From the IMG/VR virus record IMGVR_UViG_3300047409_000500, positions 1 to 51,986 of that record: a DNA stretch of 51,986 nucleotides, one strand, 5' to 3'. The notes below the pieces were generated by a model. It saw only the letters and a program-made list of their open reading frames with translations. It searched no databases and was not told the origin of the DNA. Origin of the DNA: a virus. A program made the translations under genes and the position numbers. Below, piece after piece: positions 1 to 51,986 of the stretch; positions within the stretch are counted from its first letter, which is position 1, and each line of letters begins with the position of its first letter.

Positions 1-20
1 GTGGCGGGGCGTGGGTGTCA

Positions 21-110
21 GTGGGGGCGTGGGGGCGTAGGGGGCGGCCTGGAAGCTAAAACGCCCCCATGGCGTTGAACCCTGGGGGCGTATGTTGGGG
101 GGCGTGGGGG
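21..110. repeat. G-rich octamer repeat cluster (GGGGGCGT)
   Basis: GGGGGCGT occurs at 23-30, 31-38, 84-91 and 98-105, and again at 195-202. The first two copies are directly abutting. The plus strand here is strongly G-rich and could form quadruplexes. No coding frame in 1-399 looks real, so apart from these repeats and the hairpin at 58-91 I see nothing in that stretch. Confidence 0.6.
58..91 (-). terminator. Candidate intrinsic terminator for the DUF3489 gene
   Basis: ACGCCCCC (61-68) and GGGGGCGT (84-91) form a perfect 8-bp inverted repeat with a 15-nt loop. Read on the minus strand the stem is followed by four T residues (58-61). It lies about 310 bases downstream of the stop at 400. The T tract is short, so termination may be weak. 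Confidence 0.45.
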
Positions 111-399
111 CGGTGTCTACCGTTGCACGAGGAAAAACAACGGGCCGAACCAAATCACCGTCTGCCGTACGGGCAAATGGGCGATGCGGAATCGGGGGGC
201 GTGGGGGGCGGTGTTACGGCACATGCGAATCGTCATATCGGTTAACCGTTGCCATGTGGACAACGGCTTGTAGCACGTCATCGCGGTTTGGCACGAGGCG
301 CAAACCAATACGCCTCGGGGCGTGGGGCGGCGACAAGGCCGCCCCCCGATTTCAAATCCCGATTTGCACCGCGCTGTCCACATGGCCTTCGTCATGGCG

Positions 400-747
400 T
401 TACTTGCCCCCCGCGATCTTGTACGTGCGCACGCCTTCAACGCTGGTCGATTCGATTGTGTGGGTCTTGCCCAGGATGCTCATGAATCCCCGCACCGTGT
501 GACGCTGCCATCCGAATCGCGTCATGAGGTCGTCTAGGGCGATTCCCTTTTTCAGTAGTTCGATCGCCTCGCCCTTTTTCGTGGTTCGGGGCGTGGGGGC
601 GGTCGGTGCGGGGGCGGCCTTGGCGGCCTTGGCGGGGGCGGCCTTCGTGGGGGCGGCCTTCGTGGGGGCGGCCTTGGCGGCCTTACCCTTGGGGGCGGCC
701 TTTTTCGTGGCGGCCTTCGGGGCGGTGTTCTTTTTCGTCGATTTCAT
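400..747 (-). CDS. DUF3489 family protein with Ala/Lys/Pro-rich H1-like tail
   Basis: This 115-residue protein has two parts. Residues 1-55 are almost only Lys, Ala, Pro and Thr, in short repeats such as KAAPTKAAPTKAA, like the tail of histone H1. The C-terminal 60 residues carry the small winged-helix-like DUF3489 domain, with a GWQRHTVRG core and a final VEGVRTYKI strand. I chose the ATG at 747 because an AGGA-like site precedes it; the frame upstream lacks coding character. DUF3489 has no settled function. A DNA-binding or nucleoid-like role is inferred from the basic tail and the helix-turn-helix-like core. The gene stands alone, with its own leader at 748-1086. Confidence 0.85.
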   Translation of the reverse strand: MKSTKKNTAPKAATKKAAPKGKAAKAAPTKAAPTKAAPAKAAKAAPAPTAPTPRTTKKGEAIELLKKGIALDDLMTRFGWQRHTVRGFMSILGKTHTIESTSVEGVRTYKIAGGK

Positions 748-773
748 TTTCGTTTTTTCCTTTTTCGTTTTTC

Positions 774-788
774 GTACCGTTGCGGTAC
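774..788. promoter_or_regulatory. Operator-like inverted repeat GTACCG-TTG-CGGTAC
   Basis: A perfect 6-bp inverted repeat with a 3-nt spacer lies 27 bases upstream of the DUF3489 start. A TTGACG hexamer (minus strand, 820-825) sits further upstream but has no good -10 partner, so the promoter is uncertain. The position suits a repressor site. Confidence 0.4.
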
Positions 789-995
789 TGAAACTAGCTT
801 TGATCGGATCGCGAAAAAACGTCAAGCGCCTTTTTTCAAATCGCCGATTTGCCACGTCCAAGTGGGTGCTTCGATGCGGATCCGGCGATGTGGCTGGTGG
901 CTGACACCGATTGGCCCGGGGTCGGCCCGGGGGGAGGATAATCGGGTGATCCGCATCCCATCGGTGCATCGGGACGCCCCCGCGCACACATGATG

Positions 996-1019
996 GCCCG
1001 TACTCGGATACCACCCCTC
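996..1019. repeat. 24-bp repeat, copy 1 (upstream of the DUF3489 gene)
   Basis: These 24 bases are identical, in the same orientation, to 3729-3752. This copy lies 249 bases upstream of the start at 747; the other lies 256 bases upstream of the start at 3473. Flanking bases are also partly similar. The rest of the gap 748-1086 shows only the operator-like repeat, the TTGACG hexamer and GC-rich sequence. The conserved spacing suggests a shared promoter or leader element for two leftward units. Confidence 0.6.
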
Positions 1020-1086
1020 CCTTTTTCTAGATTTGAGAACGCAAGTGGCATCGAATCGAAAACGGCCAGGGATTCGGCCACAAGCG

Positions 1087-1120
1087 AAAAAGCCCCCGGC
1101 ACCAATCGGCACCGGGGGCT
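1087..1120 (-). terminator. Intrinsic terminator of the 1152-3473 operon
   Basis: AGCCCCCGG (1091-1099) pairs perfectly with CCGGGGGCT (1112-1120). On the minus strand the stem runs straight into five T residues. It lies 32 bases after the stop at 1152, as expected for the end of the leftward small-gene operon. Confidence 0.8.
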
Positions 1121-1151
1121 CAACGAAAGGATGAAACGAAAACTGATCGGT

Positions 1152-1559
1152 TTAGCCGATAGGCGCATCACCTCCCTTCATGTGGAGCCACACGGCCCGC
1201 ACTTGATCGTCCGTCAGCGATTCGAGTAGATCGTCCGTTTCGGCCACGGTGATTCCGGTCGCCTCGTGGATCATGCGAATGAGATCGTCCTGGTCCATCT
1301 TGCGGTCGACGGTGCGCTCGGCGATTTGTTCGGCATACGAATCCCGAACGCCTTTCATCGTGGCGGCGTCGATCCGCGCCAGCTCGACCTCATCGGGAAT
1401 GCGAATTGCGATGTAGGTGTCGCCGTTCTTTTTCAGGAAGGTCACGGGCAATTTCAAATCCCGCGCCACGGCCTTAACCGCTTCGATCAGGTCCAGGCTG
1501 AATCCATTTTCCAGCGCATAGGCGGGGCAGCGCCCCCATGGTTCGCGTCTCATCTTCAT
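1152..1559 (-). CDS. Hypothetical protein, last gene of accessory operon
   Basis: The 135-residue soluble protein has no family I recognise. The start at 1559 is preceded by GGAGGAATATTGACG, an excellent ribosome site; longer starts in the frame lack one. The middle is acidic and predicted helical (DAATMKGVRDSYAEQIAERT). The C-terminal half has a MIHEATGITVAETDDLLESL stretch that looks like a helical bundle. It follows the DUF3768 gene by 2 bases and is followed by the operon terminator. Function unknown. Confidence 0.8.
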   Translation of the reverse strand: MKMRREPWGRCPAYALENGFSLDLIEAVKAVARDLKLPVTFLKKNGDTYIAIRIPDEVELARIDAATMKGVRDSYAEQIAERTVDRKMDQDDLIRMIHEATGITVAETDDLLESLTDDQVRAVWLHMKGGDAPIG

Positions 1560-1561
1560 CG

Positions 1562-1894
1562 TCAATATTCCTCCCGCAACATGATGGTTAATATCCGAAT
1601 CGTCTGGCCGGGATCGCTCGGGTCCTCGCTGCCGAATTCCAGCTTCCGGTCGTAGTAATCGATCTTCCACATGACAGCGATGCCGTCGTGCTCGAACGAT
1701 CCGAAATCGCGTTCGCCGTACGGGTCGTTGCCGGGATGGAAATCGTTGAACGTTTCCACCAATTCACGGATGCGGGATTGCGTCTGCCATGGCAGCGCGT
1801 TGATCCCGCTCGTCTGGTGCAGACGGCCCGCCACGCCCATCGCGGTACGGGCCAGATCGTTCAGTTCGGCGATGCGTTGTTTGTTAGCCGTCAT
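1562..1894 (-). CDS. DUF3768 family protein
   Basis: This 110-residue protein matches the DUF3768 layout as I know it: an N-terminal IAELNDLARTAM helix, then a phage/plasmid-typical FNDFHPGNDPYGERDFGSF segment, then W-x-I-D-Y-Y-D strands ending in an LTIMLREEY tail. DUF3768 proteins occur on plasmids and phages and have no proven activity. The ATG at 1894 overlaps the preceding gene's stop by 4 bases, so translation is probably coupled. Confidence 0.88.
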   Translation of the reverse strand: MTANKQRIAELNDLARTAMGVAGRLHQTSGINALPWQTQSRIRELVETFNDFHPGNDPYGERDFGSFEHDGIAVMWKIDYYDRKLEFGSEDPSDPGQTIRILTIMLREEY

Positions 1895-2136
1895 CGGGGC
1901 TGCCTGCCTTTCAGATCGGCCAGCCGTTTGCGGAATACCGCATCGGGCATGATGAACACCTCGACGGGCCGCCCCGCGCAACGCCATTGCAACGGCGCGG
2001 TACTGGCTGGATCGCGGCGCAGGATGGCAACGAATCCCGGCGCTTCCTGAATCGTTAGCGCGACCTCGTTGGCGGCCAGGATCGTGCCCGTAAAGGATCG
2101 CCACCCGGTGATGCGGACCTTGGTGCCGGGCGTCAC
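1891..2136 (-). CDS. Hypothetical 81-residue protein, GTG start
   Basis: The start is a GTG at 2136 that overlaps the previous stop as GTGA, with GGAGGATGGACA just upstream. The predicted fold is mostly beta: TPGTKVRITGWRSFTGTIL is SH3-like, and a PVEVFIMPDAVFRKRL segment near the end gives the only clear helix. I do not recognise a family. Confidence 0.75.
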   Translation of the reverse strand: MTPGTKVRITGWRSFTGTILAANEVALTIQEAPGFVAILRRDPASTAPLQWRCAGRPVEVFIMPDAVFRKRLADLKGRQPR

Positions 2137-2321
2137 TGTCCATCCTCCAGCGCCTTCTTGATTCGGTAGATGAGCATCCCTTCGGTCGCATTCGTGCCGA
2201 CCGCTTCTTCGTCGATCTCGGCATTGCGCCAATCGCCCACCACGGGGAAGCTGTCGATCACCAGCCCATCGGGCCGGGTGATTGTGATCAACACCCGGCC
2301 CATGACTTTCCTACTTGCCAT
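2133..2321 (-). CDS. Hypothetical 62-residue protein
   Basis: This short protein begins MASRKVMGRVLITITRPDG and ends with a helix, IYRIKKALEDG. A GGGAGG site precedes the start. It overlaps its neighbours at both ends (4 bases with the next gene, 11 with the previous one), which supports a real, coupled gene. No family recognised. Confidence 0.75.
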   Translation of the reverse strand: MASRKVMGRVLITITRPDGLVIDSFPVVGDWRNAEIDEEAVGTNATEGMLIYRIKKALEDGQ

Positions 2322-2550
2322 CGCGAACCTCCCGGCGCTTCTGCAATCGCGCCGCTTCGATTGCCTCGCTCTGTTGCAGCACCGTCAGGGTGGGATCGAG
2401 TTCCACGGCGAACACCAGCGGCCTGTGCGATGTGCTATTGATCAATTCCGTTTTCCTGAACGCACCATAACTGGTGTACGTCGTGCCGCGACCTTCATCG
2501 GGCCGATCAATTTGCACCACAATCCATCGCGCTTGTTTCGCCTTCGTCAT
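2311..2550 (-). CDS. Hypothetical 79-residue protein
   Basis: The ATG at 2550 is preceded by GGAGGTGTCCG. The protein begins MTKAKQARWIVVQIDRPD, a probable beta strand, and ends in a charged helix rich in Glu, Ala, Arg and Lys. It overlaps the preceding gene by 4 bases (ATGA). No family recognised. Confidence 0.75.
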   Translation of the reverse strand: MTKAKQARWIVVQIDRPDEGRGTTYTSYGAFRKTELINSTSHRPLVFAVELDPTLTVLQQSEAIEAARLQKRREVRDGK

Positions 2551-2750
2551 CGGACACCTCCATCGCGCTGCCCCGGCGACAGCGTTACCATTCCCCGCGC
2601 CACGTCCAACGCCCGATGCACATCCGGCCCGGCGAATTGCGTAAACGTCTGCGATCCGCCCCCGTGTTCGGGGGCGAATTCCTTCTTCACTTCCACCAGC
2701 CAATCGCCCAGGTCATCGAGCGTTAGCTTCACTTCCACGATTCGATTCAT
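2547..2750 (-). CDS. Hypothetical 67-residue protein
   Basis: The start at 2750 is chosen because AAAGGA lies 8 bases upstream and because it overlaps the previous stop as TAATG. An ATG at 2768 is in frame but lacks a ribosome site. The N-terminus (IVEVKLTLDDLGDWLVEVK) suggests a strand and a helix. Function unknown. Confidence 0.7.
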   Translation of the reverse strand: MNRIVEVKLTLDDLGDWLVEVKKEFAPEHGGGSQTFTQFAGPDVHRALDVARGMVTLSPGQRDGGVR

Positions 2751-2920
2751 TAGTTGGTTCCTTTCCATGAGGTCGGGCGAAAGCCGCCTCGGCTAATCCA
2801 TTCATCGAGCGCTTCGACCAGTTCGGCCAGACGTACCGCGCCATAGCTGTGTGCATCGGGATCGGCGAGGATCGCTTTCGCGATCCTCCGTTGTTCCAGG
2901 AGATTGCTGTTGGGGTCCAT
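2750..2920 (-). CDS. Hypothetical 56-residue protein
   Basis: This small gene reads MDPNSNLLEQRRIAKAILAD at its start and is mainly helical. AAGGGATCGCCTA precedes the ATG. Its start overlaps the upstream stop (TAATG), and its own stop overlaps the next start in the same way. The unbroken chain of overlaps is the main reason to accept it. Function unknown. Confidence 0.7.
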   Translation of the reverse strand: MDPNSNLLEQRRIAKAILADPDAHSYGAVRLAELVEALDEWISRGGFRPTSWKGTN

Positions 2921-3183
2921 TAGGCGATCCCTTCCGCCACGGGATAGAAATAGTACTGGCCGTCGTCGAAGTAGAATCCCGCCTCGCCGGGGGTAATCGG
3001 CGCGCTGTATTCCCTGCCGTCATCGCGCAGCAGTTGCGCATTAGGATAGCCGTGCGGGGATTGGAATCGGACGTTCATGATCTTCCCCGCGACCTGCATA
3101 CTCATGCAAACCTCGGACCAGGAGATCTCCATCCGAACCACATCGCCGGGCTGAACGAATTGTCGAATCGCGTAGTTTCGCAT
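2920..3183 (-). CDS. Hypothetical 87-residue protein
   Basis: Beginning at the ATG at 3183, 2 bases after the preceding stop, the protein has a beta-rich middle (FVQPGDVVRMEISWSEVCM, AGKIMNVRF) and an aromatic C-terminus (FYFDDGQYYFYPV). Its stop overlaps the next start. No family recognised. Confidence 0.75.
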   Translation of the reverse strand: MRNYAIRQFVQPGDVVRMEISWSEVCMSMQVAGKIMNVRFQSPHGYPNAQLLRDDGREYSAPITPGEAGFYFDDGQYYFYPVAEGIA

Positions 3184-3185
3184 CG

Positions 3186-3473
3186 CTAGCACCGCCCCGT
3201 TTTCTGCAGCCATTCGGTCGCATCGGTCACGTTCAAATCCATGGAGCAGGGATCGTAGTAATCGGGCGATCCGAATTCGCCATCGCGTTCTTTATAGAGC
3301 GCAAAGTACAGCGGCACCAGCGCGCCACTGTCCGGTCCAAGGCGCATGTAATCCCGCATTAATTCCTTCGCTTCGTCTACGGTGCTAGCTAGCCTATAGG
3401 GCTGATAGTGATAGGTCTCGGGATCGGGCATCCCGAGGCAGCTTTCCGCTTCAATTACAATCAAGTAAGTCAT
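3186..3473 (-). CDS. Hypothetical 95-residue protein, first gene of accessory operon
   Basis: The protein begins MTYLIVIEAESC and contains a predicted helix, VDEAKELMRDYMRLGPDSG, and a YKERDGEFGSPDYYDP loop. An AAAGG site lies 9 bases before the ATG. It is the promoter-proximal gene of the leftward unit that ends at the terminator at 1087. Function unknown. Confidence 0.78.
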   Translation of the reverse strand: MTYLIVIEAESCLGMPDPETYHYQPYRLASTVDEAKELMRDYMRLGPDSGALVPLYFALYKERDGEFGSPDYYDPCSMDLNVTDATEWLQKTGRC

Positions 3474-3810
3474 CGTCTAAACCTTTCGTTTTCAATCAGT
3501 TGGGTTACAACCAGGACCAGCCTAACTCGATGCTCGTATGAATCGCAAGTACCATTTTTGATATGTGGCGGTCCCAGGCGCGGTGCATCGCGCGCCGCAT
3601 CGCCTCCCTGCCACAGCCACCTGGGACGCTGTGTAGGCGGATTTCTCCTCGCCAGGGGGGCGGCGATGCGAACCGCACCAGGAGCCGCCCGGCGGTGTGC
3701 GTAGGGGCGGGGCGGCGCGGGGATCATCGCCCGTACTCGGATACCACCCCTCGCCTTCTAAAAAAACCGCATCCCTCGGGGCCGCCGTTTCCGAATACAA
3801 TAGGAAAAAC
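3474..3810. promoter_or_regulatory. Divergent regulatory gap with 24-bp repeat, copy 2 (3729-3752)
   Basis: This 337-bp gap separates the leftward accessory operon from the rightward gene at 3811. It holds the second copy of the 24-bp repeat, an 8-bp inverted repeat GTCCCAGG/CCTGGGAC with arms about 40 bases apart, and very GC-rich sequence. A TACAAT at 3796-3801 lies only 9 bases before the rightward ATG. I found no convincing -35/-10 pair for either direction. Confidence 0.5.
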
Positions 3811-4143
3811 ATGCAAGTACGAAAAACCAAACCGAACCACGGCGGGGGCCGCCCGCCGATGATGTTCAAGTGCAAGCTCTGCGGGGCGAAGCTCAACAAA
3901 ACGGAGATGCGGTTGCACGAGCCCGGCTGCCGCCGCGCGACGTTGCTGCACGTGGGCGCGCGCTTCACTGTGATGCTCAACGATAGGCAGGTCCCGGTGA
4001 TCATTGAGGAATTCCTGACGGACGAGGGCGAGGCCATGCGCTGCCGCAATCTGATTAGTGGCCGGCGGATTCGAGTCACATCGCCGCGGCGGTTTCGGGA
4101 ATGGATGGAAAGCGCCAACGTGCGCTTCGTGCGGGCCGGGTAA
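3811..4143 (+). CDS. C2HC zinc-finger protein, unknown function
   Basis: The 110-residue product has a single zinc site, C-x2-C-x11-H-x3-C, near residues 20-40 (FKCKLCGAKL ... LHEPGC). A beta-rich segment follows (VGARFTVMLNDRQVPVIIEEFL), then a basic C-terminus (SGRRIRVTSPRRFREW). The start at 3811 follows AGGAAAAAC. It is one of only four rightward genes and shares a unit with the membrane protein 15 bases downstream. A nucleic-acid-binding role is plausible but unproven. Confidence 0.75.
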   Translation: MQVRKTKPNHGGGRPPMMFKCKLCGAKLNKTEMRLHEPGCRRATLLHVGARFTVMLNDRQVPVIIEEFLTDEGEAMRCRNLISGRRIRVTSPRRFREWMESANVRFVRAG

Positions 4144-4158
4144 GAGAGGAAAAAAACG

Positions 4159-4530
4159 ATGACGAATAAGACGGGTAAAGTATCGACGGGCGCTGGCTGC
4201 GGAATCCTGCTGCTGTGCTGCGTTGGGATCTTGGTAGTGCTGTGGATTGGGACTGAGGTAAGGTCTGGCCTAAGCCGCCCCAGTCCCGAGGAAGTGAAGC
4301 GGCAAATCGCTATTGAGGTTTGCAGCGGCCTGCTTGTTCAAGAACACATGCCGGGCCTAAAAGGGGTCGAGGGGCGAAGACCCCGCGCGGAGACGTTGGC
4401 GACCGTGGCGAAGCAGGGCGACACCTATACCGTGAGTTGGGGAATCGGGGATGCATGGTGCAAAGTCAATCTCGTCACCACCGATGGCGGGGTCAAGAGC
4501 GGCAATCCCGATGTTTCCTGGCGTCACTAA
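4159..4530 (+). CDS. Small single-pass membrane protein
   Basis: Residues 12-31 (AGCGILLLCCVGILVVLWIG) form one clear transmembrane segment after a short basic N-terminus. About 90 residues follow and would lie outside the membrane if N-in. They contain two Cys (VCSGLL, AWCKVNL) that could form a disulfide. GAGAGGAAAAAAACG precedes the ATG. The last codons overlap the end of the convergent fibre gene by 4 bases. It could be a lysis, exclusion or surface protein; nothing in the sequence decides. Confidence 0.72.
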   Translation: MTNKTGKVSTGAGCGILLLCCVGILVVLWIGTEVRSGLSRPSPEEVKRQIAIEVCSGLLVQEHMPGLKGVEGRRPRAETLATVAKQGDTYTVSWGIGDAWCKVNLVTTDGGVKSGNPDVSWRH

Positions 4531-5678
4531 ACTTCCATTACCTTGAGGCGGGACTGGACCAGCCTGCCATTGGCCCGCTTCCCCTCGATCACAATTTCGT
4601 TCGTGGCCTCATCGAAGCGGGCCAGGGCCATGGGCACGCCGCCGACCATATAAGCGCCCGTCACGTTGCAATCGCCATCGACGTCCAGCTTGTGAGCGGG
4701 CGGGTTCTCGCCGAGGCTCAGGCTCCACACCATCCGCACGTAGGATTGCTCGCCGCTCATCAGAATGCCTACCGACCAATCGTTAGTGCGCAGCGAAACC
4801 AGATCGCCATCCTGGTGAATCAAGACCCACTCGTAAGGGACCGTCCCGTTCTTGTCGGGGAAGGTCACGTTGCCTGTAGACAGAGCGCCCGAAGGTTGAA
4901 TTCGGACGGCGCTTGCGCTATTCAAGGCGAAGCCAGCGGCATCGACGTCGCCCGTCCAGGGAGTTTGGCTCCCGCCGCCGCCACCCCCGCTGATCGGGGC
5001 ACCGTTGACGAAGTATTGGCCTGTGATGTTTACGTCGCCCTGCACGACGACCGCATAGGGACCTGCGCCGGGTCTGCTGGTTTGATTTCCAAAGAAGTGG
5101 GCGTTCATCGCAAATGAGATTCCACCCCCGCCCGTCCAATCCACTTCCATCAGCGTAAAACCCGAGGCTGCGAGTTGCCATCGACCGGAGAAGCATTGAC
5201 CGAAGAAGTTTGTGCCGCCGGGAAAATTAGCGCCATCCGACCAACGAATCGTACTCACATAATTCAGGGCGTGATTTGCCGCGTCGATATCCGAGGTCCA
5301 CGGAGTCTGCGAGGTGTCGGCGGCCCGGGTGTCCTTCAGCGTGGTTTCGATCACGATGCCCACATCGCGCAACTGATCCGTCAACACGGGGATTGAAGCG
5401 CCGCTCGGCCACAGGATGGCGTTGCTTTTCATCTTCCCGGTGGTATACACCAGACAGGACACGGCCCCAAACGTGGCATCGGCATCCTCGCCTACGATCC
5501 CGTTCGGTGCGGTCGCGCCCGAGGTGATCTCTCCGGTTCCTGGATCGATATGGACTACCGCGCCGCGCTGGTACGCGCCGGATGAGAGCGTGCCCTGCAC
5601 ACTGATTACACTGGACCCATCCACCAGGAGCGAATCCTGATCGGAATCGCCTTCGGTCAGAAAACCCGCGACGGGCAT
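4527..5678 (-). CDS. gpD-like capsid decoration domain fused to fibre repeats
   Basis: The 383-residue protein is a chimera. Residues 1-115 match the phage's own decoration protein (43324-44223): HIDPGTGEIT against KIDPATGAIT, YTTGKMKSNAILWP against YVSGKMKADAIIWP, and DQLRDVGIVIE against DALRDFGILIE. Residues 123-383 are fibre-like, with two SQTPWTxDxDAA modules (123 and 237) and NITGxYxVNGxP motifs shared with the tail fibre at 24656. It would form a head fibre anchored by a gpD fold. The start at 5678 has a strong AAGGAGAAACGCTT site. It ends the early operon, and a possible own promoter lies at 5699-5726 (TTGGGA, 16 bp, CACAAT). Confidence 0.85.
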   Translation of the reverse strand: MPVAGFLTEGDSDQDSLLVDGSSVISVQGTLSSGAYQRGAVVHIDPGTGEITSGATAPNGIVGEDADATFGAVSCLVYTTGKMKSNAILWPSGASIPVLTDQLRDVGIVIETTLKDTRAADTSQTPWTSDIDAANHALNYVSTIRWSDGANFPGGTNFFGQCFSGRWQLAASGFTLMEVDWTGGGGISFAMNAHFFGNQTSRPGAGPYAVVVQGDVNITGQYFVNGAPISGGGGGGSQTPWTGDVDAAGFALNSASAVRIQPSGALSTGNVTFPDKNGTVPYEWVLIHQDGDLVSLRTNDWSVGILMSGEQSYVRMVWSLSLGENPPAHKLDVDGDCNVTGAYMVGGVPMALARFDEATNEIVIEGKRANGRLVQSRLKVMEV

Positions 5679-5726
5679 AAGCGTTTCTCCTTCAGCCAAT
5701 TGTGCCCCAGTTTGTTTAAATCCCAA

Positions 5727-5978
5727 TCATAATTTGATTTGGATGGGAAGCACCATACCGCCGGGGTCGGTGCCGAAGCGGAAGAAGCGCTGGTTTGGGT
5801 CGGGCTCGTCGAGAAACTCGATTTCGATTACATGCAGGCGATGGGCAACCATGGCGGTCGCGTGTTTGGTGGCGAGGGCGGGCAGGAGGTTCTCGAGCCC
5901 GGCCTCGTCCAGATCAATGCGATCCTCAAACAGCATCTTTCCGGCCGCAAAGCCCCGGATGGCGATGCGTTGCTTCAC
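5727..5978 (-). CDS. Hypothetical 83-residue protein, GTG start
   Basis: The GTG at 5978 overlaps the previous stop (GTGA). The protein begins VKQRIAIRGFAAGKMLFEDR and has a helix with a HATAMVAHRLHVIEIEFLDE run. It ends in beta strands (GGMVLPIQIKL). It resembles small phage proteins of unknown role; I recognise no catalytic motif. Confidence 0.72.
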   Translation of the reverse strand: MKQRIAIRGFAAGKMLFEDRIDLDEAGLENLLPALATKHATAMVAHRLHVIEIEFLDEPDPNQRFFRFGTDPGGMVLPIQIKL

Positions 5979-6313
5979 GGCTTTGGCTTGCGCCTCCGCT
6001 TGGGCCTGGGGATCTCGGGGAACTCCGCGACGGCCAGCGGATGCGAACCGCACACCGGAGCCAGCGGCGGGTGGATCTTGCCAGACCAATTGCGCTCCAG
6101 GATGAAGCTCTTTGCGGTGGCCACGTTGTAGGCTTTGAACGAAACCACCTGGGTCCAGTGATGTTTGCTGCGTCTGCCGCACTCGGCGCAGGGTACGGCC
6201 CGGTTGAAGCGCAGGAAGCGGACAAGCTCTCGCTGCCATTCCTCGAATAGCGGATTCGGCCTTGCCTCCAGGATCGTCACCTGAAGAACCTTGTGGAAGT
6301 CGATGCCCTTCAC
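5975..6313 (-). CDS. Hypothetical protein with Cys/His cluster, GTG start
   Basis: The 112-residue product starts at a GTG (6313) overlapping the prior stop as GTGA and preceded by GGAGGCCAGCC. A metal-binding motif is likely at VPCAECGRRSKHHWTQVV, with a CAPVCGSH-like second half at PVCGSHP. The C-terminus is very basic (RPKRRRKPKP). The Cys-x2-Cys plus His-His arrangement is reminiscent of HNH or zinc-finger proteins, but the catalytic HNH residues are not evident. A nucleic-acid-binding role is inferred. Confidence 0.72.
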   Translation of the reverse strand: MKGIDFHKVLQVTILEARPNPLFEEWQRELVRFLRFNRAVPCAECGRRSKHHWTQVVSFKAYNVATAKSFILERNWSGKIHPPLAPVCGSHPLAVAEFPEIPRPKRRRKPKP

Positions 6314-6603
6314 GGCTGGCCTCCGCACAACAGACAAGCCGGATCCTTGCCCTCGCACCAGGGGCACGGTTCCGATGCCTCCAGCAGCGGCACGAGCAAG
6401 CTCGGCGAACCGCCCACCTCCAGATAGACGAATCGCCTCTCCGTGGAAATCCGCGACGAGACGATCTGTACGCCCTCGCGGGTTCCGTAGATGTAGCCCG
6501 CGGTTACGCCGTCGCGCAGCACCTCGATGATGGTTTCGCTGCTCCGTGCCGGGTCGATGTGTCGGGCCTCGCGCAAGCGCAGCACCGAACGTTCTGGAAT
6601 CAC
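6310..6603 (-). CDS. Hypothetical protein with C-terminal zinc motif, GTG start
   Basis: This is a 97-residue protein. The first 75 residues are mixed alpha/beta (SETIIEVLRDGVTAGYIYG). The end, CPWCEGKDPACLLCGG, has a CxxCxG repeat like the DnaJ zinc domain. The GTG start overlaps the previous stop and follows AAGGAGGAATC. Function unknown. Confidence 0.72.
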   Translation of the reverse strand: MIPERSVLRLREARHIDPARSSETIIEVLRDGVTAGYIYGTREGVQIVSSRISTERRFVYLEVGGSPSLLVPLLEASEPCPWCEGKDPACLLCGGQP

Positions 6604-6827
6604 GATTCCTCCTTGGGCGGCTGTGCTTCCCCCCGCAGCCAGCGCTCGTAGGCGATGCGCGGAATATACCGGAACTGGCCGACCTGAACGGTGGGCAGCG
6701 CCCCGGAGTTAATCAGCATGTACACTGCATCGCGCCCGAGTCCCGCCGCCCAGGCGACCTCGCGCACCGTCATCAGATCCTTGCCCCGGTCGGGGCGGGG
6801 GTTGTTATTCTCTTTGGCTTCCCGCAT
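6600..6827 (-). CDS. Excisionase-like helix-turn-helix protein
   Basis: After a basic, Asn-rich N-terminus the protein has TVREVAWAAGLGRDAVYMLI, then GALPTVQVGQFRYIPRIAYERWL. This is the layout of the MerR/excisionase helix-turn-helix 17 domain, in which the second strand pair forms the wing. I use the ATG at 6827, which gives 75 residues; the ATG at 6773, just before TVREV, is an alternative, with AAGGA four bases away. It is a candidate DNA-binding regulator or recombination directionality factor, though it lies 9 kb from the integrase. Confidence 0.78.
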   Translation of the reverse strand: MREAKENNNPRPDRGKDLMTVREVAWAAGLGRDAVYMLINSGALPTVQVGQFRYIPRIAYERWLRGEAQPPKEES

Positions 6828-7092
6828 CTTCAATCTCGAAATGTGTCCCGCCCATCATCTCGACCCACGGCCCGCCCGGTTGCCCGTTGATAAGCCCGCG
6901 CGTAGCGAATAGCATGATGCCGTGTTCGGGGTGGATCGCCATGGACAACGGATTCCCTATGGGAAACGGCGGGCGGCTGTCGAACCCGACCGCGATGGAG
7001 CGTCCGTTGCTTGAGAGGATCGCCACCTCGGCGATGGCGGCCTTGTCGGGCCTACCCATGGGAAACACCCGCACCTTATCGCCCGTCGTCAT
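6805..7092 (-). CDS. Small beta-rich phage protein, unknown function
   Basis: The 95-residue protein begins MTTGDKVRVFPMGRP and contains AEVAILSSNGRSIAVGF, then a PPFPIGNPLSMAIHPEHGI segment. I recall similar small proteins from other phage early regions, always without a function. The predicted structure is mainly beta. The ATG overlaps the preceding stop (ATGA). Confidence 0.75.
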   Translation of the reverse strand: MTTGDKVRVFPMGRPDKAAIAEVAILSSNGRSIAVGFDSRPPFPIGNPLSMAIHPEHGIMLFATRGLINGQPGGPWVEMMGGTHFEIEDAGSQRE

Positions 7093-7682
7093 CGCTGCAC
7101 CGTGGTGGCCGGGGGCATCCAATCCGCGCCGAACATTCCGCGCAGGATCGGCAGGGCTCTATGCACCGGGATCTGCTGCCCGTGCCGCCAGAAGGTCCAC
7201 TGCGAGGGGTTGCCCGGCTTCAAGTAGGGCGACAGCGGGAATGGACGTTTTAGCATCTGGATTGCCGAGCAACCCACGGCCACGAAAAGCTCGGGGCGGT
7301 CGGGGATCATCGTCTCGTCAATCAGGACCGCCGCCTCGGGGGGCAGCTTCCCCGGGTGCACCACATCCACCCGGCCCAGGTATTTCGGGGCCGCGAGATA
7401 GGGGCACGTCTGCAGGGCGTACTCGATGCATTCCTGATGCCCGGGTAAGTCGAGATACCATCCGTCAGGATGGAATGCCGAGCGCGGCCCGCCGACAAAC
7501 CAGATCAGGCTATCCAGTTTCTCGCCGCAGATCGGACAGAGGTCCTCGCGCAAGGCTTGCCAAGACCGCCGATCATCGTTGACCGTGAAGAAGACATCGC
7601 TCTCAGTGCGCAGCACGTTCCACGGGATCGGATAGCCCCGGGGATCGCGGGGCAAGCGGGCGATGCGTGCCGGCACGGTCAC
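7089..7682 (-). CDS. Conserved phage Cys-rich protein, paralogue of 14278-14934
   Basis: The 197-residue protein shares an ordered set of motifs with the protein at 14278: RGYPIPWNV/RGYPVPWFA, LCPICGEKL/RCWTCGERLG, FVGGP/FVLGP, then H-x2-C and a CPYL/CPFL motif. The conserved Cys and His residues suggest a bound metal. I know this family only as hypothetical phage proteins. The GTG start at 7682 overlaps the previous stop. Both copies lie in the same operon, which indicates an old duplication. Confidence 0.78.
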   Translation of the reverse strand: MTVPARIARLPRDPRGYPIPWNVLRTESDVFFTVNDDRRSWQALREDLCPICGEKLDSLIWFVGGPRSAFHPDGWYLDLPGHQECIEYALQTCPYLAAPKYLGRVDVVHPGKLPPEAAVLIDETMIPDRPELFVAVGCSAIQMLKRPFPLSPYLKPGNPSQWTFWRHGQQIPVHRALPILRGMFGADWMPPATTVQR

Positions 7683-7873
7683 AGCCGAACCTCGCGCACA
7701 ATCGGGCAGGCCGACCACTCCACGGGCTCACCGTTGATTTCGAGCATACAGGGCGCGTGACGATTGAGGATCAGCCCACACTGGTTGCCCTCGGTGTTGA
7801 GCAGGATAAACGGCAGCGCGAAGTGCGCCAGCTGCACATACATCGCGCGGCCGTAAAACGGGCAGTTTTTCAT
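7679..7873 (-). CDS. Small conserved phage Cys protein
   Basis: This 64-residue protein starts MKNCPFYGRAMY and continues LPFILLNTEGNQCGLILNRH, APCMLEI and WSACPIV. Four Cys residues are spread over the chain, as in a small zinc- or disulfide-stabilised fold. I have seen this pattern in phage proteins of unknown function that are encoded next to the CPYL-type family. Start and stop are both coupled to neighbours by ATGA/GTGA overlaps. Confidence 0.75.
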   Translation of the reverse strand: MKNCPFYGRAMYVQLAHFALPFILLNTEGNQCGLILNRHAPCMLEINGEPVEWSACPIVREVRL

Positions 7874-8166
7874 AAGGGATCCATTCCCCAATCGGTGGCC
7901 ACCTCGACCCACTGGTCGATGTCCCGCCGCGAGGCGATGTGTTGGGCGGCGTCGCGCAAGGATTTCAACTCGGCCCGGCCCGCGTCGTTCAGGTGCGGGT
8001 TCTGATCCCACGTCCCGGCTTCGATCCACTGCACCAGATAGGCGCGGATCAGTTTGATCTCGTGCTTCGAGAGCGTTTCTTCCCGCAGGTAATGATGAAT
8101 GGCATCGGCGAGTCTGCTGCCGATTTCATGCATCCAGAAGCCCGGGGGTGTCGGTTGTGGGCTCAT
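7870..8166 (-). CDS. Small helical phage protein
   Basis: The 98-residue protein begins MSPQPTPPGFWMHEIGSRL and contains LSKHEIKLIRAYLVQWIEAG, an all-helical pattern I associate with unassigned phage early proteins. It overlaps the upstream gene by 41 bases and the downstream gene by 4. No catalytic motif is visible. Confidence 0.75.
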   Translation of the reverse strand: MSPQPTPPGFWMHEIGSRLADAIHHYLREETLSKHEIKLIRAYLVQWIEAGTWDQNPHLNDAGRAELKSLRDAAQHIASRRDIDQWVEVATDWGMDPL

Positions 8167-8332
8167 GGGGCTTCGCTCCTTTCCGTCGTTTGGATTCCTT
8201 CAATTCGATCCGGTCTATTACCGGGGCCAGGGCTTCCAGCAGCCGCGTTTCCTTCGCGTTCAGCGTTCGCTTCGATTCGAGTTCCACCAGTCGATAAAAT
8301 TCTCGGGCCATCGCAAACTCAAAGAGATTCAA
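8126..8332 (-). CDS. Small helical protein, probable TTG start
   Basis: The 68-residue protein is helical and charged (FYRLVELESKRTLNAKETRL, VIDRIELKESKRRK). The TTG at 8332 overlaps the upstream stop as TTGA, as in the neighbouring genes. An ATG at 8311 is an alternative start. Neither has a strong ribosome site. Function unknown. Confidence 0.62.
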   Translation of the reverse strand: MNLFEFAMAREFYRLVELESKRTLNAKETRLLEALAPVIDRIELKESKRRKGAKPHEPTTDTPGLLDA

Positions 8333-8556
8333 GGCTGCGCCCCCGCCGCGTCCCGGCATTGCGTACAGAGCACCCGGCCCCCGGCCAGGGCGGGATCGCC
8401 GAACAGCAGCACGCGATGCCCGCACGTCAACGCCGCGTAGTGGCCGACCCTGGTATTGGGAATGCGCTCAGTGCAAACGATGCCCATGTGAAAGCGGCTC
8501 TCGCGGGGATCTTCGTCGGGCTCCAGGTACGCGCCGCCGCCCAGGTCGATCTTCAT
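8329..8556 (-). CDS. Hypothetical zinc-ribbon-like protein
   Basis: The 75-residue protein has a LTCGHRVLLFG half-site and a RVLCTQCRD half-site, giving a C-x-H ... C-x2-C metal site in the C-terminal half. The N-terminus (MKIDLGGGAYLEPDEDPRE) is acidic. The ATG overlaps the preceding stop. Nucleic-acid or protein binding through the ribbon is likely but unproven. Confidence 0.72.
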   Translation of the reverse strand: MKIDLGGGAYLEPDEDPRESRFHMGIVCTERIPNTRVGHYAALTCGHRVLLFGDPALAGGRVLCTQCRDAAGAQP

Positions 8557-9050
8557 TGCGGTTTGCCTTTCGGGGGATCTTCGGGATTCGCCGCGCGGCG
8601 CAGCCGCATCAGGCTGCGCAGCAATTCACCCGGAATCGGAATATCCGTAAAGGTGATTTGCGGGGCCGCGTTCTTCGAGATCACCAGGGTAAAGTTTTCG
8701 CGCAGGCCCACTGAGTTATCCCACCCGCCCACGGCGGCGGCCTCCTCCCGCATTTCCGCCCAGGCAAGGTTGCGCGCGATCTCTTCGAGCGCGGCGAGGC
8801 GGCTGATGAGGATGCGCAGCGCCTTGCGATCCTCTTCTCCGTTGGCATCGAACTTCAACGAGTGCTGCGCCAGCATCCCCTGGCGGTCATAATCGTGGGC
8901 CAGCGCCCACAACACCTTGGCATGGAGCGATTGAACCACCACCAGGACCGTCTCGCCCTCTTCCGCCGGGTCGAGCGAGGTGGCGGTTTGCTGTACGTGA
9001 GTTTCGTTGATCCGTAGTAAATCGGCCACAATAGTTTGAAAGATCGTCAT
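8553..9050 (-). CDS. Hypothetical 165-residue helical protein
   Basis: The ATG at 9050 follows GGGAGGTGAG and overlaps the preceding stop. Residues 1-120 form long amphipathic helices (TVLVVVQSLHAKVLWALAHD, LRILISRLAALEEIARNLAW). The end contains a ITFTDIPIPGELLRSLMRL segment. No family recognised. The helix-rich layout suggests an oligomeric or regulatory protein rather than an enzyme. Confidence 0.75.
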   Translation of the reverse strand: MTIFQTIVADLLRINETHVQQTATSLDPAEEGETVLVVVQSLHAKVLWALAHDYDRQGMLAQHSLKFDANGEEDRKALRILISRLAALEEIARNLAWAEMREEAAAVGGWDNSVGLRENFTLVISKNAAPQITFTDIPIPGELLRSLMRLRRAANPEDPPKGKPQ

Positions 9051-9256
9051 CTCACCTCCCCGAACGGAACGATAGTCAGGCGGTGCCCGTAGTGCGCTTC
9101 GAACATGCGGCAGCCGGGCTGGTGGATCCAATAGAACTGATCACACGAGCGGCAGTAATCATAAGCTGCGTGTTGGCCGCACTCTTCGCACGGGCGGTGG
9201 ATCACCGCCAAGCTGAGTAAGTCGCGGACCTGGGTGTCATCGAGAAACGGCATCAC
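9047..9256 (-). CDS. Zinc-ribbon protein, GTG start
   Basis: The 69-residue protein carries a CEECGQHAAYDYCRSCDQFY ribbon, two C-x2-C pairs, followed by His and another Cys (IHQPGC). The start is a GTG at 9256 (GTGA overlap) or the next codon, ATG at 9253; GGAG lies upstream. Unknown role, one of many small ribbon proteins in this operon. Confidence 0.72.
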   Translation of the reverse strand: MMPFLDDTQVRDLLSLAVIHRPCEECGQHAAYDYCRSCDQFYWIHQPGCRMFEAHYGHRLTIVPFGEVR

Positions 9257-9894
9257 CCTAAATTCTCCGGGCGCAAATCGCCGTACATTTTCTGGCGTCC
9301 GGTGAAGTCATCGACGCCCGTTTCCATGACCGTGACTTCGCGGAAGGTGATCGTCCCGGCGTGCTCGTCGCGTTCGTAGAGTTGATTTAGCATCATGGTC
9401 CGCAGGGGCGTTTGCACCGTCACGATGAGCGCTTCGGAGCGAGTGACTAAGCCCTGGTCGACGGCGGGCTGGAAGCCGCGATGCCGGGTGGCCGCCTCAA
9501 ACTCTTCCCGTGGGATCGACAGCGCCTTCTCGGTGCTCTTGCCGAACCAGCCATCGGTGACGAAGACCACGGCTTGGATATTCTGCTCCTGCACGACTTC
9601 GCGGATCGCACCAAAGAGAACATCCTTGGCGCGCCCATCGTTCATGATTTGCGGGTTGGGAATGTCGAACCGCATCGGCGGCCCCTCGGCGCTGCGGAAT
9701 ACGAAGAACGGCGATACCCTCCTGGTTTCGACGAGATCACGTTTGCCAATCAACAGCGCATGGACCGCGAGGTCGCGCAGCCCGGCGGTGTGCTCCGTAG
9801 TGGCGTCGGTAAACTTCTCGCAGTGGCAATAGCGGCAGCGCGCGCCAGCGGCGTGAGCATCTTCGAGATGGGTACAAAAGCAGGGTCGTTTCAT
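9253..9894 (-). CDS. Hypothetical protein with N-terminal Cys/His finger
   Basis: The 213-residue protein opens with MKRPCFCTHLEDAHAAGARC followed by RYCHCEKF, a CxCxxH ... CxxCxC metal site. The remainder is alpha/beta, with a hydrophobic strand QAVVFVTDGWFGKST and a strand-rich C-terminus. I know CxCxxH-type fingers from phage and actinobacterial proteins but cannot assign the larger domain. The ATG overlaps the previous stop (ATGA). Confidence 0.72.
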   Translation of the reverse strand: MKRPCFCTHLEDAHAAGARCRYCHCEKFTDATTEHTAGLRDLAVHALLIGKRDLVETRRVSPFFVFRSAEGPPMRFDIPNPQIMNDGRAKDVLFGAIREVVQEQNIQAVVFVTDGWFGKSTEKALSIPREEFEAATRHRGFQPAVDQGLVTRSEALIVTVQTPLRTMMLNQLYERDEHAGTITFREVTVMETGVDDFTGRQKMYGDLRPENLG

Positions 9895-10238
9895 AGAGGC
9901 TCGTTCTGTTTCTTCGCTTGGCGCATTAGTCGCTCAATGGCAGCGGACGCTTTTGCTTTCATCGCTTCGTCGAAGCGTTCGCCTTCAATAACCACGTCGG
10001 CGATCTGGCGCAGGCGCGCCGAGATCCAGACGTTACTGCCTACGGCGACGATGACCAGCGGCTTATCGAGCAGCAGCGCCGCGCCGACCTCGATAGCCAG
10101 CTTGACATCGAACGTCCCATCGAGCAGCGCCATGCACATGAATGACGCCCTCAGTTTGGGAAGCCAATCCTCGCGCGCCCCATCGGCCAGTCCCCGGTAG
10201 AATTCTTCAAGCTCTTTGTCGGTGGGTTTGTCGCTCAT
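9891..10238 (-). CDS. Phage protein resembling nucleoside 2-deoxyribosyltransferase fold
   Basis: The 115-residue protein has LRASFMCMALLDGTFDVKLA, then EVGAALLLDKPLVIVAVGS. The order strand, D-G-x-x-D, E-x-G-x-A, K-P-hydrophobic strand is that of nucleoside deoxyribosyltransferase-like proteins. Here the usual catalytic Glu sits in AIEVGAAL, which is suggestive only. Comparable small proteins occur in many phages without proven activity. A nucleotide-salvage or base-modification role would be inference. Confidence 0.72.
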   Translation of the reverse strand: MSDKPTDKELEEFYRGLADGAREDWLPKLRASFMCMALLDGTFDVKLAIEVGAALLLDKPLVIVAVGSNVWISARLRQIADVVIEGERFDEAMKAKASAAIERLMRQAKKQNEPL

Positions 10239-10396
10239 GATCCTGCCTTCGTTTCCGCCGCGTGCAGCACGGTAAACACCGCTCCGCATCGACATTCCCA
10301 ATGCATCAGAAGCCATACCTTGAAGCTGAATTCTCGATGGCAATAGGGGCAGGTAGCGCCTCCGTCAGCATCTGGATGGAGAATGCGTTCGCTCAC
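10235..10396 (-). CDS. Small zinc-ribbon protein, GTG start
   Basis: Starting at a GTG (10396) that overlaps the previous stop, the 53-residue protein has CPYCHREFSFKVWLLMHWEC followed by RCG, a C-x2-C ... C-x-C ribbon. The frame upstream of the GTG is only the shadow of the neighbouring gene. Function unknown. Confidence 0.68.
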   Translation of the reverse strand: MSERILHPDADGGATCPYCHREFSFKVWLLMHWECRCGAVFTVLHAAETKAGS

Positions 10397-11319
10397 AGCT
10401 TTACCTCGATCTCGCGGGCCGGGGCGCTCTTGCCCTTCGTGCCGCGCACCACACTCGGGGTCCACACCAGTTGATGGTATTTGCCGAAGAGCCCCGCGCC
10501 CTGGCGGTAATCGCGGAAATGCCCCCGGCAGATGTGCATGGCTTTCGCCAGCCCGACCTCGTGGGAGCGTCCCTGGTTGCGGAGGATCTGTTTGAGCGGT
10601 TCGATCACCAGCGTCTTATGGGCGGTAAGCCGCGCCCCGGGATGGCGTTGCTGGTAGCGCCGCGCCAGCTTGGGCGGCACCGGGTTATCGACCATCGTGA
10701 CGTTCTTGCAATGCAGGAACGAGATCGCCAGCAGCGCCGGATTAAACCACGCCATGACCTTCTTCATCATTTCGTTGTGCTCGTCGGCGGCATAGCTTTG
10801 CATCCACGGCCGCTCCAGCAATCGGCCCTCGGCGTCGATGCACATAAACACTGAGCCATGCGATCCATCCGCGGTGGCTTCCGGCTTGCCGTAATCGACG
10901 AAATGCTCACACCATAGAATCCACTTCGCCTCTTCGGGGATGTCCTCACCTATAGCGTCGCCGCGCTCAATGGCGACAAATAGCTGGCCGACCCGCCCGC
11001 CGCGCGGCAGGATGTCTGTGATATCGGAATCGCCGTCCTCGGAGCGGATCTTGCGGACGATTCGGTGCTCACACCAGAACATAGGAAATGGCGGGGCTAG
11101 ATTGGGGAAGTCGCGCCCGAGGTCCCAATTCTCCTGGTCGGTCCCGGCGTACATGTACTCGGCCACATTGTCGATGCAGATCACAGGCAGCGCCGGATCC
11201 GCCAGCAGCTGCAGGACCCGCATCGTGTGCGCCTTCCACGCTTCGATCTTGTCGCGGCGCACGAACCAGGGCATTTCCAAGCGCCCCTCGTTGCGGATGT
11301 CGTCAATAAGCCGGGGCAT
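10393..11319 (-). CDS. Conserved phage protein, unknown function
   Basis: The 308-residue protein ends with a motif set I know from many phages: KTLVIEPLKQILRNQGRSHE, AMHICRGHF, DYRQGAGLFGKYHQLVW and a final VRGTKG. The N-terminal half is alpha/beta with CIDNVAEYMYAG. These proteins are usually annotated hypothetical. The size and conserved His/Cys suggest an enzyme or a host-interaction factor, but I can see no diagnostic active site. It sits between the zinc-ribbon genes and the replication genes. Confidence 0.78.
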   Translation of the reverse strand: MPRLIDDIRNEGRLEMPWFVRRDKIEAWKAHTMRVLQLLADPALPVICIDNVAEYMYAGTDQENWDLGRDFPNLAPPFPMFWCEHRIVRKIRSEDGDSDITDILPRGGRVGQLFVAIERGDAIGEDIPEEAKWILWCEHFVDYGKPEATADGSHGSVFMCIDAEGRLLERPWMQSYAADEHNEMMKKVMAWFNPALLAISFLHCKNVTMVDNPVPPKLARRYQQRHPGARLTAHKTLVIEPLKQILRNQGRSHEVGLAKAMHICRGHFRDYRQGAGLFGKYHQLVWTPSVVRGTKGKSAPAREIEVKL

Positions 11320-11323
11320 GAGT

Positions 11324-11638
11324 CTACGCCGCTCCTTGTTTCATCGTGTGGACCTTGGCCCGCCGCCCGTGCAGGCGATAGGCCGCCGGATCGAAGTAAG
11401 CCGTAAGCGGGCGGCTCGGATGCAAGCGCCAGATTTCCGTCGATTGAAACTCCAGCCAAGCCTTCTGCCCGGCCTCGGTGATCAGGAAGCCGTGCTTGGG
11501 GTAGAAAGTAATCCACCCCCGCACGAGCATCGACCGGAAGGGGCGCTGGTCGTAGAGCCTCGCCGTCTCCACGCTCATGTAATTGCCCTCGCTGAATGTT
11601 TTGAATAGCGGGTACTGCCGATTGGAGAGGCGAGTCAT
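11324..11638 (-). CDS. Hypothetical 104-residue protein
   Basis: The protein contains LSNRQYPLFKTFSEGNYMSV, then RSMLVRGWITFYPKHGFLIT and EAGQKAWLEF. This is the layout of a small winged helix, the two-strand hairpin FYPKHGFLIT being the wing. A DNA-binding function is possible. It lies 4 bases upstream of the gene at 10393 and 2 bases downstream of the gene at 11641. Confidence 0.7.
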   Translation of the reverse strand: MTRLSNRQYPLFKTFSEGNYMSVETARLYDQRPFRSMLVRGWITFYPKHGFLITEAGQKAWLEFQSTEIWRLHPSRPLTAYFDPAAYRLHGRRAKVHTMKQGAA

Positions 11639-11640
11639 CG

Positions 11641-12000
11641 TTAGGCCGCTTCCAAGTGCTTCTTCCCTCTGCCCGCCGCCATGGCGGCGAGGCGCGCCTT
11701 ACGTTGGCGGGGTGACATTGCCGCCCAGGCGGTCTTTTGCGCGGTGCTAATCTTCTCGCCCTTGGTTTTAGCCGCCCGCGCCGCAACGCGCCGGGCCATT
11801 TCTTTTTTGCGCTCCCCGGGATCATCCGGCCAGCCGTACCGCGCCTTATCCCGGGGCGGACTCAACAGCGCGGCCATATTGCCCCGCATGAGATCCACCT
11901 GGCTCTGCAGAATCTCTAAAGCGAACTCCATCCCGGGCAGCAGTGCGGCCATTCCCATGGATGCGTATTTCTTAATTTCATCGTTGGACTCGATCTTCAT
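11641..12000 (-). CDS. Hypothetical basic protein
   Basis: The 119-residue protein has a hydrophobic-helical N-terminus (MAALLPGMEFALEILQSQVD) and a strongly basic, Ala-rich C-terminus (KKEMARRVAARAAKTKGEKI, SPRQRKARLAAMAAGRGKK). The start follows TTTAGGAGAGACG. The tail suggests nucleic-acid contact. No family recognised. Confidence 0.72.
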   Translation of the reverse strand: MKIESNDEIKKYASMGMAALLPGMEFALEILQSQVDLMRGNMAALLSPPRDKARYGWPDDPGERKKEMARRVAARAAKTKGEKISTAQKTAWAAMSPRQRKARLAAMAAGRGKKHLEAA

Positions 12001-12024
12001 CGTCTCTCCTAAACCATCCAGTAA

Positions 12025-12057
12025 TTGGAGTGTTTTTTTGCGTTTATCTTACTCCAA
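12025..12057. promoter_or_regulatory. Inverted repeat TTGGAGT/ACTCCAA in leader
   Basis: In the 125-bp gap 12001-12125, 7-bp arms at 12025-12031 and 12051-12057 enclose 19 bases rich in T. The gap is much more AT-rich than its surroundings. It could be an operator or an mRNA hairpin ahead of the gene at 11641. No clear promoter hexamers accompany it. Confidence 0.4.
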
Positions 12058-12125
12058 CATAGTAATAAAAGGAATAGGGGGATGTAGGGTACGTCACCAC
12101 GGTATATTTCACACATTTAATCGCG

Positions 12126-12488
12126 TTACATTCGACACTGACAGCGCGCCGCGCCGCTGGCTTCGTAGGGCGGCAGGCCCACCGGGCTCACGGTGCGATA
12201 GGTGATCACAAAGCCCGTGCCCTCGCAGTAAGGACAATCGGACTTGCCGACACTCGTTCGCACGCGCTGGCGTTTCTCCCCGGCCATACGGATTAGATCC
12301 GCGGGCGTTGGGCAAATGCTATGGGTATCCACCACGTCGCTGATGAGGCGATGCAGAAAATCGGCGTCCGTGTCCGAGATCCGGCGTAAAGCGTGGATCA
12401 GTTCCTGGCGGGCTTTGGGCATCGCCGGAAATTTCGATAGCCCGGTAAGGCGTTCTACCTGATCGTCATAGACCGAATCAGCTAGCAA
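12126..12488 (-). CDS. Replication-associated protein with CxxCxG zinc motif
   Basis: The 120-residue protein starts at a TTG (12488) overlapping the initiator gene by 11 bases; an ATG at 12533 is possible but overlaps further. The N-terminal helices (RLTGLSKFPAMPKARQELIH) precede SDCPYCEGTGFV and a final CQC, a DnaJ-like zinc site. Its place directly after the initiator gene suggests a helicase-loader partner or accessory replication protein. That is inference from position. Confidence 0.72.
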   Translation of the reverse strand: MLADSVYDDQVERLTGLSKFPAMPKARQELIHALRRISDTDADFLHRLISDVVDTHSICPTPADLIRMAGEKRQRVRTSVGKSDCPYCEGTGFVITYRTVSPVGLPPYEASGAARCQCRM

Positions 12489-13452
12489 GCTCGGATTCCG
12501 CTTCGATTTTTTCACGCCAAGCCTCCACGGCATCGGGGTTCATGTATTCCCGCAGGGCGCTCCACATCCCGTTTTCCGCCAGCGTTCGGTAAAAAGATTC
12601 GTTTGATTCCTTCTGTTCGCGTTTCCGCTTCTCGATCCAGGTTTCGGATTGCACCTCTTTGCGGTCGGCGGGCGGGTGTTCCCAATCTCCGTCATGGAAC
12701 CAGCGCCAGAGTTGCGGAATGAAACGGCCCGGGCCATAGGCGGCCCAACGAGCCCGCCAGAGCCCATGGTTCAGCCGGATTACCTCTACGGTCCCGGCGA
12801 TGCCCTCGGGGCGCGTGGTGAGGAGCTTGCGGGCCTCGGCTACGGCTTTGGGCACGTTGCCCGGTTCGGGATGCTGCGGCATCAGTTCGGCCACCAGCAG
12901 CCCGGCCTCGGCCAGCCCCGCCACGGGCGCGGGGTGTTGGGGTTCGTTACACCCATCGAGAGTGGCCGCCGACGCCGCCTCTTCGGGCGAGGCAGACACA
13001 CGCGCGGCGGCGGCAGCCGCTCCCTCTGGTTCAATAACATCTGGTTCATATAAGGATGTAGCCGCTTCGAGGTGCCGCGTTTGGCACGAATGTGGGGCCG
13101 GATTTGGCACTTGCGCTTGGGCCACATTTGGCACGAATGAATCCTCGGCGGCGGACGCGGAAACGGGCATCTGCCACTGGTCTGGGGTGGCTATTTCGTA
13201 GCGGTTGCCCCAGAGGTTGCGGTGGGCGATGACCATCCCGGCCCGGTAGAGTTCGGCCAGGGCGCGTTTGATGGTGCGAAGGCTCTTGCCCAGGCGCTCG
13301 GCCAGGGTGGCGAGTTTGGGATTGCAAATCCCGGTCCTGCGGTTCTTGTAGGCCAGCAGCGCGCTGAAGAGACATTTTGCCAGAGCGCTGATGCCGGGCT
13401 TCCAGATCGCCGCGTCGGGGATGCACGTGAACGAGAAGGTTAACGTGGGCAT
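12478..13452 (-). CDS. Phage replication initiator with N-terminal winged helix
   Basis: Residues 5-90 form a helix-turn-helix 36 type winged helix: IPDAAIWKPGISALAKCLF, LATLAERLGKSLRTIKRALA, LYRAGMVIAHRNLWGNRYEI. A Pro/Ala-rich linker follows (about 100-200). The C-terminal region has LWRARWAAYGPGRFIPQLWR and FHDGDWEHPPAD. This matches lambda O-type initiators, which bind the origin and recruit host helicase. The 324-residue length is normal. It is preceded by a 26-codon frame with overlapping TAATG. Confidence 0.82.
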   Translation of the reverse strand: MPTLTFSFTCIPDAAIWKPGISALAKCLFSALLAYKNRRTGICNPKLATLAERLGKSLRTIKRALAELYRAGMVIAHRNLWGNRYEIATPDQWQMPVSASAAEDSFVPNVAQAQVPNPAPHSCQTRHLEAATSLYEPDVIEPEGAAAAAARVSASPEEAASAATLDGCNEPQHPAPVAGLAEAGLLVAELMPQHPEPGNVPKAVAEARKLLTTRPEGIAGTVEVIRLNHGLWRARWAAYGPGRFIPQLWRWFHDGDWEHPPADRKEVQSETWIEKRKREQKESNESFYRTLAENGMWSALREYMNPDAVEAWREKIEAESELAS

Positions 13453-13532
13453 TACCGTACCCCCTGATGTAAAACTGTGATCCAGCCGTCATTTCTGGCG
13501 GCGCGAGTTGCGGTACGATGATCTTGATTCAT
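13452..13532 (-). CDS. Possible 26-residue leader peptide before the initiator
   Basis: An ATG at 13532 preceded by AAAGG opens a 26-codon frame, MNQDHRTATRAARNDGWITV and six more residues. Its TAA overlaps the initiator's ATG as TAATG. No ribosome site of its own is evident for the initiator, whose immediate upstream bases are GGGGGTACGGTA. Coupled translation from this frame is therefore plausible. Confidence 0.45.
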   Translation of the reverse strand: MNQDHRTATRAARNDGWITVLHQGVR

Positions 13533-13547
13533 CGTTTTGGACCTTTC

Positions 13548-13581
13548 GGGCGCGCCGGGCTACAGCTAAAGCGGCGCGCCC
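13548..13581. other. GC-rich hairpin at the end of the VRR-NUC gene
   Basis: GGGCGCGCC (13548-13556) and GGCGCGCCC (13573-13581) are a perfect 9-bp inverted repeat with a 16-nt loop. The right arm lies inside the last codons of the nuclease gene. No T tract follows on the minus strand, so it is more likely to protect or separate messages than to terminate. Confidence 0.45.
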
Positions 13582-14000
13582 CGTTTGTTTGCGGCCTCGT
13601 GTTGTCCGAGCCACGCATCGAGCGCCTCCACGGTGTCTACCACCGCGATGGCCAGACGGTAGCCCAAACGGATCTCTAGGATTTGTTGTTTCTGGTCGTC
13701 ACTGATCCCTTCGCCTGGGCGCTTCACTTCGAGAAGGAAGCCGGGGAAGGTCTGATGCAGACACGCATAGTCGGGCGTGCCCTTGGGGGCACCCGTAATC
13801 CATCGGTTCAAATCCGCGGTGCGGAACTTGCCGCAATGGTTGCGGCCAATCCAATACCCGCGATAGCGCAGCAGATCCAGACAGGCCCGCTCCACGTCGT
13901 TCTCTTTGAGGCGCGGCGGGGCGGTCAGCCGGAATGGGCGCTCTTTACTCAGAGCACCTCCCCGGCGGGCTTCATGAGGCCCGCGATCACCTCGGCGCAT
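13566..14000 (-). CDS. VRR-NUC family nuclease
   Basis: The core is a VRR-NUC (PD-(D/E)xK) fold: ENDVERACLDLLRYRGYWIG, then GTPDYACL with the catalytic Asp, then FLLEVKRPGEGISDDQKQQI with the E-x-K pair and Gln. Such phage enzymes act on branched DNA or as single-domain nucleases. I use the ATG at 14000, which overlaps the upstream gene by 52 bases. A CTG at 13952, overlapping the stop as CTGA and preceded by GGGGAGGTGCT, would fit the operon's coupling pattern better. Confidence 0.85.
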   Translation of the reverse strand: MRRGDRGPHEARRGGALSKERPFRLTAPPRLKENDVERACLDLLRYRGYWIGRNHCGKFRTADLNRWITGAPKGTPDYACLHQTFPGFLLEVKRPGEGISDDQKQQILEIRLGYRLAIAVVDTVEALDAWLGQHEAANKRGAPL

Positions 14001-14290
14001 TGCGGGCAGATCGCTCCCACCAGCCCCTCGCTGTAGGGAGCCCGGGATCGCCGGATTCCCCCCGCCAGCGGTTCCCCGCAGAAGGCCCGGTTAGGATCGC
14101 CGAATAATTCGATGTGCGGGTGGCGGTGTTCCTTCTGAGCGAGGCGTAGATCCAGGCGCCGATCCGCCACGCGAACCAGATAGGGCGGCTGTTCGGCCAG
14201 GATCGCGTTGCGGTTGAGGCGCTCCACACAGCCAGGACAAATGATGGTCGTGTAGGAAGCGCCGCAGCGCTTGCACGTCAGGGAAGGCAT
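13949..14290 (-). CDS. Double zinc-ribbon protein
   Basis: The 113-residue protein starts with LTCKRCGASYTTIICPGCVE, a four-Cys ribbon, and ends with GAICPQCAEVIAGL, another C-x2-C pair. An AFCGEP segment in between may complete the second site. It overlaps the upstream gene by 13 bases. A nucleic-acid-binding role is likely from the fold, but no specific partner is indicated. Confidence 0.75.
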   Translation of the reverse strand: MPSLTCKRCGASYTTIICPGCVERLNRNAILAEQPPYLVRVADRRLDLRLAQKEHRHPHIELFGDPNRAFCGEPLAGGIRRSRAPYSEGLVGAICPQCAEVIAGLMKPAGEVL

Positions 14291-14934
14291 AGCTCGAACC
14301 GCCGAATCTGGGCTTCGAATTCGCGCAGCGCGTCTTCACCTTCCTCGCGGGCCAGCTTCTCCAAGTGGGGCAGCCCCCCGGCCACGGAGAAGTTGATCTC
14401 GGCGCGGGTGGCCTTGCGCCCCTCGGCGAACCACAGCGTTTCGATCGGTTCGCCGACGCTGATCAGGGGCCGCCCGGTATCGTCGGGGAAGATTTCGAAA
14501 CTGCGCGTGACCCACAGCAAGGCGACCCCGGGGTTGCGGTGGATCGGGCACCCGGCCGCTTCGATGGTGCCGGCGGGGAGATTGCCTTCCCGGCGTTCCA
14601 TCTCGGGGCGGGTGAGAAACGGGCAATTGAGCATCGACCAAAGGGCGCAGGCGCGATGGTTCGGGGGTTCGCTGGTCGTGCGCGTGATCCCGCACATCGG
14701 CCCGAGCACGAAGGCCAGATTGGCTCCGAGCCTCTCGCCGCACGTCCAGCAGCGGCGCTCCTTGATTGCCCGGCGGAACTTCTCCCCATCGGCGGTGCGA
14801 AATTCCGGGTCGGCATCGGGGCCGTTCGGCCACGCTGCGAACCAGGGCACGGGGTATCCGCGAAACACCGGAAGCGATTTCAATTGGTCCGGTAGCGGGG
14901 TGAGATCGGGCCGCAAGGACTCGAGGGTCTTCAT
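14278..14934 (-). CDS. Conserved phage Cys-rich protein, paralogue of 7089-7682
   Basis: The 218-residue protein contains RGYPVPWFAAW, then RRCWTCGERLGANLAFVLGP followed by MCGITR, then SEPPNHRACALWSMLNCPFL. The Cys/His spacing matches a phage family I know only as hypothetical. The copy at 7089 keeps the same motif order with lower identity. The ATG at 14934 overlaps the previous stop (ATGA). A metal-binding structural or regulatory protein is the most that can be said. Confidence 0.78.
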   Translation of the reverse strand: MKTLESLRPDLTPLPDQLKSLPVFRGYPVPWFAAWPNGPDADPEFRTADGEKFRRAIKERRCWTCGERLGANLAFVLGPMCGITRTTSEPPNHRACALWSMLNCPFLTRPEMERREGNLPAGTIEAAGCPIHRNPGVALLWVTRSFEIFPDDTGRPLISVGEPIETLWFAEGRKATRAEINFSVAGGLPHLEKLAREEGEDALREFEAQIRRFELCLP

Positions 14935-15122
14935 CGCATCCCCCCAGTGAAGAGCGTTGTGCCCTCTGGGAAGGTAGGCAGCACGCCCGGCTCGTTGGGA
15001 TCCAGCAGCGGGCACCCGCAGGGGCAGGCGACCTTGATCACCCGGATTTTGTTCTTCTCCCCGTCAGCCCAGATCGGGTAGGCGATCCAGCCGTCGTCCT
15101 GGCAAACGCTACAGAGGATCAT
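14931..15122 (-). CDS. Small zinc-ribbon protein
   Basis: The 63-residue protein begins MILCSVCQDDGWIAYPIW and later has IKVACPCGCPLLDP, giving a C-x2-C ... C-x-C-x-C site. GGAGGCGGCT precedes the ATG. It overlaps the upstream gene by 14 bases. Function unknown. Confidence 0.75.
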   Translation of the reverse strand: MILCSVCQDDGWIAYPIWADGEKNKIRVIKVACPCGCPLLDPNEPGVLPTFPEGTTLFTGGMR

Positions 15123-15393
15123 AGCCGCCTCCGAACGCTTCCTCGGCAATGAGATCGCGCGCCCCGAGCTTCGCCTGCCCTGCGGGGTTATTGAGCGGGG
15201 TCTGGATCTCGGTATGCGGGTTCAGCCGGATCACCGCGTCCCAGAAGGCCCGCGCGGCTTCGTCGACCGTGAAGGCGGGGTTAACCTCGACCCGCCCGTC
15301 AAATCGAATGGTGACAATCGGGTCGCCGGAGGCCGCGCAAAGCGCCATGGACCCCGGGCCGTGGGGAAGGGCAATACGGAGGATATCCGTCAT
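15109..15393 (-). CDS. Small conserved phage protein
   Basis: The 94-residue protein has PIVTIRFDGRVEVNPAFTVD and EAARAFWDAVIRLNP. The strand-then-DEAARAFW pattern is one I recognise in unassigned phage early proteins. Its start overlaps the stop of the basic 48-residue gene upstream (ATGA). Confidence 0.78.
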   Translation of the reverse strand: MTDILRIALPHGPGSMALCAASGDPIVTIRFDGRVEVNPAFTVDEAARAFWDAVIRLNPHTEIQTPLNNPAGQAKLGARDLIAEEAFGGGYDPL

Positions 15394-15536
15394 CGCGCCC
15401 CCCCGAATCCGTTGTACAAACTTGTACGACGGGTGGGTGATGTATGCCTTTTATGCCATTCTAACCTGTTGATACTACACGTAAACCGTTGATTCGATGT
15501 TGCTTCCAACGAAGCAACTCTACGTTTTGGCACCAT
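15390..15536 (-). CDS. Basic 48-residue protein, first gene of the leftward operon
   Basis: A strong AGGAG site seven to eight bases before the ATG at 15536 and an ATGA overlap with the next gene mark this as a real gene. It begins MVPKRRVASLEATSNQRFTC. About a quarter of its residues are Arg, Lys or His and very few are acidic. It is divergently transcribed from the integrase, the classical place for a recombination directionality factor or Cro-like protein. I see no clear helix-turn-helix, so this is inference. The coding sequence also contains a perfect hairpin, GTTGCTTC/GAAGCAAC. Confidence 0.68.
   Translation of the reverse strand: MVPKRRVASLEATSNQRFTCSINRLEWHKRHTSPTRRTSLYNGFGGAR
15411..15430. 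promoter_or_regulatory. Inverted repeat GTACAA-AC-TTGTAC
   Basis: A perfect 6-bp inverted repeat with a 2-nt centre lies within the end of the 48-residue gene, 18 bases before the next start. It may be a protein-binding site in the integrase control region, or chance in coding sequence. Confidence 0.3.
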
Positions 15537-15570
15537 GTTAAGTCTCCTATTTTCAATAGCCTGAAAAATA

Positions 15571-15589
15571 CCGTACAAAATAACCGTAC
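15571..15589. promoter_or_regulatory. Direct repeat CCGTAC-N7-CCGTAC before the integrase
   Basis: Two CCGTAC hexamers start 13 bases apart, in the divergent region 22 bases upstream of the integrase start. The same hexamer pair in the opposite orientation (GTACGG-N7-GTACGG, also 13 bases apart) occurs at 24119-24137 in the repressor gene. This suggests a shared operator for one regulator. Confidence 0.45.
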
Positions 15590-15610
15590 GGAATGAGGTA
15601 AACTGGGGTC

Positions 15611-16873
15611 ATGAAACAAACCCGTTTGACCCGCCGTAAAGATGCGAACTACCTTTCGGCCTATCGCCGCCATGCCGACGGCTGCACCGAAACCAATGAT
15701 TTGAATTGCAGTTGCCCCCTTTGGGTTCAGGGCCGCCTCGCCGGGAAATACGTCCGCGAAAGCCTGAACACTCGATCCTATCCCATGGCGCAACAGCAGA
15801 TTAAAGACAAGCTGAACCCGCCCGGTCCCGGCGGTCCCGGCGGCGGCCCGCGCCCCGTGGAAATTACCAGCGGGGCCGTTACCCTGGAGGCCGCCGAAGC
15901 CGCCTTCCTGAAATACAAGGCTGACAAGTCCGCCAGCACCATCAAAGAATACAGCTACACGGTGAAGCACTTCCGGCGCTTCGCCGAGGCGCACGGTGTG
16001 ACCGATGTGCGCGCCGTGGCCCCGCCCTTGATCCAGCAGTATTTCCTGGAGTACGGCAACGCCTGGGGGCAGCGCACCAAAATTACCCGCGCTACCTACC
16101 TTCGCATCTGGTGCAAATTCTGGTGTGAGATGGATTGGATTACGGTTTCCCCGGCGGACAAGAAGCTCTTCAGCTTCGCCCGCCCCACGGTCCACGCCCG
16201 CGAACCCTTCAGCATTGACGAAATTAAGAAGATCATGGAGGCCGTCGAGCTTGTGCCCGAGAGTCTTCACCAGGGGCGTGGCGATTGGCGCGGCGAAACC
16301 ATGCCTCACAACCGGGACCGCACCCGCGCCCTGGTGCTGCTGCTGCTCTATAGCGGGATGCGAATTTCCGACGCCGCATTCCTGGAACGCGCCTCGATCA
16401 GCCGCGCGGGCATTCTCGATTACGTGGTGATCAAAACCCGCCGCCAGATTGGCCTGCCCATTCAACTCCACGCGGACGCCATCGCGGCGCTGGCGAAACT
16501 GCCCGGCACGGGTGATTTCTTTTTCCTGCCGCCGGGCGAGTACCGCGCGGCGCTTGACGCCCGCCACAAGGGCCAGCGCTTCGAGGCCAAGCTGCCCGCG
16601 GGATTTATGCGGCAGTCGGTAGCCACCACCGCAGCGCTTATCGAGCGCGTCCTGGAATTGGCGGGGCTGCCGGGGCGGTGTCACCGCTTCCGCGATACCT
16701 TCGCGGTCAACATGCTGGTCGGCGGCGCGGATATTTATACCGTGTCTCAGGCCCTCGGCCACGCCGATGTGAAAATTACGAGTCGCCATTATCTGAATTT
16801 GATTCCCGGCTACCGTGAACGCATGAGCCAATCCACGCGGGTTCTAAATTATCAGTTACCCAAGGCGGGGTAA
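15611..16873 (+). CDS. int: Tyrosine integrase
   Basis: The 420-residue protein has all catalytic residues of a tyrosine recombinase: Arg251 (SGMRISDAAF), Lys275 (VIKTRRQIG), His358 and Arg361 (CHRFRDTFAV), His384 (LGHADVKITS) and Tyr394 (SRHYLNLI). Residues 20-45 hold a Cys/His cluster, NCSCPLWVQG, typical of integrases I associate with Acidobacteriota. A core-binding domain spans about 90-190 (STIKEYSYTVKHFRRFAEAH). GAGG and GGGG sites lie before the ATG. It integrates and, with a directionality factor, excises the phage. It faces divergent early genes, so attP should be nearby, probably in 15394-15610 or just after 16873. Confidence 0.95.
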   Translation: MKQTRLTRRKDANYLSAYRRHADGCTETNDLNCSCPLWVQGRLAGKYVRESLNTRSYPMAQQQIKDKLNPPGPGGPGGGPRPVEITSGAVTLEAAEAAFLKYKADKSASTIKEYSYTVKHFRRFAEAHGVTDVRAVAPPLIQQYFLEYGNAWGQRTKITRATYLRIWCKFWCEMDWITVSPADKKLFSFARPTVHAREPFSIDEIKKIMEAVELVPESLHQGRGDWRGETMPHNRDRTRALVLLLLYSGMRISDAAFLERASISRAGILDYVVIKTRRQIGLPIQLHADAIAALAKLPGTGDFFFLPPGEYRAALDARHKGQRFEAKLPAGFMRQSVATTAALIERVLELAGLPGRCHRFRDTFAVNMLVGGADIYTVSQALGHADVKITSRHYLNLIPGYRERMSQSTRVLNYQLPKAG

Positions 16874-16890
16874 AGTAGGATCTTTCCGAA

Positions 16891-16919
16891 GGGGCGGCCT
16901 CCGGGTCGCCCCTTTTTTT
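16891..16919 (+). terminator. Strong intrinsic terminator of the integrase gene
   Basis: A nine-pair stem (one G-T pair) formed by GGGGCGGCC and GGTCGCCCC with a four-base TCCG loop (16891-16912) is followed by seven T residues. It lies 17 bases after the integrase stop. Confidence 0.92.
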
Positions 16920-17004
16920 AATCCTTGCGTCGTCCAGCCAGACCGAATCGTGCCAAACCATGCCACACCACACTAAGCCCAATCTAGCCTTGCCAAGTCC
17001 TACC
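16920..17004 (-). repeat. Pentanucleotide array C (short, perfectly phased)
   Basis: Read on the minus strand this is about 17 consecutive five-base units, most beginning GG, such as GGTAG, GACTT, GGCAA, GGCTA, GGTGT, GGCAT, GGTTT and GGCAC. All are in one register. It abuts the integrase terminator. The remaining gap to 17128 holds GC-rich hairpins (GGGGGG/CCCCCC around 17061-17083; GGGGC/GCCCC at 17121-17138 around the next stop) and no gene. Confidence 0.75.
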
Positions 17005-17128
17005 GTGACCCGCCTTTTTCCGTTTATGGGGGCCGCCATAGGCCCGCCGGGGGCGTAGGGGGGCGACGGTTCCCCCCTGCCACCCACGGAGGCCGCCACG
17101 GGGCGGAAACGGGCCGCCATGGGGCAAT

Positions 17129-17383
17129 TTATCGCCCCGTGCGGCGGTACGCATTCTGTTGATAAACCCGCCGCGCCACCGATTCAGGAATGCGCAGGGA
17201 CACATAGGCCCGCTTGCGATTCTTCGTCAGTTTGCCGACCCCGAATTTGATTACGCCCGGTTCGTTGGCAAACCACTTGCGCAGCATTCGGGTGGACATA
17301 TGCCACGCTTCGGCCAGCTGCGCAATCGTGTAATGTTGCTCCAGAAAATCGGGGCGGTCGGTTTCCATTGGTTCCGCCATCAT
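17129..17383 (-). CDS. Helix-turn-helix DNA-binding protein
   Basis: The 84-residue protein reads HYTIAQLAEAWHMSTRMLRK, then WFANEPGVIKFGVGKLTKN, then KRAYVSLRIPESVARRVYQQ. This is the excisionase/MerR-like helix-turn-helix with a beta wing, followed by an LRIPESVA tail common in Acidobacteriota proteins I remember. It starts at the ATG at 17383, overlapping the previous stop, with GGAGGAGATACCAATC upstream. It is the last gene of the recombination operon and next to the integrase, so it is a candidate directionality factor. Confidence 0.85.
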   Translation of the reverse strand: MMAEPMETDRPDFLEQHYTIAQLAEAWHMSTRMLRKWFANEPGVIKFGVGKLTKNRKRAYVSLRIPESVARRVYQQNAYRRTGR

Positions 17384-17646
17384 GATTGGTATCTCCTCCT
17401 TGCCTCGCCATCGGGATATTCCTGCAGCGTCACCCCGGCCCGGGCGAGGTCGTCTTCCAGCTGCGCTAGATTCTTCGGGAAGGTTTCGTTGTGATCGTGA
17501 TGCAGCACCCAACACAGGACGTCCAGGTTGTGCATCATCGTCGCCTGCGTGTTGGGATCCACGGTCTGCCCCGTGACGGGATCGAGCAGCACTAGGGACA
17601 ACAGATCGTGCGCCCGTTGGATCTCGGCCTCGGTGCGTATCGTCAT
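17380..17646 (-). CDS. Hypothetical 88-residue protein
   Basis: The protein is helical, beginning MTIRTEAEIQRAHDLLSLVL, with a LDVLCWVLHHDHNETFP segment and an acidic helix (LAQLEDDLARAG). I recall a similar small phage protein built round a HDLL ... CWVLxH pattern but no function. The ATG overlaps the upstream stop (ATGA). Confidence 0.75.
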   Translation of the reverse strand: MTIRTEAEIQRAHDLLSLVLLDPVTGQTVDPNTQATMMHNLDVLCWVLHHDHNETFPKNLAQLEDDLARAGVTLQEYPDGEARRRYQS

Positions 17647-17762
17647 CGCTGCCCCCACCAGGGCTGCGCGTGGCGCTGGTCGTCGCGGCGGCGGCGCGAA
17701 GGCCGCCGGGCGAAGAAGACCAACACCAGGAAACTTCCGATTACAATCGCCGGCAGTAACAT
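17643..17762 (-). CDS. 39-residue membrane peptide
   Basis: The peptide begins MLLPAIVIGSFLVLVFFARR and continues with a very basic stretch (RPSRRRRDDQRH). One transmembrane helix followed by positive charge predicts a small N-out or signal-anchor protein. AAGGAGTGGGACTG lies before the ATG, and both ends overlap neighbours (TGATG, ATGA). It could be a holin-like, exclusion or regulatory microprotein. Confidence 0.6.
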   Translation of the reverse strand: MLLPAIVIGSFLVLVFFARRPSRRRRDDQRHAQPWWGQR

Positions 17763-17938
17763 CAGTCCCACTCCTTCGTTAAACGTGCCCGCCATTCGGT
17801 GAGCAGTAGATCGGCAGCGTTCGCGGCCATCGCCACGGCCTCCTCGACCGTGGCCTGTGTTTCCGTCGCCAGGATCGCGCCGAGGGCCGTCACAGCGGCG
17901 CGTTCCCAAAAGTCACGCTCGGGATCCTTCTTATTCAT
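17762..17938 (-). CDS. Hypothetical 58-residue helical protein
   Basis: The protein begins MNKKDPERDFWERAAVTALG and is helical throughout (ATVEEAVAMAANAADLLLTE). Its ribosome site overlaps the end of pentamer array A: the array's last units (GCAGA, GGCAA, GGC) run into the ATG at 17938. Function unknown. Confidence 0.7.
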   Translation of the reverse strand: MNKKDPERDFWERAAVTALGAILATETQATVEEAVAMAANAADLLLTEWRARLTKEWD

Positions 17939-17941
17939 AAG

Positions 17942-18758
17942 CCTTGCCTCTGCCCGCCATAACCCGCCCAACCCATCCTGCCCGGCCTCACCGATTCACG
18001 CCTCGCCTTACATGGCCGACCCCGACCTCGCCTGCCCGGCCAATCCCGGCCAATCCCGGCCACGCCTAAACATGCCTCGCCTGCCGCGCCTCGCCGCCCC
18101 AGGCCCGACCTTTGCTCTACCTGCCAAACCCCGCCTGCCTCGCCATACCCACCCCGATCCGACCTTGCAATATCGCGCCAAACCTGATCACGCCGCGCCT
18201 GCCTTGCCAGCCCCCGCCTAACCTCGCCGATCCGCACCTAAGCAGTCCTAGCCTGCCGCCCTCCACCGGATCGCGCCGGGCCTACCATGCCCAACCTTGC
18301 ACCGCCTGCCCAACCGCGCCATCCCCGGACTCGCCAATCTCCAACGCTCCATCCCACACCCCGCCATACGATGCCAGCCCAACCCTTCCGGGCCAGCCCC
18401 GCCGAGTCGCTCCTAATCCCACCGGGCCGACCGTACCGGGCCTGCCAATCCGCGCCCGTTCTCCCCGTTCCAAGTCGCGCCATCCCAACCCTTACCGAGC
18501 CTGCCTCGCCGTACCCGGCCCGGCCCGTCCAACCGTCTCCCGACCCAACCTCGCCTGCTATGCCCCGCCGTCCCGGATCGGACCCGTACAAGCCGTGACT
18601 CATCCAGCCCGACCGACCCACGCCGTGCCTGCCGTGCCGCGCCTTGCCTACGCTGGCCGTGCCATGCCGTAGCCCCCCCGTACCACGCCTGCCAATCCCC
18701 GCCAGTCCTTGCCTGGGCCGACCGCACCTAATCTCGCCGTACCAGGGCCAGCCATGCC
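17942..18758 (-). repeat. Pentanucleotide array A (long, degenerate GGYNN)
   Basis: About 815 bases between two leftward genes consist of GG dinucleotides every five (sometimes four or six) bases on the minus strand. Common units are GGCAT, GGCAA, GGCGA, GGTAC, GGATT, GGCGC and the four-base GGCA. The sequence is open in several frames on both strands, and the predicted peptides are RG/WQ-rich low complexity, so it is almost certainly not coding. No gene is present in this stretch. It would be transcribed as a G-rich RNA in the early operon. Confidence 0.85.
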
Positions 18759-18764
18759 AGAGCT

Positions 18765-19247
18765 TTACGGCACCGCATCGTCGCCGCTCAAATCGGGCGG
18801 CGGCGGCCGGTGCCCATAATTTCGCGCGGCTCTTTCGATTGCGGCGAACACGCCAGCCAACTCTGAAAGCTGGAAGTACTTCACCTTTAGGCGATTCAGT
18901 TCATCCAGTGCATCGGTCAGCATTTGCGCGCGTTCGGATGGGGCCGCCAGCACTTGCGCCATAACGCGATACCCGCCCCCGTCAAGCTGCCGATCCGGTG
19001 TCAGGCTGATGAACGCTCTTACTTGGTAGTGGGGTTCATCGTGCGGAAGTGTCTCCACGGTGACGCGAATTAATTGGCGGGCCTGTTGCAGCCGCCACTG
19101 GTGGGCGGCCAGCCCATCGTCCCACTGGAAGTAACCGTGGAGAGGCGAGTCGGGGTGACTCGCCTCCGCAATTACATCAGCCGGACGCAGCAGCCCGTAC
19201 ATCGCTTGAATGCGATATAGCTCCTGTACCACGTCGATTCTTGGCAT
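18765..19247 (-). CDS. Conserved phage protein, unknown function
   Basis: The 160-residue protein contains YGLLRPADVIAEASHPDSPL, HGYFQWDDGLAAHQWRLQQA, RQLIRVTVE and RAFISLTPDRQ. This is a motif chain I know from many phage early regions, where it is always hypothetical. The C-terminal third is helical (LSELAGVFAAIERAAR). It lies between arrays A and B with the gene at 19254, 6 bases upstream. Confidence 0.82.
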   Translation of the reverse strand: MPRIDVVQELYRIQAMYGLLRPADVIAEASHPDSPLHGYFQWDDGLAAHQWRLQQARQLIRVTVETLPHDEPHYQVRAFISLTPDRQLDGGGYRVMAQVLAAPSERAQMLTDALDELNRLKVKYFQLSELAGVFAAIERAARNYGHRPPPPDLSGDDAVP

Positions 19248-19253
19248 TTTGTT

Positions 19254-19991
19254 TTACCCCAGTGCAACACGATCTATCAGTTTCGTTGCCACGGCATTGT
19301 TGAAGGATTCGTTGCCGTTGGTCTTTTCGATTTCAAACAGTCCCCAGCCCATTCCGGCTGAGTGCTTACTGTCGGGACGCCCCTCGCAGATACCAACCTG
19401 CTGGCCCACCCGCGCCAGCAAGTTAGTCACGTCCTCGAGGGTGAATTGATCGGCATCCCACCGGATGCGCGCGACCGCCGTCCAGTTGTGATAGGCCGCG
19501 CGCACGGTGACATACGGCTGCCCGGTTTCGACACGCGCCATATCCGCCTGCTTGACGGGAGTCGCGTCGCAAATTCGGATCAGCGGGATCTGTGGTTCCT
19601 CGGCATCGACGCCGTCCTTCTCGACGAAGACGGAGAGCTTGGCGAGGACCATTTTGAAGTCCACCAAGCGGCACGCTGAAATCAAGGCTTTCCGAAGCGA
19701 CCCCGCGTGAAAGCCATCCCACCCTTCGCGGCTGATGTATCGCGCCTCTTTGAAAGTCTGGTCCGTGTCCTTCGGTTCCCGATTCTTCTTACTCGACGCT
19801 GCCTTGCCCGTTTCCATCTTTTCTTGCATCTGGTTCTTGAGTTTGGCGCTGAAGCGATGAATTACCAGCGGGCAATCCTCCATGCCGATCAGCTTGAAAG
19901 ATGCATGTTGAAAGTTCACCGGACGGATGTTAATTGTCTTGGATACGGAAGTCTTCGTACCCGCTTCGTTTGCGTTTTTTTGAGTTGCCAT
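19254..19991 (-). CDS. Conserved phage protein next to recombination genes
   Basis: The 245-residue protein has FKLIGMEDCPLVIHRFSAKL, EARYISREGWDGFHAGSLRK, PLIRICDATPVKQADMARVE and a C-terminal LLARVGQQVGICEGRPDSKH. I recognise this layout from phage early operons, often near recombination genes, as a protein of unknown function. TAGGAGGGTTGCT precedes the ATG. It is bracketed by arrays B (upstream) and A (beyond the next gene). Confidence 0.82.
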   Translation of the reverse strand: MATQKNANEAGTKTSVSKTINIRPVNFQHASFKLIGMEDCPLVIHRFSAKLKNQMQEKMETGKAASSKKNREPKDTDQTFKEARYISREGWDGFHAGSLRKALISACRLVDFKMVLAKLSVFVEKDGVDAEEPQIPLIRICDATPVKQADMARVETGQPYVTVRAAYHNWTAVARIRWDADQFTLEDVTNLLARVGQQVGICEGRPDSKHSAGMGWGLFEIEKTNGNESFNNAVATKLIDRVALG

Positions 19992-20051
19992 AGCAACCCT
20001 CCTAGATTGAAATTTCTTTCGTTTTTGCCGGGTCGAAAGATAGCCCCGGTT

Positions 20052-20592
20052 TGTTTAGCCAAGCAATGCCGAGTCCCGCCATGTCATGCCTCGCCGTTCC
20101 CAACCTTGCCTGCCATACCTCGCCCAATCGCTACATGCCTAACTGCTACATCCCAGGCCGCCCGAAACGAGACGCACCAAGCCTGCGGTTCCCTGCCCAA
20201 TCTTTCCGACTCGCCCATTCCATAACGCGCCCCGCCCCGCCGTGCCTGCCGGGCCAGCCCAGGCCAATCCCGACCTTGCCCCATCAGTCCTTCCATGCCG
20301 ACTCGGACCAAACCTGCCAGCCCGCGCCTCGCCCCATCGCGCCGCGCCTCAACTTGCCGTCTCGCCCCAAGCCCCGCCGACCCTTGCCGTGCCAAGCCTG
20401 CGAGTCCGATCCCTGCCGCGCCATCGCTTTCCAGCCGACATCGCGCCGAATCGCGCCCTGCCTGCAACGCCGAACCTCAACCAGCCCGGCCCCCAACACA
20501 ACGTGCGGCACCACGCCGAACCAATCCCCGCCTGCCACGCCACGCCCCGACGTGCCCCGCCTATCCTCGCCCCAACTCGCCGTGCCCATCTC
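20052..20592 (-). repeat. Pentanucleotide array B (long, degenerate GGYNN)
   Basis: About 540 bases upstream of the gene at 19254 have the same minus-strand pattern as array A: GG at roughly five-base spacing in units such as GGCAC, GGCGA, GGATT, GGCGG, GGCTT and GGCA. The stretch 19992-20051 is an ordinary AT-richer leader with the ribosome site of the next gene. No gene is present. ORFs across it are low-complexity shadows. Confidence 0.83.
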
Positions 20593-20594
20593 AA

Positions 20595-20975
20595 CTACTG
20601 CTTCGTGCCTTCCGAATCGCCGGGCGCTCCGAAGTCAAGCCCCTGTTGCATCTCCTCGGCCGTCATGGCGACCTCTCGAACGTCCTCCCCGGAATCCGCG
20701 CGGCGGATGGTCTTCATGCCCGCCCGGGGCACACCGTAATAGGCGATGCATTGGACCTCGCGCATTTCGCTGCGGTCCTTGATCTTCCCGGCCAGGGTGA
20801 AGACCCGCCCGTTGGCGCGCTTCAAGTCCGCCGAGATCGCGCTGGTGGCTTCCTTCTTGCGTGCTTCGATTTCGCGCACGTCGTCGGCGGCGCGCGCCAA
20901 GGCATCACCGAGTTCCAGCAACTCGGCCCTGGTGAAGGTGTACTTTAATTCTTCGATTACCAGCTTCTCAGCCAT
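20595..20975 (-). CDS. Helical phage protein of the recombination operon
   Basis: The 126-residue protein has a long helical, coiled-coil-like region (residues 10-60: RAELLELGDALARAADDVRE, IEARKKEATSAI), followed by a strand-rich part (MREVQCIAYYGVPRAGMKTI). An acidic tail closes it. I recall such proteins next to RecT in other phages without an assigned role. The stop lies 3 bases from array B. Confidence 0.8.
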   Translation of the reverse strand: MAEKLVIEELKYTFTRAELLELGDALARAADDVREIEARKKEATSAISADLKRANGRVFTLAGKIKDRSEMREVQCIAYYGVPRAGMKTIRRADSGEDVREVAMTAEEMQQGLDFGAPGDSEGTKQ

Positions 20976-21122
20976 CTACATCTCCTCTTCCGCGCCGCAG
21001 TCCAAACATCGATAACCGACCCAACGACGGCGCTCTTCGGTCCCATCAGGATGGGTAACTCCGGTGCCTGATTCACCGGACTCCTCGCGCAAATTCCAGG
21101 AACCGCACACGGAGCACACCAT
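20976..21122 (-). CDS. 48-residue zinc-ribbon protein
   Basis: The small gene begins MVCSVCGSWNLREESGESG and ends GYRCLDCGAEEEM, a classical two-knuckle ribbon (C-x2-C ... C-x2-C). Its stop is adjacent to the next start, and its ATG lies 3 bases after the RecT stop. A GGGG sequence lies upstream. Function unknown. Confidence 0.72.
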   Translation of the reverse strand: MVCSVCGSWNLREESGESGTGVTHPDGTEERRRWVGYRCLDCGAEEEM

Positions 21123-21124
21123 CA

Positions 21125-22111
21125 CTATTTCCCCGTCGTCTGCGTCGGCGGTCCCGGGGCCGGGCTCTCCGGTTCCGCCTGGAGAAAACTTTCCTGGGCG
21201 AGAATCTTGTCGCGCACCGACCGCCCGCGCGGCGGCGCGGAATCCTCGGTGGGCGGAGCGTCGATGGCCCCCTGCAAATCCGCCGGCAGCATCGCGGGCG
21301 GCATGGATTCCATGGGGATCATCTCCAGCGCTTCTTCGCGGGACACCGCGCCGCGCAGCACGTGGGGCGCGTGGAATTTCTTCACCCGGCCCACCGTGCG
21401 CCAGTAGTACATGTCACGGCCCCAGGATTTGAAATTCCATTTTTCCGAGAGCGGGATCTGCTTGCCCTTCTCCCAAATCATCGCGGTGTCGGCATCGAAC
21501 TGCGTGAAGCTCACCGAGATGGCTTTGCCGCTGCGGTCGAGGATCGGATTGTAGCGCTGCTGGCTGGCGCTCCACTTCTTGATCCACAGCACGCAACCCA
21601 CGCACTTGCGATGCTTCCGGCCCTTATGGTCGACTTCATCCTCCAGCCATTCGATGTCCCACTCGTACCCGGCCTGCTGCAGCTTGGCAGCAATAATCTC
21701 GTTCTCGATGGCGGGCCGCCCGTTGGCGAAATAGAGGTAGCGCATCGAGTCAGCGGCGTTCAATCCCCAGTTACGGCCTAAATTGATCTTGACCATGGCG
21801 GTCGCAATCGCCTGATCGGCGGTGGCCGCCTTGAGATCGTCAAACTGGCCGCTAAGGGCGAACTCGCGCGCCAGCGCCCGGTCCTGGGCGAAGGTTTGCC
21901 GGGCCACCTCGGCGTCGACCAGCGCGCTGATCCACGCTTCGCGCTTCACGTTGTCGGGCATTTGCAGAAGGTGCTCGATGCTCACGCGCGAGGGCCGCCC
22001 GGTCGAGTCGGCCTGGGCGGGCTGCATGGATGGCGCCTGCGCGCTCAATTGCATCCCGGCGGCCGGGGGCGGTTCGGGCGCAGCGGTAGTGTTGCCTTCG
22101 GTTGGTTCCAT
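21125..22111 (-). CDS. recT: RecT-family single-strand annealing protein
   Basis: The 328-residue protein has a disordered Pro/Ala/Gln-rich N-terminus (1-45), then the RecT core: KINLGRNWGLNAADSMRYLY, FANGRPAIENEIIAAKLQQA, GYEWDIEWLEDEVDH, FTQFDADTAMIWEKG and MYYWRTVGRVKKFHAPHVLR. A Pro-rich tail follows. RecT proteins anneal single strands exposed by the partner exonuclease, here the YqaJ gene immediately upstream. GGAGATCCAAGTT precedes the ATG. Confidence 0.88.
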   Translation of the reverse strand: MEPTEGNTTAAPEPPPAAGMQLSAQAPSMQPAQADSTGRPSRVSIEHLLQMPDNVKREAWISALVDAEVARQTFAQDRALAREFALSGQFDDLKAATADQAIATAMVKINLGRNWGLNAADSMRYLYFANGRPAIENEIIAAKLQQAGYEWDIEWLEDEVDHKGRKHRKCVGCVLWIKKWSASQQRYNPILDRSGKAISVSFTQFDADTAMIWEKGKQIPLSEKWNFKSWGRDMYYWRTVGRVKKFHAPHVLRGAVSREEALEMIPMESMPPAMLPADLQGAIDAPPTEDSAPPRGRSVRDKILAQESFLQAEPESPAPGPPTQTTGK

Positions 22112-22139
22112 AACTTGGATCTCCTGTACGGTTCGGTTA

Positions 22140-22175
22140 ACCCGGAACCTTTTGTGCCGTCGTTTGGTTCCGGGT
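22140..22175. other. 10-bp perfect inverted repeat between exonuclease and recT
   Basis: ACCCGGAACC (22140-22149) and GGTTCCGGGT (22166-22175) enclose a 16-nt loop in the 99-bp gap between the two genes. It is not followed by T residues on the minus strand. It may be an RNA processing or attenuation site. A 23-codon frame (22137-22208) spans it but lacks a well-placed ribosome site. Confidence 0.55.
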
Positions 22176-22210
22176 ACCGCGAGCCATGACGACAGACGGC
22201 ATCGGCATCG

Positions 22211-23179
22211 TTAGGCGGCTTCCTCGCCGCGCATCGCATCGTGCTCGAAGCGGATCTTGCGGATGCCGGGCTTCGGGCGGGTATAAAACTCCATCACGCT
22301 TTGGCGGGCCTCTTCGGTCTTGAAGTGGTTCTGCAGGAGCCCGCGGGCCATCGCTTCCCAATCCACCTCGACGGAATCCTTGGTGCGCCTCCAGGTGAAT
22401 TTGCCCTCGGGCCAGACGAGCCCTTCCTTGTCGGCGATGGCGGCCTTGATCAAATTCTCGAGCAGCGCCCGGCGTTCCTTGACCCCGGCTTCCTCGAACC
22501 GTACCTGCGCGTAATCGGTCAGCAGGTTGATCTCTTCCGGGGTGGCTTGGCGCAGATCGGGCCGCTTGTGATGCGGGAAAGTCGTCTTCAGCCAGTAGGC
22601 GGCGGCCCCGCTGCCGTCGATGGGCGGGCGCTCGTCGCGCACGATAAACCGCTGGTGCCATTCCCACACCCGCGTCAGCATCGCCTGCTCGGCGGTCGGG
22701 TCGAGGCGCTCCACCGCGAAGATGCGCAGCTGGTCGCCGATCATGGCGGCGATGTCCCAGACCGGGTAATTGGTGGCCGCCATGTAGTAGTACGCCTGCA
22801 GCTGGATGTACTCGGGGATTTCACCGGGGCCGTCGCCCCAGTTGCGGCGCTGGTCCCAGGCGACCAGCTTGGCGTCCACGCCGCGCTTCTCGTTGCGCAC
22901 GAGCCCGTCCGGGGTGTACACCATCCAGGGGCGCTCCGGGTCGGTCAGCGTCCTATCGAAGTACTCGACATCGCGCTTCGTGGTGAAGGCGTAGAGCTTC
23001 AGGATGGCTTCCTCGAAAAACTTTCCTGCCATCATGCGGGCCGAGGGTTCCAGGTGCTCTGTCTCCCGGCATTTCTTCCGCGCCCACAGCCCGAAGCTAT
23101 CGAGGTAGGGATGACACCCGAAGATGGCCCCTACCTCGCTCCCGCCAATCCCGGTTCGCCGCGCTTCCGCATCGATCAT
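22211..23179 (-). CDS. YqaJ-family phage exonuclease
   Basis: The 322-residue protein shows the YqaJ/lambda-exonuclease pattern. RRTGIGGSEVGAIFGCHPYL is the entry motif with the conserved Ser. An early acidic residue lies in GKFFEEAILKLY, the catalytic Asp in YTPDGLV, and the E/D-x-K in RGVDAKLVAWDQRR. EYIQLQAYYYMAATN holds the conserved Gln. It degrades one strand of a duplex end to feed RecT. The ATG at 23179 overlaps the upstream stop (ATGA). Confidence 0.9.
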   Translation of the reverse strand: MIDAEARRTGIGGSEVGAIFGCHPYLDSFGLWARKKCRETEHLEPSARMMAGKFFEEAILKLYAFTTKRDVEYFDRTLTDPERPWMVYTPDGLVRNEKRGVDAKLVAWDQRRNWGDGPGEIPEYIQLQAYYYMAATNYPVWDIAAMIGDQLRIFAVERLDPTAEQAMLTRVWEWHQRFIVRDERPPIDGSGAAAYWLKTTFPHHKRPDLRQATPEEINLLTDYAQVRFEEAGVKERRALLENLIKAAIADKEGLVWPEGKFTWRRTKDSVEVDWEAMARGLLQNHFKTEEARQSVMEFYTRPKPGIRKIRFEHDAMRGEEAA

Positions 23180-23325
23180 CGCCGTAACCTCTCCCATTCC
23201 AGGCGCTGCACATAGAGCGCGGCGCACGCCGCGCACAGAAAATACCAATCGAGAAACCGGATCCCGGCCTGCTGGCGGCAGCGGTCGCAGCGGGCTACCT
23301 TGCTCTCCACCTGGGGCTTACCCAT
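23176..23325 (-). CDS. 49-residue zinc-ribbon protein
   Basis: The protein has VARCDRCRQQAGIRFLDWYF and LCAACAALYVQR, a C-x2-C ... C-x2-C ribbon. The start at 23325 overlaps the preceding gene by 8 bases. Its position just upstream of the exonuclease suggests a role in early expression or recombination, but no direct evidence exists. Confidence 0.72.
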   Translation of the reverse strand: MGKPQVESKVARCDRCRQQAGIRFLDWYFLCAACAALYVQRLEWERLRR

Positions 23326-23596
23326 TGGCGGCCTCCCCGCGCTTACGGCGCGGCGGCGGCAGCGGAACGTCCAGGGGGTAAGCGTCGATGTCTTCCGGTG
23401 GTTCATCGCCCGACTCCCCAAGGCCGCTTTCGTCGATCAGGTACTGGACCGCTTGTTGCTGGCTGCAGTGGTTCCAGCCCCGGATTTCTGCCAGCCGTAC
23501 CTGAATCCGGTGCAGCCTTTCCATGGCCCCATCCGACAGCTTGATATTCAGGTTTTTCCCTATCTTCGCGGCGGATTCATCAGGACCCCTACGCAT
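23318..23596 (-). CDS. Ribbon-helix-helix-like protein, first gene of the recombination operon
   Basis: The 92-residue protein contains KNLNIKLSDGAMERLHRIQV, then a LAEIRGWNHCSQQQAVQYLI helix pair, and an acidic/Pro-rich tail. The strand followed by two helices resembles ribbon-helix-helix regulators, though the tail is unusually long. AAGGGG lies 9 bases before the ATG at 23596. It is the first gene after the promoter at 23705, so it could be an early regulator. Confidence 0.72.
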   Translation of the reverse strand: MRRGPDESAAKIGKNLNIKLSDGAMERLHRIQVRLAEIRGWNHCSQQQAVQYLIDESGLGESGDEPPEDIDAYPLDVPLPPPRRKRGEAANG

Positions 23597-23704
23597 TGGA
23601 CACACCCCTTCCCGGGAGTATTCGAGCCCTTCATCGTGTGTGATTGCTTGGGAAAAATCCGCCAGACTTTCAGAGTCCGGTGTATTTCCCGTTTCGTTGT
23701 TTGA

Positions 23705-23733
23705 ACTATACCCCCACAGGCAAATCGCGTCAA
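23705..23733 (-). promoter_or_regulatory. Near-consensus early promoter, TTGACG-N17-TATAGT
   Basis: On the minus strand TTGACG (23728-23733) and TATAGT (23705-23710) are 17 bases apart, one base each short of the sigma-70 consensus. Transcription would start near 23698 and run leftward through the recombination operon. Confidence 0.85.
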
Positions 23734-23770
23734 TAGGTCTCCACAGCGCAAATCGTTGTGAGCAGGGGTT

Positions 23771-23791
23771 TTACTAAGTAATTTACTAAGT
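23771..23791. promoter_or_regulatory. Direct repeat TTACTAAGT, two copies 12 bp apart
   Basis: Identical 9-mers at 23771-23779 and 23783-23791 lie 38-58 bases upstream of the early promoter's -35. This is a good place for an activator or repressor. Confidence 0.5.
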
Positions 23792-24015
23792 GTTTTGAAT
23801 GGCCGCCGGGTGTTTAAGAACGATTAGAAATCGCTCGCTCGTTTTTGTCAAACCCGCTAAGTTTTGCCCCGTCAAATGTTTCGCGATTTATACGAACCAA
23901 TCGGGCCACGCGGTAGGGGGTAGATCGAACGGCCCAAAAAAAAGTTTTGGCCCCGTGACATAAAACACAACCCGCCGGGGGGTCCTCGGGGGAACTCCGT
24001 ATGAGGCTTCGATGT

Positions 24016-24065
24016 GGGATACGTCTCACCTGTGCGGTATCCCGTGGCTATACATTTGTTAACAA
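24016..24065. promoter_or_regulatory. Operator-like repeats before the repressor gene
   Basis: GGGATAC (24016-24022) and GTATCCC (24037-24043) form a perfect inverted repeat with a 14-nt centre. TTGTTAACAA (24056-24065) is a perfect 10-bp palindrome 15 bases before the repressor start. Together they suggest autoregulation. The rest of 23597-24080 is AT-richer than its surroundings, and I see no further gene. Confidence 0.55.
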
Positions 24066-24080
24066 TCCAGACTGAACGTA

Positions 24081-24353
24081 ATGGGACGGGATGTAGATCG
24101 CACGATGGTCAGGAAGGCGTACGGAATGGCAGTACGGGGGTTGCGTGCCAGAATCGGTTTGGCGCAGGAAACACTAGCGCTTGAAGCGGGCGTGGATCGC
24201 GCCTACATGAGCGGGCTGGAACGGGGCAAGCACACCCCCACGCTGGAGACGGTGCTGCGCTTCCTGCCGTTGCTGCAGGTATCGTTCCCCGACTTCGCCA
24301 TCGAGTTCGACAAGTGCCTCCGCCGGGCGCGGCGCGAAGCCAAGAAGCTATAG
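24081..24353 (+). CDS. Cro/CI-type helix-turn-helix repressor
   Basis: The 90-residue protein has one HTH_3 domain: LRARIGLAQETLALEAGVDR, AYMSGLERGKHTPTLETVLR, FLPLLQVSFPDF, ending in a short basic tail. There is no C-terminal cleavage domain, so it is either a small CI-like repressor or a Cro. I use the ATG at 24081; ATGs at 24105 and 24126 also fit, and 24126 has the better AGGAAGG site. It is convergent with the late operon, overlapping the last late gene by 6 bases. Confidence 0.85.
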   Translation: MGRDVDRTMVRKAYGMAVRGLRARIGLAQETLALEAGVDRAYMSGLERGKHTPTLETVLRFLPLLQVSFPDFAIEFDKCLRRARREAKKL

Positions 24354-24641
24354 CATCTTGTTGACGACGGCCTCCACGGATCCTTGCAACGCCGGGTCCA
24401 GGATCGCCGCGCCATCGGTTTGCACCGCGGCGTCCATCACGACGGGCGGCTGCAGCTTCATCGCTTCCGCCTCGGGATTCTGGAAGGTCTGGTTGGCCCA
24501 CTTCTCTCTGGTGTTGTGGGCGGGCGTGTTCGTGGGTTCACCCAGGATGGAGTCCGCGTATTTGAGCGCGGCCACCTTGACCCTGCCCCGGAAGGCAAAG
24601 TCGGTCATCAGTGCTGCGCTTTCGTCGTAGGTGAGTGGCAT
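24348..24641 (-). CDS. Small conserved protein at the end of the late operon
   Basis: The 97-residue protein begins MPLTYDESAALMTDFAFRGR and continues VKVAALKYADSI, AHNTREKWANQTFQNPEAEA and LQPPVVMDAAVQ. I recall this layout at the 3' end of tail modules in other phages, where it may be a small virion or chaperone protein. The start at 24641 lies within 15 bases of the fibre gene's stop. No clear function. Confidence 0.8.
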   Translation of the reverse strand: MPLTYDESAALMTDFAFRGRVKVAALKYADSILGEPTNTPAHNTREKWANQTFQNPEAEAMKLQPPVVMDAAVQTDGAAILDPALQGSVEAVVNKML

Positions 24642-24655
24642 AATCATTCTTCCTT

Positions 24656-26812
24656 TCAAAACCATTCAATCCAAGATGCAAACGATCCAGATGTGGTGAC
24701 CTTATACCAGTTTCCCGGCAATACAAAAAACGATAATGCTGCTCCTAAAGTACCTGCCGAAGCGAAGGTAGAAGCGACTGCCGTAGTTGGAGGATTGGCG
24801 GCGTCCGTATATGCGGTAGGGGTCTGGCCCGCAGTTACGCTTGCACAAACCGTGACGAACATTGCTTTGCCAGTGTCGTTTTGGTAAGGAGTGCCCGACA
24901 CTCTAGACCCTGTGACCACACGTTGAGTCGCTATGCCCCCTCCAATCGGCGTCCCATTCACCTTGTAAGCGCCCGTGATATTCAGGTCACCGTTGCTGGA
25001 GAATCGCGCCGATTCCGTGAGAGCACCGTCAGTCGGCGCTTTTCGCGTGTGGATGGTGACATCCCCCTGCGTGTTATTCGCGCCGTTTGTTGCCCATCCT
25101 TTGATGGCAGCAAATCTCCACGCGCCCCCCGCTGCGGAGAACATCACCATACCGCCGTTTCCGCCAGCTGCTCCGGTGTCGCACAGATCAATCGTAGCCG
25201 CCTGGCTATTCCCGGTAATGATGGAACCAGTGTTCCCGGCCCCCTGCACGGATAGCTGGTGGGTTGGGCTTACGCCTAAGCCGACCCTGCCAGCTTGAAC
25301 GATCATAGTGTTGGCCGCTGCCCCGGCGGCGATTACACGGAAAACCTGCGATGCTCCGCTATACACGCCGAGAGCATAATCCCCGCTCACGACTGACATT
25401 TCGATGGAGGAAGCCGGACCCGAACCCAACTCAAAATAAGCACCCTGGCCCGCCCCGGCCTCCAGCCACATTTGCGCGTTTCCTGTCGATGCGACGTGTA
25501 ACTGGGAAGTCGAAATCGGTGCTGTAGTGCCAATACCGACCGAACCGTTAGCCATGAACGTGGCAACCATCTTGCCGCCGACCGCACTATAAATGTTGAA
25601 GTCCGTTCCCCCGGTGGCAGTGATGAGATCGGTTCCCAACGACCATGTATCGTTACCGTACTTCGTGCCGAAAAAGCGCAGTTGAACGTGATTGGACGCA
25701 GAGTCAATGCCGCGAAGACGCAGCGCCTGGAACGAAGCACTTGCGATCTCCAGCGCATAGGTTCCCGCGCCCATTCCGATGGAGACTGGTCCCTCTCTTG
25801 AAGGATTCAGTAGCAGCGGATTTCCCGATAGCAATAGTTGAGTGAGTGCCCCCGCCGAACGGTTGTACGCCTGGATGTATCCGTTGTTGGCGCTGGCAAA
25901 CAATTCTATCCCCGCGCCCGATGTCGGCGCGTTCGCCGTCCCGGTGGATCGGATAAAACCGCTCGTGTTCAGCGCGCCCGCATTGTTGAGCATGAAGCCC
26001 GCCGCATCGATATCGCTGGTCCACGGCGTCTGCGATCCCCCGCCAGAGCCTCCGCTCGGTGTCGCCCAGATCCCATCGCCGCGCAGGTAAACGGTCGCTC
26101 CAGGTGTACCTGTGGCTAATCGGGCGGGCGCAATCACACCGGAGACGATAGCTGCTGCATCGTGAGTGTGGGCACTCGGCGGAAATGTTGCTGGCACCCC
26201 GGTGAGTTTTGCCCAGCCCAGGCTGGTGATCCAAACCGGATCGGCATAGCTTCCGCTGGTCGAAACCGCATTGGTCACTTGCGCGGCGCTATAATCCCCC
26301 GCCGTCGCCACCACCGCCCCGCTGCGCCCAAAGACGCTGGCGACCGCGCCTGCGCCGGGGATGACGACATTGGTAATCGTCTGGCCGCCGCCGTCGATGG
26401 GGCCTGTCCACTTCTGCGCCCCCATCGTGATGAGCCCGGTCGCCCGGTTGACCGCCAGCGGCGTGCCTAGCAAATTCCCGGCATCATCGTAGCGGCGCAG
26501 CGCGAAGTTGGATCCGGCATTCGCCCCGCCCTCGGCGGTGCCGTCCTTGGTAAGCGCCCATCGCAATAGCGCCGTGGGGCCGCTGCCGGATCGCAGTTCG
26601 AGGCGGCTCTCGCTATCCGGTCCCTGCGTGATGTTGACGGGCGACAACGTGTTCGTAAAGCCGCCCGAGCCATCGAGGATCACGTTCGATAAACGGTAGC
26701 CCCCGCCGTTCACGTCGCCGCCCCAGGCGCGGTCGTCGTTCGCCAGCGAGTTGAGCATATCGTTGAAGAGCTTGTCCGAGCGGGCGAGATCGTTGCGCGA
26801 GAGCCATGCCAT
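24656..26812 (-). CDS. Tail fibre
   Basis: The 718-residue protein begins with a short helix that would fit a trimer base (ARSDKLFNDMLNSLANDDRA). Gly/Ser-rich beta segments follow, with modules VFGRSGAVVATAGDYSAAQV, SAHTHDAAAIVSGVIAPARL, SQTPWTSDIDAAGFMLN and repeated DLNITGAYKVNGTPI-like units. The last part (FFVLPGNWYKVTTSGSFASW) is a likely receptor-binding tip. No S74 chaperone domain is apparent. It shares the SQTPWT and NITG modules with the capsid fibre at 4527. Confidence 0.88.
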   Translation of the reverse strand: MAWLSRNDLARSDKLFNDMLNSLANDDRAWGGDVNGGGYRLSNVILDGSGGFTNTLSPVNITQGPDSESRLELRSGSGPTALLRWALTKDGTAEGGANAGSNFALRRYDDAGNLLGTPLAVNRATGLITMGAQKWTGPIDGGGQTITNVVIPGAGAVASVFGRSGAVVATAGDYSAAQVTNAVSTSGSYADPVWITSLGWAKLTGVPATFPPSAHTHDAAAIVSGVIAPARLATGTPGATVYLRGDGIWATPSGGSGGGSQTPWTSDIDAAGFMLNNAGALNTSGFIRSTGTANAPTSGAGIELFASANNGYIQAYNRSAGALTQLLLSGNPLLLNPSREGPVSIGMGAGTYALEIASASFQALRLRGIDSASNHVQLRFFGTKYGNDTWSLGTDLITATGGTDFNIYSAVGGKMVATFMANGSVGIGTTAPISTSQLHVASTGNAQMWLEAGAGQGAYFELGSGPASSIEMSVVSGDYALGVYSGASQVFRVIAAGAAANTMIVQAGRVGLGVSPTHQLSVQGAGNTGSIITGNSQAATIDLCDTGAAGGNGGMVMFSAAGGAWRFAAIKGWATNGANNTQGDVTIHTRKAPTDGALTESARFSSNGDLNITGAYKVNGTPIGGGIATQRVVTGSRVSGTPYQNDTGKAMFVTVCASVTAGQTPTAYTDAANPPTTAVASTFASAGTLGAALSFFVLPGNWYKVTTSGSFASWIEWF

Positions 26813-26818
26813 AGTGAT

Positions 26819-27148
26819 TTACTCCTTTGCGATGCGTTCCAGGCCGCCATTGACGCGCGGGGCGGGTGGTGGCGGATCGGGCGGCGCCTGGGCCTGCGGG
26901 GCATCCGGCAGATCGCAAATCAGGTTGCCGCCTTCCAGCCGGGCCGCGCGGTAGTCGGTGATGCCGTATAGCTGCACCAGATTAGCGAGGTACTGCCGCC
27001 GCTTCTGCTCCACGACGGGCAGCTGCGCCCGGGCCGTTTCCATATCCAGGGTTAACGCGCCGATCTGGGCGAGGACGGTTTTGCGCTCCTCGTCGATCTG
27101 CTGCGCTTGGTTGATTTCGTGTGGTTGTAAGCTGAATGCTCTCTGCAT
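26819..27148 (-). CDS. Coiled-coil protein between tail genes
   Basis: The 109-residue protein begins MQRAFSLQPHEINQAQQIDE and forms one long helix (RKTVLAQIGALTLDMETARA, QLPVVEQKRRQYLANLVQLY), with a Pro-rich end. AAGGAG lies before the ATG. A tail chaperone or fibre-assembly factor is plausible. A lysis spanin is not supported, since there is no signal or lipoprotein motif. Confidence 0.72.
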   Translation of the reverse strand: MQRAFSLQPHEINQAQQIDEERKTVLAQIGALTLDMETARAQLPVVEQKRRQYLANLVQLYGITDYRAARLEGGNLICDLPDAPQAQAPPDPPPPAPRVNGGLERIAKE

Positions 27149-27168
27149 AGATTCTCCTTGTGTGATGT

Positions 27169-30100
27169 TTACGAATAACTGACGATGACGCCTCCACGCA
27201 CGACGATCTGTAACGCGCCCACGTTCGCCCCGTTGATCCACAGTTGCAGCGGATTTCCGGCGTTGTCGTGGAAGGCGATGGTATAGTCCTGTCCGGTGAG
27301 GCCCGTGGGGTTGAAGCCCGAGCCTGTGACCTTCCCGGTTGCCGTGATGGTGTTGTTGCTGGAAATGATGCCGCAGTCGATCCGGTTGGATCCCGCGTTG
27401 ATCGGTCCACAAGTGATCGACTGATTGTTGGTGGTGATTTGCTGGCAATTGAGCGTGCCTGGACTGATCACCATGCTGGATGCGCCGACCGCCCCGAGCG
27501 TGGTCTGCCCCGTCACACTCAGCGTGCCGGATAGCGACAAGGAGTTCATCGAGAGCGTGCCGCGAATAAACACGGCCCCGGCCCCATCCACCGAAAAATT
27601 CAGATTGCCCGAACCGTCGCGCAGGCTGAAGGTGGCATTGCCGTCCGCCGCCGATCCGCTGTCCAGCTGCACGTTGATGTTGCCGCTGGCGGGCGAGTAC
27701 ATCGTCAAGGTGCCCCACCACCAGTTGCGGGTCGCGTCGTTCCCTTTGGGGTCGCCGTTGAAGCTGACGAGCGCCGCGAGGCGTCCCTGCTGGCCGCCCA
27801 CATTGTTAGGGCCGCGCAGGATGATCCCGCGATTGATGATGGCGATGCCGTGCTTGGGATTGTTTACGGTGTCGTAGTTGGTCCGGTAGAGCGAGAGGCC
27901 GGGGAACTTGTAATAGCTGCTGTCGGATGGATTGTCGGTCACGAACGCCGAGAATCCATACTCCAGCCGCATCGCGGCGTTCGTTGGATTCGTGGCGGTC
28001 GGGTAGTTCGCCTGATAGTCGATGGTGAAGCGGGTAATTTGCCGCATCTGCACCGTCGCGCCCAGGGGGTCGGTGGCATCCTGCTTCGCCAGCATTCTCC
28101 AATCAGTGAAGGTCTGGCCGCCGTACGCAAACTCTTTGAACCACGCCCCTTGGATGGATACCTCCGGTCCTCCCTGGTTGCCTGTGGCGGCATAGCCGAT
28201 CCTGGCCCCGATCCGGCCCACTTCCGTATTCGCGTTGTCGCGGATCGAGATGTAGGGATAGCGGGATCCGGCCATCTCGAAACCGCCGATGATGACGGTC
28301 CCGTCCTGCTTCGCGTAAATCGGCGCGTTGGTGGGGTTGTCGCCGCCGACGTATAGCTCCTGCATCCAGCCGCCGAAGATCGAGTGCGCGGCGGGATTGT
28401 CCGGGGTGCCTCCGGTCTGCTGGCCGATCCAGCCGCGCAGGACGTTCGAGGCATTGTAGACGGCCACCTGTCCGTTTTCCATGCCTTTGAACAGGCCCGC
28501 GTTGCCCACGGTGGAAGGCCCGCCGCCGACGCGCAGGATCGATCCCACGAAAATCTTAGGGGCGATAATCTGCTCGACCGTGAATTTGGCCGGGTCGGCG
28601 GGCCAATCGAATTCGGCCTCGTTGAACCAATCCCTCGGCATTCGGGACGCCAGCACGTTTCCCACGATGGGAGTGAACGCGGGCGGCGTCACCTTCGGCG
28701 TGGTTCCCGGCAGAATCGTATTGCGATGCCCTGTCATATCCCGGCTGACGAAATAGAAATCCCAGGTGCGGGCCGCCGGGGCGGGCTCCCAATCGGTGGT
28801 GAAGCTGGTCGCGTTCTTCGGCACATCCCACCACGTGGGATCCGCCGTCTGCCCACTGATGACCCGCGCAATCGACATCCCGCCGAAGAGGTTGCTGGTG
28901 GGATTCTGCCACGTGCCGATTTGGTGGCGCATCATCACCACGCCATCGGAATTCAGTTCCTGGACCGTCGTTACCGTGGTGCCGCTTGCGCCGCCAGCGG
29001 GCGCGTATTCGAGGCCGTTGCCACCCAACGCGGGCGGCCCGATGTTCCAGGTGACGCGCGGGGTGTTGACGCCCGGGTTTGCCGGATCGTCGCTCGGCCT
29101 GCCCTGGTCGTCAATCGAGATCGCGACGATGGTCCACGCCTCGGCCACCTTCGGCCAGTCGATGATCTCCAGTCCAATCGAGGTGATGTTGGCGGGCACG
29201 CGCGGCTTCATCAGGCGCGGCGGCGTGACCCCGGTGCGATAGAATTCCACGCCCTTATAGCGTGGCGAGGCGGGCACGGTCCAGGTGAGAGTCGCCCTCG
29301 CAAGGTCGGTGCCATCCGGCTGCGGATCATGGATGTAGTTCGTTAGGGCGAGGCCCGTGACGTAGGGCGCGGTGGGCTGGCCCACGGGAGGGTACACGAT
29401 GGTGACGTCGATCATTGGCGTCACGCCCTTAACGATGGTGTTGCGCCGCCCATCGACATCGCGGGAGCAAAACCAGACTTTGAAGTGACCGCCCAGGCCC
29501 GCCTCGTAGCTGCCGCTGTGCCAATCGTCGGGCTTATTGACATCGAGGAACAGCGCTTCCTTGCGGGTGCCGTCGTCGTATTCGTATACCGTCATCACGC
29601 CGCCGAAGGCGCGCAGCCCGGGGGGCAGCGGAATCGCCGGATCGGGAGCGGTATAGCCGAACACCAGCGAGTACATCGGCCCCGCCGGATTGGCGAAGTC
29701 CTGAACCACCGTGATGTGGGCACCCGTGACGATCCAGGCATACTCCTGGCCGCTGACGTACTGCCCGGCGGCGGCGGGGATGGTGACGACCGCGCTTGGC
29801 GTGGGGGGCGGTTTGTTGGCCCGCACCAGGGTCGCGTTCTTGACGGTGCTGAACGCTTGCACATAGACCCGGATGGCGCGCGCCTTCGGAGCGCCGTTCA
29901 CGGTGATGAGGGCCGGGGGCTCAAAGTCATCGGTGATGTGGACCGGAGCCCACTTACCGGATACCTGGCTGGTTCCATCGAGCGGGATGCTGCCGTCCAT
30001 GGGCGCTTCGTTAGACGAACTGATGTCGGGATCTTCCAGGTAAATCCCCACGCCCACGGTGGGGGAGCCCGCGCCCGGCGACCAGTCAATCGTGACCTCG

Positions 30101-30228
30101 AATTTGCCCTCGTAGACTTCGCGCACCTTCAGCGGCCCGTTGATGACCGCCGGGGGCGCGTCGGGCGGGATGAAGGTTCCGCCCCCCGAGGTCGTGCCCT
30201 TCTCGTAGATCCAGGTCCCGGTTGCCAT
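27169..30228 (-). CDS. Large tail-tip/fibre protein
   Basis: The 1,019-residue protein starts MATGTWIYEKGTTSGGGTFI. Residues about 35-500 contain repeated beta-sandwich-like segments (VTIDWSPGAGSPTVGVGIYL; ATLTWTVPASPRYKGVEFYR), suggesting fibronectin III-like domains. The middle holds a VEQIIAPKIFVGSILRVGG segment like those of tail-spike hinges. The end has a long series of beta repeats (GTLSVTGQTTLGAVG, NTITATGKVTGSGFN). It is probably a central tail fibre or hub extension. It begins 4 bases after the hub gene. Confidence 0.82.
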   Translation of the reverse strand: MATGTWIYEKGTTSGGGTFIPPDAPPAVINGPLKVREVYEGKFEVTIDWSPGAGSPTVGVGIYLEDPDISSSNEAPMDGSIPLDGTSQVSGKWAPVHITDDFEPPALITVNGAPKARAIRVYVQAFSTVKNATLVRANKPPPTPSAVVTIPAAAGQYVSGQEYAWIVTGAHITVVQDFANPAGPMYSLVFGYTAPDPAIPLPPGLRAFGGVMTVYEYDDGTRKEALFLDVNKPDDWHSGSYEAGLGGHFKVWFCSRDVDGRRNTIVKGVTPMIDVTIVYPPVGQPTAPYVTGLALTNYIHDPQPDGTDLARATLTWTVPASPRYKGVEFYRTGVTPPRLMKPRVPANITSIGLEIIDWPKVAEAWTIVAISIDDQGRPSDDPANPGVNTPRVTWNIGPPALGGNGLEYAPAGGASGTTVTTVQELNSDGVVMMRHQIGTWQNPTSNLFGGMSIARVISGQTADPTWWDVPKNATSFTTDWEPAPAARTWDFYFVSRDMTGHRNTILPGTTPKVTPPAFTPIVGNVLASRMPRDWFNEAEFDWPADPAKFTVEQIIAPKIFVGSILRVGGGPSTVGNAGLFKGMENGQVAVYNASNVLRGWIGQQTGGTPDNPAAHSIFGGWMQELYVGGDNPTNAPIYAKQDGTVIIGGFEMAGSRYPYISIRDNANTEVGRIGARIGYAATGNQGGPEVSIQGAWFKEFAYGGQTFTDWRMLAKQDATDPLGATVQMRQITRFTIDYQANYPTATNPTNAAMRLEYGFSAFVTDNPSDSSYYKFPGLSLYRTNYDTVNNPKHGIAIINRGIILRGPNNVGGQQGRLAALVSFNGDPKGNDATRNWWWGTLTMYSPASGNINVQLDSGSAADGNATFSLRDGSGNLNFSVDGAGAVFIRGTLSMNSLSLSGTLSVTGQTTLGAVGASSMVISPGTLNCQQITTNNQSITCGPINAGSNRIDCGIISSNNTITATGKVTGSGFNPTGLTGQDYTIAFHDNAGNPLQLWINGANVGALQIVVRGGVIVSYS

Positions 30229-30231
30229 AGC

Positions 30232-33200
30232 TTATCCCGCTGTCACCCGCGCCGTCTCGGTCGGCCCGAGGGTCACAGCGCTGGCCCCATCGAAGAGGAA
30301 TTCCCCGGCGGCGCTTTCCACAATCGCGTTATGTGGCCCGGTGTCATTCACCACGTACAGCGTTCTGCCCTGGTATTGCGCGATGGGCAGCAATTGAATC
30401 GTCACATCGTTCTCGGTGGTGTCGGCGCGGATCGTCTGGTCGGTCGCCAGCGTGGCCCATGGCCCCAAGCCCGGCCCCACCACGCGCACCGTGGGCGGCT
30501 GGCCGTAGATGAAGATCTCGCGCAGCGGCGCGACCTCCTCGCTCGAATACTGGCCCCGGTCGTCGACCAGGAAGCCCCCCACCAGGGCGGTACGGTTGCG
30601 CAGGTTCTCCACCCGCATCTTGATCTCGACCCGCGTCCCTTCGCGCGGCACCTGGAGATCGCTCGTCTCCGTGGTGTAGGCCCAATCGGGATCTTCCACG
30701 ATGACGACCGAGGTATTGTCCGGGATCGTCTGCCATGCCGGGCTGACGGTGATTTGGGTATTGCTGTTGCCCGTGATGTAGCGCCACTGGCCCGCCCCGG
30801 TCCCGAACAGGATGCGCGCGATCCGCCCCTTCTCCTCGTCGACCGCGAGGCCCGGGCTGCCGAACTGATTGCGGGCCACGAAGTTATCCCACAGCGGGTC
30901 GGTGACGCTGTTGGCGGTCGCGGTAATCCCCACCGAGCGCAGGATCAGGACGTCGCCCTTCTCCACCGAATCGGCGGCCGTCCCGCGGACACAATCGGGT
31001 GTCACCGTGAAGGTCCCGGTAGCGCCATCGAAGTGCGTAATCGTGAAGTTCCACAGCGGGGCGCTGCCATCGCTCTGGTCGGCCAGCGCCGAGAGGATGC
31101 GTGCGGGCGGTCCTAACCAGTTATCCGTGCTGCCCTTGAAGTCATCGCTCTGGATCTGGTTGGGCGCGGTGACGCCCGTCACGCTGACGCCCGCGACCCC
31201 GGAATGCCAGATGCGCTTGGCGGCGATGGCGACCTTGCGCGCCCCGGCCTCGGGCATTCCCTCGGTCATGGGGTGGATCGGCCCGGCAAAATCCAGCGGT
31301 GTCTGGACGTTCATCCCGCTCGATTGCCGCGCCAGGGCGCGGCGGTCCTTGCCCGCCCACAGGTCCCACGGCTGATCGGAATCGGGCGAGGCGGCAATCG
31401 TCATCGTCACCTTCTGCCCGGTGACGCCCGGCGGGATCCAAAGTCCGATGAGGTTGGAAGGGGCCAGCGGCTGCATGGTGTTCATGCGTTGCGTAATCCC
31501 CACGTATACCGTCATGGGGCCAGCCAGCGTCCCGCCGGGGGCCAGGAAGGCCGCCAGGATACGCGGCTGCCTGCCGGGCGCGAACAGGTTGATGCACATC
31601 TGCCCGGCGACGTAGATGGTCGCGTCCCAACTTCCATCGCGGGCGATGCGGTAGTCCTGCCAGAGATCGAAGGTGCGCTGCAGCGGGTCGGTGTACAGCG
31701 GGTCGTTCGCCACGGGCGCGATCTCGTTGGGCATCCAGGTGAGCCCGGTGATCGACGGCAGCATCTCGGGCGGGACCGGGGCGGCGGTGGCATCCTCGGG
31801 CTTGGGGCCGAAGGTCAGATTGTACATCGCGTCCGTGGTGGGTGTCGCGTCGAGGTCGATGCTGAAATCCGGGTTGAGCATCCACTTCACCACGCGCCCC
31901 TCGGCGTACCCGGTGGGTAAGGCGGGATGTCCCTGGCCCGGCTGCAAGCTGCCAAGCGAGATGATATCGCCCGCCATCGTATGCAGCCCCAGGACCGTGG
32001 TGCGGAAGCGCAGGGACCGGGCCTTCACCTGTTGGTTATCTGTGATCGCGCCGCCCGCATCCCGAACCACAATCCCCCCGATCTCCTCGCGCAGCCGGGT
32101 GGTGGCGATGCGGGCCGCTTGGCTCTTGTTGCTGACGCCCACCAGGGTCATCGTGGAGGCGTTGAACTGGGGCGATTCCACGGTCCCGGCAAACGCCGCC
32201 TGATCCATATCGTAGATGGTGACGTTGTTTAACTGCCAGTTGAATTCCTCATCGCCAAACTCCACCGTCAGCTGATTGAATTGCGGCTGAATCGGAACCG
32301 TCTCCAGGCTCTTGAAGAGGATGTTGGCGCGGGTGTAGGTGTTGTGGGGAAGCACGCCCGAATTCTCGCGGATGCCAAGCCAAAGCTTCCCGTTCACGAA
32401 GGTGTAATAGCCGAGGCAGCAATTCAAGATCTCCTGCAGCCAATCCTTGAGCGGCTTGCGCTCCTTCAAAGCGCCCCGGAAGGGATACTGGCGCTCCTTC
32501 CCGGTGCCGACCAGCTTGTCTACCTGGAGATCGCAGATCGCCGCCATGGCGATGGCCTGCTGGACATCGAAGAAGGTTTCCATCTGCGCCGGGCTGACGA
32601 GCGCGTCCTGGCCCTGGCCGACCCGCAGGCCGATGGCGCGCAGGTAGACGTTGACGGCTACCCAGATCGTGTTAGCCAGCGCGGGCGTCCAGACCCGCGC
32701 GCCGGGGGCGGTCCACGTCCAGCCGCCGATGCCGCCCGTTACGGTCACTGTCATTACCCGGTCGGTGATTTGGGTGAGTTGGGTTCCGGCTTCATCGGTG
32801 CGCCGGATCTCGGCAAACGCGAGGCCCGCCGCATAGGTCGATCCCGGCGGGACCGTGTTCCAGGGTGCGGTGTCGAGGGCGAAGAAATCGCTGGTGGCCG
32901 CCGGGTCGTTGCCCGTGATCCCGCGCCAGCCGCCGCCGTGGACCGGATCGTGGGGCGGCTGGTTATCCAGCTTATGATTCATCAGGTTGGTGTCGTAACC
33001 GGAGATTGGGCCCTCCCCCACGATGCCGAGCGCCGAGTAGAATTCGCTCTCGTCGCGGCCCGCCGCCACGTCGCAAGTAACGACCATCGCTTCGTCGGTA
33101 TAGACCTCCTGCACCACGCGCTGATAGACGGTATCGGCGGCCACGGTGACGCTGGTCAGCCCCGAAGAGGCCCATCCGATGGTCCCGCTATCCTGCGGCA

Positions 33201-34221
33201 CGAAGGCGCGCTGCTGCGGGGCAACCACCACGCCGCCGAAGGAGTGCGGCACGGCCCGCGCGTTGCACGCTTCCCAGGACTTGGGGCAATCGGGCAGCGC
33301 GCTGGTCGATGGGCAGAAGCGGCCCTTATAAACCTTCCAGCAGGAGCGCGTCACCATCCGGCTTGGGTAGGACAGCCCCAACTCGAAGACGCCATCGCTG
33401 GCGGGCAGGAAGAAATTCCCATCGCTATCGAAGCTCCACGGCAGCGCATAGCCGCTCCAGAGCTTCACCAGGGTAAGGCTGCCCACGTGGAAGAGCGCGA
33501 ATTGCACCTTGGCCCGGTTGAGGTTGATTGTCTTCACGAGTTCCGTGAATACCGAATCGGCGTTGCCGAAGCCGAAGCGCGCGCTGTCGCCTGCTTCCCC
33601 GATGGACTGCGAGATGCCGTCCCAGGTGGCGAGGCGCGGCAGATAGGTAATCCCATCAACGGTAAGGCTTTGGTTGGAGAGGTAGAGCGTCGAGGTTGCC
33701 CCGGCCCGGTCCTGGATCGCAATCAGCGGGACGATGCGCTGCACCTGGGCGGTCAGCGCGGTGTCGAAGGCGCTATCGGGGAAGCGGTTGAGCGTGTGCG
33801 CCGATGTATAGGTCGGCACGCTGGTCGCCACTTCGATCATGGTGATTCCGGGGTCGCCCATGATTCTGCCGGCACTCGCCGGAAAGTCGATCATCGGATT
33901 CTCGTAGCGCACCCGCACGGTCTGATTGCCCGCGGGCGAAGGGTAAGTGAAGCTGAACTCCGCATACGTGCCCTGCGCCTGAATCCAATGGGCGCGCAAT
34001 TGATCATACTCATGGCACGCCAGATGATCGCGCCGGATCCGAAAGCGCCGCATCCCGTTGCCGAGCAGGAAGCGCTGCTCCGTCTTGAGGCCCGGCTGGT
34101 CGAACACATGGATTGCGATAGGCGGTTCGATGTCGGTCCCGCTTCCGAAATCCACCCGCAGGGGAAACGGCGCGATGAATGGAGGATCGGGGATTGGCAC
34201 GGGGCCGAGCGAACCGCTCAA
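30232..34221 (-). CDS. Fused tail-tip/hub protein, TTG start
   Basis: The 1,329-residue protein looks like several tail-tip proteins joined. Residues 1-125 (LRVDFGSGTDIEPPIAIHVF, RAHWIQAQGTYAEFSFTYPS) resemble a distal-tail protein. Residues 130-340 resemble the DUF2163/BR0599 family, with a Cys cluster, CWKVYKGRFCPSTSALPDC, then EACNARAVPHSFGG. The rest resembles the siphophage hub (lambda J-like), with beta-rich C-terminal domains. A TTG preceded by GGGAGGTGGCCTGA starts it, directly after the previous stop. Separate genes encode these units in many phages. Confidence 0.82.
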   Translation of the reverse strand: MSGSLGPVPIPDPPFIAPFPLRVDFGSGTDIEPPIAIHVFDQPGLKTEQRFLLGNGMRRFRIRRDHLACHEYDQLRAHWIQAQGTYAEFSFTYPSPAGNQTVRVRYENPMIDFPASAGRIMGDPGITMIEVATSVPTYTSAHTLNRFPDSAFDTALTAQVQRIVPLIAIQDRAGATSTLYLSNQSLTVDGITYLPRLATWDGISQSIGEAGDSARFGFGNADSVFTELVKTINLNRAKVQFALFHVGSLTLVKLWSGYALPWSFDSDGNFFLPASDGVFELGLSYPSRMVTRSCWKVYKGRFCPSTSALPDCPKSWEACNARAVPHSFGGVVVAPQQRAFVPQDSGTIGWASSGLTSVTVAADTVYQRVVQEVYTDEAMVVTCDVAAGRDESEFYSALGIVGEGPISGYDTNLMNHKLDNQPPHDPVHGGGWRGITGNDPAATSDFFALDTAPWNTVPPGSTYAAGLAFAEIRRTDEAGTQLTQITDRVMTVTVTGGIGGWTWTAPGARVWTPALANTIWVAVNVYLRAIGLRVGQGQDALVSPAQMETFFDVQQAIAMAAICDLQVDKLVGTGKERQYPFRGALKERKPLKDWLQEILNCCLGYYTFVNGKLWLGIRENSGVLPHNTYTRANILFKSLETVPIQPQFNQLTVEFGDEEFNWQLNNVTIYDMDQAAFAGTVESPQFNASTMTLVGVSNKSQAARIATTRLREEIGGIVVRDAGGAITDNQQVKARSLRFRTTVLGLHTMAGDIISLGSLQPGQGHPALPTGYAEGRVVKWMLNPDFSIDLDATPTTDAMYNLTFGPKPEDATAAPVPPEMLPSITGLTWMPNEIAPVANDPLYTDPLQRTFDLWQDYRIARDGSWDATIYVAGQMCINLFAPGRQPRILAAFLAPGGTLAGPMTVYVGITQRMNTMQPLAPSNLIGLWIPPGVTGQKVTMTIAASPDSDQPWDLWAGKDRRALARQSSGMNVQTPLDFAGPIHPMTEGMPEAGARKVAIAAKRIWHSGVAGVSVTGVTAPNQIQSDDFKGSTDNWLGPPARILSALADQSDGSAPLWNFTITHFDGATGTFTVTPDCVRGTAADSVEKGDVLILRSVGITATANSVTDPLWDNFVARNQFGSPGLAVDEEKGRIARILFGTGAGQWRYITGNSNTQITVSPAWQTIPDNTSVVIVEDPDWAYTTETSDLQVPREGTRVEIKMRVENLRNRTALVGGFLVDDRGQYSSEEVAPLREIFIYGQPPTVRVVGPGLGPWATLATDQTIRADTTENDVTIQLLPIAQYQGRTLYVVNDTGPHNAIVESAAGEFLFDGASAVTLGPTETARVTAG

Positions 34222-34605
34222 TCAGGCCACCTCCCGCATCGCCAGCATGATGCGTGTCCGCCCGGGCTGTAGCTCCTCGCTCCAAGGCCCATCGAAGACC
34301 ACCACATAGCGCCCGGTGGGGTCGCCCGGCGGCGGCCCCGGCAGCGCCTCCAGCAGATTGTAGAAATAGAATGGCGCGCCCTGGTGCGCCAGATAGAAAT
34401 TCCGCATCGCGGTCCACTGCGCAGCCGTGAGGGAGAAGCCGAGCTTGAAGAAGTAGCGCGGGTTAACCTGCAGCGCGGCGCGCTGGCTGGTGCCATCCGG
34501 GTAAACGTTGAGCAGGCTTTCCACCCGCAGATTGGTCGTGAGGCCGCTGTACAGATTGGTCGGGAAGGTATCGACGGGCGCGGCGGGCGCGACATTGCCC
34601 GGCAT
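34222..34605 (-). CDS. Minor (distal) tail protein
   Basis: The 127-residue protein has YFFKLGFSLTAAQWTAMRNF, then YLAHQGAPFYFYNLLEALPG. The shape resembles the N-terminus of the fused hub, so the two may be duplicates. Its position between the tape measure and the hub is that of lambda M/L-type minor tail proteins. The ATG overlaps the tape-measure stop (TGATG). Confidence 0.78.
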   Translation of the reverse strand: MPGNVAPAAPVDTFPTNLYSGLTTNLRVESLLNVYPDGTSQRAALQVNPRYFFKLGFSLTAAQWTAMRNFYLAHQGAPFYFYNLLEALPGPPPGDPTGRYVVVFDGPWSEELQPGRTRIMLAMREVA

Positions 34606-37600
34606 CAGCGCACCACCGTGAGAGGCTCCAGCAAGGCGCTGCGCTGCGCATCGCGGGACCGACCGGAGCGGCTGGCGGTGGCCGCCGCCTGCCCTACGCT
34701 GTCAGGATTGTTATTGATCACGCTGACCACGCGGCCCTCGAAGAGATCGTTGGCCTGCTGCGGATTCAGTTGGATATAGACGCCGCCCGATCCGGTACCG
34801 GGCATCGAGCTATAGGGATTCGCCACCAGCTGGCCGTTGGAATAGACGGGCTGCAGCTGCAGCGACCCGCCCGCCTGGGCGAAGGTGGCCCCGTACATCT
34901 TCTGCGGCATCCCCACCGGGTTCTGCGCGGTCGTCAGCGCATACAGCTGCACCAGGGTTTGAATCTCCGGGGAACGGATCGCCAGATCCAGATTCCCGCC
35001 GTACTTCTGTTTGGCGATTTCGAGGATTTGGGCGCGGACGTTTTTGTCCTGGATATCGACGCCATAGAGCGCTTTGACCTTCTCCTGCAGCTTTTTATCG
35101 GCGGTCTTCACCAGCGACCGGAAGAGGCCCGCGATGCCGCCCACGGCCGCGCCGATGCCCGCGCCGAGCAGCGTACCGATGCCGGGGAAGATCGCGGTTC
35201 CGAGCACCGCCCCGGTCAGCGCGCCACCCGCCGCCGTGATGCCGATGCCCGCTTTGCCGCCCCGGTAGAGCCCATACCCGGCGAGGCCGATGCCCGCGCC
35301 CAGGACGCCGCCGCCGAGCGCCGAGAGACTTGCGCCCCCGGCCACGGTGCCGAACAACGTAGGAGCCAGATGGGCTAATCCGACACCCGCCGCTGCTGCC
35401 CCGCCAATCGTCTGCCCCAGGCCGAGCTTCCCGCCCCGCTGGATCCCGCTGAGCGCGGCCATGCCGCCCCCGAATAGCGCCGCAGCGGGCCACAGGGCCG
35501 CAGCCGTTGCCCCGAACCCAGGCATAGCTACAGGTGCCCCGGCGGCGGCGGCCCCGCCTACGGGGCTATAACCGCCGCTATACCCCCCATACGTGCTGGT
35601 AGCGACCGGACCCGTAAAGCCCCCGGTGCCCCCGGGCGCGCCCGGGCTGCCGATGCCCCGCGCCCTCACCCCGAATAGGGCTGCGAGGATTCCCCCGGTG
35701 CCGACCGTGCCGCCACCCCCGCCGCCGAAGGTAGGCTGCTGGCCGCCGAGGCCGCGCGGCCCGCCCCCGAAATTCACCGTGCCATAGCCGAAGAGTTGCA
35801 TCAGGGCCGCCGCCGCCCGGCTGGTGACGATCTCTTTGATCGCGCCGATTACGGCGGTCTTGAGCGCGTTGCCCATCGCCTGCCAGACGCTGGTGGACTT
35901 ATTCAGCAGCGCATCGAACACCCGGTCGAGGGAACTTTTGAGCTTCTCGTAAATCTTTTTCTGCTCCTCTACGATGGCGGTCTGCGTGGCCTTCGCCGCC
36001 TCCAGGCGATCCTTGCTGATGCCCGCATCGGCCTTGACGGTGATCTGGGTCTTCTTCTCCTCGTTGGCGGTCCACAGCGCCGTGGAGCGAATCAGATAGT
36101 CGATGTCGCTCATCATCTTCACGTCGTGGAGCGCTTCGACGAGCGTAAGCTCCTCCTGGTATTTCTGGTCGGCCAGTTCGCGCTCCACATCGCGGATCCG
36201 CTCGGCATATTCCTGCTTGATGGCAAACACCGTTTGCTGGTAAGCGATTTCTTGCTCCAGCGTCTGCCGATGTACTACGTCGGCCTCGGCCAGCCGCTGG
36301 TCCCGGTCGGCGGCCAGCGCGGTCGCCTCGAATTCGAGGCGGGATGTCAGGGTGTCCCGCTCGATCTTGTCGGACTCCTCCACGTATTTCAGATGCTCTT
36401 TAAACGCCGTAGTGGGCGCTTCGGCGAAGTCTTTGAAATACTCCTCAATCGCCTTTCCGCCCTCCAGGCGCTTCTTCTCGGCCTCCTCCATCAGTTTGAT
36501 GTTTTCCTCTGCGATCTTCTTCTGGGCGAGGCTGAGATCGTCTGCCATCGCTTTGTATACTTTGCCGATTAGTTTCGCCTTGCCTGTCAGCTTATCGAGG
36601 TCCACATCCCCAACGAAGCCGCCGAATTTCCCCGGCTCCATCGTGGCGAACACTTTGGCGAGGTCTTTCGAGGTGGCTCCCAATTCCTTCAAATCGCTGG
36701 CGTACTTGTCATTGATCCCGAAAATCGCGCCATGAATCCTGGCCTGGGCGCGGGCGAGAATCTGTTCTGCAATTTGCTCTTGATGCAAGGCCAATTCCTT
36801 GCTCTCCTGAACCAGTCTGGCGTTGCGCGCTTTGGTAGCAATCTCATCGGCATCCAGCAACATCCTCATCTTGCGGATCGAATCCTGCAGTTCCGTTTCG
36901 GTCTGTTTGTTGAACGGGATGAGCGACATATTGGCCGCTTCGGGCAGTTTCTTGTCGGTCATCCATTGCTGATACTTTCGAGCGGTGGCCTCCATATCGG
37001 CACGGGCACCCTGACCAAACGCCTTAGCCTTCTCCTCGACGTCGCGGTTGAGCAATCGTCCAAGCCAGCTGTTGGGCTCCACCTTCTCGCGCAGCCACTC
37101 CCCGGCCTTCCATCCGGCGAAGGCCGCCGCCACGGCCCCGACCGCGATGGCCAGATTCACGACCGCTGGAACCATGGTGCCGATCAGTGCCAAGCGGGAT
37201 GTAAACGCCCCGGCCAGGGAGGACTCTGTGAAGAGCACCTGCAGCGTCAGCCAGAGCGTGCTGGCCGCTTTCGTGAGGCTCTCAATCATACCCACGCCAG
37301 CAGGAATCCACGACAGCAGGCCGAGCTTGCTCACCGCGCCGAGTGCGGTCATCGCGATAACCAGTAGGCCGATTGCGACGGTCGCATCCTGGATAAACGG
37401 GGGCAGCCGCCCGAACCACGCCACCAGTTCTCGAAGGCCGCCAATCGCCTTGGTTACGGCGGGGGCGAAGTCGTTCTCGATGGCCGCGCCGAGTTTTTTC
37501 AGATCGTCAACAAACTTATCGAACTGCGCCGTTTGCAGTTCCTTCGCCATCTTCTCCCCGGCCCCGGCGAATTGCTTGTTCATGCCATCGAGGATCACCT

Positions 37601-38291
37601 GGACGCCTTTTTCCGACCCGATCATCTGCTTCTCGATCATCTTGCGGACATCCAACTCGCTGACGGCCTTCCCGGTTTCCTTTTGAATTGCGACCTGGAG
37701 GTACTTGACCGAGTTGATGCCCACCTCGGCCAATTGGCGGAACGCCTCCTGGCCTTGAATGATTCCCTTGGCCCGCATCTGGCCGAGCGCCAGGGTGATC
37801 TGGTCAACGCCCATCTTGCCCTTGCCGAGGGCGGCAGCGGCGTTGGCGACGGTGTTGAGCAGAGTCGGAATCTGCCTGAGATCGAACCCGAAGCCGCGCA
37901 GGCGCTGCGCCATCTCGCGCAGATCATCGAAAGAGAACGGCGAGGTTTTCGCCACGAGTCGAATTGCCTCGATGGCGTCCTTCGCCTCGTTGGCCGAAGC
38001 GCCCATGGCCTCGAAGGCGATGGTGGTTTTCTTGATGTCATCGGCGGCCTGTACCATGCCAGCGAAGGCCCGCGCGAGTCCCAGGCCCGCCAGCGCCTGG
38101 GTGATCTGATCCATGCCCCTGGCCGTCTGCGAAACCGACACGGAGAGCGCGTTGAAGCCCGTCTCGGCCTCCTTGGTGGCCTTCGTCGATGTGGTGCTTA
38201 CACTTTTAATCTGCTGGTTGAGCGTGTTGATGGCGGCGGACGCACCCTCGGCCTGGAAGTCGACCTGGATGTAGATTTTGTTCGCCGCCAT
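34605..38291 (-). CDS. Tape measure protein
   Basis: The 1,228-residue protein begins MAANKIYIQVDFQAEGASAA and carries a tape-measure N-terminal domain (MVQAADDIKKTTIAFEAMGA; SPFSFDDLREMAQRLRGFG). A hydrophobic stretch (about 305-340) and a Gly/Ala-rich hydrophobic region (about 990-1120, GAGIGLAGYGLYRGGKAGIG) could cross or penetrate the membrane. Long coiled-coil helices lie between (about 450-800). A lambda-type ruler of this size suggests a tail near 180 nm. No murein-hydrolase motif is visible. Confidence 0.9.
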   Translation of the reverse strand: MAANKIYIQVDFQAEGASAAINTLNQQIKSVSTTSTKATKEAETGFNALSVSVSQTARGMDQITQALAGLGLARAFAGMVQAADDIKKTTIAFEAMGASANEAKDAIEAIRLVAKTSPFSFDDLREMAQRLRGFGFDLRQIPTLLNTVANAAAALGKGKMGVDQITLALGQMRAKGIIQGQEAFRQLAEVGINSVKYLQVAIQKETGKAVSELDVRKMIEKQMIGSEKGVQVILDGMNKQFAGAGEKMAKELQTAQFDKFVDDLKKLGAAIENDFAPAVTKAIGGLRELVAWFGRLPPFIQDATVAIGLLVIAMTALGAVSKLGLLSWIPAGVGMIESLTKAASTLWLTLQVLFTESSLAGAFTSRLALIGTMVPAVVNLAIAVGAVAAAFAGWKAGEWLREKVEPNSWLGRLLNRDVEEKAKAFGQGARADMEATARKYQQWMTDKKLPEAANMSLIPFNKQTETELQDSIRKMRMLLDADEIATKARNARLVQESKELALHQEQIAEQILARAQARIHGAIFGINDKYASDLKELGATSKDLAKVFATMEPGKFGGFVGDVDLDKLTGKAKLIGKVYKAMADDLSLAQKKIAEENIKLMEEAEKKRLEGGKAIEEYFKDFAEAPTTAFKEHLKYVEESDKIERDTLTSRLEFEATALAADRDQRLAEADVVHRQTLEQEIAYQQTVFAIKQEYAERIRDVERELADQKYQEELTLVEALHDVKMMSDIDYLIRSTALWTANEEKKTQITVKADAGISKDRLEAAKATQTAIVEEQKKIYEKLKSSLDRVFDALLNKSTSVWQAMGNALKTAVIGAIKEIVTSRAAAALMQLFGYGTVNFGGGPRGLGGQQPTFGGGGGGTVGTGGILAALFGVRARGIGSPGAPGGTGGFTGPVATSTYGGYSGGYSPVGGAAAAGAPVAMPGFGATAAALWPAAALFGGGMAALSGIQRGGKLGLGQTIGGAAAAGVGLAHLAPTLFGTVAGGASLSALGGGVLGAGIGLAGYGLYRGGKAGIGITAAGGALTGAVLGTAIFPGIGTLLGAGIGAAVGGIAGLFRSLVKTADKKLQEKVKALYGVDIQDKNVRAQILEIAKQKYGGNLDLAIRSPEIQTLVQLYALTTAQNPVGMPQKMYGATFAQAGGSLQLQPVYSNGQLVANPYSSMPGTGSGGVYIQLNPQQANDLFEGRVVSVINNNPDSVGQAAATASRSGRSRDAQRSALLEPLTVVR

Positions 38292-38299
38292 CGCTTACC

Positions 38300-38626
38300 T
38301 TATGTGTGCTGTTCGGGATGTACCCACGACTTCACGGGATCGCCTTTGCGCTGCAAATCGAACGTCACCCCGCCCGCCTCGGCCTCGATCACCTCGACCG
38401 CCCAGGAAGGCGCTGCGCCCAACTCCTCCGCATAGGCCGGGGATTTCGGTAGCTGATTCTGGTATTCCTCGATCAGCGTGAGGTTTTTGTCATAGGCTTT
38501 GTCCTGCGCATCGGCTTGCAACCATTCATCGTTGCCGTGGGCCGAATGCACCGGGCCTGGATTCTGAATCGTGGTGTTCTGTTTTGCGGGAAGGATCGTT
38601 CCCACCGCAGGCGTTTTGTAGGCCAT
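38300..38626 (-). CDS. Hypothetical 108-residue protein in tail module
   Basis: The protein begins MAYKTPAVGTILPAKQNTTI and is acidic and helical in the middle (DKNLTLIEEYQNQLPKSP, WAVEVIEAEAG), with a basic end (DLQRKGDPVKSWVHPEQHT). It lies between the chaperone frame and the tape measure. A small tail accessory protein is likely. No family recognised. Confidence 0.72.
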   Translation of the reverse strand: MAYKTPAVGTILPAKQNTTIQNPGPVHSAHGNDEWLQADAQDKAYDKNLTLIEEYQNQLPKSPAYAEELGAAPSWAVEVIEAEAGGVTFDLQRKGDPVKSWVHPEQHT

Positions 38627-38652
38627 AATCGTCTCCTTTTATTTCCCGGCGT

Positions 38653-39018
38653 TCATCGCCGCTTCGCTTGCTTTTCGATCTCTTCGGTTTGCCAGCGAAC
38701 CTTCTCCTCGCCGAGCACGCGCAGCATCTGAAACTCCAGGTAGCTCACCTGTTCCAGCGTCACCGTCATGCGCCGCTCCAGCGCGAAATCCAAATCCACC
38801 ACCAGTTGCATCACCCGGCCGGCGGGCGATTGCAGATAGGCGTTGAGCATCTCCAGCGGGCAATCCAGGCACGGCTGCACGTCGGCCTCGTGGACCTCGG
38901 GCTGCTCGATCTGCGCCGGGGCGCATTCGACGGGGCCGGGGCAAAGCGCGTCGCGGCGCAACAGCCGATGGAAGATGAAGCGTGGCGAGGGCGCTTCCGG
39001 CCAGCCGCCGCCCGTTAG
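38653..39018 (-). CDS. Tail assembly chaperone C-terminal part (T), made by -1 frameshift
   Basis: This frame has no ribosome site; its first start candidate is a bare TTG at 38961. It is in phase with a -1 shift at 39018-39024, and 19 stop-free codons join the site to that TTG. The protein part is helical and Cys-containing (LCPGPVECAPAQIEQPEVHE, DCPLEMLNAYLQSPAGR), as expected for the T extension that binds tape-measure and tube proteins. It is normally made only as a fusion with the upstream G-like protein. Confidence 0.78.
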   Translation of the reverse strand, partial: LTGGGWPEAPSPRFIFHRLLRRDALCPGPVECAPAQIEQPEVHEADVQPCLDCPLEMLNAYLQSPAGRVMQLVVDLDFALERRMTVTLEQVSYLEFQMLRVLGEEKVRWQTEEIEKQAKRR

Positions 39019-39614
39019 AAAAAACGTTCATCATCGGAGGCGCTCATCTCGTTGTTGATCTCTTCCACGACCGCGCGGATGGCCACGTCCTTATGCAGCG
39101 CCGGGACCGCCCCGGTGTAATCCTCGCTGCGCCCCTTGCACTCGTCCCACAGCTTGGCGGTCGGGTCCAAATACATCCGCATCTGCGAGGTGTTATGGGG
39201 CGCGGAGAAGAGGCGCGAGGCGGCGCGCTGCATCTTGATGACCTGATCGGCGGTCGGCAGCTGCAGGCGGTGCGTCACCGCGCCGCCGGGCACCTGCATC
39301 GTGACGGTGGCCTCCTCGCCGTCGATCACCACCTCGGTGACTTCCGCGCGCTCCAGGACCTTGATCACCATCGACGCCTCGGCGGGCGTAAGCTCGGGCG
39401 CGCCATTGAGGCGGGCGGTCTGGTAGAGCTTGAAGTCGGCGGCCCCCGAGTCGATGATGGTTTCGCTCACGCCGCGCCCCATGCTGCGGATCGATACCTT
39501 GCGGGTGCGGTGGCGCTCGGCCCATTCCTCATCGCTCGGCCAGCGCATTCCGATCTCTACCTTGGTTTTTCCGGTGCGCGCGGTAATTGCGAACTCGGCG
39601 CTTGCATCAAACAT
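39015..39614 (-). CDS. Tail assembly chaperone (lambda G-like)
   Basis: The 199-residue protein (MFDASAEFAITARTGKTKVE ... NNEMSASDDERFF) sits between the tail tube protein and the tape measure, the place of lambda G. Its final codons are CGT TTT TTC TAA. The T TTT TTC heptamer is a canonical slippery site directly before the stop. It is beta-rich at the N-terminus with a helical C-terminus. AAGGAGACTGACAACT precedes the ATG. Its job would be to hold the tape measure open while the tube polymerises. Confidence 0.82.
   Translation of the reverse strand: MFDASAEFAITARTGKTKVEIGMRWPSDEEWAERHRTRKVSIRSMGRGVSETIIDSGAADFKLYQTARLNGAPELTPAEASMVIKVLERAEVTEVVIDGEEATVTMQVPGGAVTHRLQLPTADQVIKMQRAASRLFSAPHNTSQMRMYLDPTAKLWDECKGRSEDYTGAVPALHKDVAIRAVVEEINNEMSASDDERFF
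39018..39024 (-). other. Programmed -1 frameshift site T TTT TTC
   Basis: On the minus strand the heptamer T TTT TTC ends at the last sense codon of the G-like gene, with the TAA stop at 39015-39017. A slip by -1 gives CTA ACG GGC and then continues into the T frame without a stop. This is the G/GT arrangement of lambdoid phages. Confidence 0.82.
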
Positions 39615-39657
39615 AGTTGTCAGTCTCCTTCGATCAGTGAAACCGCCATGGACACGA

Positions 39658-39816
39658 TTAGCCGAGCTTCAACATCGGCCACAGGGACGCCAGCACCCAG
39701 AAGGCGAGGCCCGCTGAGACAAGCGATGGGTAATAGGGGTTCGGGTTGCTCCACCAGCGGGACAGCGCCCCGAGAACGAACAGCACAAAGGCAAATACCA
39801 TACAGACGAGCGGCAT
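39658..39816 (-). CDS. 52-residue membrane protein, two transmembrane segments
   Basis: The protein begins MPLVCMVFAFVLFVLGALSR, then WWSNPNPYYP, then SLVSAGLAFWVLASLWPMLK. Two hydrophobic helices around a short loop fit a small holin-like or tail-linked membrane protein. AAGGAGGCAACGT before the ATG is one of the best ribosome sites in the window. Its place inside the tail module is unusual for a holin, so the role is open. Confidence 0.7.
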   Translation of the reverse strand: MPLVCMVFAFVLFVLGALSRWWSNPNPYYPSLVSAGLAFWVLASLWPMLKLG

Positions 39817-39830
39817 ACGTTGCCTCCTTG

Positions 39831-40883
39831 TTAGAGTCCGAAGATTCCATCCATGCTGGTGATTGCGCTCAGGGTGCAGAGATCGCCCGTGGGGGGCTTC
39901 ATGATCTTTGCGGTGCACGCAATCGTAACCAGGCCATCGGCTTCGCCGTTGACCGCCGCCGAGAGCACGGTGCGCGGGAAGTCCAGGAGGATGCTGTGCT
40001 TGGCCGGGCCTGCCGCGATCTGCGCGCCGTCGATGCGGATCTGGCTGGTGCCCTCGGTTTGCGACATCAGATTGTTGAATTCCGTGGAGCCCTTCTGGGC
40101 GCGGGCCACGAAGGTCAAGCTCACTTCGCGCGTCCCGTATTCCATGCGGCCCCGGATGGCAAATCCGTTTTGCGTGCCGGAACCCGGAAAGATCCCGGTC
40201 TCCAGGCGGATGTTGTTATTCCAGCGGAATTCCGCCGAGATGAAGCTGCCGCCGAGCAGGTAGTCGATCCCGTTGATCGTAAGTACGGCGGCCCCGGCGG
40301 CGTTGAGCAGATGCTCCGGGGTCTGGGCCGGAATCACGATGGCCGATGGGGTGATGAATTGTCCGGTCCCGACGAAGCCCGCCACCATGCGCGAGTTATT
40401 GCGGCCCGGCCCCGATTCCAGCGTGATGGTGAATTCGTTGACGCACATCCCCACCAGCGCCCGGTCCACCACGGCCTCGGCCCCGCTGCGGATCTGCTCC
40501 ACCCAGGTGAACGGGGTCATGTTGATGCAGTTGACCACCGGATCGCTCGGCACCGCCGCATAGGTAAGCGCCGGGATGGTCCCGGTTTTGGTTCCCTTGC
40601 CTAAGCCGAATAGAAACAGGTGGGCCGCGATCTCGCTCGATGTGAATTTCTCCAGCGGGACCGTGGTGTTGATATGCGAGGGGAAGGTCTGAGTCGGGAA
40701 CTCATCGCCCTTGCCGATGTCGAGCGCGTTGTCTTCGGTAACGGGCTCGGCCACCGCCAGCGCTGGATTGGTTTTGGTCAGGCTCCACAATTCCAGGTCG
40801 GTGTTGGGAGTCGAGAGATTGGCCTGCGGCTTGAAGCCAAAGGCGATCTTGGTTTCACGGACATTTGCGGGGCAGCTAGGCAT
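39831..40883 (-). CDS. Major tail tube protein
   Basis: The 350-residue protein (MPSCPANVRETKIAFGFKPQ) has repeated beta-strand segments and a C-terminal GEADGLVTIACTAKIMKPP region typical of siphophage tube proteins. The position, between the completion proteins and the chaperones, is that of lambda V. RIDGAQIAAGPAKHSILLDF near residue 290 supports a repeated tube-like fold. Confidence 0.82.
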   Translation of the reverse strand: MPSCPANVRETKIAFGFKPQANLSTPNTDLELWSLTKTNPALAVAEPVTEDNALDIGKGDEFPTQTFPSHINTTVPLEKFTSSEIAAHLFLFGLGKGTKTGTIPALTYAAVPSDPVVNCINMTPFTWVEQIRSGAEAVVDRALVGMCVNEFTITLESGPGRNNSRMVAGFVGTGQFITPSAIVIPAQTPEHLLNAAGAAVLTINGIDYLLGGSFISAEFRWNNNIRLETGIFPGSGTQNGFAIRGRMEYGTREVSLTFVARAQKGSTEFNNLMSQTEGTSQIRIDGAQIAAGPAKHSILLDFPRTVLSAAVNGEADGLVTIACTAKIMKPPTGDLCTLSAITSMDGIFGL

Positions 40884-40885
40884 GA

Positions 40886-41341
40886 TTATGCATCTCCTGT
40901 TTCTTTGGTTTCGGTCATGATGGAGAAGTAGTCGATCCCTTCTTCATCGGTGGGGCGGGAAATTTCCGATATCGTGGTGGGCAAGACCCCATCCATCAGC
41001 GGGCAGAAGCGCCAGCGGAGGCCGTCGCCGGGCACCGGAATCCCGTTGATGATGGCCCCGATTAAATCCAGCGACGATTCGCCGCGGGCGGCGCGCACGA
41101 AGATGACGATGCGGTGCAGCCAGCCCTCCATCTCTCCTTGGGTAAGAAACGTCTCCTGCCACGCGGCCAGCACGCTGCCCGGCTTCATGCGGTAGATCGC
41201 CGAGCCGAGCGAGTTGCGTTCGGGGGGTTGATCCAGGTAGGCGTTAATCGCATTGGGATCCCCACCGAGCAGATCCACTAACTCGGGAACGGCGCGCAGC
41301 GCCGCGACCATCGCGTCGGTGAGGGCAATGAGACTAACCAA
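40886..41341 (-). CDS. Tail terminator/completion-like protein, TTG start
   Basis: The 151-residue protein starts at a TTG (41341), overlapping the upstream gene by 8 bases; an ATG at 41311 also fits. It begins LVSLIALTDAMVAALRAVPE and has TFLTQGEMEGWLHRIVIFVR and WRFCPLMDGVLPTTIS segments. Its position between the completion protein and the tube matches lambda U, a terminator of the tail. Function is inferred from position. Confidence 0.72.
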   Translation of the reverse strand: MVSLIALTDAMVAALRAVPELVDLLGGDPNAINAYLDQPPERNSLGSAIYRMKPGSVLAAWQETFLTQGEMEGWLHRIVIFVRAARGESSLDLIGAIINGIPVPGDGLRWRFCPLMDGVLPTTISEISRPTDEEGIDYFSIMTETKETGDA

Positions 41342-41780
41342 TAGGCACCCAGGCTTTCTGCAGGAGAATGCCGTACTGCAGCTGGCTGGCGCGGAAGATG
41401 GCAACTTGATCCGAACCGGAAAGACCGATCATCTGTTCGCTGTCCTGCGCTTTGTTGGCGCGCCTGCGGGTTTCCCGCGTCGTGTTCTCGGCGCGGATCA
41501 CGCCGTTGGCCGCTTTGCGCAGGGCGAAGTTTTTCAGGGTGTCGCCCGTCATCTTCATATCCCGGATCGGGCTCACCTGTCTGGTGTACTTGCGCTTGAT
41601 GAAGAAGTACCGTTTCGAGAGCTTCTTGCCGGGAAGCCCGTCCGCATTGAGGCCGTCATCCCATCGCGCCTTCTGAGCCGCGACCATGACATCGCCAATC
41701 GCGCGCAGCTGCGGGTCGGCGAGATTGGGCTCCCGCACCCGGCCCGTCTTTTTTACGTTGATCTTGGGTCCATCGGCCAT
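41334..41780 (-). CDS. Phage virion morphogenesis/tail completion-like protein
   Basis: The 148-residue basic protein contains MADGPKINVKKTGRVREPNL, KARWDDGLNADGLPGKKLSK, RYFFIKRKYTRQVSPIRDMK and a RMTGDTL-like core (MTGDTLKNFALRKAANG). This is the morphogenesis/completion signature of gpZ-type proteins. It joins head and tail during assembly. Its stop overlaps the next start. Confidence 0.75.
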   Translation of the reverse strand: MADGPKINVKKTGRVREPNLADPQLRAIGDVMVAAQKARWDDGLNADGLPGKKLSKRYFFIKRKYTRQVSPIRDMKMTGDTLKNFALRKAANGVIRAENTTRETRRRANKAQDSEQMIGLSGSDQVAIFRASQLQYGILLQKAWVPIG

Positions 41781-42223
41781 TATTGAAAGCCCTCGGTTCG
41801 GTCCTGCAGGATCACGTTGCAGCAGTCATAGGCGAACGCATCCACGTTCACCACGTCGTATTCAATCCCGTCCTTGACCACGACATCGCCCTTGGCGGGC
41901 GGGCGCGGCAGATCGAAATTGCGGACCAGCGCGTGCGAATAGCGGCCCGGCGATACCTGCTCGTCGGCGGCCCCTTCCTTCCAGATCAGCAGTAGCGGCT
42001 GGCTGGTCGAAGAATCGTCATCGAGCCAGTAGTCCACGGTGCGCCCGAACACGCGCACCAGGGAATCCCAAAGCATCGGGATGTGAAGGCTGAGAAACGG
42101 ATTCACATAGGCCGCATCCTCCCGCAGCGCGCGCCCGGTATGAGATTGGCGAGTCACACCACCGGACGCAGCGCGCGGGGATCGACCTGCGCGCGCCTTC
42201 ACGCGATCAGGTAATTGGTTCAT
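41780..42223 (-). CDS. Head-tail connector-like protein
   Basis: The 147-residue protein, MNQLPDRVKARAGRSPRAAS at its start, has a basic, low-complexity first 40 residues, then PMLWDSLVRVFGRTVDYWLD and ends in a beta-rich part (IEYDVVNVDAFAYDCCNVIL). Its position directly after the major capsid gene suggests a connector or stopper. Coupled to the capsid gene by ATGA. Confidence 0.72.
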   Translation of the reverse strand: MNQLPDRVKARAGRSPRAASGGVTRQSHTGRALREDAAYVNPFLSLHIPMLWDSLVRVFGRTVDYWLDDDSSTSQPLLLIWKEGAADEQVSPGRYSHALVRNFDLPRPPAKGDVVVKDGIEYDVVNVDAFAYDCCNVILQDRTEGFQ

Positions 42224-43242
42224 ACCACCTTGGCTTTGAAGGAGGCGTTGGGCCGATACGGAACCACCAGCGGGGCGCTCTGCATCAGCAGGAAGCGCAC
42301 GCTCGGGTCCTGTTCCACCCAGGATTTGACGAAGTACGGCAGTGGCTGCAGCCCGGCCCCCTCGTCGCGGATCGCGCCGTAGGCGCGCACGCCCTCCAGC
42401 GCGGGCGAGGCGAGGATCGCCGTACCCGCTGGCAGAATCGGCTTCTCTACGCCATCGGCGGGATCGACGTACCAGCCCGAGTAAACGTAGATGTTAAAGC
42501 CGTCCACGTTGCCCATAAAAATCCCGCCTTCCTCGATCTGCGCGGGCTGCCCCATGGTGGGCAGCGATTGGGAGACGCGCTGCAGGTTGAGGCGGTCCTT
42601 AATCTGGCCGTTGCTGCGAAACACCTTCCAGGCGTCGACCGTCATGATCACGTCGGTGAGCATCGCGCCCGTCTGCTGCAGCGCCATCTGGGACCAGTCC
42701 TGCAGATCATCGAGCGGCAGCGACGTTGGATCGCTCCACAGTTTGGAGGCCACGATGGTGTTTCCGGCCGCGCGGCCAAAATCCAGCACCACGGTCGGGT
42801 ACTTGTCTCCCGAGATGGTCGATTTGCCCGTGGCCAGGACCTCGCCCGCCATGACTTCCATGCGGCGGTCGATCATCGCGACCTGATCCTGCATATCGCG
42901 CGCCACCAGCGCCCGCTGGCGATCCGCCGGGGCCAGGGTGCCGCCGATCTGTTCGCCCGGGCCGCGTTTCAGCGGGCGGTTCATGTCGAAGACGCGCTTG
43001 TCCTTGACGTAGGCGGGCTTCAGGGTCGCTGTTTTGAAGCCCAACGAAGCCACGATTTGACCCTCGACCAACGGCGAAACGAACGGCGCGATGCGCCGCT
43101 TGCCATCGAGGGTATCGAAGTGAATTTCCTCCGAGACTTCCGTTTGAATCGTGGGGAAGTAACGGTCGAGCAAGAATTGCGATTGGCCAAGCAGGCTGGC
43201 GACTACCGCATTCAAGACATCGGTCGAAAAAAGATCAGCCAT
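42220..43242 (-). CDS. Major capsid protein (lambda gpE family)
   Basis: The 340-residue protein (MADLFSTDVLNAVVASLLGQ) matches the Phage_cap_E layout: SEEIHFDTLDGKRRIAPFVS, EGQIVASLGFKTATLKPAYV, DKRVFDMNRPLKRG, VDAWKVFRSNGQ, FIVYSGWYVDP-like GFNIYVYSGWYVD, and a basic SFKAKVV end. It forms the HK97-fold shell that the gpD-like proteins decorate. It follows the decoration gene as in lambda D-E. Confidence 0.93.
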   Translation of the reverse strand: MADLFSTDVLNAVVASLLGQSQFLLDRYFPTIQTEVSEEIHFDTLDGKRRIAPFVSPLVEGQIVASLGFKTATLKPAYVKDKRVFDMNRPLKRGPGEQIGGTLAPADRQRALVARDMQDQVAMIDRRMEVMAGEVLATGKSTISGDKYPTVVLDFGRAAGNTIVASKLWSDPTSLPLDDLQDWSQMALQQTGAMLTDVIMTVDAWKVFRSNGQIKDRLNLQRVSQSLPTMGQPAQIEEGGIFMGNVDGFNIYVYSGWYVDPADGVEKPILPAGTAILASPALEGVRAYGAIRDEGAGLQPLPYFVKSWVEQDPSVRFLLMQSAPLVVPYRPNASFKAKVV

Positions 43243-43323
43243 GGTAATTTGCTCCTCATCGAAACTGGTTACGGTTTAGCCGCCCTACGGCTGGTCGCCA
43301 TCCACCGCGCGGGCGGCGCTTCC

Positions 43324-44223
43324 TTACTCGGATTTCTTGCTGCGGGTCGCGCCAGGGGCGCTCTGGTCCACCTTGAACGTCTTGCCGTTGATGTAGAAGT
43401 TCGCCGAACGGGCCGCGCCCGTGTTGGCTGCCGCCGTGTAATTCACGCTGCCGCTGGCCGATTGCGGCCCGGCGGGCGTGAAGGTGAGCCACGACGCCGT
43501 TGCATCCTTGTCGACCGTCCAGGTGCCGCTTGCCCCCGGCCCGGTCATCGTGACCTGAATGCTGCCGGAACCGCCCTCGGCAGGAACCGTGCCGCTGGTG
43601 GGCGAGATGGTTACGGGAGGTACATCCGGCATCCCGGCGACCAGATCGTGCGCCGTCGGCACTTCCGCCAGTTCGGGATTCTTCTCGCGCTCCTCGGCGG
43701 TCAGGTAGGCGTAGGGGCTGTCGATGCTTTCCGGCAGTTCCGGTGCCGCCAGCCCCTTGGCCGCTCCCCCCTCGCGGTTGTATTCCACGACATTCTGCGC
43801 GGCTTGCGCTTCCTGGGCGAGAGGCCCGGATTTCACCAGCGTTCCATCGGTGTAGACCACGCTCTCGATCAGGATGCCGAAATCGCGCAGGGCGTCCGAT
43901 ACCACGCCATGGCCGAGGGCGGCGGGCCAGATGATGGCGTCGGCCTTCATCTTGCCGCTGACATAGACCAGGGCCGCCGCAGCCGCGCTGGTGGCGTCGA
44001 TGTCGTTGACCATCACGGCGTTGCAATCTGCCGCCGCCGCAGGCGCCGTAATCGCCCCGGTGGCGGGGTCGATCTTTACGATGGTGCCGCGCTTGATCAC
44101 GCCGCCGCCCGAGGCGACGGTGCCGCTGCGGCTTACGACGCCCTGGCCATCGCTCAAAAGCGGCGAATAGCCAAACGGCGTCGAGGAAAAACTGGCTCGG
44201 GCAATGGGATTCGATGTTGCCAT
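43324..44223 (-). CDS. Head decoration protein (gpD-like) with C-terminal BACON-like domain
   Basis: Residues 1-135 are a lambda gpD-type decoration domain (KRGTIVKIDPATGAITA; LVYVSGKMKADAIIWP; DALRDFGILIE). Residues 140-200 are a linker. Residues 204-287 form a BACON/Ig-like domain: TISPTSGTVPAEGGSGSIQV, TWTVDKDATASWLTF, VNYTAAANTGAARSANFYIN, FKVDQ. BACON domains are thought to bind glycans or mucin-like material. The phage head would thus display about one such domain per capsid subunit. A second gpD-like protein with another C-terminal domain lies at 4527-5678. Confidence 0.9.
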   Translation of the reverse strand: MATSNPIARASFSSTPFGYSPLLSDGQGVVSRSGTVASGGGVIKRGTIVKIDPATGAITAPAAAADCNAVMVNDIDATSAAAAALVYVSGKMKADAIIWPAALGHGVVSDALRDFGILIESVVYTDGTLVKSGPLAQEAQAAQNVVEYNREGGAAKGLAAPELPESIDSPYAYLTAEEREKNPELAEVPTAHDLVAGMPDVPPVTISPTSGTVPAEGGSGSIQVTMTGPGASGTWTVDKDATASWLTFTPAGPQSASGSVNYTAAANTGAARSANFYINGKTFKVDQSAPGATRSKKSE

Positions 44224-44251
44224 AGTAGATAAGCTCCTTCTCTGTTTGGGG

Positions 44252-44695
44252 TTAGCTGGCCTGGATGCGCCGCCCTTTGGGTACGAAGCTCAGAACCCGC
44301 AGGGCTTCCGCCGCCGCCGTGTCCTGATCGCCGCCCGTGCCGAGTCCTACGGTCGGATTGTTGAGCCGCTTCATCTCGGTTTCGAGGGCATTGGCCGCTG
44401 CCGGGGCCGGGGCCGCCGCCGCCGCAGCCGGGGCCGCCTTGAGGATCCGCCGCACGGTATCGACGTCGTGATTGGTTTCGAGGGCCAGGGTACGCGCGAG
44501 GTTCTCGCGGCCTTGCGCTTCCTCGCAAGTCAGAATCGCCGTGATGCGCTGACGGTCGGCGCTGACGGGATCGGGTGGGGCCGCCGCCGCCGGGGCGGGA
44601 ACGGGCGCGGGTGGGGCCGGATTAGGGGTCGGAGCCGCTGTTGCAGCCGGGGGTGCGGCGGGCGCGGGCGGATCGGTTCGTATAGGGTCGGACAT
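44252..44695 (-). CDS. Nested scaffold protein (lambda Nu3-like), internal start
   Basis: An in-frame ATG at 44695 (residue 300 of the protease) is preceded by AGGAGGCACCT, a strong ribosome site embedded in the coding sequence. The product (147 residues, MSDPIRTDPPAPAAP ...) would be Pro/Ala-rich and helical at the end, like the lambda C/Nu3 arrangement. Initiation there has not been shown. The site and the known precedent support it. Confidence 0.7.
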   Translation of the reverse strand: MSDPIRTDPPAPAAPPAATAAPTPNPAPPAPVPAPAAAAPPDPVSADRQRITAILTCEEAQGRENLARTLALETNHDVDTVRRILKAAPAAAAAAPAPAAANALETEMKRLNNPTVGLGTGGDQDTAAAEALRVLSFVPKGRRIQAS

Positions 44696-45592
44696 AGGTG
44701 CCTCCTGGGACGATCTGGCGGCCGGAGCCGCATTGCTGAGAAACGGAATCGGACGGGCGTCGGTGGTAGCGAGGCCCGCAATCAAGGGTTCGAAGCTGCC
44801 GAGCGCATCGGCCATTCCGGCGGCGATGGACTGCCGTGCCGGCACAATCGCGCCGCGCCCGAAATCGCTGGTCACGCGGTCGGCGGTCGTGCCCCGGAAT
44901 TGCGCCACGCGCCCGATGAAGAGGTCGGCCAGCGAGTCGGCGATCTTGCTCAACTGCGCCCGGCCTTCCTCGGTGCGGATGTCGGTACGCTTCAGGGGTG
45001 ATTGGGACGAAACAATCTCGTACCGCCTCACCCCCTGGCGTTCCTGGGCATCCCGGTTGTCGGTAACGGAGACGACGACCCCGATGGATCCCAAGAAGGC
45101 GCTCTCGTTGGCGATGATCCGCGAGGCCGCGGAAGCCACCCAGTAGCCGCCCGAGGCCGCGAGGCCATCGACGTAAGCGGTAACGGGCTTCTTGGCCGCC
45201 CCGGCGCGGATTTGATCGGCGAATTCGTTGATGCCGTCCACCTGACCGCCCGGCGAATTCACATTCAGCACGATGTGCGATACGGATGGGTTGTCGACCG
45301 CCGCCTTGAAGTCGCGCGCCAGATTCTCAATCGACGTCGCGCCGCTGATCTCGGTGAACACATTCGCATAGCGGAATAGCGGCCCCTCGACGCCCAACAC
45401 GGCCACGTTGCCATGCATCTCGACCCGGCCCCCGGTGTTTTCCAGGGGTTTGCCGATGCGCGCCACCACGGCCTCCACGTCGCCGCTTGACCGCTCCAGG
45501 ATTTCGAGGATGGTATTCATGCCGCCGTGGGTAATCGCCCACGGCCGCTCTTGAATCTCGGCGAGGATGTGCAGTAGGGATCGATTTTTCAT
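44252..45592 (-). CDS. S49-type prohead protease (lambda C-like)
   Basis: The 446-residue protein carries an S49 signal-peptide-peptidase fold. Ser147 lies in GLAASGGYWVAS, and Lys201 in SSQSPLKRTDI supplies the general base. HIVLNVNSPGGQVDGI is the oxyanion region. Residues 285-400 are Pro/Ala-rich and disordered. It processes scaffold and portal during head maturation. The nested scaffold begins at residue 300. It overlaps the portal gene by 4 bases. Confidence 0.9.
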   Translation of the reverse strand: MKNRSLLHILAEIQERPWAITHGGMNTILEILERSSGDVEAVVARIGKPLENTGGRVEMHGNVAVLGVEGPLFRYANVFTEISGATSIENLARDFKAAVDNPSVSHIVLNVNSPGGQVDGINEFADQIRAGAAKKPVTAYVDGLAASGGYWVASAASRIIANESAFLGSIGVVVSVTDNRDAQERQGVRRYEIVSSQSPLKRTDIRTEEGRAQLSKIADSLADLFIGRVAQFRGTTADRVTSDFGRGAIVPARQSIAAGMADALGSFEPLIAGLATTDARPIPFLSNAAPAARSSQEAPMSDPIRTDPPAPAAPPAATAAPTPNPAPPAPVPAPAAAAPPDPVSADRQRITAILTCEEAQGRENLARTLALETNHDVDTVRRILKAAPAAAAAAPAPAAANALETEMKRLNNPTVGLGTGGDQDTAAAEALRVLSFVPKGRRIQAS

Positions 45593-47277
45593 GCGGGCGC
45601 TCCTTGCTGCCCCGGGATGGGCTCGGGCGGGGTGTTGTCCTGCGGCGGCGGGGCCGTGCCGGGCGGCGGCGGCGCGGTGTAGAGGCCCAGTTCCTTCAGG
45701 CGGGCAATCTCGACGGCGCGCTGCTCAATTACGTCGTTCCAATCGAGCCCCTGCTCGGCGCATTCCATCTCCAGAGTGGAGATCATGCTGTCCATGCGCA
45801 GTTGCGAGGCCGTGGCTTCCTTCACGGGATCGATCCAGCCCCGGCCCGGCCCGATCCATTTGGCTTTGGTGTAGTACGCCATGTTGGCGTAGAAGTCGGG
45901 CGCGTCGATCAGCCCGGCGTTGACCGCTTCTTCCATCCAGAGGCGGTAGACCGGACCCGCCCAGTAGGTCGCCAGCCACACCCGGCGATTGGTAAAGAAG
46001 CGCCACGCTTCGAGCAGCGCGGCGCGCGCCGAGGAATAGTTGGTCTTCGAGAAGTCCTTGAGCACAAGCTCGTAGGGCATCCCGAGGGCGGTCCCGATCT
46101 GCCGCGAGACGGCTTCGACAAAGTTGGAGAATTGCGGGGCCGGGCGCGCCGGAACGAACGGCGTCATCTTGTCGCCCGGGTACAACGGGATGAAGGTCCC
46201 GCCTTCCAACTGGATGCGGTATTCCCCTTTGGTGGCGAGGTACTGATTGGGGTCGCCGCCCATCATCTCGGCGATGCCCGCCGGGTCGAGGGGCGTCTCG
46301 ATCACGCCCGCCACCAGGGAATTGACGATGGACGATTGCAACTCCGTGCGCTGGTAGCTGTCCAGCATCCGAAACTGCTCAATCACCGGGGCCAGCAGCG
46401 GCTTGCCGCGCGTTTGATCGACGCGCTCCTGGGCCATGCAGTGAATCACGCGCTTGCGCCCCCAGACGGTCTCTGCCGGGATGCGTTCCCATTGCGTCGC
46501 CAGGAACGGCAGCAGCATCCCCATCCAGGTCGCCGATTTGCGGATGTAATAGGCCCGGGGCCGTCCGTAATCGTCCGTTTCCACCCCGCCGCGCAGGTTC
46601 GTTGTCGGCACGCGGTCCAGCGGGTTGCCCAGGCGGTCGGTGTCCACCAGCTGCAGGCAAGTACGGAACGGGGATTCAGGCCGCTCCAGCCACAGCGGCA
46701 GCGCCAGCGCCTCGCCGTTCTGCAGCGTCGACCGGAACACCAGTTGCGTCATCGAGGCGAAATTCTGGCGGCCCGCCGCATCGCAGGCGCAGGATTCGCT
46801 CCACGTGCGCCAGAGGCTTTCCACATCGCGGCTCCACTGCTCGGCCCACACGATATCGCGCCCCAAGGCCCGGTAATCGGGCGAACAGGAGAGGCGCAGC
46901 CCGATCCCGACCGTGTTGTCCTGCAGCGTTTGAAACGCGCCCGCCGCCACTCCGTTGTTGCGGTCCAGATCGCGGGATCTGGCAACCAGCAAATCCTGAT
47001 CCGGTAGCAAATCGGCGTCGGCGGGGGCGCGTACGGGCTGCCAGTTGGAAAGCTGCTTCCGCACCGTGGAAGCCCCGGCATACGAAGAATCGCGGTAGCA
47101 CCCGCTGCCATATTGCACGCCCGGGCTCGGCGAGGCCGGATCCTGGGCCTCGTGGCCGCCCCAGGCGCGCGCCAGCAGCCGCCGTAATCCCGTTGGCGCC
47201 GATGTAGCCCGTTTCGGTGCCTCAACCGGGGTTAAGCGCTTGATTTCGTTGCGATTTGGCAGTGGCGCTGCGCTCAT
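45589..47277 (-). CDS. Portal protein (lambda B-like)
   Basis: The 562-residue protein is a lambda gpB portal: RDSSYAGASTVRKQLSNWQP, LVARSRDLDRNNGVAAGAFQ, TLQDNTVGIGLRLSCSPDY, RVIHCMAQERVDQTRGKPLL, EAVSRQIGTALGMPYELVLK, DFSKTNYSSARAALLEAWRF. The tail end is Pro-rich. It forms the dodecameric ring through which DNA enters. It starts at the ATG at 47277, overlapping the gpW-like gene (ATGA). Confidence 0.93.
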   Translation of the reverse strand: MSAAPLPNRNEIKRLTPVEAPKRATSAPTGLRRLLARAWGGHEAQDPASPSPGVQYGSGCYRDSSYAGASTVRKQLSNWQPVRAPADADLLPDQDLLVARSRDLDRNNGVAAGAFQTLQDNTVGIGLRLSCSPDYRALGRDIVWAEQWSRDVESLWRTWSESCACDAAGRQNFASMTQLVFRSTLQNGEALALPLWLERPESPFRTCLQLVDTDRLGNPLDRVPTTNLRGGVETDDYGRPRAYYIRKSATWMGMLLPFLATQWERIPAETVWGRKRVIHCMAQERVDQTRGKPLLAPVIEQFRMLDSYQRTELQSSIVNSLVAGVIETPLDPAGIAEMMGGDPNQYLATKGEYRIQLEGGTFIPLYPGDKMTPFVPARPAPQFSNFVEAVSRQIGTALGMPYELVLKDFSKTNYSSARAALLEAWRFFTNRRVWLATYWAGPVYRLWMEEAVNAGLIDAPDFYANMAYYTKAKWIGPGRGWIDPVKEATASQLRMDSMISTLEMECAEQGLDWNDVIEQRAVEIARLKELGLYTAPPPPGTAPPPQDNTPPEPIPGQQGAPA

Positions 47278-47531
47278 GGGCACGCCTCGATGTTGATGGG
47301 CCGCCGCCGCATCGCCGTGGTGCCGAGCGAAGCGGCGCAATCGGCGGCCAGACTATCGATCAATCGCTGCAAATCGGCGATGGACCCGCGGTTGTATTCG
47401 ACCCGGCCAAGCTGCGGGGTATCGACGACGACGACGCTCTGGCCCGAAGCCAGCAGGTACATCTGCGCTTTGGCCTGGGCGAGTGCCTCGCAGGGCGTAA
47501 GGGGCGCGGCGGTGGCTCGTTGGTTGATCAT
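47274..47531 (-). CDS. Head-tail joining protein (lambda gpW-like)
   Basis: The 85-residue protein begins MINQRATAAPLTPCEALAQA and has LLASGQSVVVVDTPQLGRVE, then YNRGSIADLQRLIDSLAADC. The helix, beta hairpin, helix layout and the place between terminase and portal are those of lambda gpW, a plug at the portal. Its start is coupled to the terminase stop (ATGA). Confidence 0.85.
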   Translation of the reverse strand: MINQRATAAPLTPCEALAQAKAQMYLLASGQSVVVVDTPQLGRVEYNRGSIADLQRLIDSLAADCAASLGTTAMRRRPINIEACP

Positions 47532-49462
47532 TCCGGGATCTCCCTGGCCCGAATCGGGCGGAATTGCGGTACGGGGGTGGCGGTAATCGACGGTTTGGCC
47601 GCCGAGGCGGGCTCGGGCCGCTCGATGGTGAGATTGGCTTCCATCTCGTCCCACCGGGCCGCGCTCCAGGACTCAAATCGCAGGCTGGCCGCCGCCGCCC
47701 GGGCATAGATGCGGCAATCGAGCGCCTCGTTGCGGTCGCGGCGCTTCTCCCACACGGTACGGCGCAGGCCGCCCTTGCTGGTGCGCGTCACCAGCTGCTC
47801 GGCGGTCAGCTGCTCGAAGTATTCCTTCGAATATTGCGGGAAGTGGCAGAATCCGGTCGGCCAGGGCTCCCCGGCCTCGCGGTCGGGCATTGAGCACCGC
47901 AGCCAGCGGTAAAGCTCCTCTTTGGCGATGGAGCTATTGATGGGCCACAGGCGGATGCCGTATTTCACCCGGCCATGTGGCCCCACCTCAATCAGCGAGG
48001 GCGCGCCGATCAGCGACGAGACACGACTATCGCCCTTGACCGCCATGACCCGCTGAGGAGACATACGGCGTACGAAATCGTAGACTGCCGTGGTGTTGAA
48101 ACCGGAATCAATCGCCATCTTGGTGATGCGGGTGCGCCCGCCGTAAGCGGTGTCAAAATCCTCATCGAGCAGCTTGACCAGCTGGTCCCAGACGGCGGGC
48201 TGCGTGGTGTCGCCTTCGAACACCCGGTAATCGATGCTCCACGAGAGCCGCTGGCGGCCCCAGGCGACGATCTCCACCTCCAGGCGCTTCAACTGCACGT
48301 CCACCCCGGCGGTGAGCAGCAGGCCGCCGTGGGGGATTTTACCGATGTCGTAGATTTCGCGGCGCTCGTAGAGGCGGTCGGTGTCGGGTACCTCGCCGAT
48401 GTCGGTCCACGGCTGGCCGAGCACGGTGTTCTGAAAGACTTGCAGCTTCTCCCGGTCGGTCCCGGCATCTTCGTACTGCTTGGCGATCTGGCCCCAGGAA
48501 AGCCACCCCACCGGGGAATAGAGGCTCGAGAGGTGGTAGCCGTGGATCCGGTCGTCTCCGGTAATCTGCTGCGGCTGCCAGACGCCCTGCTCCAGCATCC
48601 GTTTTTTGGCGTGATTGGGAATCGATCGCCCGCAGCCTTCGCACATGTAGTGGGCCGCGTCGGGATTCTGCTTCGGCCAGCGAAGCTGCTCGAAGCGCAG
48701 CACTTGACTCAACGCGCAGAACGGGCACGGCACCCAAAACTGGCGCATATCGCTGTCGTTGTAGAAGCGCTCGATGCGGCTTTTGCCGCTGAGTACCGGG
48801 GTGGACACGATGAAGATTTTGCGGCGCTGCGAATAGTTCGAAGTACGCGCGATGGCCAGATCACAGGGCTCCCCTTCCCCGTCCACATCGCCCGGGTAGC
48901 CGTCGACCTCGTCCAGAAACAGATACCGGGCCGACATCGAGCGCAGCCCCTTGGCGCTGTTGGCCCCCGTCATCACCAGGATGCCGCCGGGGTATTCCTT
49001 CGCCAGCACCGTGTTGCCGCTGTCGCGCGACCGCGCCTCCCGCACGAGGCCGCGCAACACCTCCGATTCTTCGATCAACGGCCCGATGCGCTGCTTCGAA
49101 TTGCGCTTCGCCATATCGGTCGTGGGCTGGACCGCCATCATGGGCCCTGGAGCCATGTGAATCGTGAAGCCGATCCAGTTGTTGCCGCACTCGGTGCCGC
49201 CGATCTGGCTGCCCTTCATGAAAATCACCGTGTGGCACTTCGAGCGCGGCGACAGATCGTCCATGATGTCTTTCAGGAACGGGGTCCGCGCGGTGCGCCA
49301 CTGCCCGGGCTCGGGCGAGGACCGCGATGTCAGGAAGCGATGCTTATCCGCCCATTCGGAGATGGTGAGATCGGGATCCGGCCTCGCCCCGGCCCTGGCG
49401 GCGCGTCGGTAGATCGTGGCGGCCGACAGGGTCGAGGGCTCCGTGGTGAGGAAATCGTTCAT
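47528..49462 (-). CDS. Terminase large subunit (lambda gpA-like)
   Basis: The 644-residue protein begins MNDFLTTEPSTLSAATIYRR. It has a variant Walker A (MKGSQIGGTECGN, residues 82-94), a Walker B with catalytic Glu (YLFLDEVDGY, 180-189), a CPFC ... MCEGCG zinc pair and a nuclease region (TAGVDVQLKRLEVEIVAWG; KMAIDSGFNTTAVYDF). It translocates DNA into the prohead and cuts it. A gpA/Nu1 pair suggests a cos-type packaging system. I could not locate cos. Confidence 0.93.
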   Translation of the reverse strand: MNDFLTTEPSTLSAATIYRRAARAGARPDPDLTISEWADKHRFLTSRSSPEPGQWRTARTPFLKDIMDDLSPRSKCHTVIFMKGSQIGGTECGNNWIGFTIHMAPGPMMAVQPTTDMAKRNSKQRIGPLIEESEVLRGLVREARSRDSGNTVLAKEYPGGILVMTGANSAKGLRSMSARYLFLDEVDGYPGDVDGEGEPCDLAIARTSNYSQRRKIFIVSTPVLSGKSRIERFYNDSDMRQFWVPCPFCALSQVLRFEQLRWPKQNPDAAHYMCEGCGRSIPNHAKKRMLEQGVWQPQQITGDDRIHGYHLSSLYSPVGWLSWGQIAKQYEDAGTDREKLQVFQNTVLGQPWTDIGEVPDTDRLYERREIYDIGKIPHGGLLLTAGVDVQLKRLEVEIVAWGRQRLSWSIDYRVFEGDTTQPAVWDQLVKLLDEDFDTAYGGRTRITKMAIDSGFNTTAVYDFVRRMSPQRVMAVKGDSRVSSLIGAPSLIEVGPHGRVKYGIRLWPINSSIAKEELYRWLRCSMPDREAGEPWPTGFCHFPQYSKEYFEQLTAEQLVTRTSKGGLRRTVWEKRRDRNEALDCRIYARAAAASLRFESWSAARWDEMEANLTIERPEPASAAKPSITATPVPQFRPIRAREIPE

Positions 49463-50076
49463 GCCGCCGCACCTTCCCGGGGGCTCGATTCGCGGTTGGC
49501 GAACTCTTCGAAGGCCCGGCGAAGCTCGACCATCAGGGTTTCGTAGACCACGGTGGCATCGGTCTCGGCGGCGATCTGCGCGCTCACCCGGTCGGGAATG
49601 TTGAAGCACGCATCGCGCAGGATGCGGAAGGCGTTGAAGGCTTCCAACTCCACCGATTTACGCGAAACCAGGTTGCCCAGGCGCTCTTCGTAATCGAGCT
49701 TCTTGATGCGCGCCTCGTAGATTTCCTTGGCGGCGCGCGCCTTATTGAAATCCGGCCCGGTGGCGAGGCGCTCTCCGCTGCCAAGCTCGGCGGCGTCCTG
49801 CTCGGCGTGGCGGATGGCATGGGTCGCGGCCCGGTGGCGGCCCGCCTGGACGTGCCCCGTGGCCGCCGGGGGATCCGCGCGGGGCTTCTTCGGTACGCCC
49901 AACTGGTCGACCCGGGCGTTCGAGTGCATCGTGTTCTGTTCCCACTCGCGGTCGGCCTGCTCGGTGTCGATCAAACCATCCACGCGGCGGGTGATGCGGC
50001 CCCGCTTCACGGCGTACTGCACTGCCGTGAGGCTGACGCCGCGATGGCGGGCGTATTCGGTGATTCCTAACAACAT
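49459..50076 (-). CDS. Terminase small subunit (Nu1-like)
   Basis: The 205-residue protein starts with a winged helix: GITEYARHRGVSLTAVQYAV, KRGRITRRVDGLIDTEQADR. The middle is disordered and basic; the C-terminal part is helical (AKEIYEARIKKLDYEERLGN). This layout is typical of small terminases that bind cos and recruit the large subunit, which is encoded next with an ATGA overlap. The start is the ATG at 50076; 53 bases separate it from the methyltransferase stop. Confidence 0.88.
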   Translation of the reverse strand: MLLGITEYARHRGVSLTAVQYAVKRGRITRRVDGLIDTEQADREWEQNTMHSNARVDQLGVPKKPRADPPAATGHVQAGRHRAATHAIRHAEQDAAELGSGERLATGPDFNKARAAKEIYEARIKKLDYEERLGNLVSRKSVELEAFNAFRILRDACFNIPDRVSAQIAAETDATVVYETLMVELRRAFEEFANRESSPREGAAA

Positions 50077-50129
50077 GCCCTTCGCCTAATCCTTCCCGGG
50101 TGATACAATCTGCATCAACGGGTTGTACT

Positions 50130-51518
50130 TTAGGCAGACGGCTTCTGTTCCACGGGTTGCTCTGCCGGGTTCGCAGTCTTGGCCGCTGATCGCACAGCGG
50201 CCTTCTCTTTTTCCAGAATCAATCTCTCTCGCTCCACCTGGAGGTAGTTCGCCCCGGTGGCCGCCAGGATCGGCTGGCGCTTGGTGTAGTTGCGCCAGCG
50301 CTTCAGAATCACATCGCAATAGACCGGGGCAATCTCAATCAGCCGGGCCTTCCGGCCCAGGCGCTCCGCGGCGATTAGCGTTGACCCACTTCCCCCGAAG
50401 AAATCAATCACCAAATCGCCGCGGCGCGTGGAATTCATCAGCGCCCGCTCCAGAAGCTCGACGGGTTTCATCGTCGGGTGCTCCCGGTTGGCCTGGGGCT
50501 TCTTCTCGGCCCAGATGGTGGATTGCGTGTTGTCGCCGTACCAGAGGTCGACGTCGCCCTTGCGGTGGCAGTAAACAATCGTCTCGTGCTGTTGCTTATA
50601 GCGGTTGAACGTCATCACGAAGTGATTCTTCGCCCAGACGATGTGGCAGCGGATTACGAACCCGGCCCCTTCCAGCGCGCACTCGAAGGCCGTATGGCGC
50701 ATCAGCGCCAGGAAGCAGTACATCGACCCGCCGGGCTTCAGGCAATCGGCGTAAACCCGCATCGTCGCGTCGATGAAGTCCTGGAAGTCCTCGGGCGAGG
50801 CGTCATCCTGCTCGATTTGGTCGTGGAGCTTCTCCCGCTTGCCGTTGACCCGCGATTCGCGCCGCGACCGGGCGCTGTGGTGGTAATCGACGTTGTAGGG
50901 CGGGTCGGTCAGCACCAGCTGCGCCTTCTCGCCCTCCATCACGGCGTCGACGGTCGCCGGATCCAAACAGTCGCCGCAGACCAGCCGATGATTCCCCAGG
51001 AGCCAGAGGTCGCCCGGGCGCGACACCACATCTTCCGCGGTTGCCGGCGCTTCATCGGCGTCGGTGTCGCCCTCAATCGGATCGCCCGAAGCTTCGAGTA
51101 GCTCTTCCAGTTCCTTTTCAGTGAATCCCGTTACGGTGACATCGAAGTCATCGGCCAGGAGTTCCTTCAACTCTTCCCGCAGGAGCTTCTCATCCCACCC
51201 GGCGTTTTCGGCCAGCTTGTTGTCGGCGATGATGTAGGCGCGCTTTTCGGCGTCCGACAAGTGCCCCAACGGGATCACCGGGGCTTCCGGCATCCCGAGC
51301 TTGTAGGCGGCCCGCAGCCGGGCGTGGCCCGCCAGGATATCCCCGTTAGCCTCGTCCACCAGGATGGGCTGTGTGAAGCCGAATTTGATAATCGAGGCGG
51401 CGATCTGGTCGATCTGTTCGTCGGTGTGTGTCCGGCTGTTTTTGGCGTAGGGCATCAAGCGCCCGAGCGGCCACATTTCCACACGATTTGCCATCGCCGG
51501 AATCAAGAAGTTAGACAT
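50130..51518 (-). CDS. ParB-like domain fused to a beta-class DNA methyltransferase
   Basis: Residues 10-100 are a ParB/Srx-type domain (PLGRLMPYAKNSRTHTDEQI, ILAGHARLRAAYKLGMPEAP, GHLSDAEKRAYIIADNKLAE). Residues 175-440 are a DNA methylase with DPPY (205-208) before FFGGSGST (373-380), the beta-class order, and NREHPTMKPVELLERAL between. DPPY suggests adenine-N6 methylation. Such fusions are common beside phage terminases and may protect or mark phage DNA; the ParB part may hydrolyse or bind nucleotides. The ATG at 51518 lacks a Shine-Dalgarno site; a second ATG (51494) is also possible. Confidence 0.92.
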   Translation of the reverse strand: MSNFLIPAMANRVEMWPLGRLMPYAKNSRTHTDEQIDQIAASIIKFGFTQPILVDEANGDILAGHARLRAAYKLGMPEAPVIPLGHLSDAEKRAYIIADNKLAENAGWDEKLLREELKELLADDFDVTVTGFTEKELEELLEASGDPIEGDTDADEAPATAEDVVSRPGDLWLLGNHRLVCGDCLDPATVDAVMEGEKAQLVLTDPPYNVDYHHSARSRRESRVNGKREKLHDQIEQDDASPEDFQDFIDATMRVYADCLKPGGSMYCFLALMRHTAFECALEGAGFVIRCHIVWAKNHFVMTFNRYKQQHETIVYCHRKGDVDLWYGDNTQSTIWAEKKPQANREHPTMKPVELLERALMNSTRRGDLVIDFFGGSGSTLIAAERLGRKARLIEIAPVYCDVILKRWRNYTKRQPILAATGANYLQVERERLILEKEKAAVRSAAKTANPAEQPVEQKPSA

Positions 51519-51527
51519 AATCGTGTT

Positions 51528-51545
51528 ACGAATTACTAAATTCGT
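51528..51545. promoter_or_regulatory. Inverted repeat ACGAATT-ACTA-AATTCGT in the late leader
   Basis: A perfect 7-bp inverted repeat with a 4-nt centre lies between the late promoter and the methyltransferase start, within 10 bases of the ATG. It could be an operator or an RNA hairpin that hides the start. It may explain the absence of a ribosome site. Confidence 0.55.
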
Positions 51546-51566
51546 GCTACCAACGCTTTGCCCGCG

Positions 51567-51595
51567 ATTATGCAAGACAAATCTCACCGTGTCAA
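51567..51595 (-). promoter_or_regulatory. Near-consensus late promoter, TTGACA-N17-CATAAT
   Basis: On the minus strand a perfect TTGACA (51590-51595) is 17 bases from CATAAT (51567-51572). Transcription would start near 51560 and read the methyltransferase and the structural genes. No phage RNA polymerase is recognisable, so the host enzyme must be used. Confidence 0.88.
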
Positions 51596-51936
51596 GCGCC
51601 GAAGCGCCGCGCCGCCATGAAGTTAGCCCGAACCATGCCGATTCTTGACGTCTTGTACTTGTCGCACGGCAGCCACAGTGGAAATTGCAGCGGAACTGTG
51701 CAAAACGCTGTAAACGATTGAAAACAAAGCGTTTTTACCCTCTGACGCTAGCGCACTGGTGCGGGCGGCGAGCCCCCAGGCCGCATAATCGGGGGAAGTA
51801 CCTATGTTATCAACGACTTACGGGGATTTCGCCGCGCAGCCACCTGGGCGGGGTGGATCGGGAGGTGAGGCGGGGGGTTAAACCGAGGATAAACGGGAGC
51901 CACCTGCCGATGGTGTACGGGGGTGGCCACGTGGCG
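51596..51936. other. Non-coding region upstream of the late promoter
   Basis: This 341-bp gap holds no credible gene. AAAACGCT (51702-51709) and AGCGTTTT (51728-51735) form an 8-bp inverted repeat, the right arm followed by one more T on the plus strand. Two copies of GAGCCACCTG-like sequence (AGCCACCTG at about 51839 and 51904) occur. A cos site, origin or regulatory region is possible; I cannot choose. Confidence 0.4.
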
Positions 51937-51959
51937 AAAAAAAGGCGATCAAAATCGCC
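51937..51959 (-). terminator. Intrinsic terminator for leftward transcription crossing the window edge
   Basis: GGCGAT (51944-51949) and ATCGCC (51954-51959) form a perfect stem with a CAAA loop (TTTG on the minus strand). On the minus strand it is followed by seven T residues (51937-51943). It would stop transcripts coming from the right edge, which on a circular map is the DUF3489 gene at 400-747. Confidence 0.75.
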
Positions 51960-51986
51960 CCAAAAAAAGGCGAAAAAAAGTTTCCG

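Follow-up and report, generated by a model that had tools for sequence, protein, structure and literature searches.

Head fibres and decoration proteins are both known from phages, and gpD is a standard scaffold for engineered display. The locus studied here raises the question of why a phage with an ordinary gpD should carry, outside its head genes, a second gpD-like protein fused to fibre modules, and where such a protein would act. The window, i.e. the whole stretch of DNA analysed (51,986 nt, IMG/VR record IMGVR_UViG_3300047409_000500), belongs to a temperate, lambda-like siphovirus. GpA-type terminase, lambda-type portal, S49-type protease, gpD and capsid protein E were recognized, together with tape measure, integrase and a RecE-like gene, and a RecT-like match was weak. 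The features of the locus were as follows.

4527-5678, minus strand: accessory decoration-fibre protein P0001, 383 aa (intact open reading frame, coding score, family and structure matches)
5687-5691, minus strand: Shine-Dalgarno sequence AGGAG, 8 nt 5' of the P0001 ATG (sequence reading)
5328-5678, minus strand: gpD-fold capsid-binding domain, residues 1-117 (phrog_49 profile, identity to head-cluster gpDs, Foldseek)
4623-5315, minus strand: fibre shaft, residues 122-352, two SQTPWTxDxDAA ... NxTGxYxVxGxP modules (tblastn to fibres of relatives, match to own fibre)
4530-4622, minus strand: C-terminal 31 residues of P0001, beta strands, mean pLDDT about 80 (structure prediction)
4528-5727, no strand: segment of the window that G001, a relative, lacks (comparison with G001)

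The P0001 frame starts with ATG and runs through 383 intact codons, and its codon usage indicated strong coding potential. The ribosome site claimed in a preliminary description of this DNA was present, with AGGAG 8 nt ahead of the ATG. The possible promoter placed there at 5699-5726 was not recovered, as no sigma-70-like promoter, the only type searched for, was found within 3000-6500. A terminator 3' of P0001 was not found either, thus the own promoter and terminator of moron genes were not seen at this gene. No match to P0001 was obtained by tblastn in annotated phages and plasmids or by sequence in the PDB, and a local search with residues 340-383 gave no convincing relatives (best E 0.07).

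The N-terminal domain was assigned by profile, identity and predicted fold, and its counterparts in the head cluster were located.

43324-44223, minus strand: ordinary head-cluster gpD P0002 with C-terminal BACON domain at about 43363-43512 (Pfam HDPD 4.8e-7, BACON 1e-6, phrog_49 1.2e-13)
42220-43242, minus strand: major capsid protein (MCP), the presumed docking surface (Pfam Phage_cap_E 2.2e-72); the only relatives of it found in the genome collection were 44-45% identical

Residues 13-117 of P0001 matched the PHROG head decoration family phrog_49 in a profile search (E 1.8e-9), and the match to Pfam HDPD, at 0.0028, was under Pfam's cut-off. BLASTP against P0002 gave 41% identity over 128 aa (1e-18), and the domain was 27-44% identical to 36 aligned head-cluster gpDs from this phage and its relatives. 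When the profile of that alignment was compared with the PDB, the first six matches were lambda gpD and phage 21 SHP, at E values of about 0.07-0.1 only. AlphaFold predicted residues 20-110 with pLDDT >94, and the first 13 PDB matches of the domain model in Foldseek were all capsid or decoration entries (SHP, lambda gpD, YSD1, Sf14, Bas63), with TM scores by target length of 0.68-0.72 and probability 1.00 for SHP 1td0/1td3 and lambda gpD 8xqb. In 30 head gpDs, 24 positions show conservation of 90% or more; P0001 kept 18 of these, A4 and F6 of the N-terminal arm among them, and divergent head gpDs were similar in this respect (15/24 to 17/21). The arm was about 8 residues shorter than that of P0002, so docking could be weaker. 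The preliminary description had proposed gpD homology in residues 1-115, naming a profile search as the result that could overturn it, and an alignment with the phage's own decoration protein; the homology proved far above chance, and the alignment stood.

Beyond the domain, the shaft matched the fibre P0004 of the same phage (33.7 bits, E 4.4e-10), so that the SQTPWTxDxDAA and NITGxYxVNG modules are indeed common to both proteins.

24656-26812, minus strand: fibre P0004 in tail-fibre position, with QTPWT and NITGxYxVNG modules (match to P0001 shaft)

The matches to fibres of relatives were stronger than that to P0004, with 37% identity and E 1.9e-19 for P0005 and E 1.6e-12 for P0006 (tblastn). 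Monomer models of the C-terminal part were of low confidence, and a fold search with it gave no significant match. The joint between gpD domain and fibre lies at the place where head gpDs bear their own variable C-terminal tails or a BACON domain; among relatives these tails ranged from apparently disordered Pro/His-rich stretches to BACON-like domains. A gpD-fold protein fused to fibre modules, in a genome with an ordinary gpD, was thus borne out by profile, predicted fold and shared modules, and P0001 combines, as judged by its sequence, the capsid-binding anchor and elongated fibre part of the head-fibre class. It was the single fibre-type accessory gpD in the data examined. A degenerate DNA pattern for a gpD end followed by QTPWT gave two chance matches in viral contigs, both without gpD. 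A phrog_49 search of 399 Pseudomonadota genomes recovered many gpDs; in some of them Ig-like parts were inserted or stood at the C-terminus, and none of the long ones inspected had a fibre. Large, apparently Ig-like insertions inside the gpD fold rather than at its C-terminus were seen in L128, L129 and L130 (G187, G111 and G131; Pseudomonadota).

QTPWT modules were also detected in the fibre genes L020:471-3101, L048:3753-5807, L013:29-274, L034 (about 3825-4090) and L188:3015-4244 (minus strand). These genes lie between terminase and portal, just after the MCP gene, or near a homologue of the gene at 5727 of the window. Four of the five, for which the N-terminus was available, begin with short QxFxAxL repeats and a collagen stretch, and such fibres may represent another head-fibre class with a small peptide anchor. 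A 97-aa gene of the window (24348-24641) comes after the fibre gene, and so do its homologues in the relatives examined, G012 and G005 included, in which the fibre now lies between terminase and portal; this gene is possibly fibre-linked. In L048, the large terminase P0007 (400-3411) carries an insert of about 300 residues that starts with CFDASTEVLTDEGW and is intein-like in appearance.

The position of P0001 relative to the head genes depends on how the record is read, for which two end features were informative.

400-747, minus strand: DUF3489 gene marking the join of left and right ends (Pfam DUF3489, L015 order)
49459-51518, minus strand: small terminase (49459-50076) and ParB-methyltransferase (50130-51518), joined to the left end on the circular map (L015 gene order)

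Homologues of DUF3489, methyltransferase and small terminase stand in a row in L015, and in G012 and G005 the terminase is preceded upstream by early genes on the same contig; the two ends of the record therefore belong together. If no sequence was lost at the join, the distance from P0001 downstream to the terminase is about 6.4 kb and that to gpD about 13 kb, with all three on the same strand, and the separation of 39 kb from the head genes described earlier is an artefact of the linearized record. P0001 is on the strand of the early genes and directly follows them, and two small plus-strand genes separate it from the next minus-strand block. The slot directly upstream of MCP is held by P0002, not by P0001. 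All head-cluster gpDs examined were located directly before MCP wherever the contig extended that far; this slot is a feature of the usual gpD gene order and not of the fold family.

The site of P0001 was compared with that in close relatives. In G001, about 80% identical to the window, the site is empty and the genes on either side almost touch, ending at 4647 and 4661, and the second close relative L186 also lacks P0001 there. Because of this absence in both relatives, P0001 was regarded as an accessory gene, and it shares with moron genes the presence in one phage and absence from the site in close relatives. None of 32 relative records, many of them fragments, contained two gpD matches (PHROG 49). 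Recent duplication of the phage's own gpD was considered as a source and ruled out, since P0002 shares up to 77% identity with other head gpDs and only 41% with P0001, and the tree placed the two proteins apart. There, the gpD domain of P0001 sat on a long branch and grouped, with weak support, with L021, L038, L057 and L134, i.e. with another gpD lineage than that of P0002; a single clade of P0001 and L134 was neither demonstrated nor rejected (p-AU 0.35).

L134, an 18,575 bp contig (G433), came up in a search for which P0001 and six relatives served as seeds. It encodes a gpD 52% identical to that of P0001 with no MCP nearby, and its synteny with the window begins at the tail-fibre gene and extends over the recombination and replication genes into the early genes, with the gpD in the early region as for P0001. 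The C-terminus of this gpD is a BACON domain (Pfam 6.1e-6) instead of a fibre. The protein shares 67% identity with the head gpD of L021, a contig of the same metagenome; the L134 phage may thus have an accessory as well as a head gpD, the L134 contig stopping short of the head cluster. A BACON-bearing stand-alone gpD in the same region suggests a swappable accessory decoration slot, which may be modular, with a fibre here and BACON in L134. At L134:5134-7082, downstream of this gpD, lie PAPS-reductase-like and glutamine-amidotransferase-like genes, a possible cargo region.

Given the computed homology, predicted fold, fusion and accessory status, we infer that P0001 is likely an accessory head fibre anchored on the capsid, which would be incorporated into virions and share threefold sites with ordinary gpD. 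A place elsewhere on the particle was weighed against this, with the gpD-like domain anchoring an extra tail or neck fibre at the neck, portal vertex or tail. Such a role would fit the shaft modules, which occur in tail-position fibres, and the divergence of the gpD domain; against it, the domain reaches 52% identity to gpDs, the majority of them encoded directly before MCP, and the conserved N-arm positions are kept, and we consider this role improbable. A role outside the virion or early in infection, for example as receptor decoy or in action on the host when P0001 is made early, was proposed because P0001 sits at the end of the early operon. P0001 shares the strand of the early genes directly before it, and the L134 copy is also among early genes; but the families matched by the domain are capsid decoration proteins, and the terminase is only about 6.4 kb downstream on the same strand of the circular map, which leaves such a role very improbable.

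It is also conceivable, though unlikely, that P0001 is a chimeric by-product of illegitimate recombination, with little or no expression and no function. Its absence from the same site in two close relatives, the lack of a promoter match and the long gpD branch would fit a by-product. Such an origin is at odds with an intact frame of 383 codons with a strong coding signature and good ribosome site, with the retention of conserved gpD positions, and with the finding that another phage, too, has a stand-alone gpD in this region. The head fibre, or adhesin on a decoration fold, put forward in the preliminary description thus held as the best reading, but the gpD domain stands at some distance from P0002 and groups weakly with another lineage. 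The further idea of switching capsid coatings by means of two decoration proteins found no support.

As an accessory head fibre, P0001 could work as follows. The gpD-fold domain would form trimers, as expected from established gpD biology. Phage fibre shafts are as a rule trimers, as is gpD, so the symmetries of the two parts match. The trimers would cap the expanded capsid at its threefold or quasi-threefold sites, occupying a fraction of the sites also used by P0002 and competing or mixing with it, and the two-module shaft would be held outside the head. In this arrangement, the constant P0002 would secure the capsid and P0001 would add a few to many fibres, which would probably serve weak reversible adhesion to the host or surroundings; in short, the head of the phage probably bears extra sticky fibres. 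C-terminal fusions to gpD are tolerated by lambda and load on capsids; lambda has also been given two D genes by engineering, the wild-type gpD serving to supplement the fusion, and mixed trimers were considered likely (PMC12656833). Both termini of lambda gpD are on the capsid-facing side (PMC12656833), so the P0001 shaft must thread out via a short linker. A broader and more tentative proposal, to which we give slightly less than even chances, is a display slot in which an independently evolving second gpD outside the head cluster carries interchangeable surface modules and occupies the capsid sites together with the constant gpD, the mixture giving mosaic capsids. It would amount to natural two-gene phage display, with adhesins swapped without touching the essential cement protein.

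No description of a natural second gpD anchoring fibre modules beside an ordinary gpD was found in the open-access literature. If the head-fibre reading is true, phages gain capsid adhesins by gene capture with the capsid cement undisturbed, and P0001 offers a ready-made anchor and a permissive fusion site. Compared with lambda gpD and phage 21 SHP (Pfam HDPD, PHROG 49), P0001 has the same domain by profile and predicted fold, with a trimeric threefold cap expected, but it is not encoded beside MCP, is a second copy in its genome and has a fibre shaft of about 265 residues added to it. Engineered lambda display of the D-bio type likewise uses two D genes, one plain and one with cargo (PMC12656833); here the system is natural, the cargo is a phage fibre shaft and the D domains have diverged (41% identity). 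The head fibres of phi29 (gp8.5) and SPP1 gp12 are trimeric fibres or spikes on the capsid surface with proposed host adhesion, as proposed for P0001, but with unrelated anchors lacking the gpD fold and with helical or collagen-like shafts (PMC7602432). Shigella phage Sf14 has two decoration proteins per capsid, gp33 and gp20, one of them elongated and Ig-bearing, and its capsid chains matched the P0001 gpD-domain model in Foldseek; the Sf14 pair differs in folds and sites (PMC11821841), whereas P0001 and P0002 both have gpD folds and likely share sites. T4 Hoc and T5 pb10 resemble P0001 as capsid-surface proteins with a proposed role in host adhesion, but are monomeric, of Ig type and placed at hexamer centres (PMC7602432). 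Dec is an extra decoration protein in phage L and close relatives that is absent from P22, but unlike P0001 it has an OB fold, is encoded among virion assembly genes and has no fibre (PMC8022706). Capsid fibres of unknown identity are used by phage 7-7-1 on flagella (PMC12796354), and the head fibre of RcGTA is, like P0001, encoded outside the head-tail cluster (PMC11409702).

What the first reader, a model, noticed from the sequence alone, without database searches (positions are those of the whole stretch)
16920..20592. Three degenerate pentanucleotide (GGYNN) arrays embedded in the recombination operon
Arrays C (16920-17004), A (17942-18758) and B (20052-20592) have GG at five-base steps on the transcribed strand, with variable third to fifth bases and occasional four-base units. 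They occupy about 1.4 kb of a compact genome, always in gaps between leftward genes, and bracket two conserved phage genes near RecT and YqaJ. The units vary but the period is kept, so selection seems to act on spacing more than on sequence. Possible roles: G-rich RNA (two-layer quadruplexes), a binding platform for a phage or host protein, a recombination hotspot feeding YqaJ/RecT, or a selfish expanding repeat. I have seen similar RG/WQ-rich shadow ORFs in other phage annotations but know of no described function.
Basis: partly seen in the sequence, partly recalled or inferred. Interest (0 to 1): 0.85.

Follow-up and report, generated by a model that had tools for sequence, protein, structure and literature searches.

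The report
Phage VIPR guide-RNA arrays and effector
The odd five-letter DNA arrays in this phage are almost certainly the guide-RNA arrays of a VIPR system, a CRISPR-like RNA-guided mechanism that phages use against competing phages; it was first described in a 2026 preprint, and this copy adds clues about how the guides are divided and replaced.

Summary
The periodicity is real. Arrays A and B carry GG every 5 nt on the transcribed (minus) strand, far beyond shuffled sequence; array C is short but also significant. The gene between B and A (X, 19254-19991) explains them. Searching IMG/VR with the DNA pattern alone, 78 of 104 contigs with degenerate arrays encode an X homologue, nearly always beside the array, while plain GG microsatellites in bacterial genomes lack it. 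AlphaFold models X as a RAMP (Cas7/Csm3) protein. X-family profiles match the SUSP1 Vipr gene lying between SUSP1's own GGY arrays, and PDB 36pp, 'SUSP1 Vipr protein'. So this is a VIPR locus (PMC13142463): X = Vipr, gene Y (18765-19247) = likely Vap, arrays = vrRNA guides. The 'occasional four-base units' are not sloppiness: mostly GGCA, about 54 nt apart, they cut the arrays into modules of typically 8-13 repeats, the published guide size. GGCA punctuation and Y are co-inherited in one Vipr clade that excludes SUSP1. In cultured mycobacteriophages whole modules are gained and lost. I found no target for the window's guides, so RNA-guided silencing by this copy is inferred. Known kind; new member with a possibly undescribed punctuation code.

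The parts
19254..19991 (-). Gene X: Vipr, RAMP-family (Cas7/Csm3-like) protein, 245 aa; presumed binder of the GGY repeats
   Evidence: AF2 pLDDT 89.3; PDB best matches Csm3/Cas7 chains, Z 11.5, 148 aligned, rmsd 3.6; family profile hits SUSP1 Vipr gene E 2.2e-39 and PDB 36pp 'SUSP1 Vipr protein' E 1.9e-36; profile of window clade alone hits SUSP1 Vipr E 1.2e-5; phrog_4652 unknown function
18765..19247 (-). Gene Y: probable Vipr-accessory protein (Vap), 160 aa
   Evidence: Same-strand companion of X in 34 of 40 window-clade loci and 56 of 124 X loci; present beside X in Cy-LDV1, Saal, Ecliptus and UmaThurman; AF2 pLDDT 92.4 but only weak winged-helix-like PDB matches, best E 0.53
20086..20586 (-). 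Array B: GGYNN vrRNA array, 11 segments delimited by GGCA-type 4-nt units
17939..18758 (-). Array A: GGYNN vrRNA array, 17 segments delimited by GGCA-type 4-nt units
16920..17004 (-). Array C: short GGYNN array (about 16 repeats), probably one vrRNA, followed by a terminator-like hairpin
   Evidence: 0 of 2000 resamplings as good
16887..16919 (-). GC-rich inverted repeat just 3' of array C, terminator-like (read from sequence)
   Evidence: sequence; not tested with a terminator model

Best explanation
The locus is a phage-borne VIPR (Viral Interference Programmable Repeat) system. Leftward transcription of arrays A, B and C yields guide RNAs (vrRNAs) made of GGY-NN repeats. Vipr (gene X), a Cas7-like RAMP, is expected to bind one GGY per protomer along the RNA and display the NN dinucleotides, which pair with double-stranded DNA leaving one target base unpaired between dinucleotides; binding silences genes of competing phages or prophages. 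In this lineage the guides sit in continuous arrays punctuated by a 4-nt GGCA unit, each module of typically 8-13 repeats being one guide, and gene Y is the co-inherited accessory protein. Shown here: periodicity, modular punctuation, RAMP fold, homology to SUSP1 Vipr, linkage of array and gene, variability of NN. Inferred from the preprint: vrRNA production, RNA binding, the 1-nt skip, silencing. Inferred by me: GGCA marks guide boundaries.
For: 78 of 104 contigs with degenerate arrays, found by DNA pattern only, encode X; 3 of 16 contigs with less degenerate arrays do; of 80 bacterial-genome loci, nearly all plain microsatellites, only L177 and L183 do. X models as a Cas7/Csm3-type RAMP. The X-family profile matches the SUSP1 Vipr gene between SUSP1's GGY arrays and PDB 36pp; profiles without SUSP1-like rows still match it, E 1.2e-5 and 1.5e-12. 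Published vrRNAs have 9-16 YNNGG repeats; modules here peak at 10. In relatives G1/G2 are 85-93% conserved, position 3 is a pyrimidine in 79-93%, NN is near random. Arrays also flank X homologues in cultured Mycobacterium, Gordonia and cyanophages. Vipr is 99-100% identical among cluster F phages while modules differ; all four distinct substitutions are in NN. NN composition fits codon positions 1-2 better than the other codon phases.
Against: No convincing target of the window's guides was found, and the 1-nt skip rule did not stand out against controls in the DNA at hand. Window units are more degenerate than in other relatives (both Gs in 78% of units), so some guides may be decayed. No conserved 3' tail was identified. 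Y could not be matched to a named Vap because the preprint's supplement was not readable. Pairwise, window X against SUSP1 Vipr is only E 0.69; homology rests on profiles.
Confidence: 0.92

Rival explanations
1. The arrays are a VIPR relic: genuine vrRNA arrays descended from a working system but decaying in this phage.
For: Window units have both Gs in only 78% of cases against 94% in cultured phages; several modules are short (2-7 repeats).
Against: Vipr and Y are intact, with family-typical lengths and good models; the whole window clade has similar degeneracy (79%), which suggests a looser consensus rather than decay.
Confidence: 0.12
2. The arrays act in cis as G-rich RNA or DNA: two-layer quadruplexes, R-loops or a recombination hotspot for RecT/YqaJ.
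For: G-rich transcribed strand, period 5 compatible with GGN3 quadruplexes; RecT-like and YqaJ genes nearby.
Against: Does not predict a pyrimidine third base, GGCA punctuation, module turnover or linkage to a RAMP gene. A 281-nt piece of array A folds no better than shuffles, z -0.24 (the folding program does not score quadruplexes).
Confidence: 0.03
3. The arrays are translated repeats or a selfish expanding microsatellite.
For: Long shadow ORFs cross the arrays; public records annotate ORFs in homologous arrays.
Against: A 5-nt period with 4-nt breaks keeps no frame; NN is near random; true microsatellites in bacterial genomes mostly have 1-3 unit types and no X.
Confidence: 0.01

Closest known systems
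VIPR system of Escherichia phage SUSP1 (type II; PMC13142463, doi 10.64898/2026.04.26.720920; PDB 36pp)
   Same: RAMP-family Vipr gene flanked by GGY/NN repeat arrays; phage-borne; profile homology of X to SUSP1 Vipr.
   Different: The window's Vipr falls in a different clade; its guides lie in long continuous arrays punctuated by GGCA rather than as separate ~100-nt vrRNAs with structured tails; Y has no homologue at the SUSP1 locus held.
VIPR loci of cluster F mycobacteriophages (Saal, Quico and others) and Gordonia phages (Ecliptus, ODay, UmaThurman, Pipp)
   Same: X homologue, GGCA-punctuated GGYNN arrays, and Y where checked.
   Different: Cleaner repeats, 34-71 units in the arrays read, and a short invariant last module in the mycobacteriophages.
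Class 1 CRISPR Cas7 / Csm3 backbone proteins
   Same: RAMP fold (Z about 11); periodic binding along a guide RNA, for X by analogy only.
   Different: No CRISPR repeats, no cas genes seen nearby, 5-nt instead of 6-nt period; about 10% sequence identity.

Membership tests
VIPR | Vipr protein: RAMP fold related to CRISPR RAMPs | tested here: met
   AF2 model pLDDT 89.3; Csm3/Cas7 chains fill the top of the PDB list
VIPR | Sequence homology to an experimentally studied Vipr | tested here: met
   SUSP1 Vipr gene E 2.2e-39; PDB 36pp E 1.9e-36; window-clade profile alone E 1.2e-5
VIPR | Tandem GGY/NN (YNNGG) repeats flanking vipr | tested here: met
   on both sides of genes X-Y
VIPR | 9-16 repeats per vrRNA | tested here: met
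   Modules between GGCA units: mode 10, mostly 8-13 across the clade; about 18 modules of 8-16 in the window; that a module equals one vrRNA is inferred
VIPR | Phage or prophage location | tested here: met
   G000 is a virus record; integrase, RecT-like and YqaJ-type genes; terminase-like gene with 80 viral relatives
VIPR | Accessory vap gene | tested here: inconclusive
   Y is a conserved same-strand companion; identity with one of vap1-6 could not be checked
VIPR | Invariable structured 3' tail after the repeats | tested here: inconclusive
   None seen in the window; mycobacteriophage arrays end in an invariant short module
VIPR | Guides match dsDNA targets under the 1-nt skip rule | tested here: inconclusive
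   No significant target in the loci, IMG/VR pattern scans or 401 genomes tried
VIPR | vrRNA transcribed and bound by Vipr | not testable with these tools
   needs RNA-seq and pull-down
CRISPR-Cas class 1 | Array of identical repeats with unique spacers, plus cas genes | tested here: not met
   No such tandem repeats in the region; no Cas family among nine neighbouring proteins

The most novel reading that the evidence does not exclude
One Vipr lineage, co-inherited with accessory protein Y, uses a built-in 4-nt GGCA unit in otherwise continuous GGYNN arrays as a boundary or processing code that delimits each guide, and phages gain and lose whole guide modules at these marks, much as CRISPR arrays turn over spacers.
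Probability: 0.5. Interest if true: 0.75.

Novelty: new member of a known kind. Interest (0 to 1): 0.6.

Why it matters
It shows without prior knowledge of VIPR that degenerate GGYNN arrays lead straight to Vipr, an independent check on a very recent claim about CRISPR origins. It places VIPR loci in well-studied lab phages of Mycobacterium smegmatis and Gordonia, where arrays are now misannotated as ORFs, giving tractable systems. The GGCA punctuation and its co-inheritance with Y suggest how long arrays are divided into guides and raise the open question of how phages acquire new guides.

Tried and rejected
(1) Targets of window guides: exact 8-unit 1-nt-skip patterns in IMG/VR gave 1, 22, 8 and 3 hits, none extending convincingly past the 8 units used. 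One hit (L329) lies just upstream of a terminase small-subunit-like start in a phage sharing the window's terminase, but among 34 chance-level hits this is not evidence. (2) Guides of all loci against all loci, skips 0-3 with reversed controls: no clear excess for skip 1. (3) Window guides against 80 terminase relatives and all VIPR loci: no excess; the apparent excess came from pre-selected loci. (4) A guide shared by Saal- and Quico-type phages in 401 genomes of the family around Nocardia locus L208: 2 hits with one mismatch, against 1 in the control. (5) DNA BLAST of array A against phages: no match, as expected for degenerate repeats. (6) Rfam: nothing in the window. (7) PADLOC: no match to X or Y. 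(8) Y against PDB sequences and folds: nothing significant. (9) 44521-44700 on the plus strand also scores for GG period 5 but lies in a coding stretch. (10) Before finding the preprint I considered TRAP-like rings and RecT filaments; the RAMP fold replaced both. (11) The careful tree did not finish; the quick tree was used.

Full report
Observation. On the minus strand the three arrays show strong GG recurrence at multiples of 5 nt. A chaining score gives 202.8 for A and 99.7 for B; ten order-1 resamplings of the window never exceed 13.8. Array C is short but beats all 2000 resamplings of its own sequence. The consensus is G(96%) G(82%) Y, then two near-random bases. The arrays lie in the gaps between leftward genes, 3-7 nt behind stop codons for A and B.

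Two searches joined array and gene. First, homologues of gene X (19254-19991): nearly all of 40 IMG/VR loci carry a GG array close to X, with one exception on the same strand. 78 of 104 contigs with degenerate arrays encode X; of 16 contigs with less degenerate arrays 3 do; of 80 bacterial-genome loci, nearly all plain microsatellites, only L177 and L183 do. Some contigs without X end at or near the array. Arrays begin a median of 13 nt after the upstream gene, usually a same-strand gene.

What X is. AlphaFold2 on 113 window and locus sequences gives pLDDT 89.3. The best solved structures are CRISPR Cas7-type RAMPs, chiefly Csm3, Z 11.5 over 148 residues at 3.6 A. X is phrog_4652, unknown function, with no Pfam or PADLOC match.

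Known system. A literature search found PMC13142463 (bioRxiv April/June 2026): VIPR, a phage-encoded ancestral RAMP (Vipr) with guide RNAs of 9-16 YNNGG repeats that recognise dsDNA through the NN dinucleotides with one skipped target base, repressing competing elements; seven types, with 'staggered arrays with overlapping vrRNAs' among the architectures. Membership was tested directly. In the SUSP1 genome the GGY pattern lies at 27619-27966 and 29170-29231, and the X profile hits 28492-29079 between them, E 2.2e-39. The profile also hits PDB 36pp, 'SUSP1 Vipr protein', E 1.9e-36. Because those profiles include SUSP1-like rows, I rebuilt them from the window clade alone (E 1.2e-5) and the GGCA clade (E 1.5e-12); the match holds. 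Single-sequence comparison is not significant (E 0.69).

Gene Y (18765-19247) is a same-strand companion of X in 34 of 40 window-clade loci and 56 of 124 X loci, and sits beside X in four cultured phages. Its model is confident but only weakly winged-helix-like in comparisons. I call it a probable Vap.

The four-base units. Among 4-nt steps, GGCA makes up 341 of 507 counted and 359 of 535 in a second count, although only 23% of 5-nt units begin GGCA. Breaks peak 54 nt apart, giving modules of typically 8-13 repeats, mode 10. The unit after a break has the best-conserved GG, 100% and 97%. GGCA punctuation and Y go together: 47 of 58 punctuated loci have Y, 3 of 52 others do. On a quick tree 57 of the 58 punctuated rows fall in one 66-row clade (support 98) that excludes SUSP1; shared ancestry therefore explains much of the association. 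A few clade members use other constant breaks, such as GGCGTTCA in L064.

Turnover in cultured phages. Cluster F mycobacteriophages have Vipr proteins 99-100% identical. ByChance lacks one module present in its relatives; Quico and Florinda share one module core and the invariant last module with the others but differ in the rest; the four distinct single-unit substitutions are all at positions 4-5. Public annotation calls ORFs across these arrays.

Function. Steps shown: array, gene, fold, homology, modular structure. Steps inferred from the preprint: vrRNA production, Vipr binding, 1-nt-skip recognition, repression. I could not find targets for the window's guides. Available DNA was limited and the host is unknown, so this neither supports nor refutes targeting. 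NN composition fits codon positions 1-2 best among coding phases (KL 0.070 against 0.119 and 0.310), weakly in line with coding targets whose wobble base is skipped, although a simple independent-base model fits better still (0.022).

Verdict. The arrays are vrRNA arrays of a VIPR system. The kind is known; this is a new member, in a clade with GGCA-punctuated arrays and accessory Y. Whether the punctuation is already described in the preprint's supplement could not be checked.

Noticed in passing
L309-L320 (mycobacteriophage records): Public annotations place small ORFs, or an extended Vipr start, inside the vrRNA arrays (for example Gorge gp53, DRBy19 gp51, Philus gp52, Florinda 59). These are probably not genes.
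   Followed up: partly
L150 1956-3547: Array of about 325 units with a recurring insert GCACGGGAGCAGCAGCATCCGGCGYAAAGGGATGGAC; could be a tail, promoter or ribozyme between guide sets.
   Followed up: no
L145 4429-5229, L045 637-1197, L148 4600-5047, L064 1995-2353: Other array architectures: short runs separated by 30-60 nt spacers, or a different constant break (GGCTAATGGGT, GGCGTTCA).
   Followed up: no
L329 5133-5155: Exact 8-unit 1-nt-skip match to a window array A module just upstream of a terminase small-subunit-like start, in a phage sharing the window's terminase. Chance is not excluded.
   Followed up: partly
window 592-722: Tandem repeats of 15-57 nt (GGCGGCCTT-rich), apparently coding an Ala/Lys-rich stretch on the minus strand.
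   Followed up: no
L177, L183: The X-bearing degenerate arrays among the bacterial-genome hits lie on contigs binned as Fibrobacteres and Patescibacteria; possibly prophage or viral contigs.
   Followed up: no
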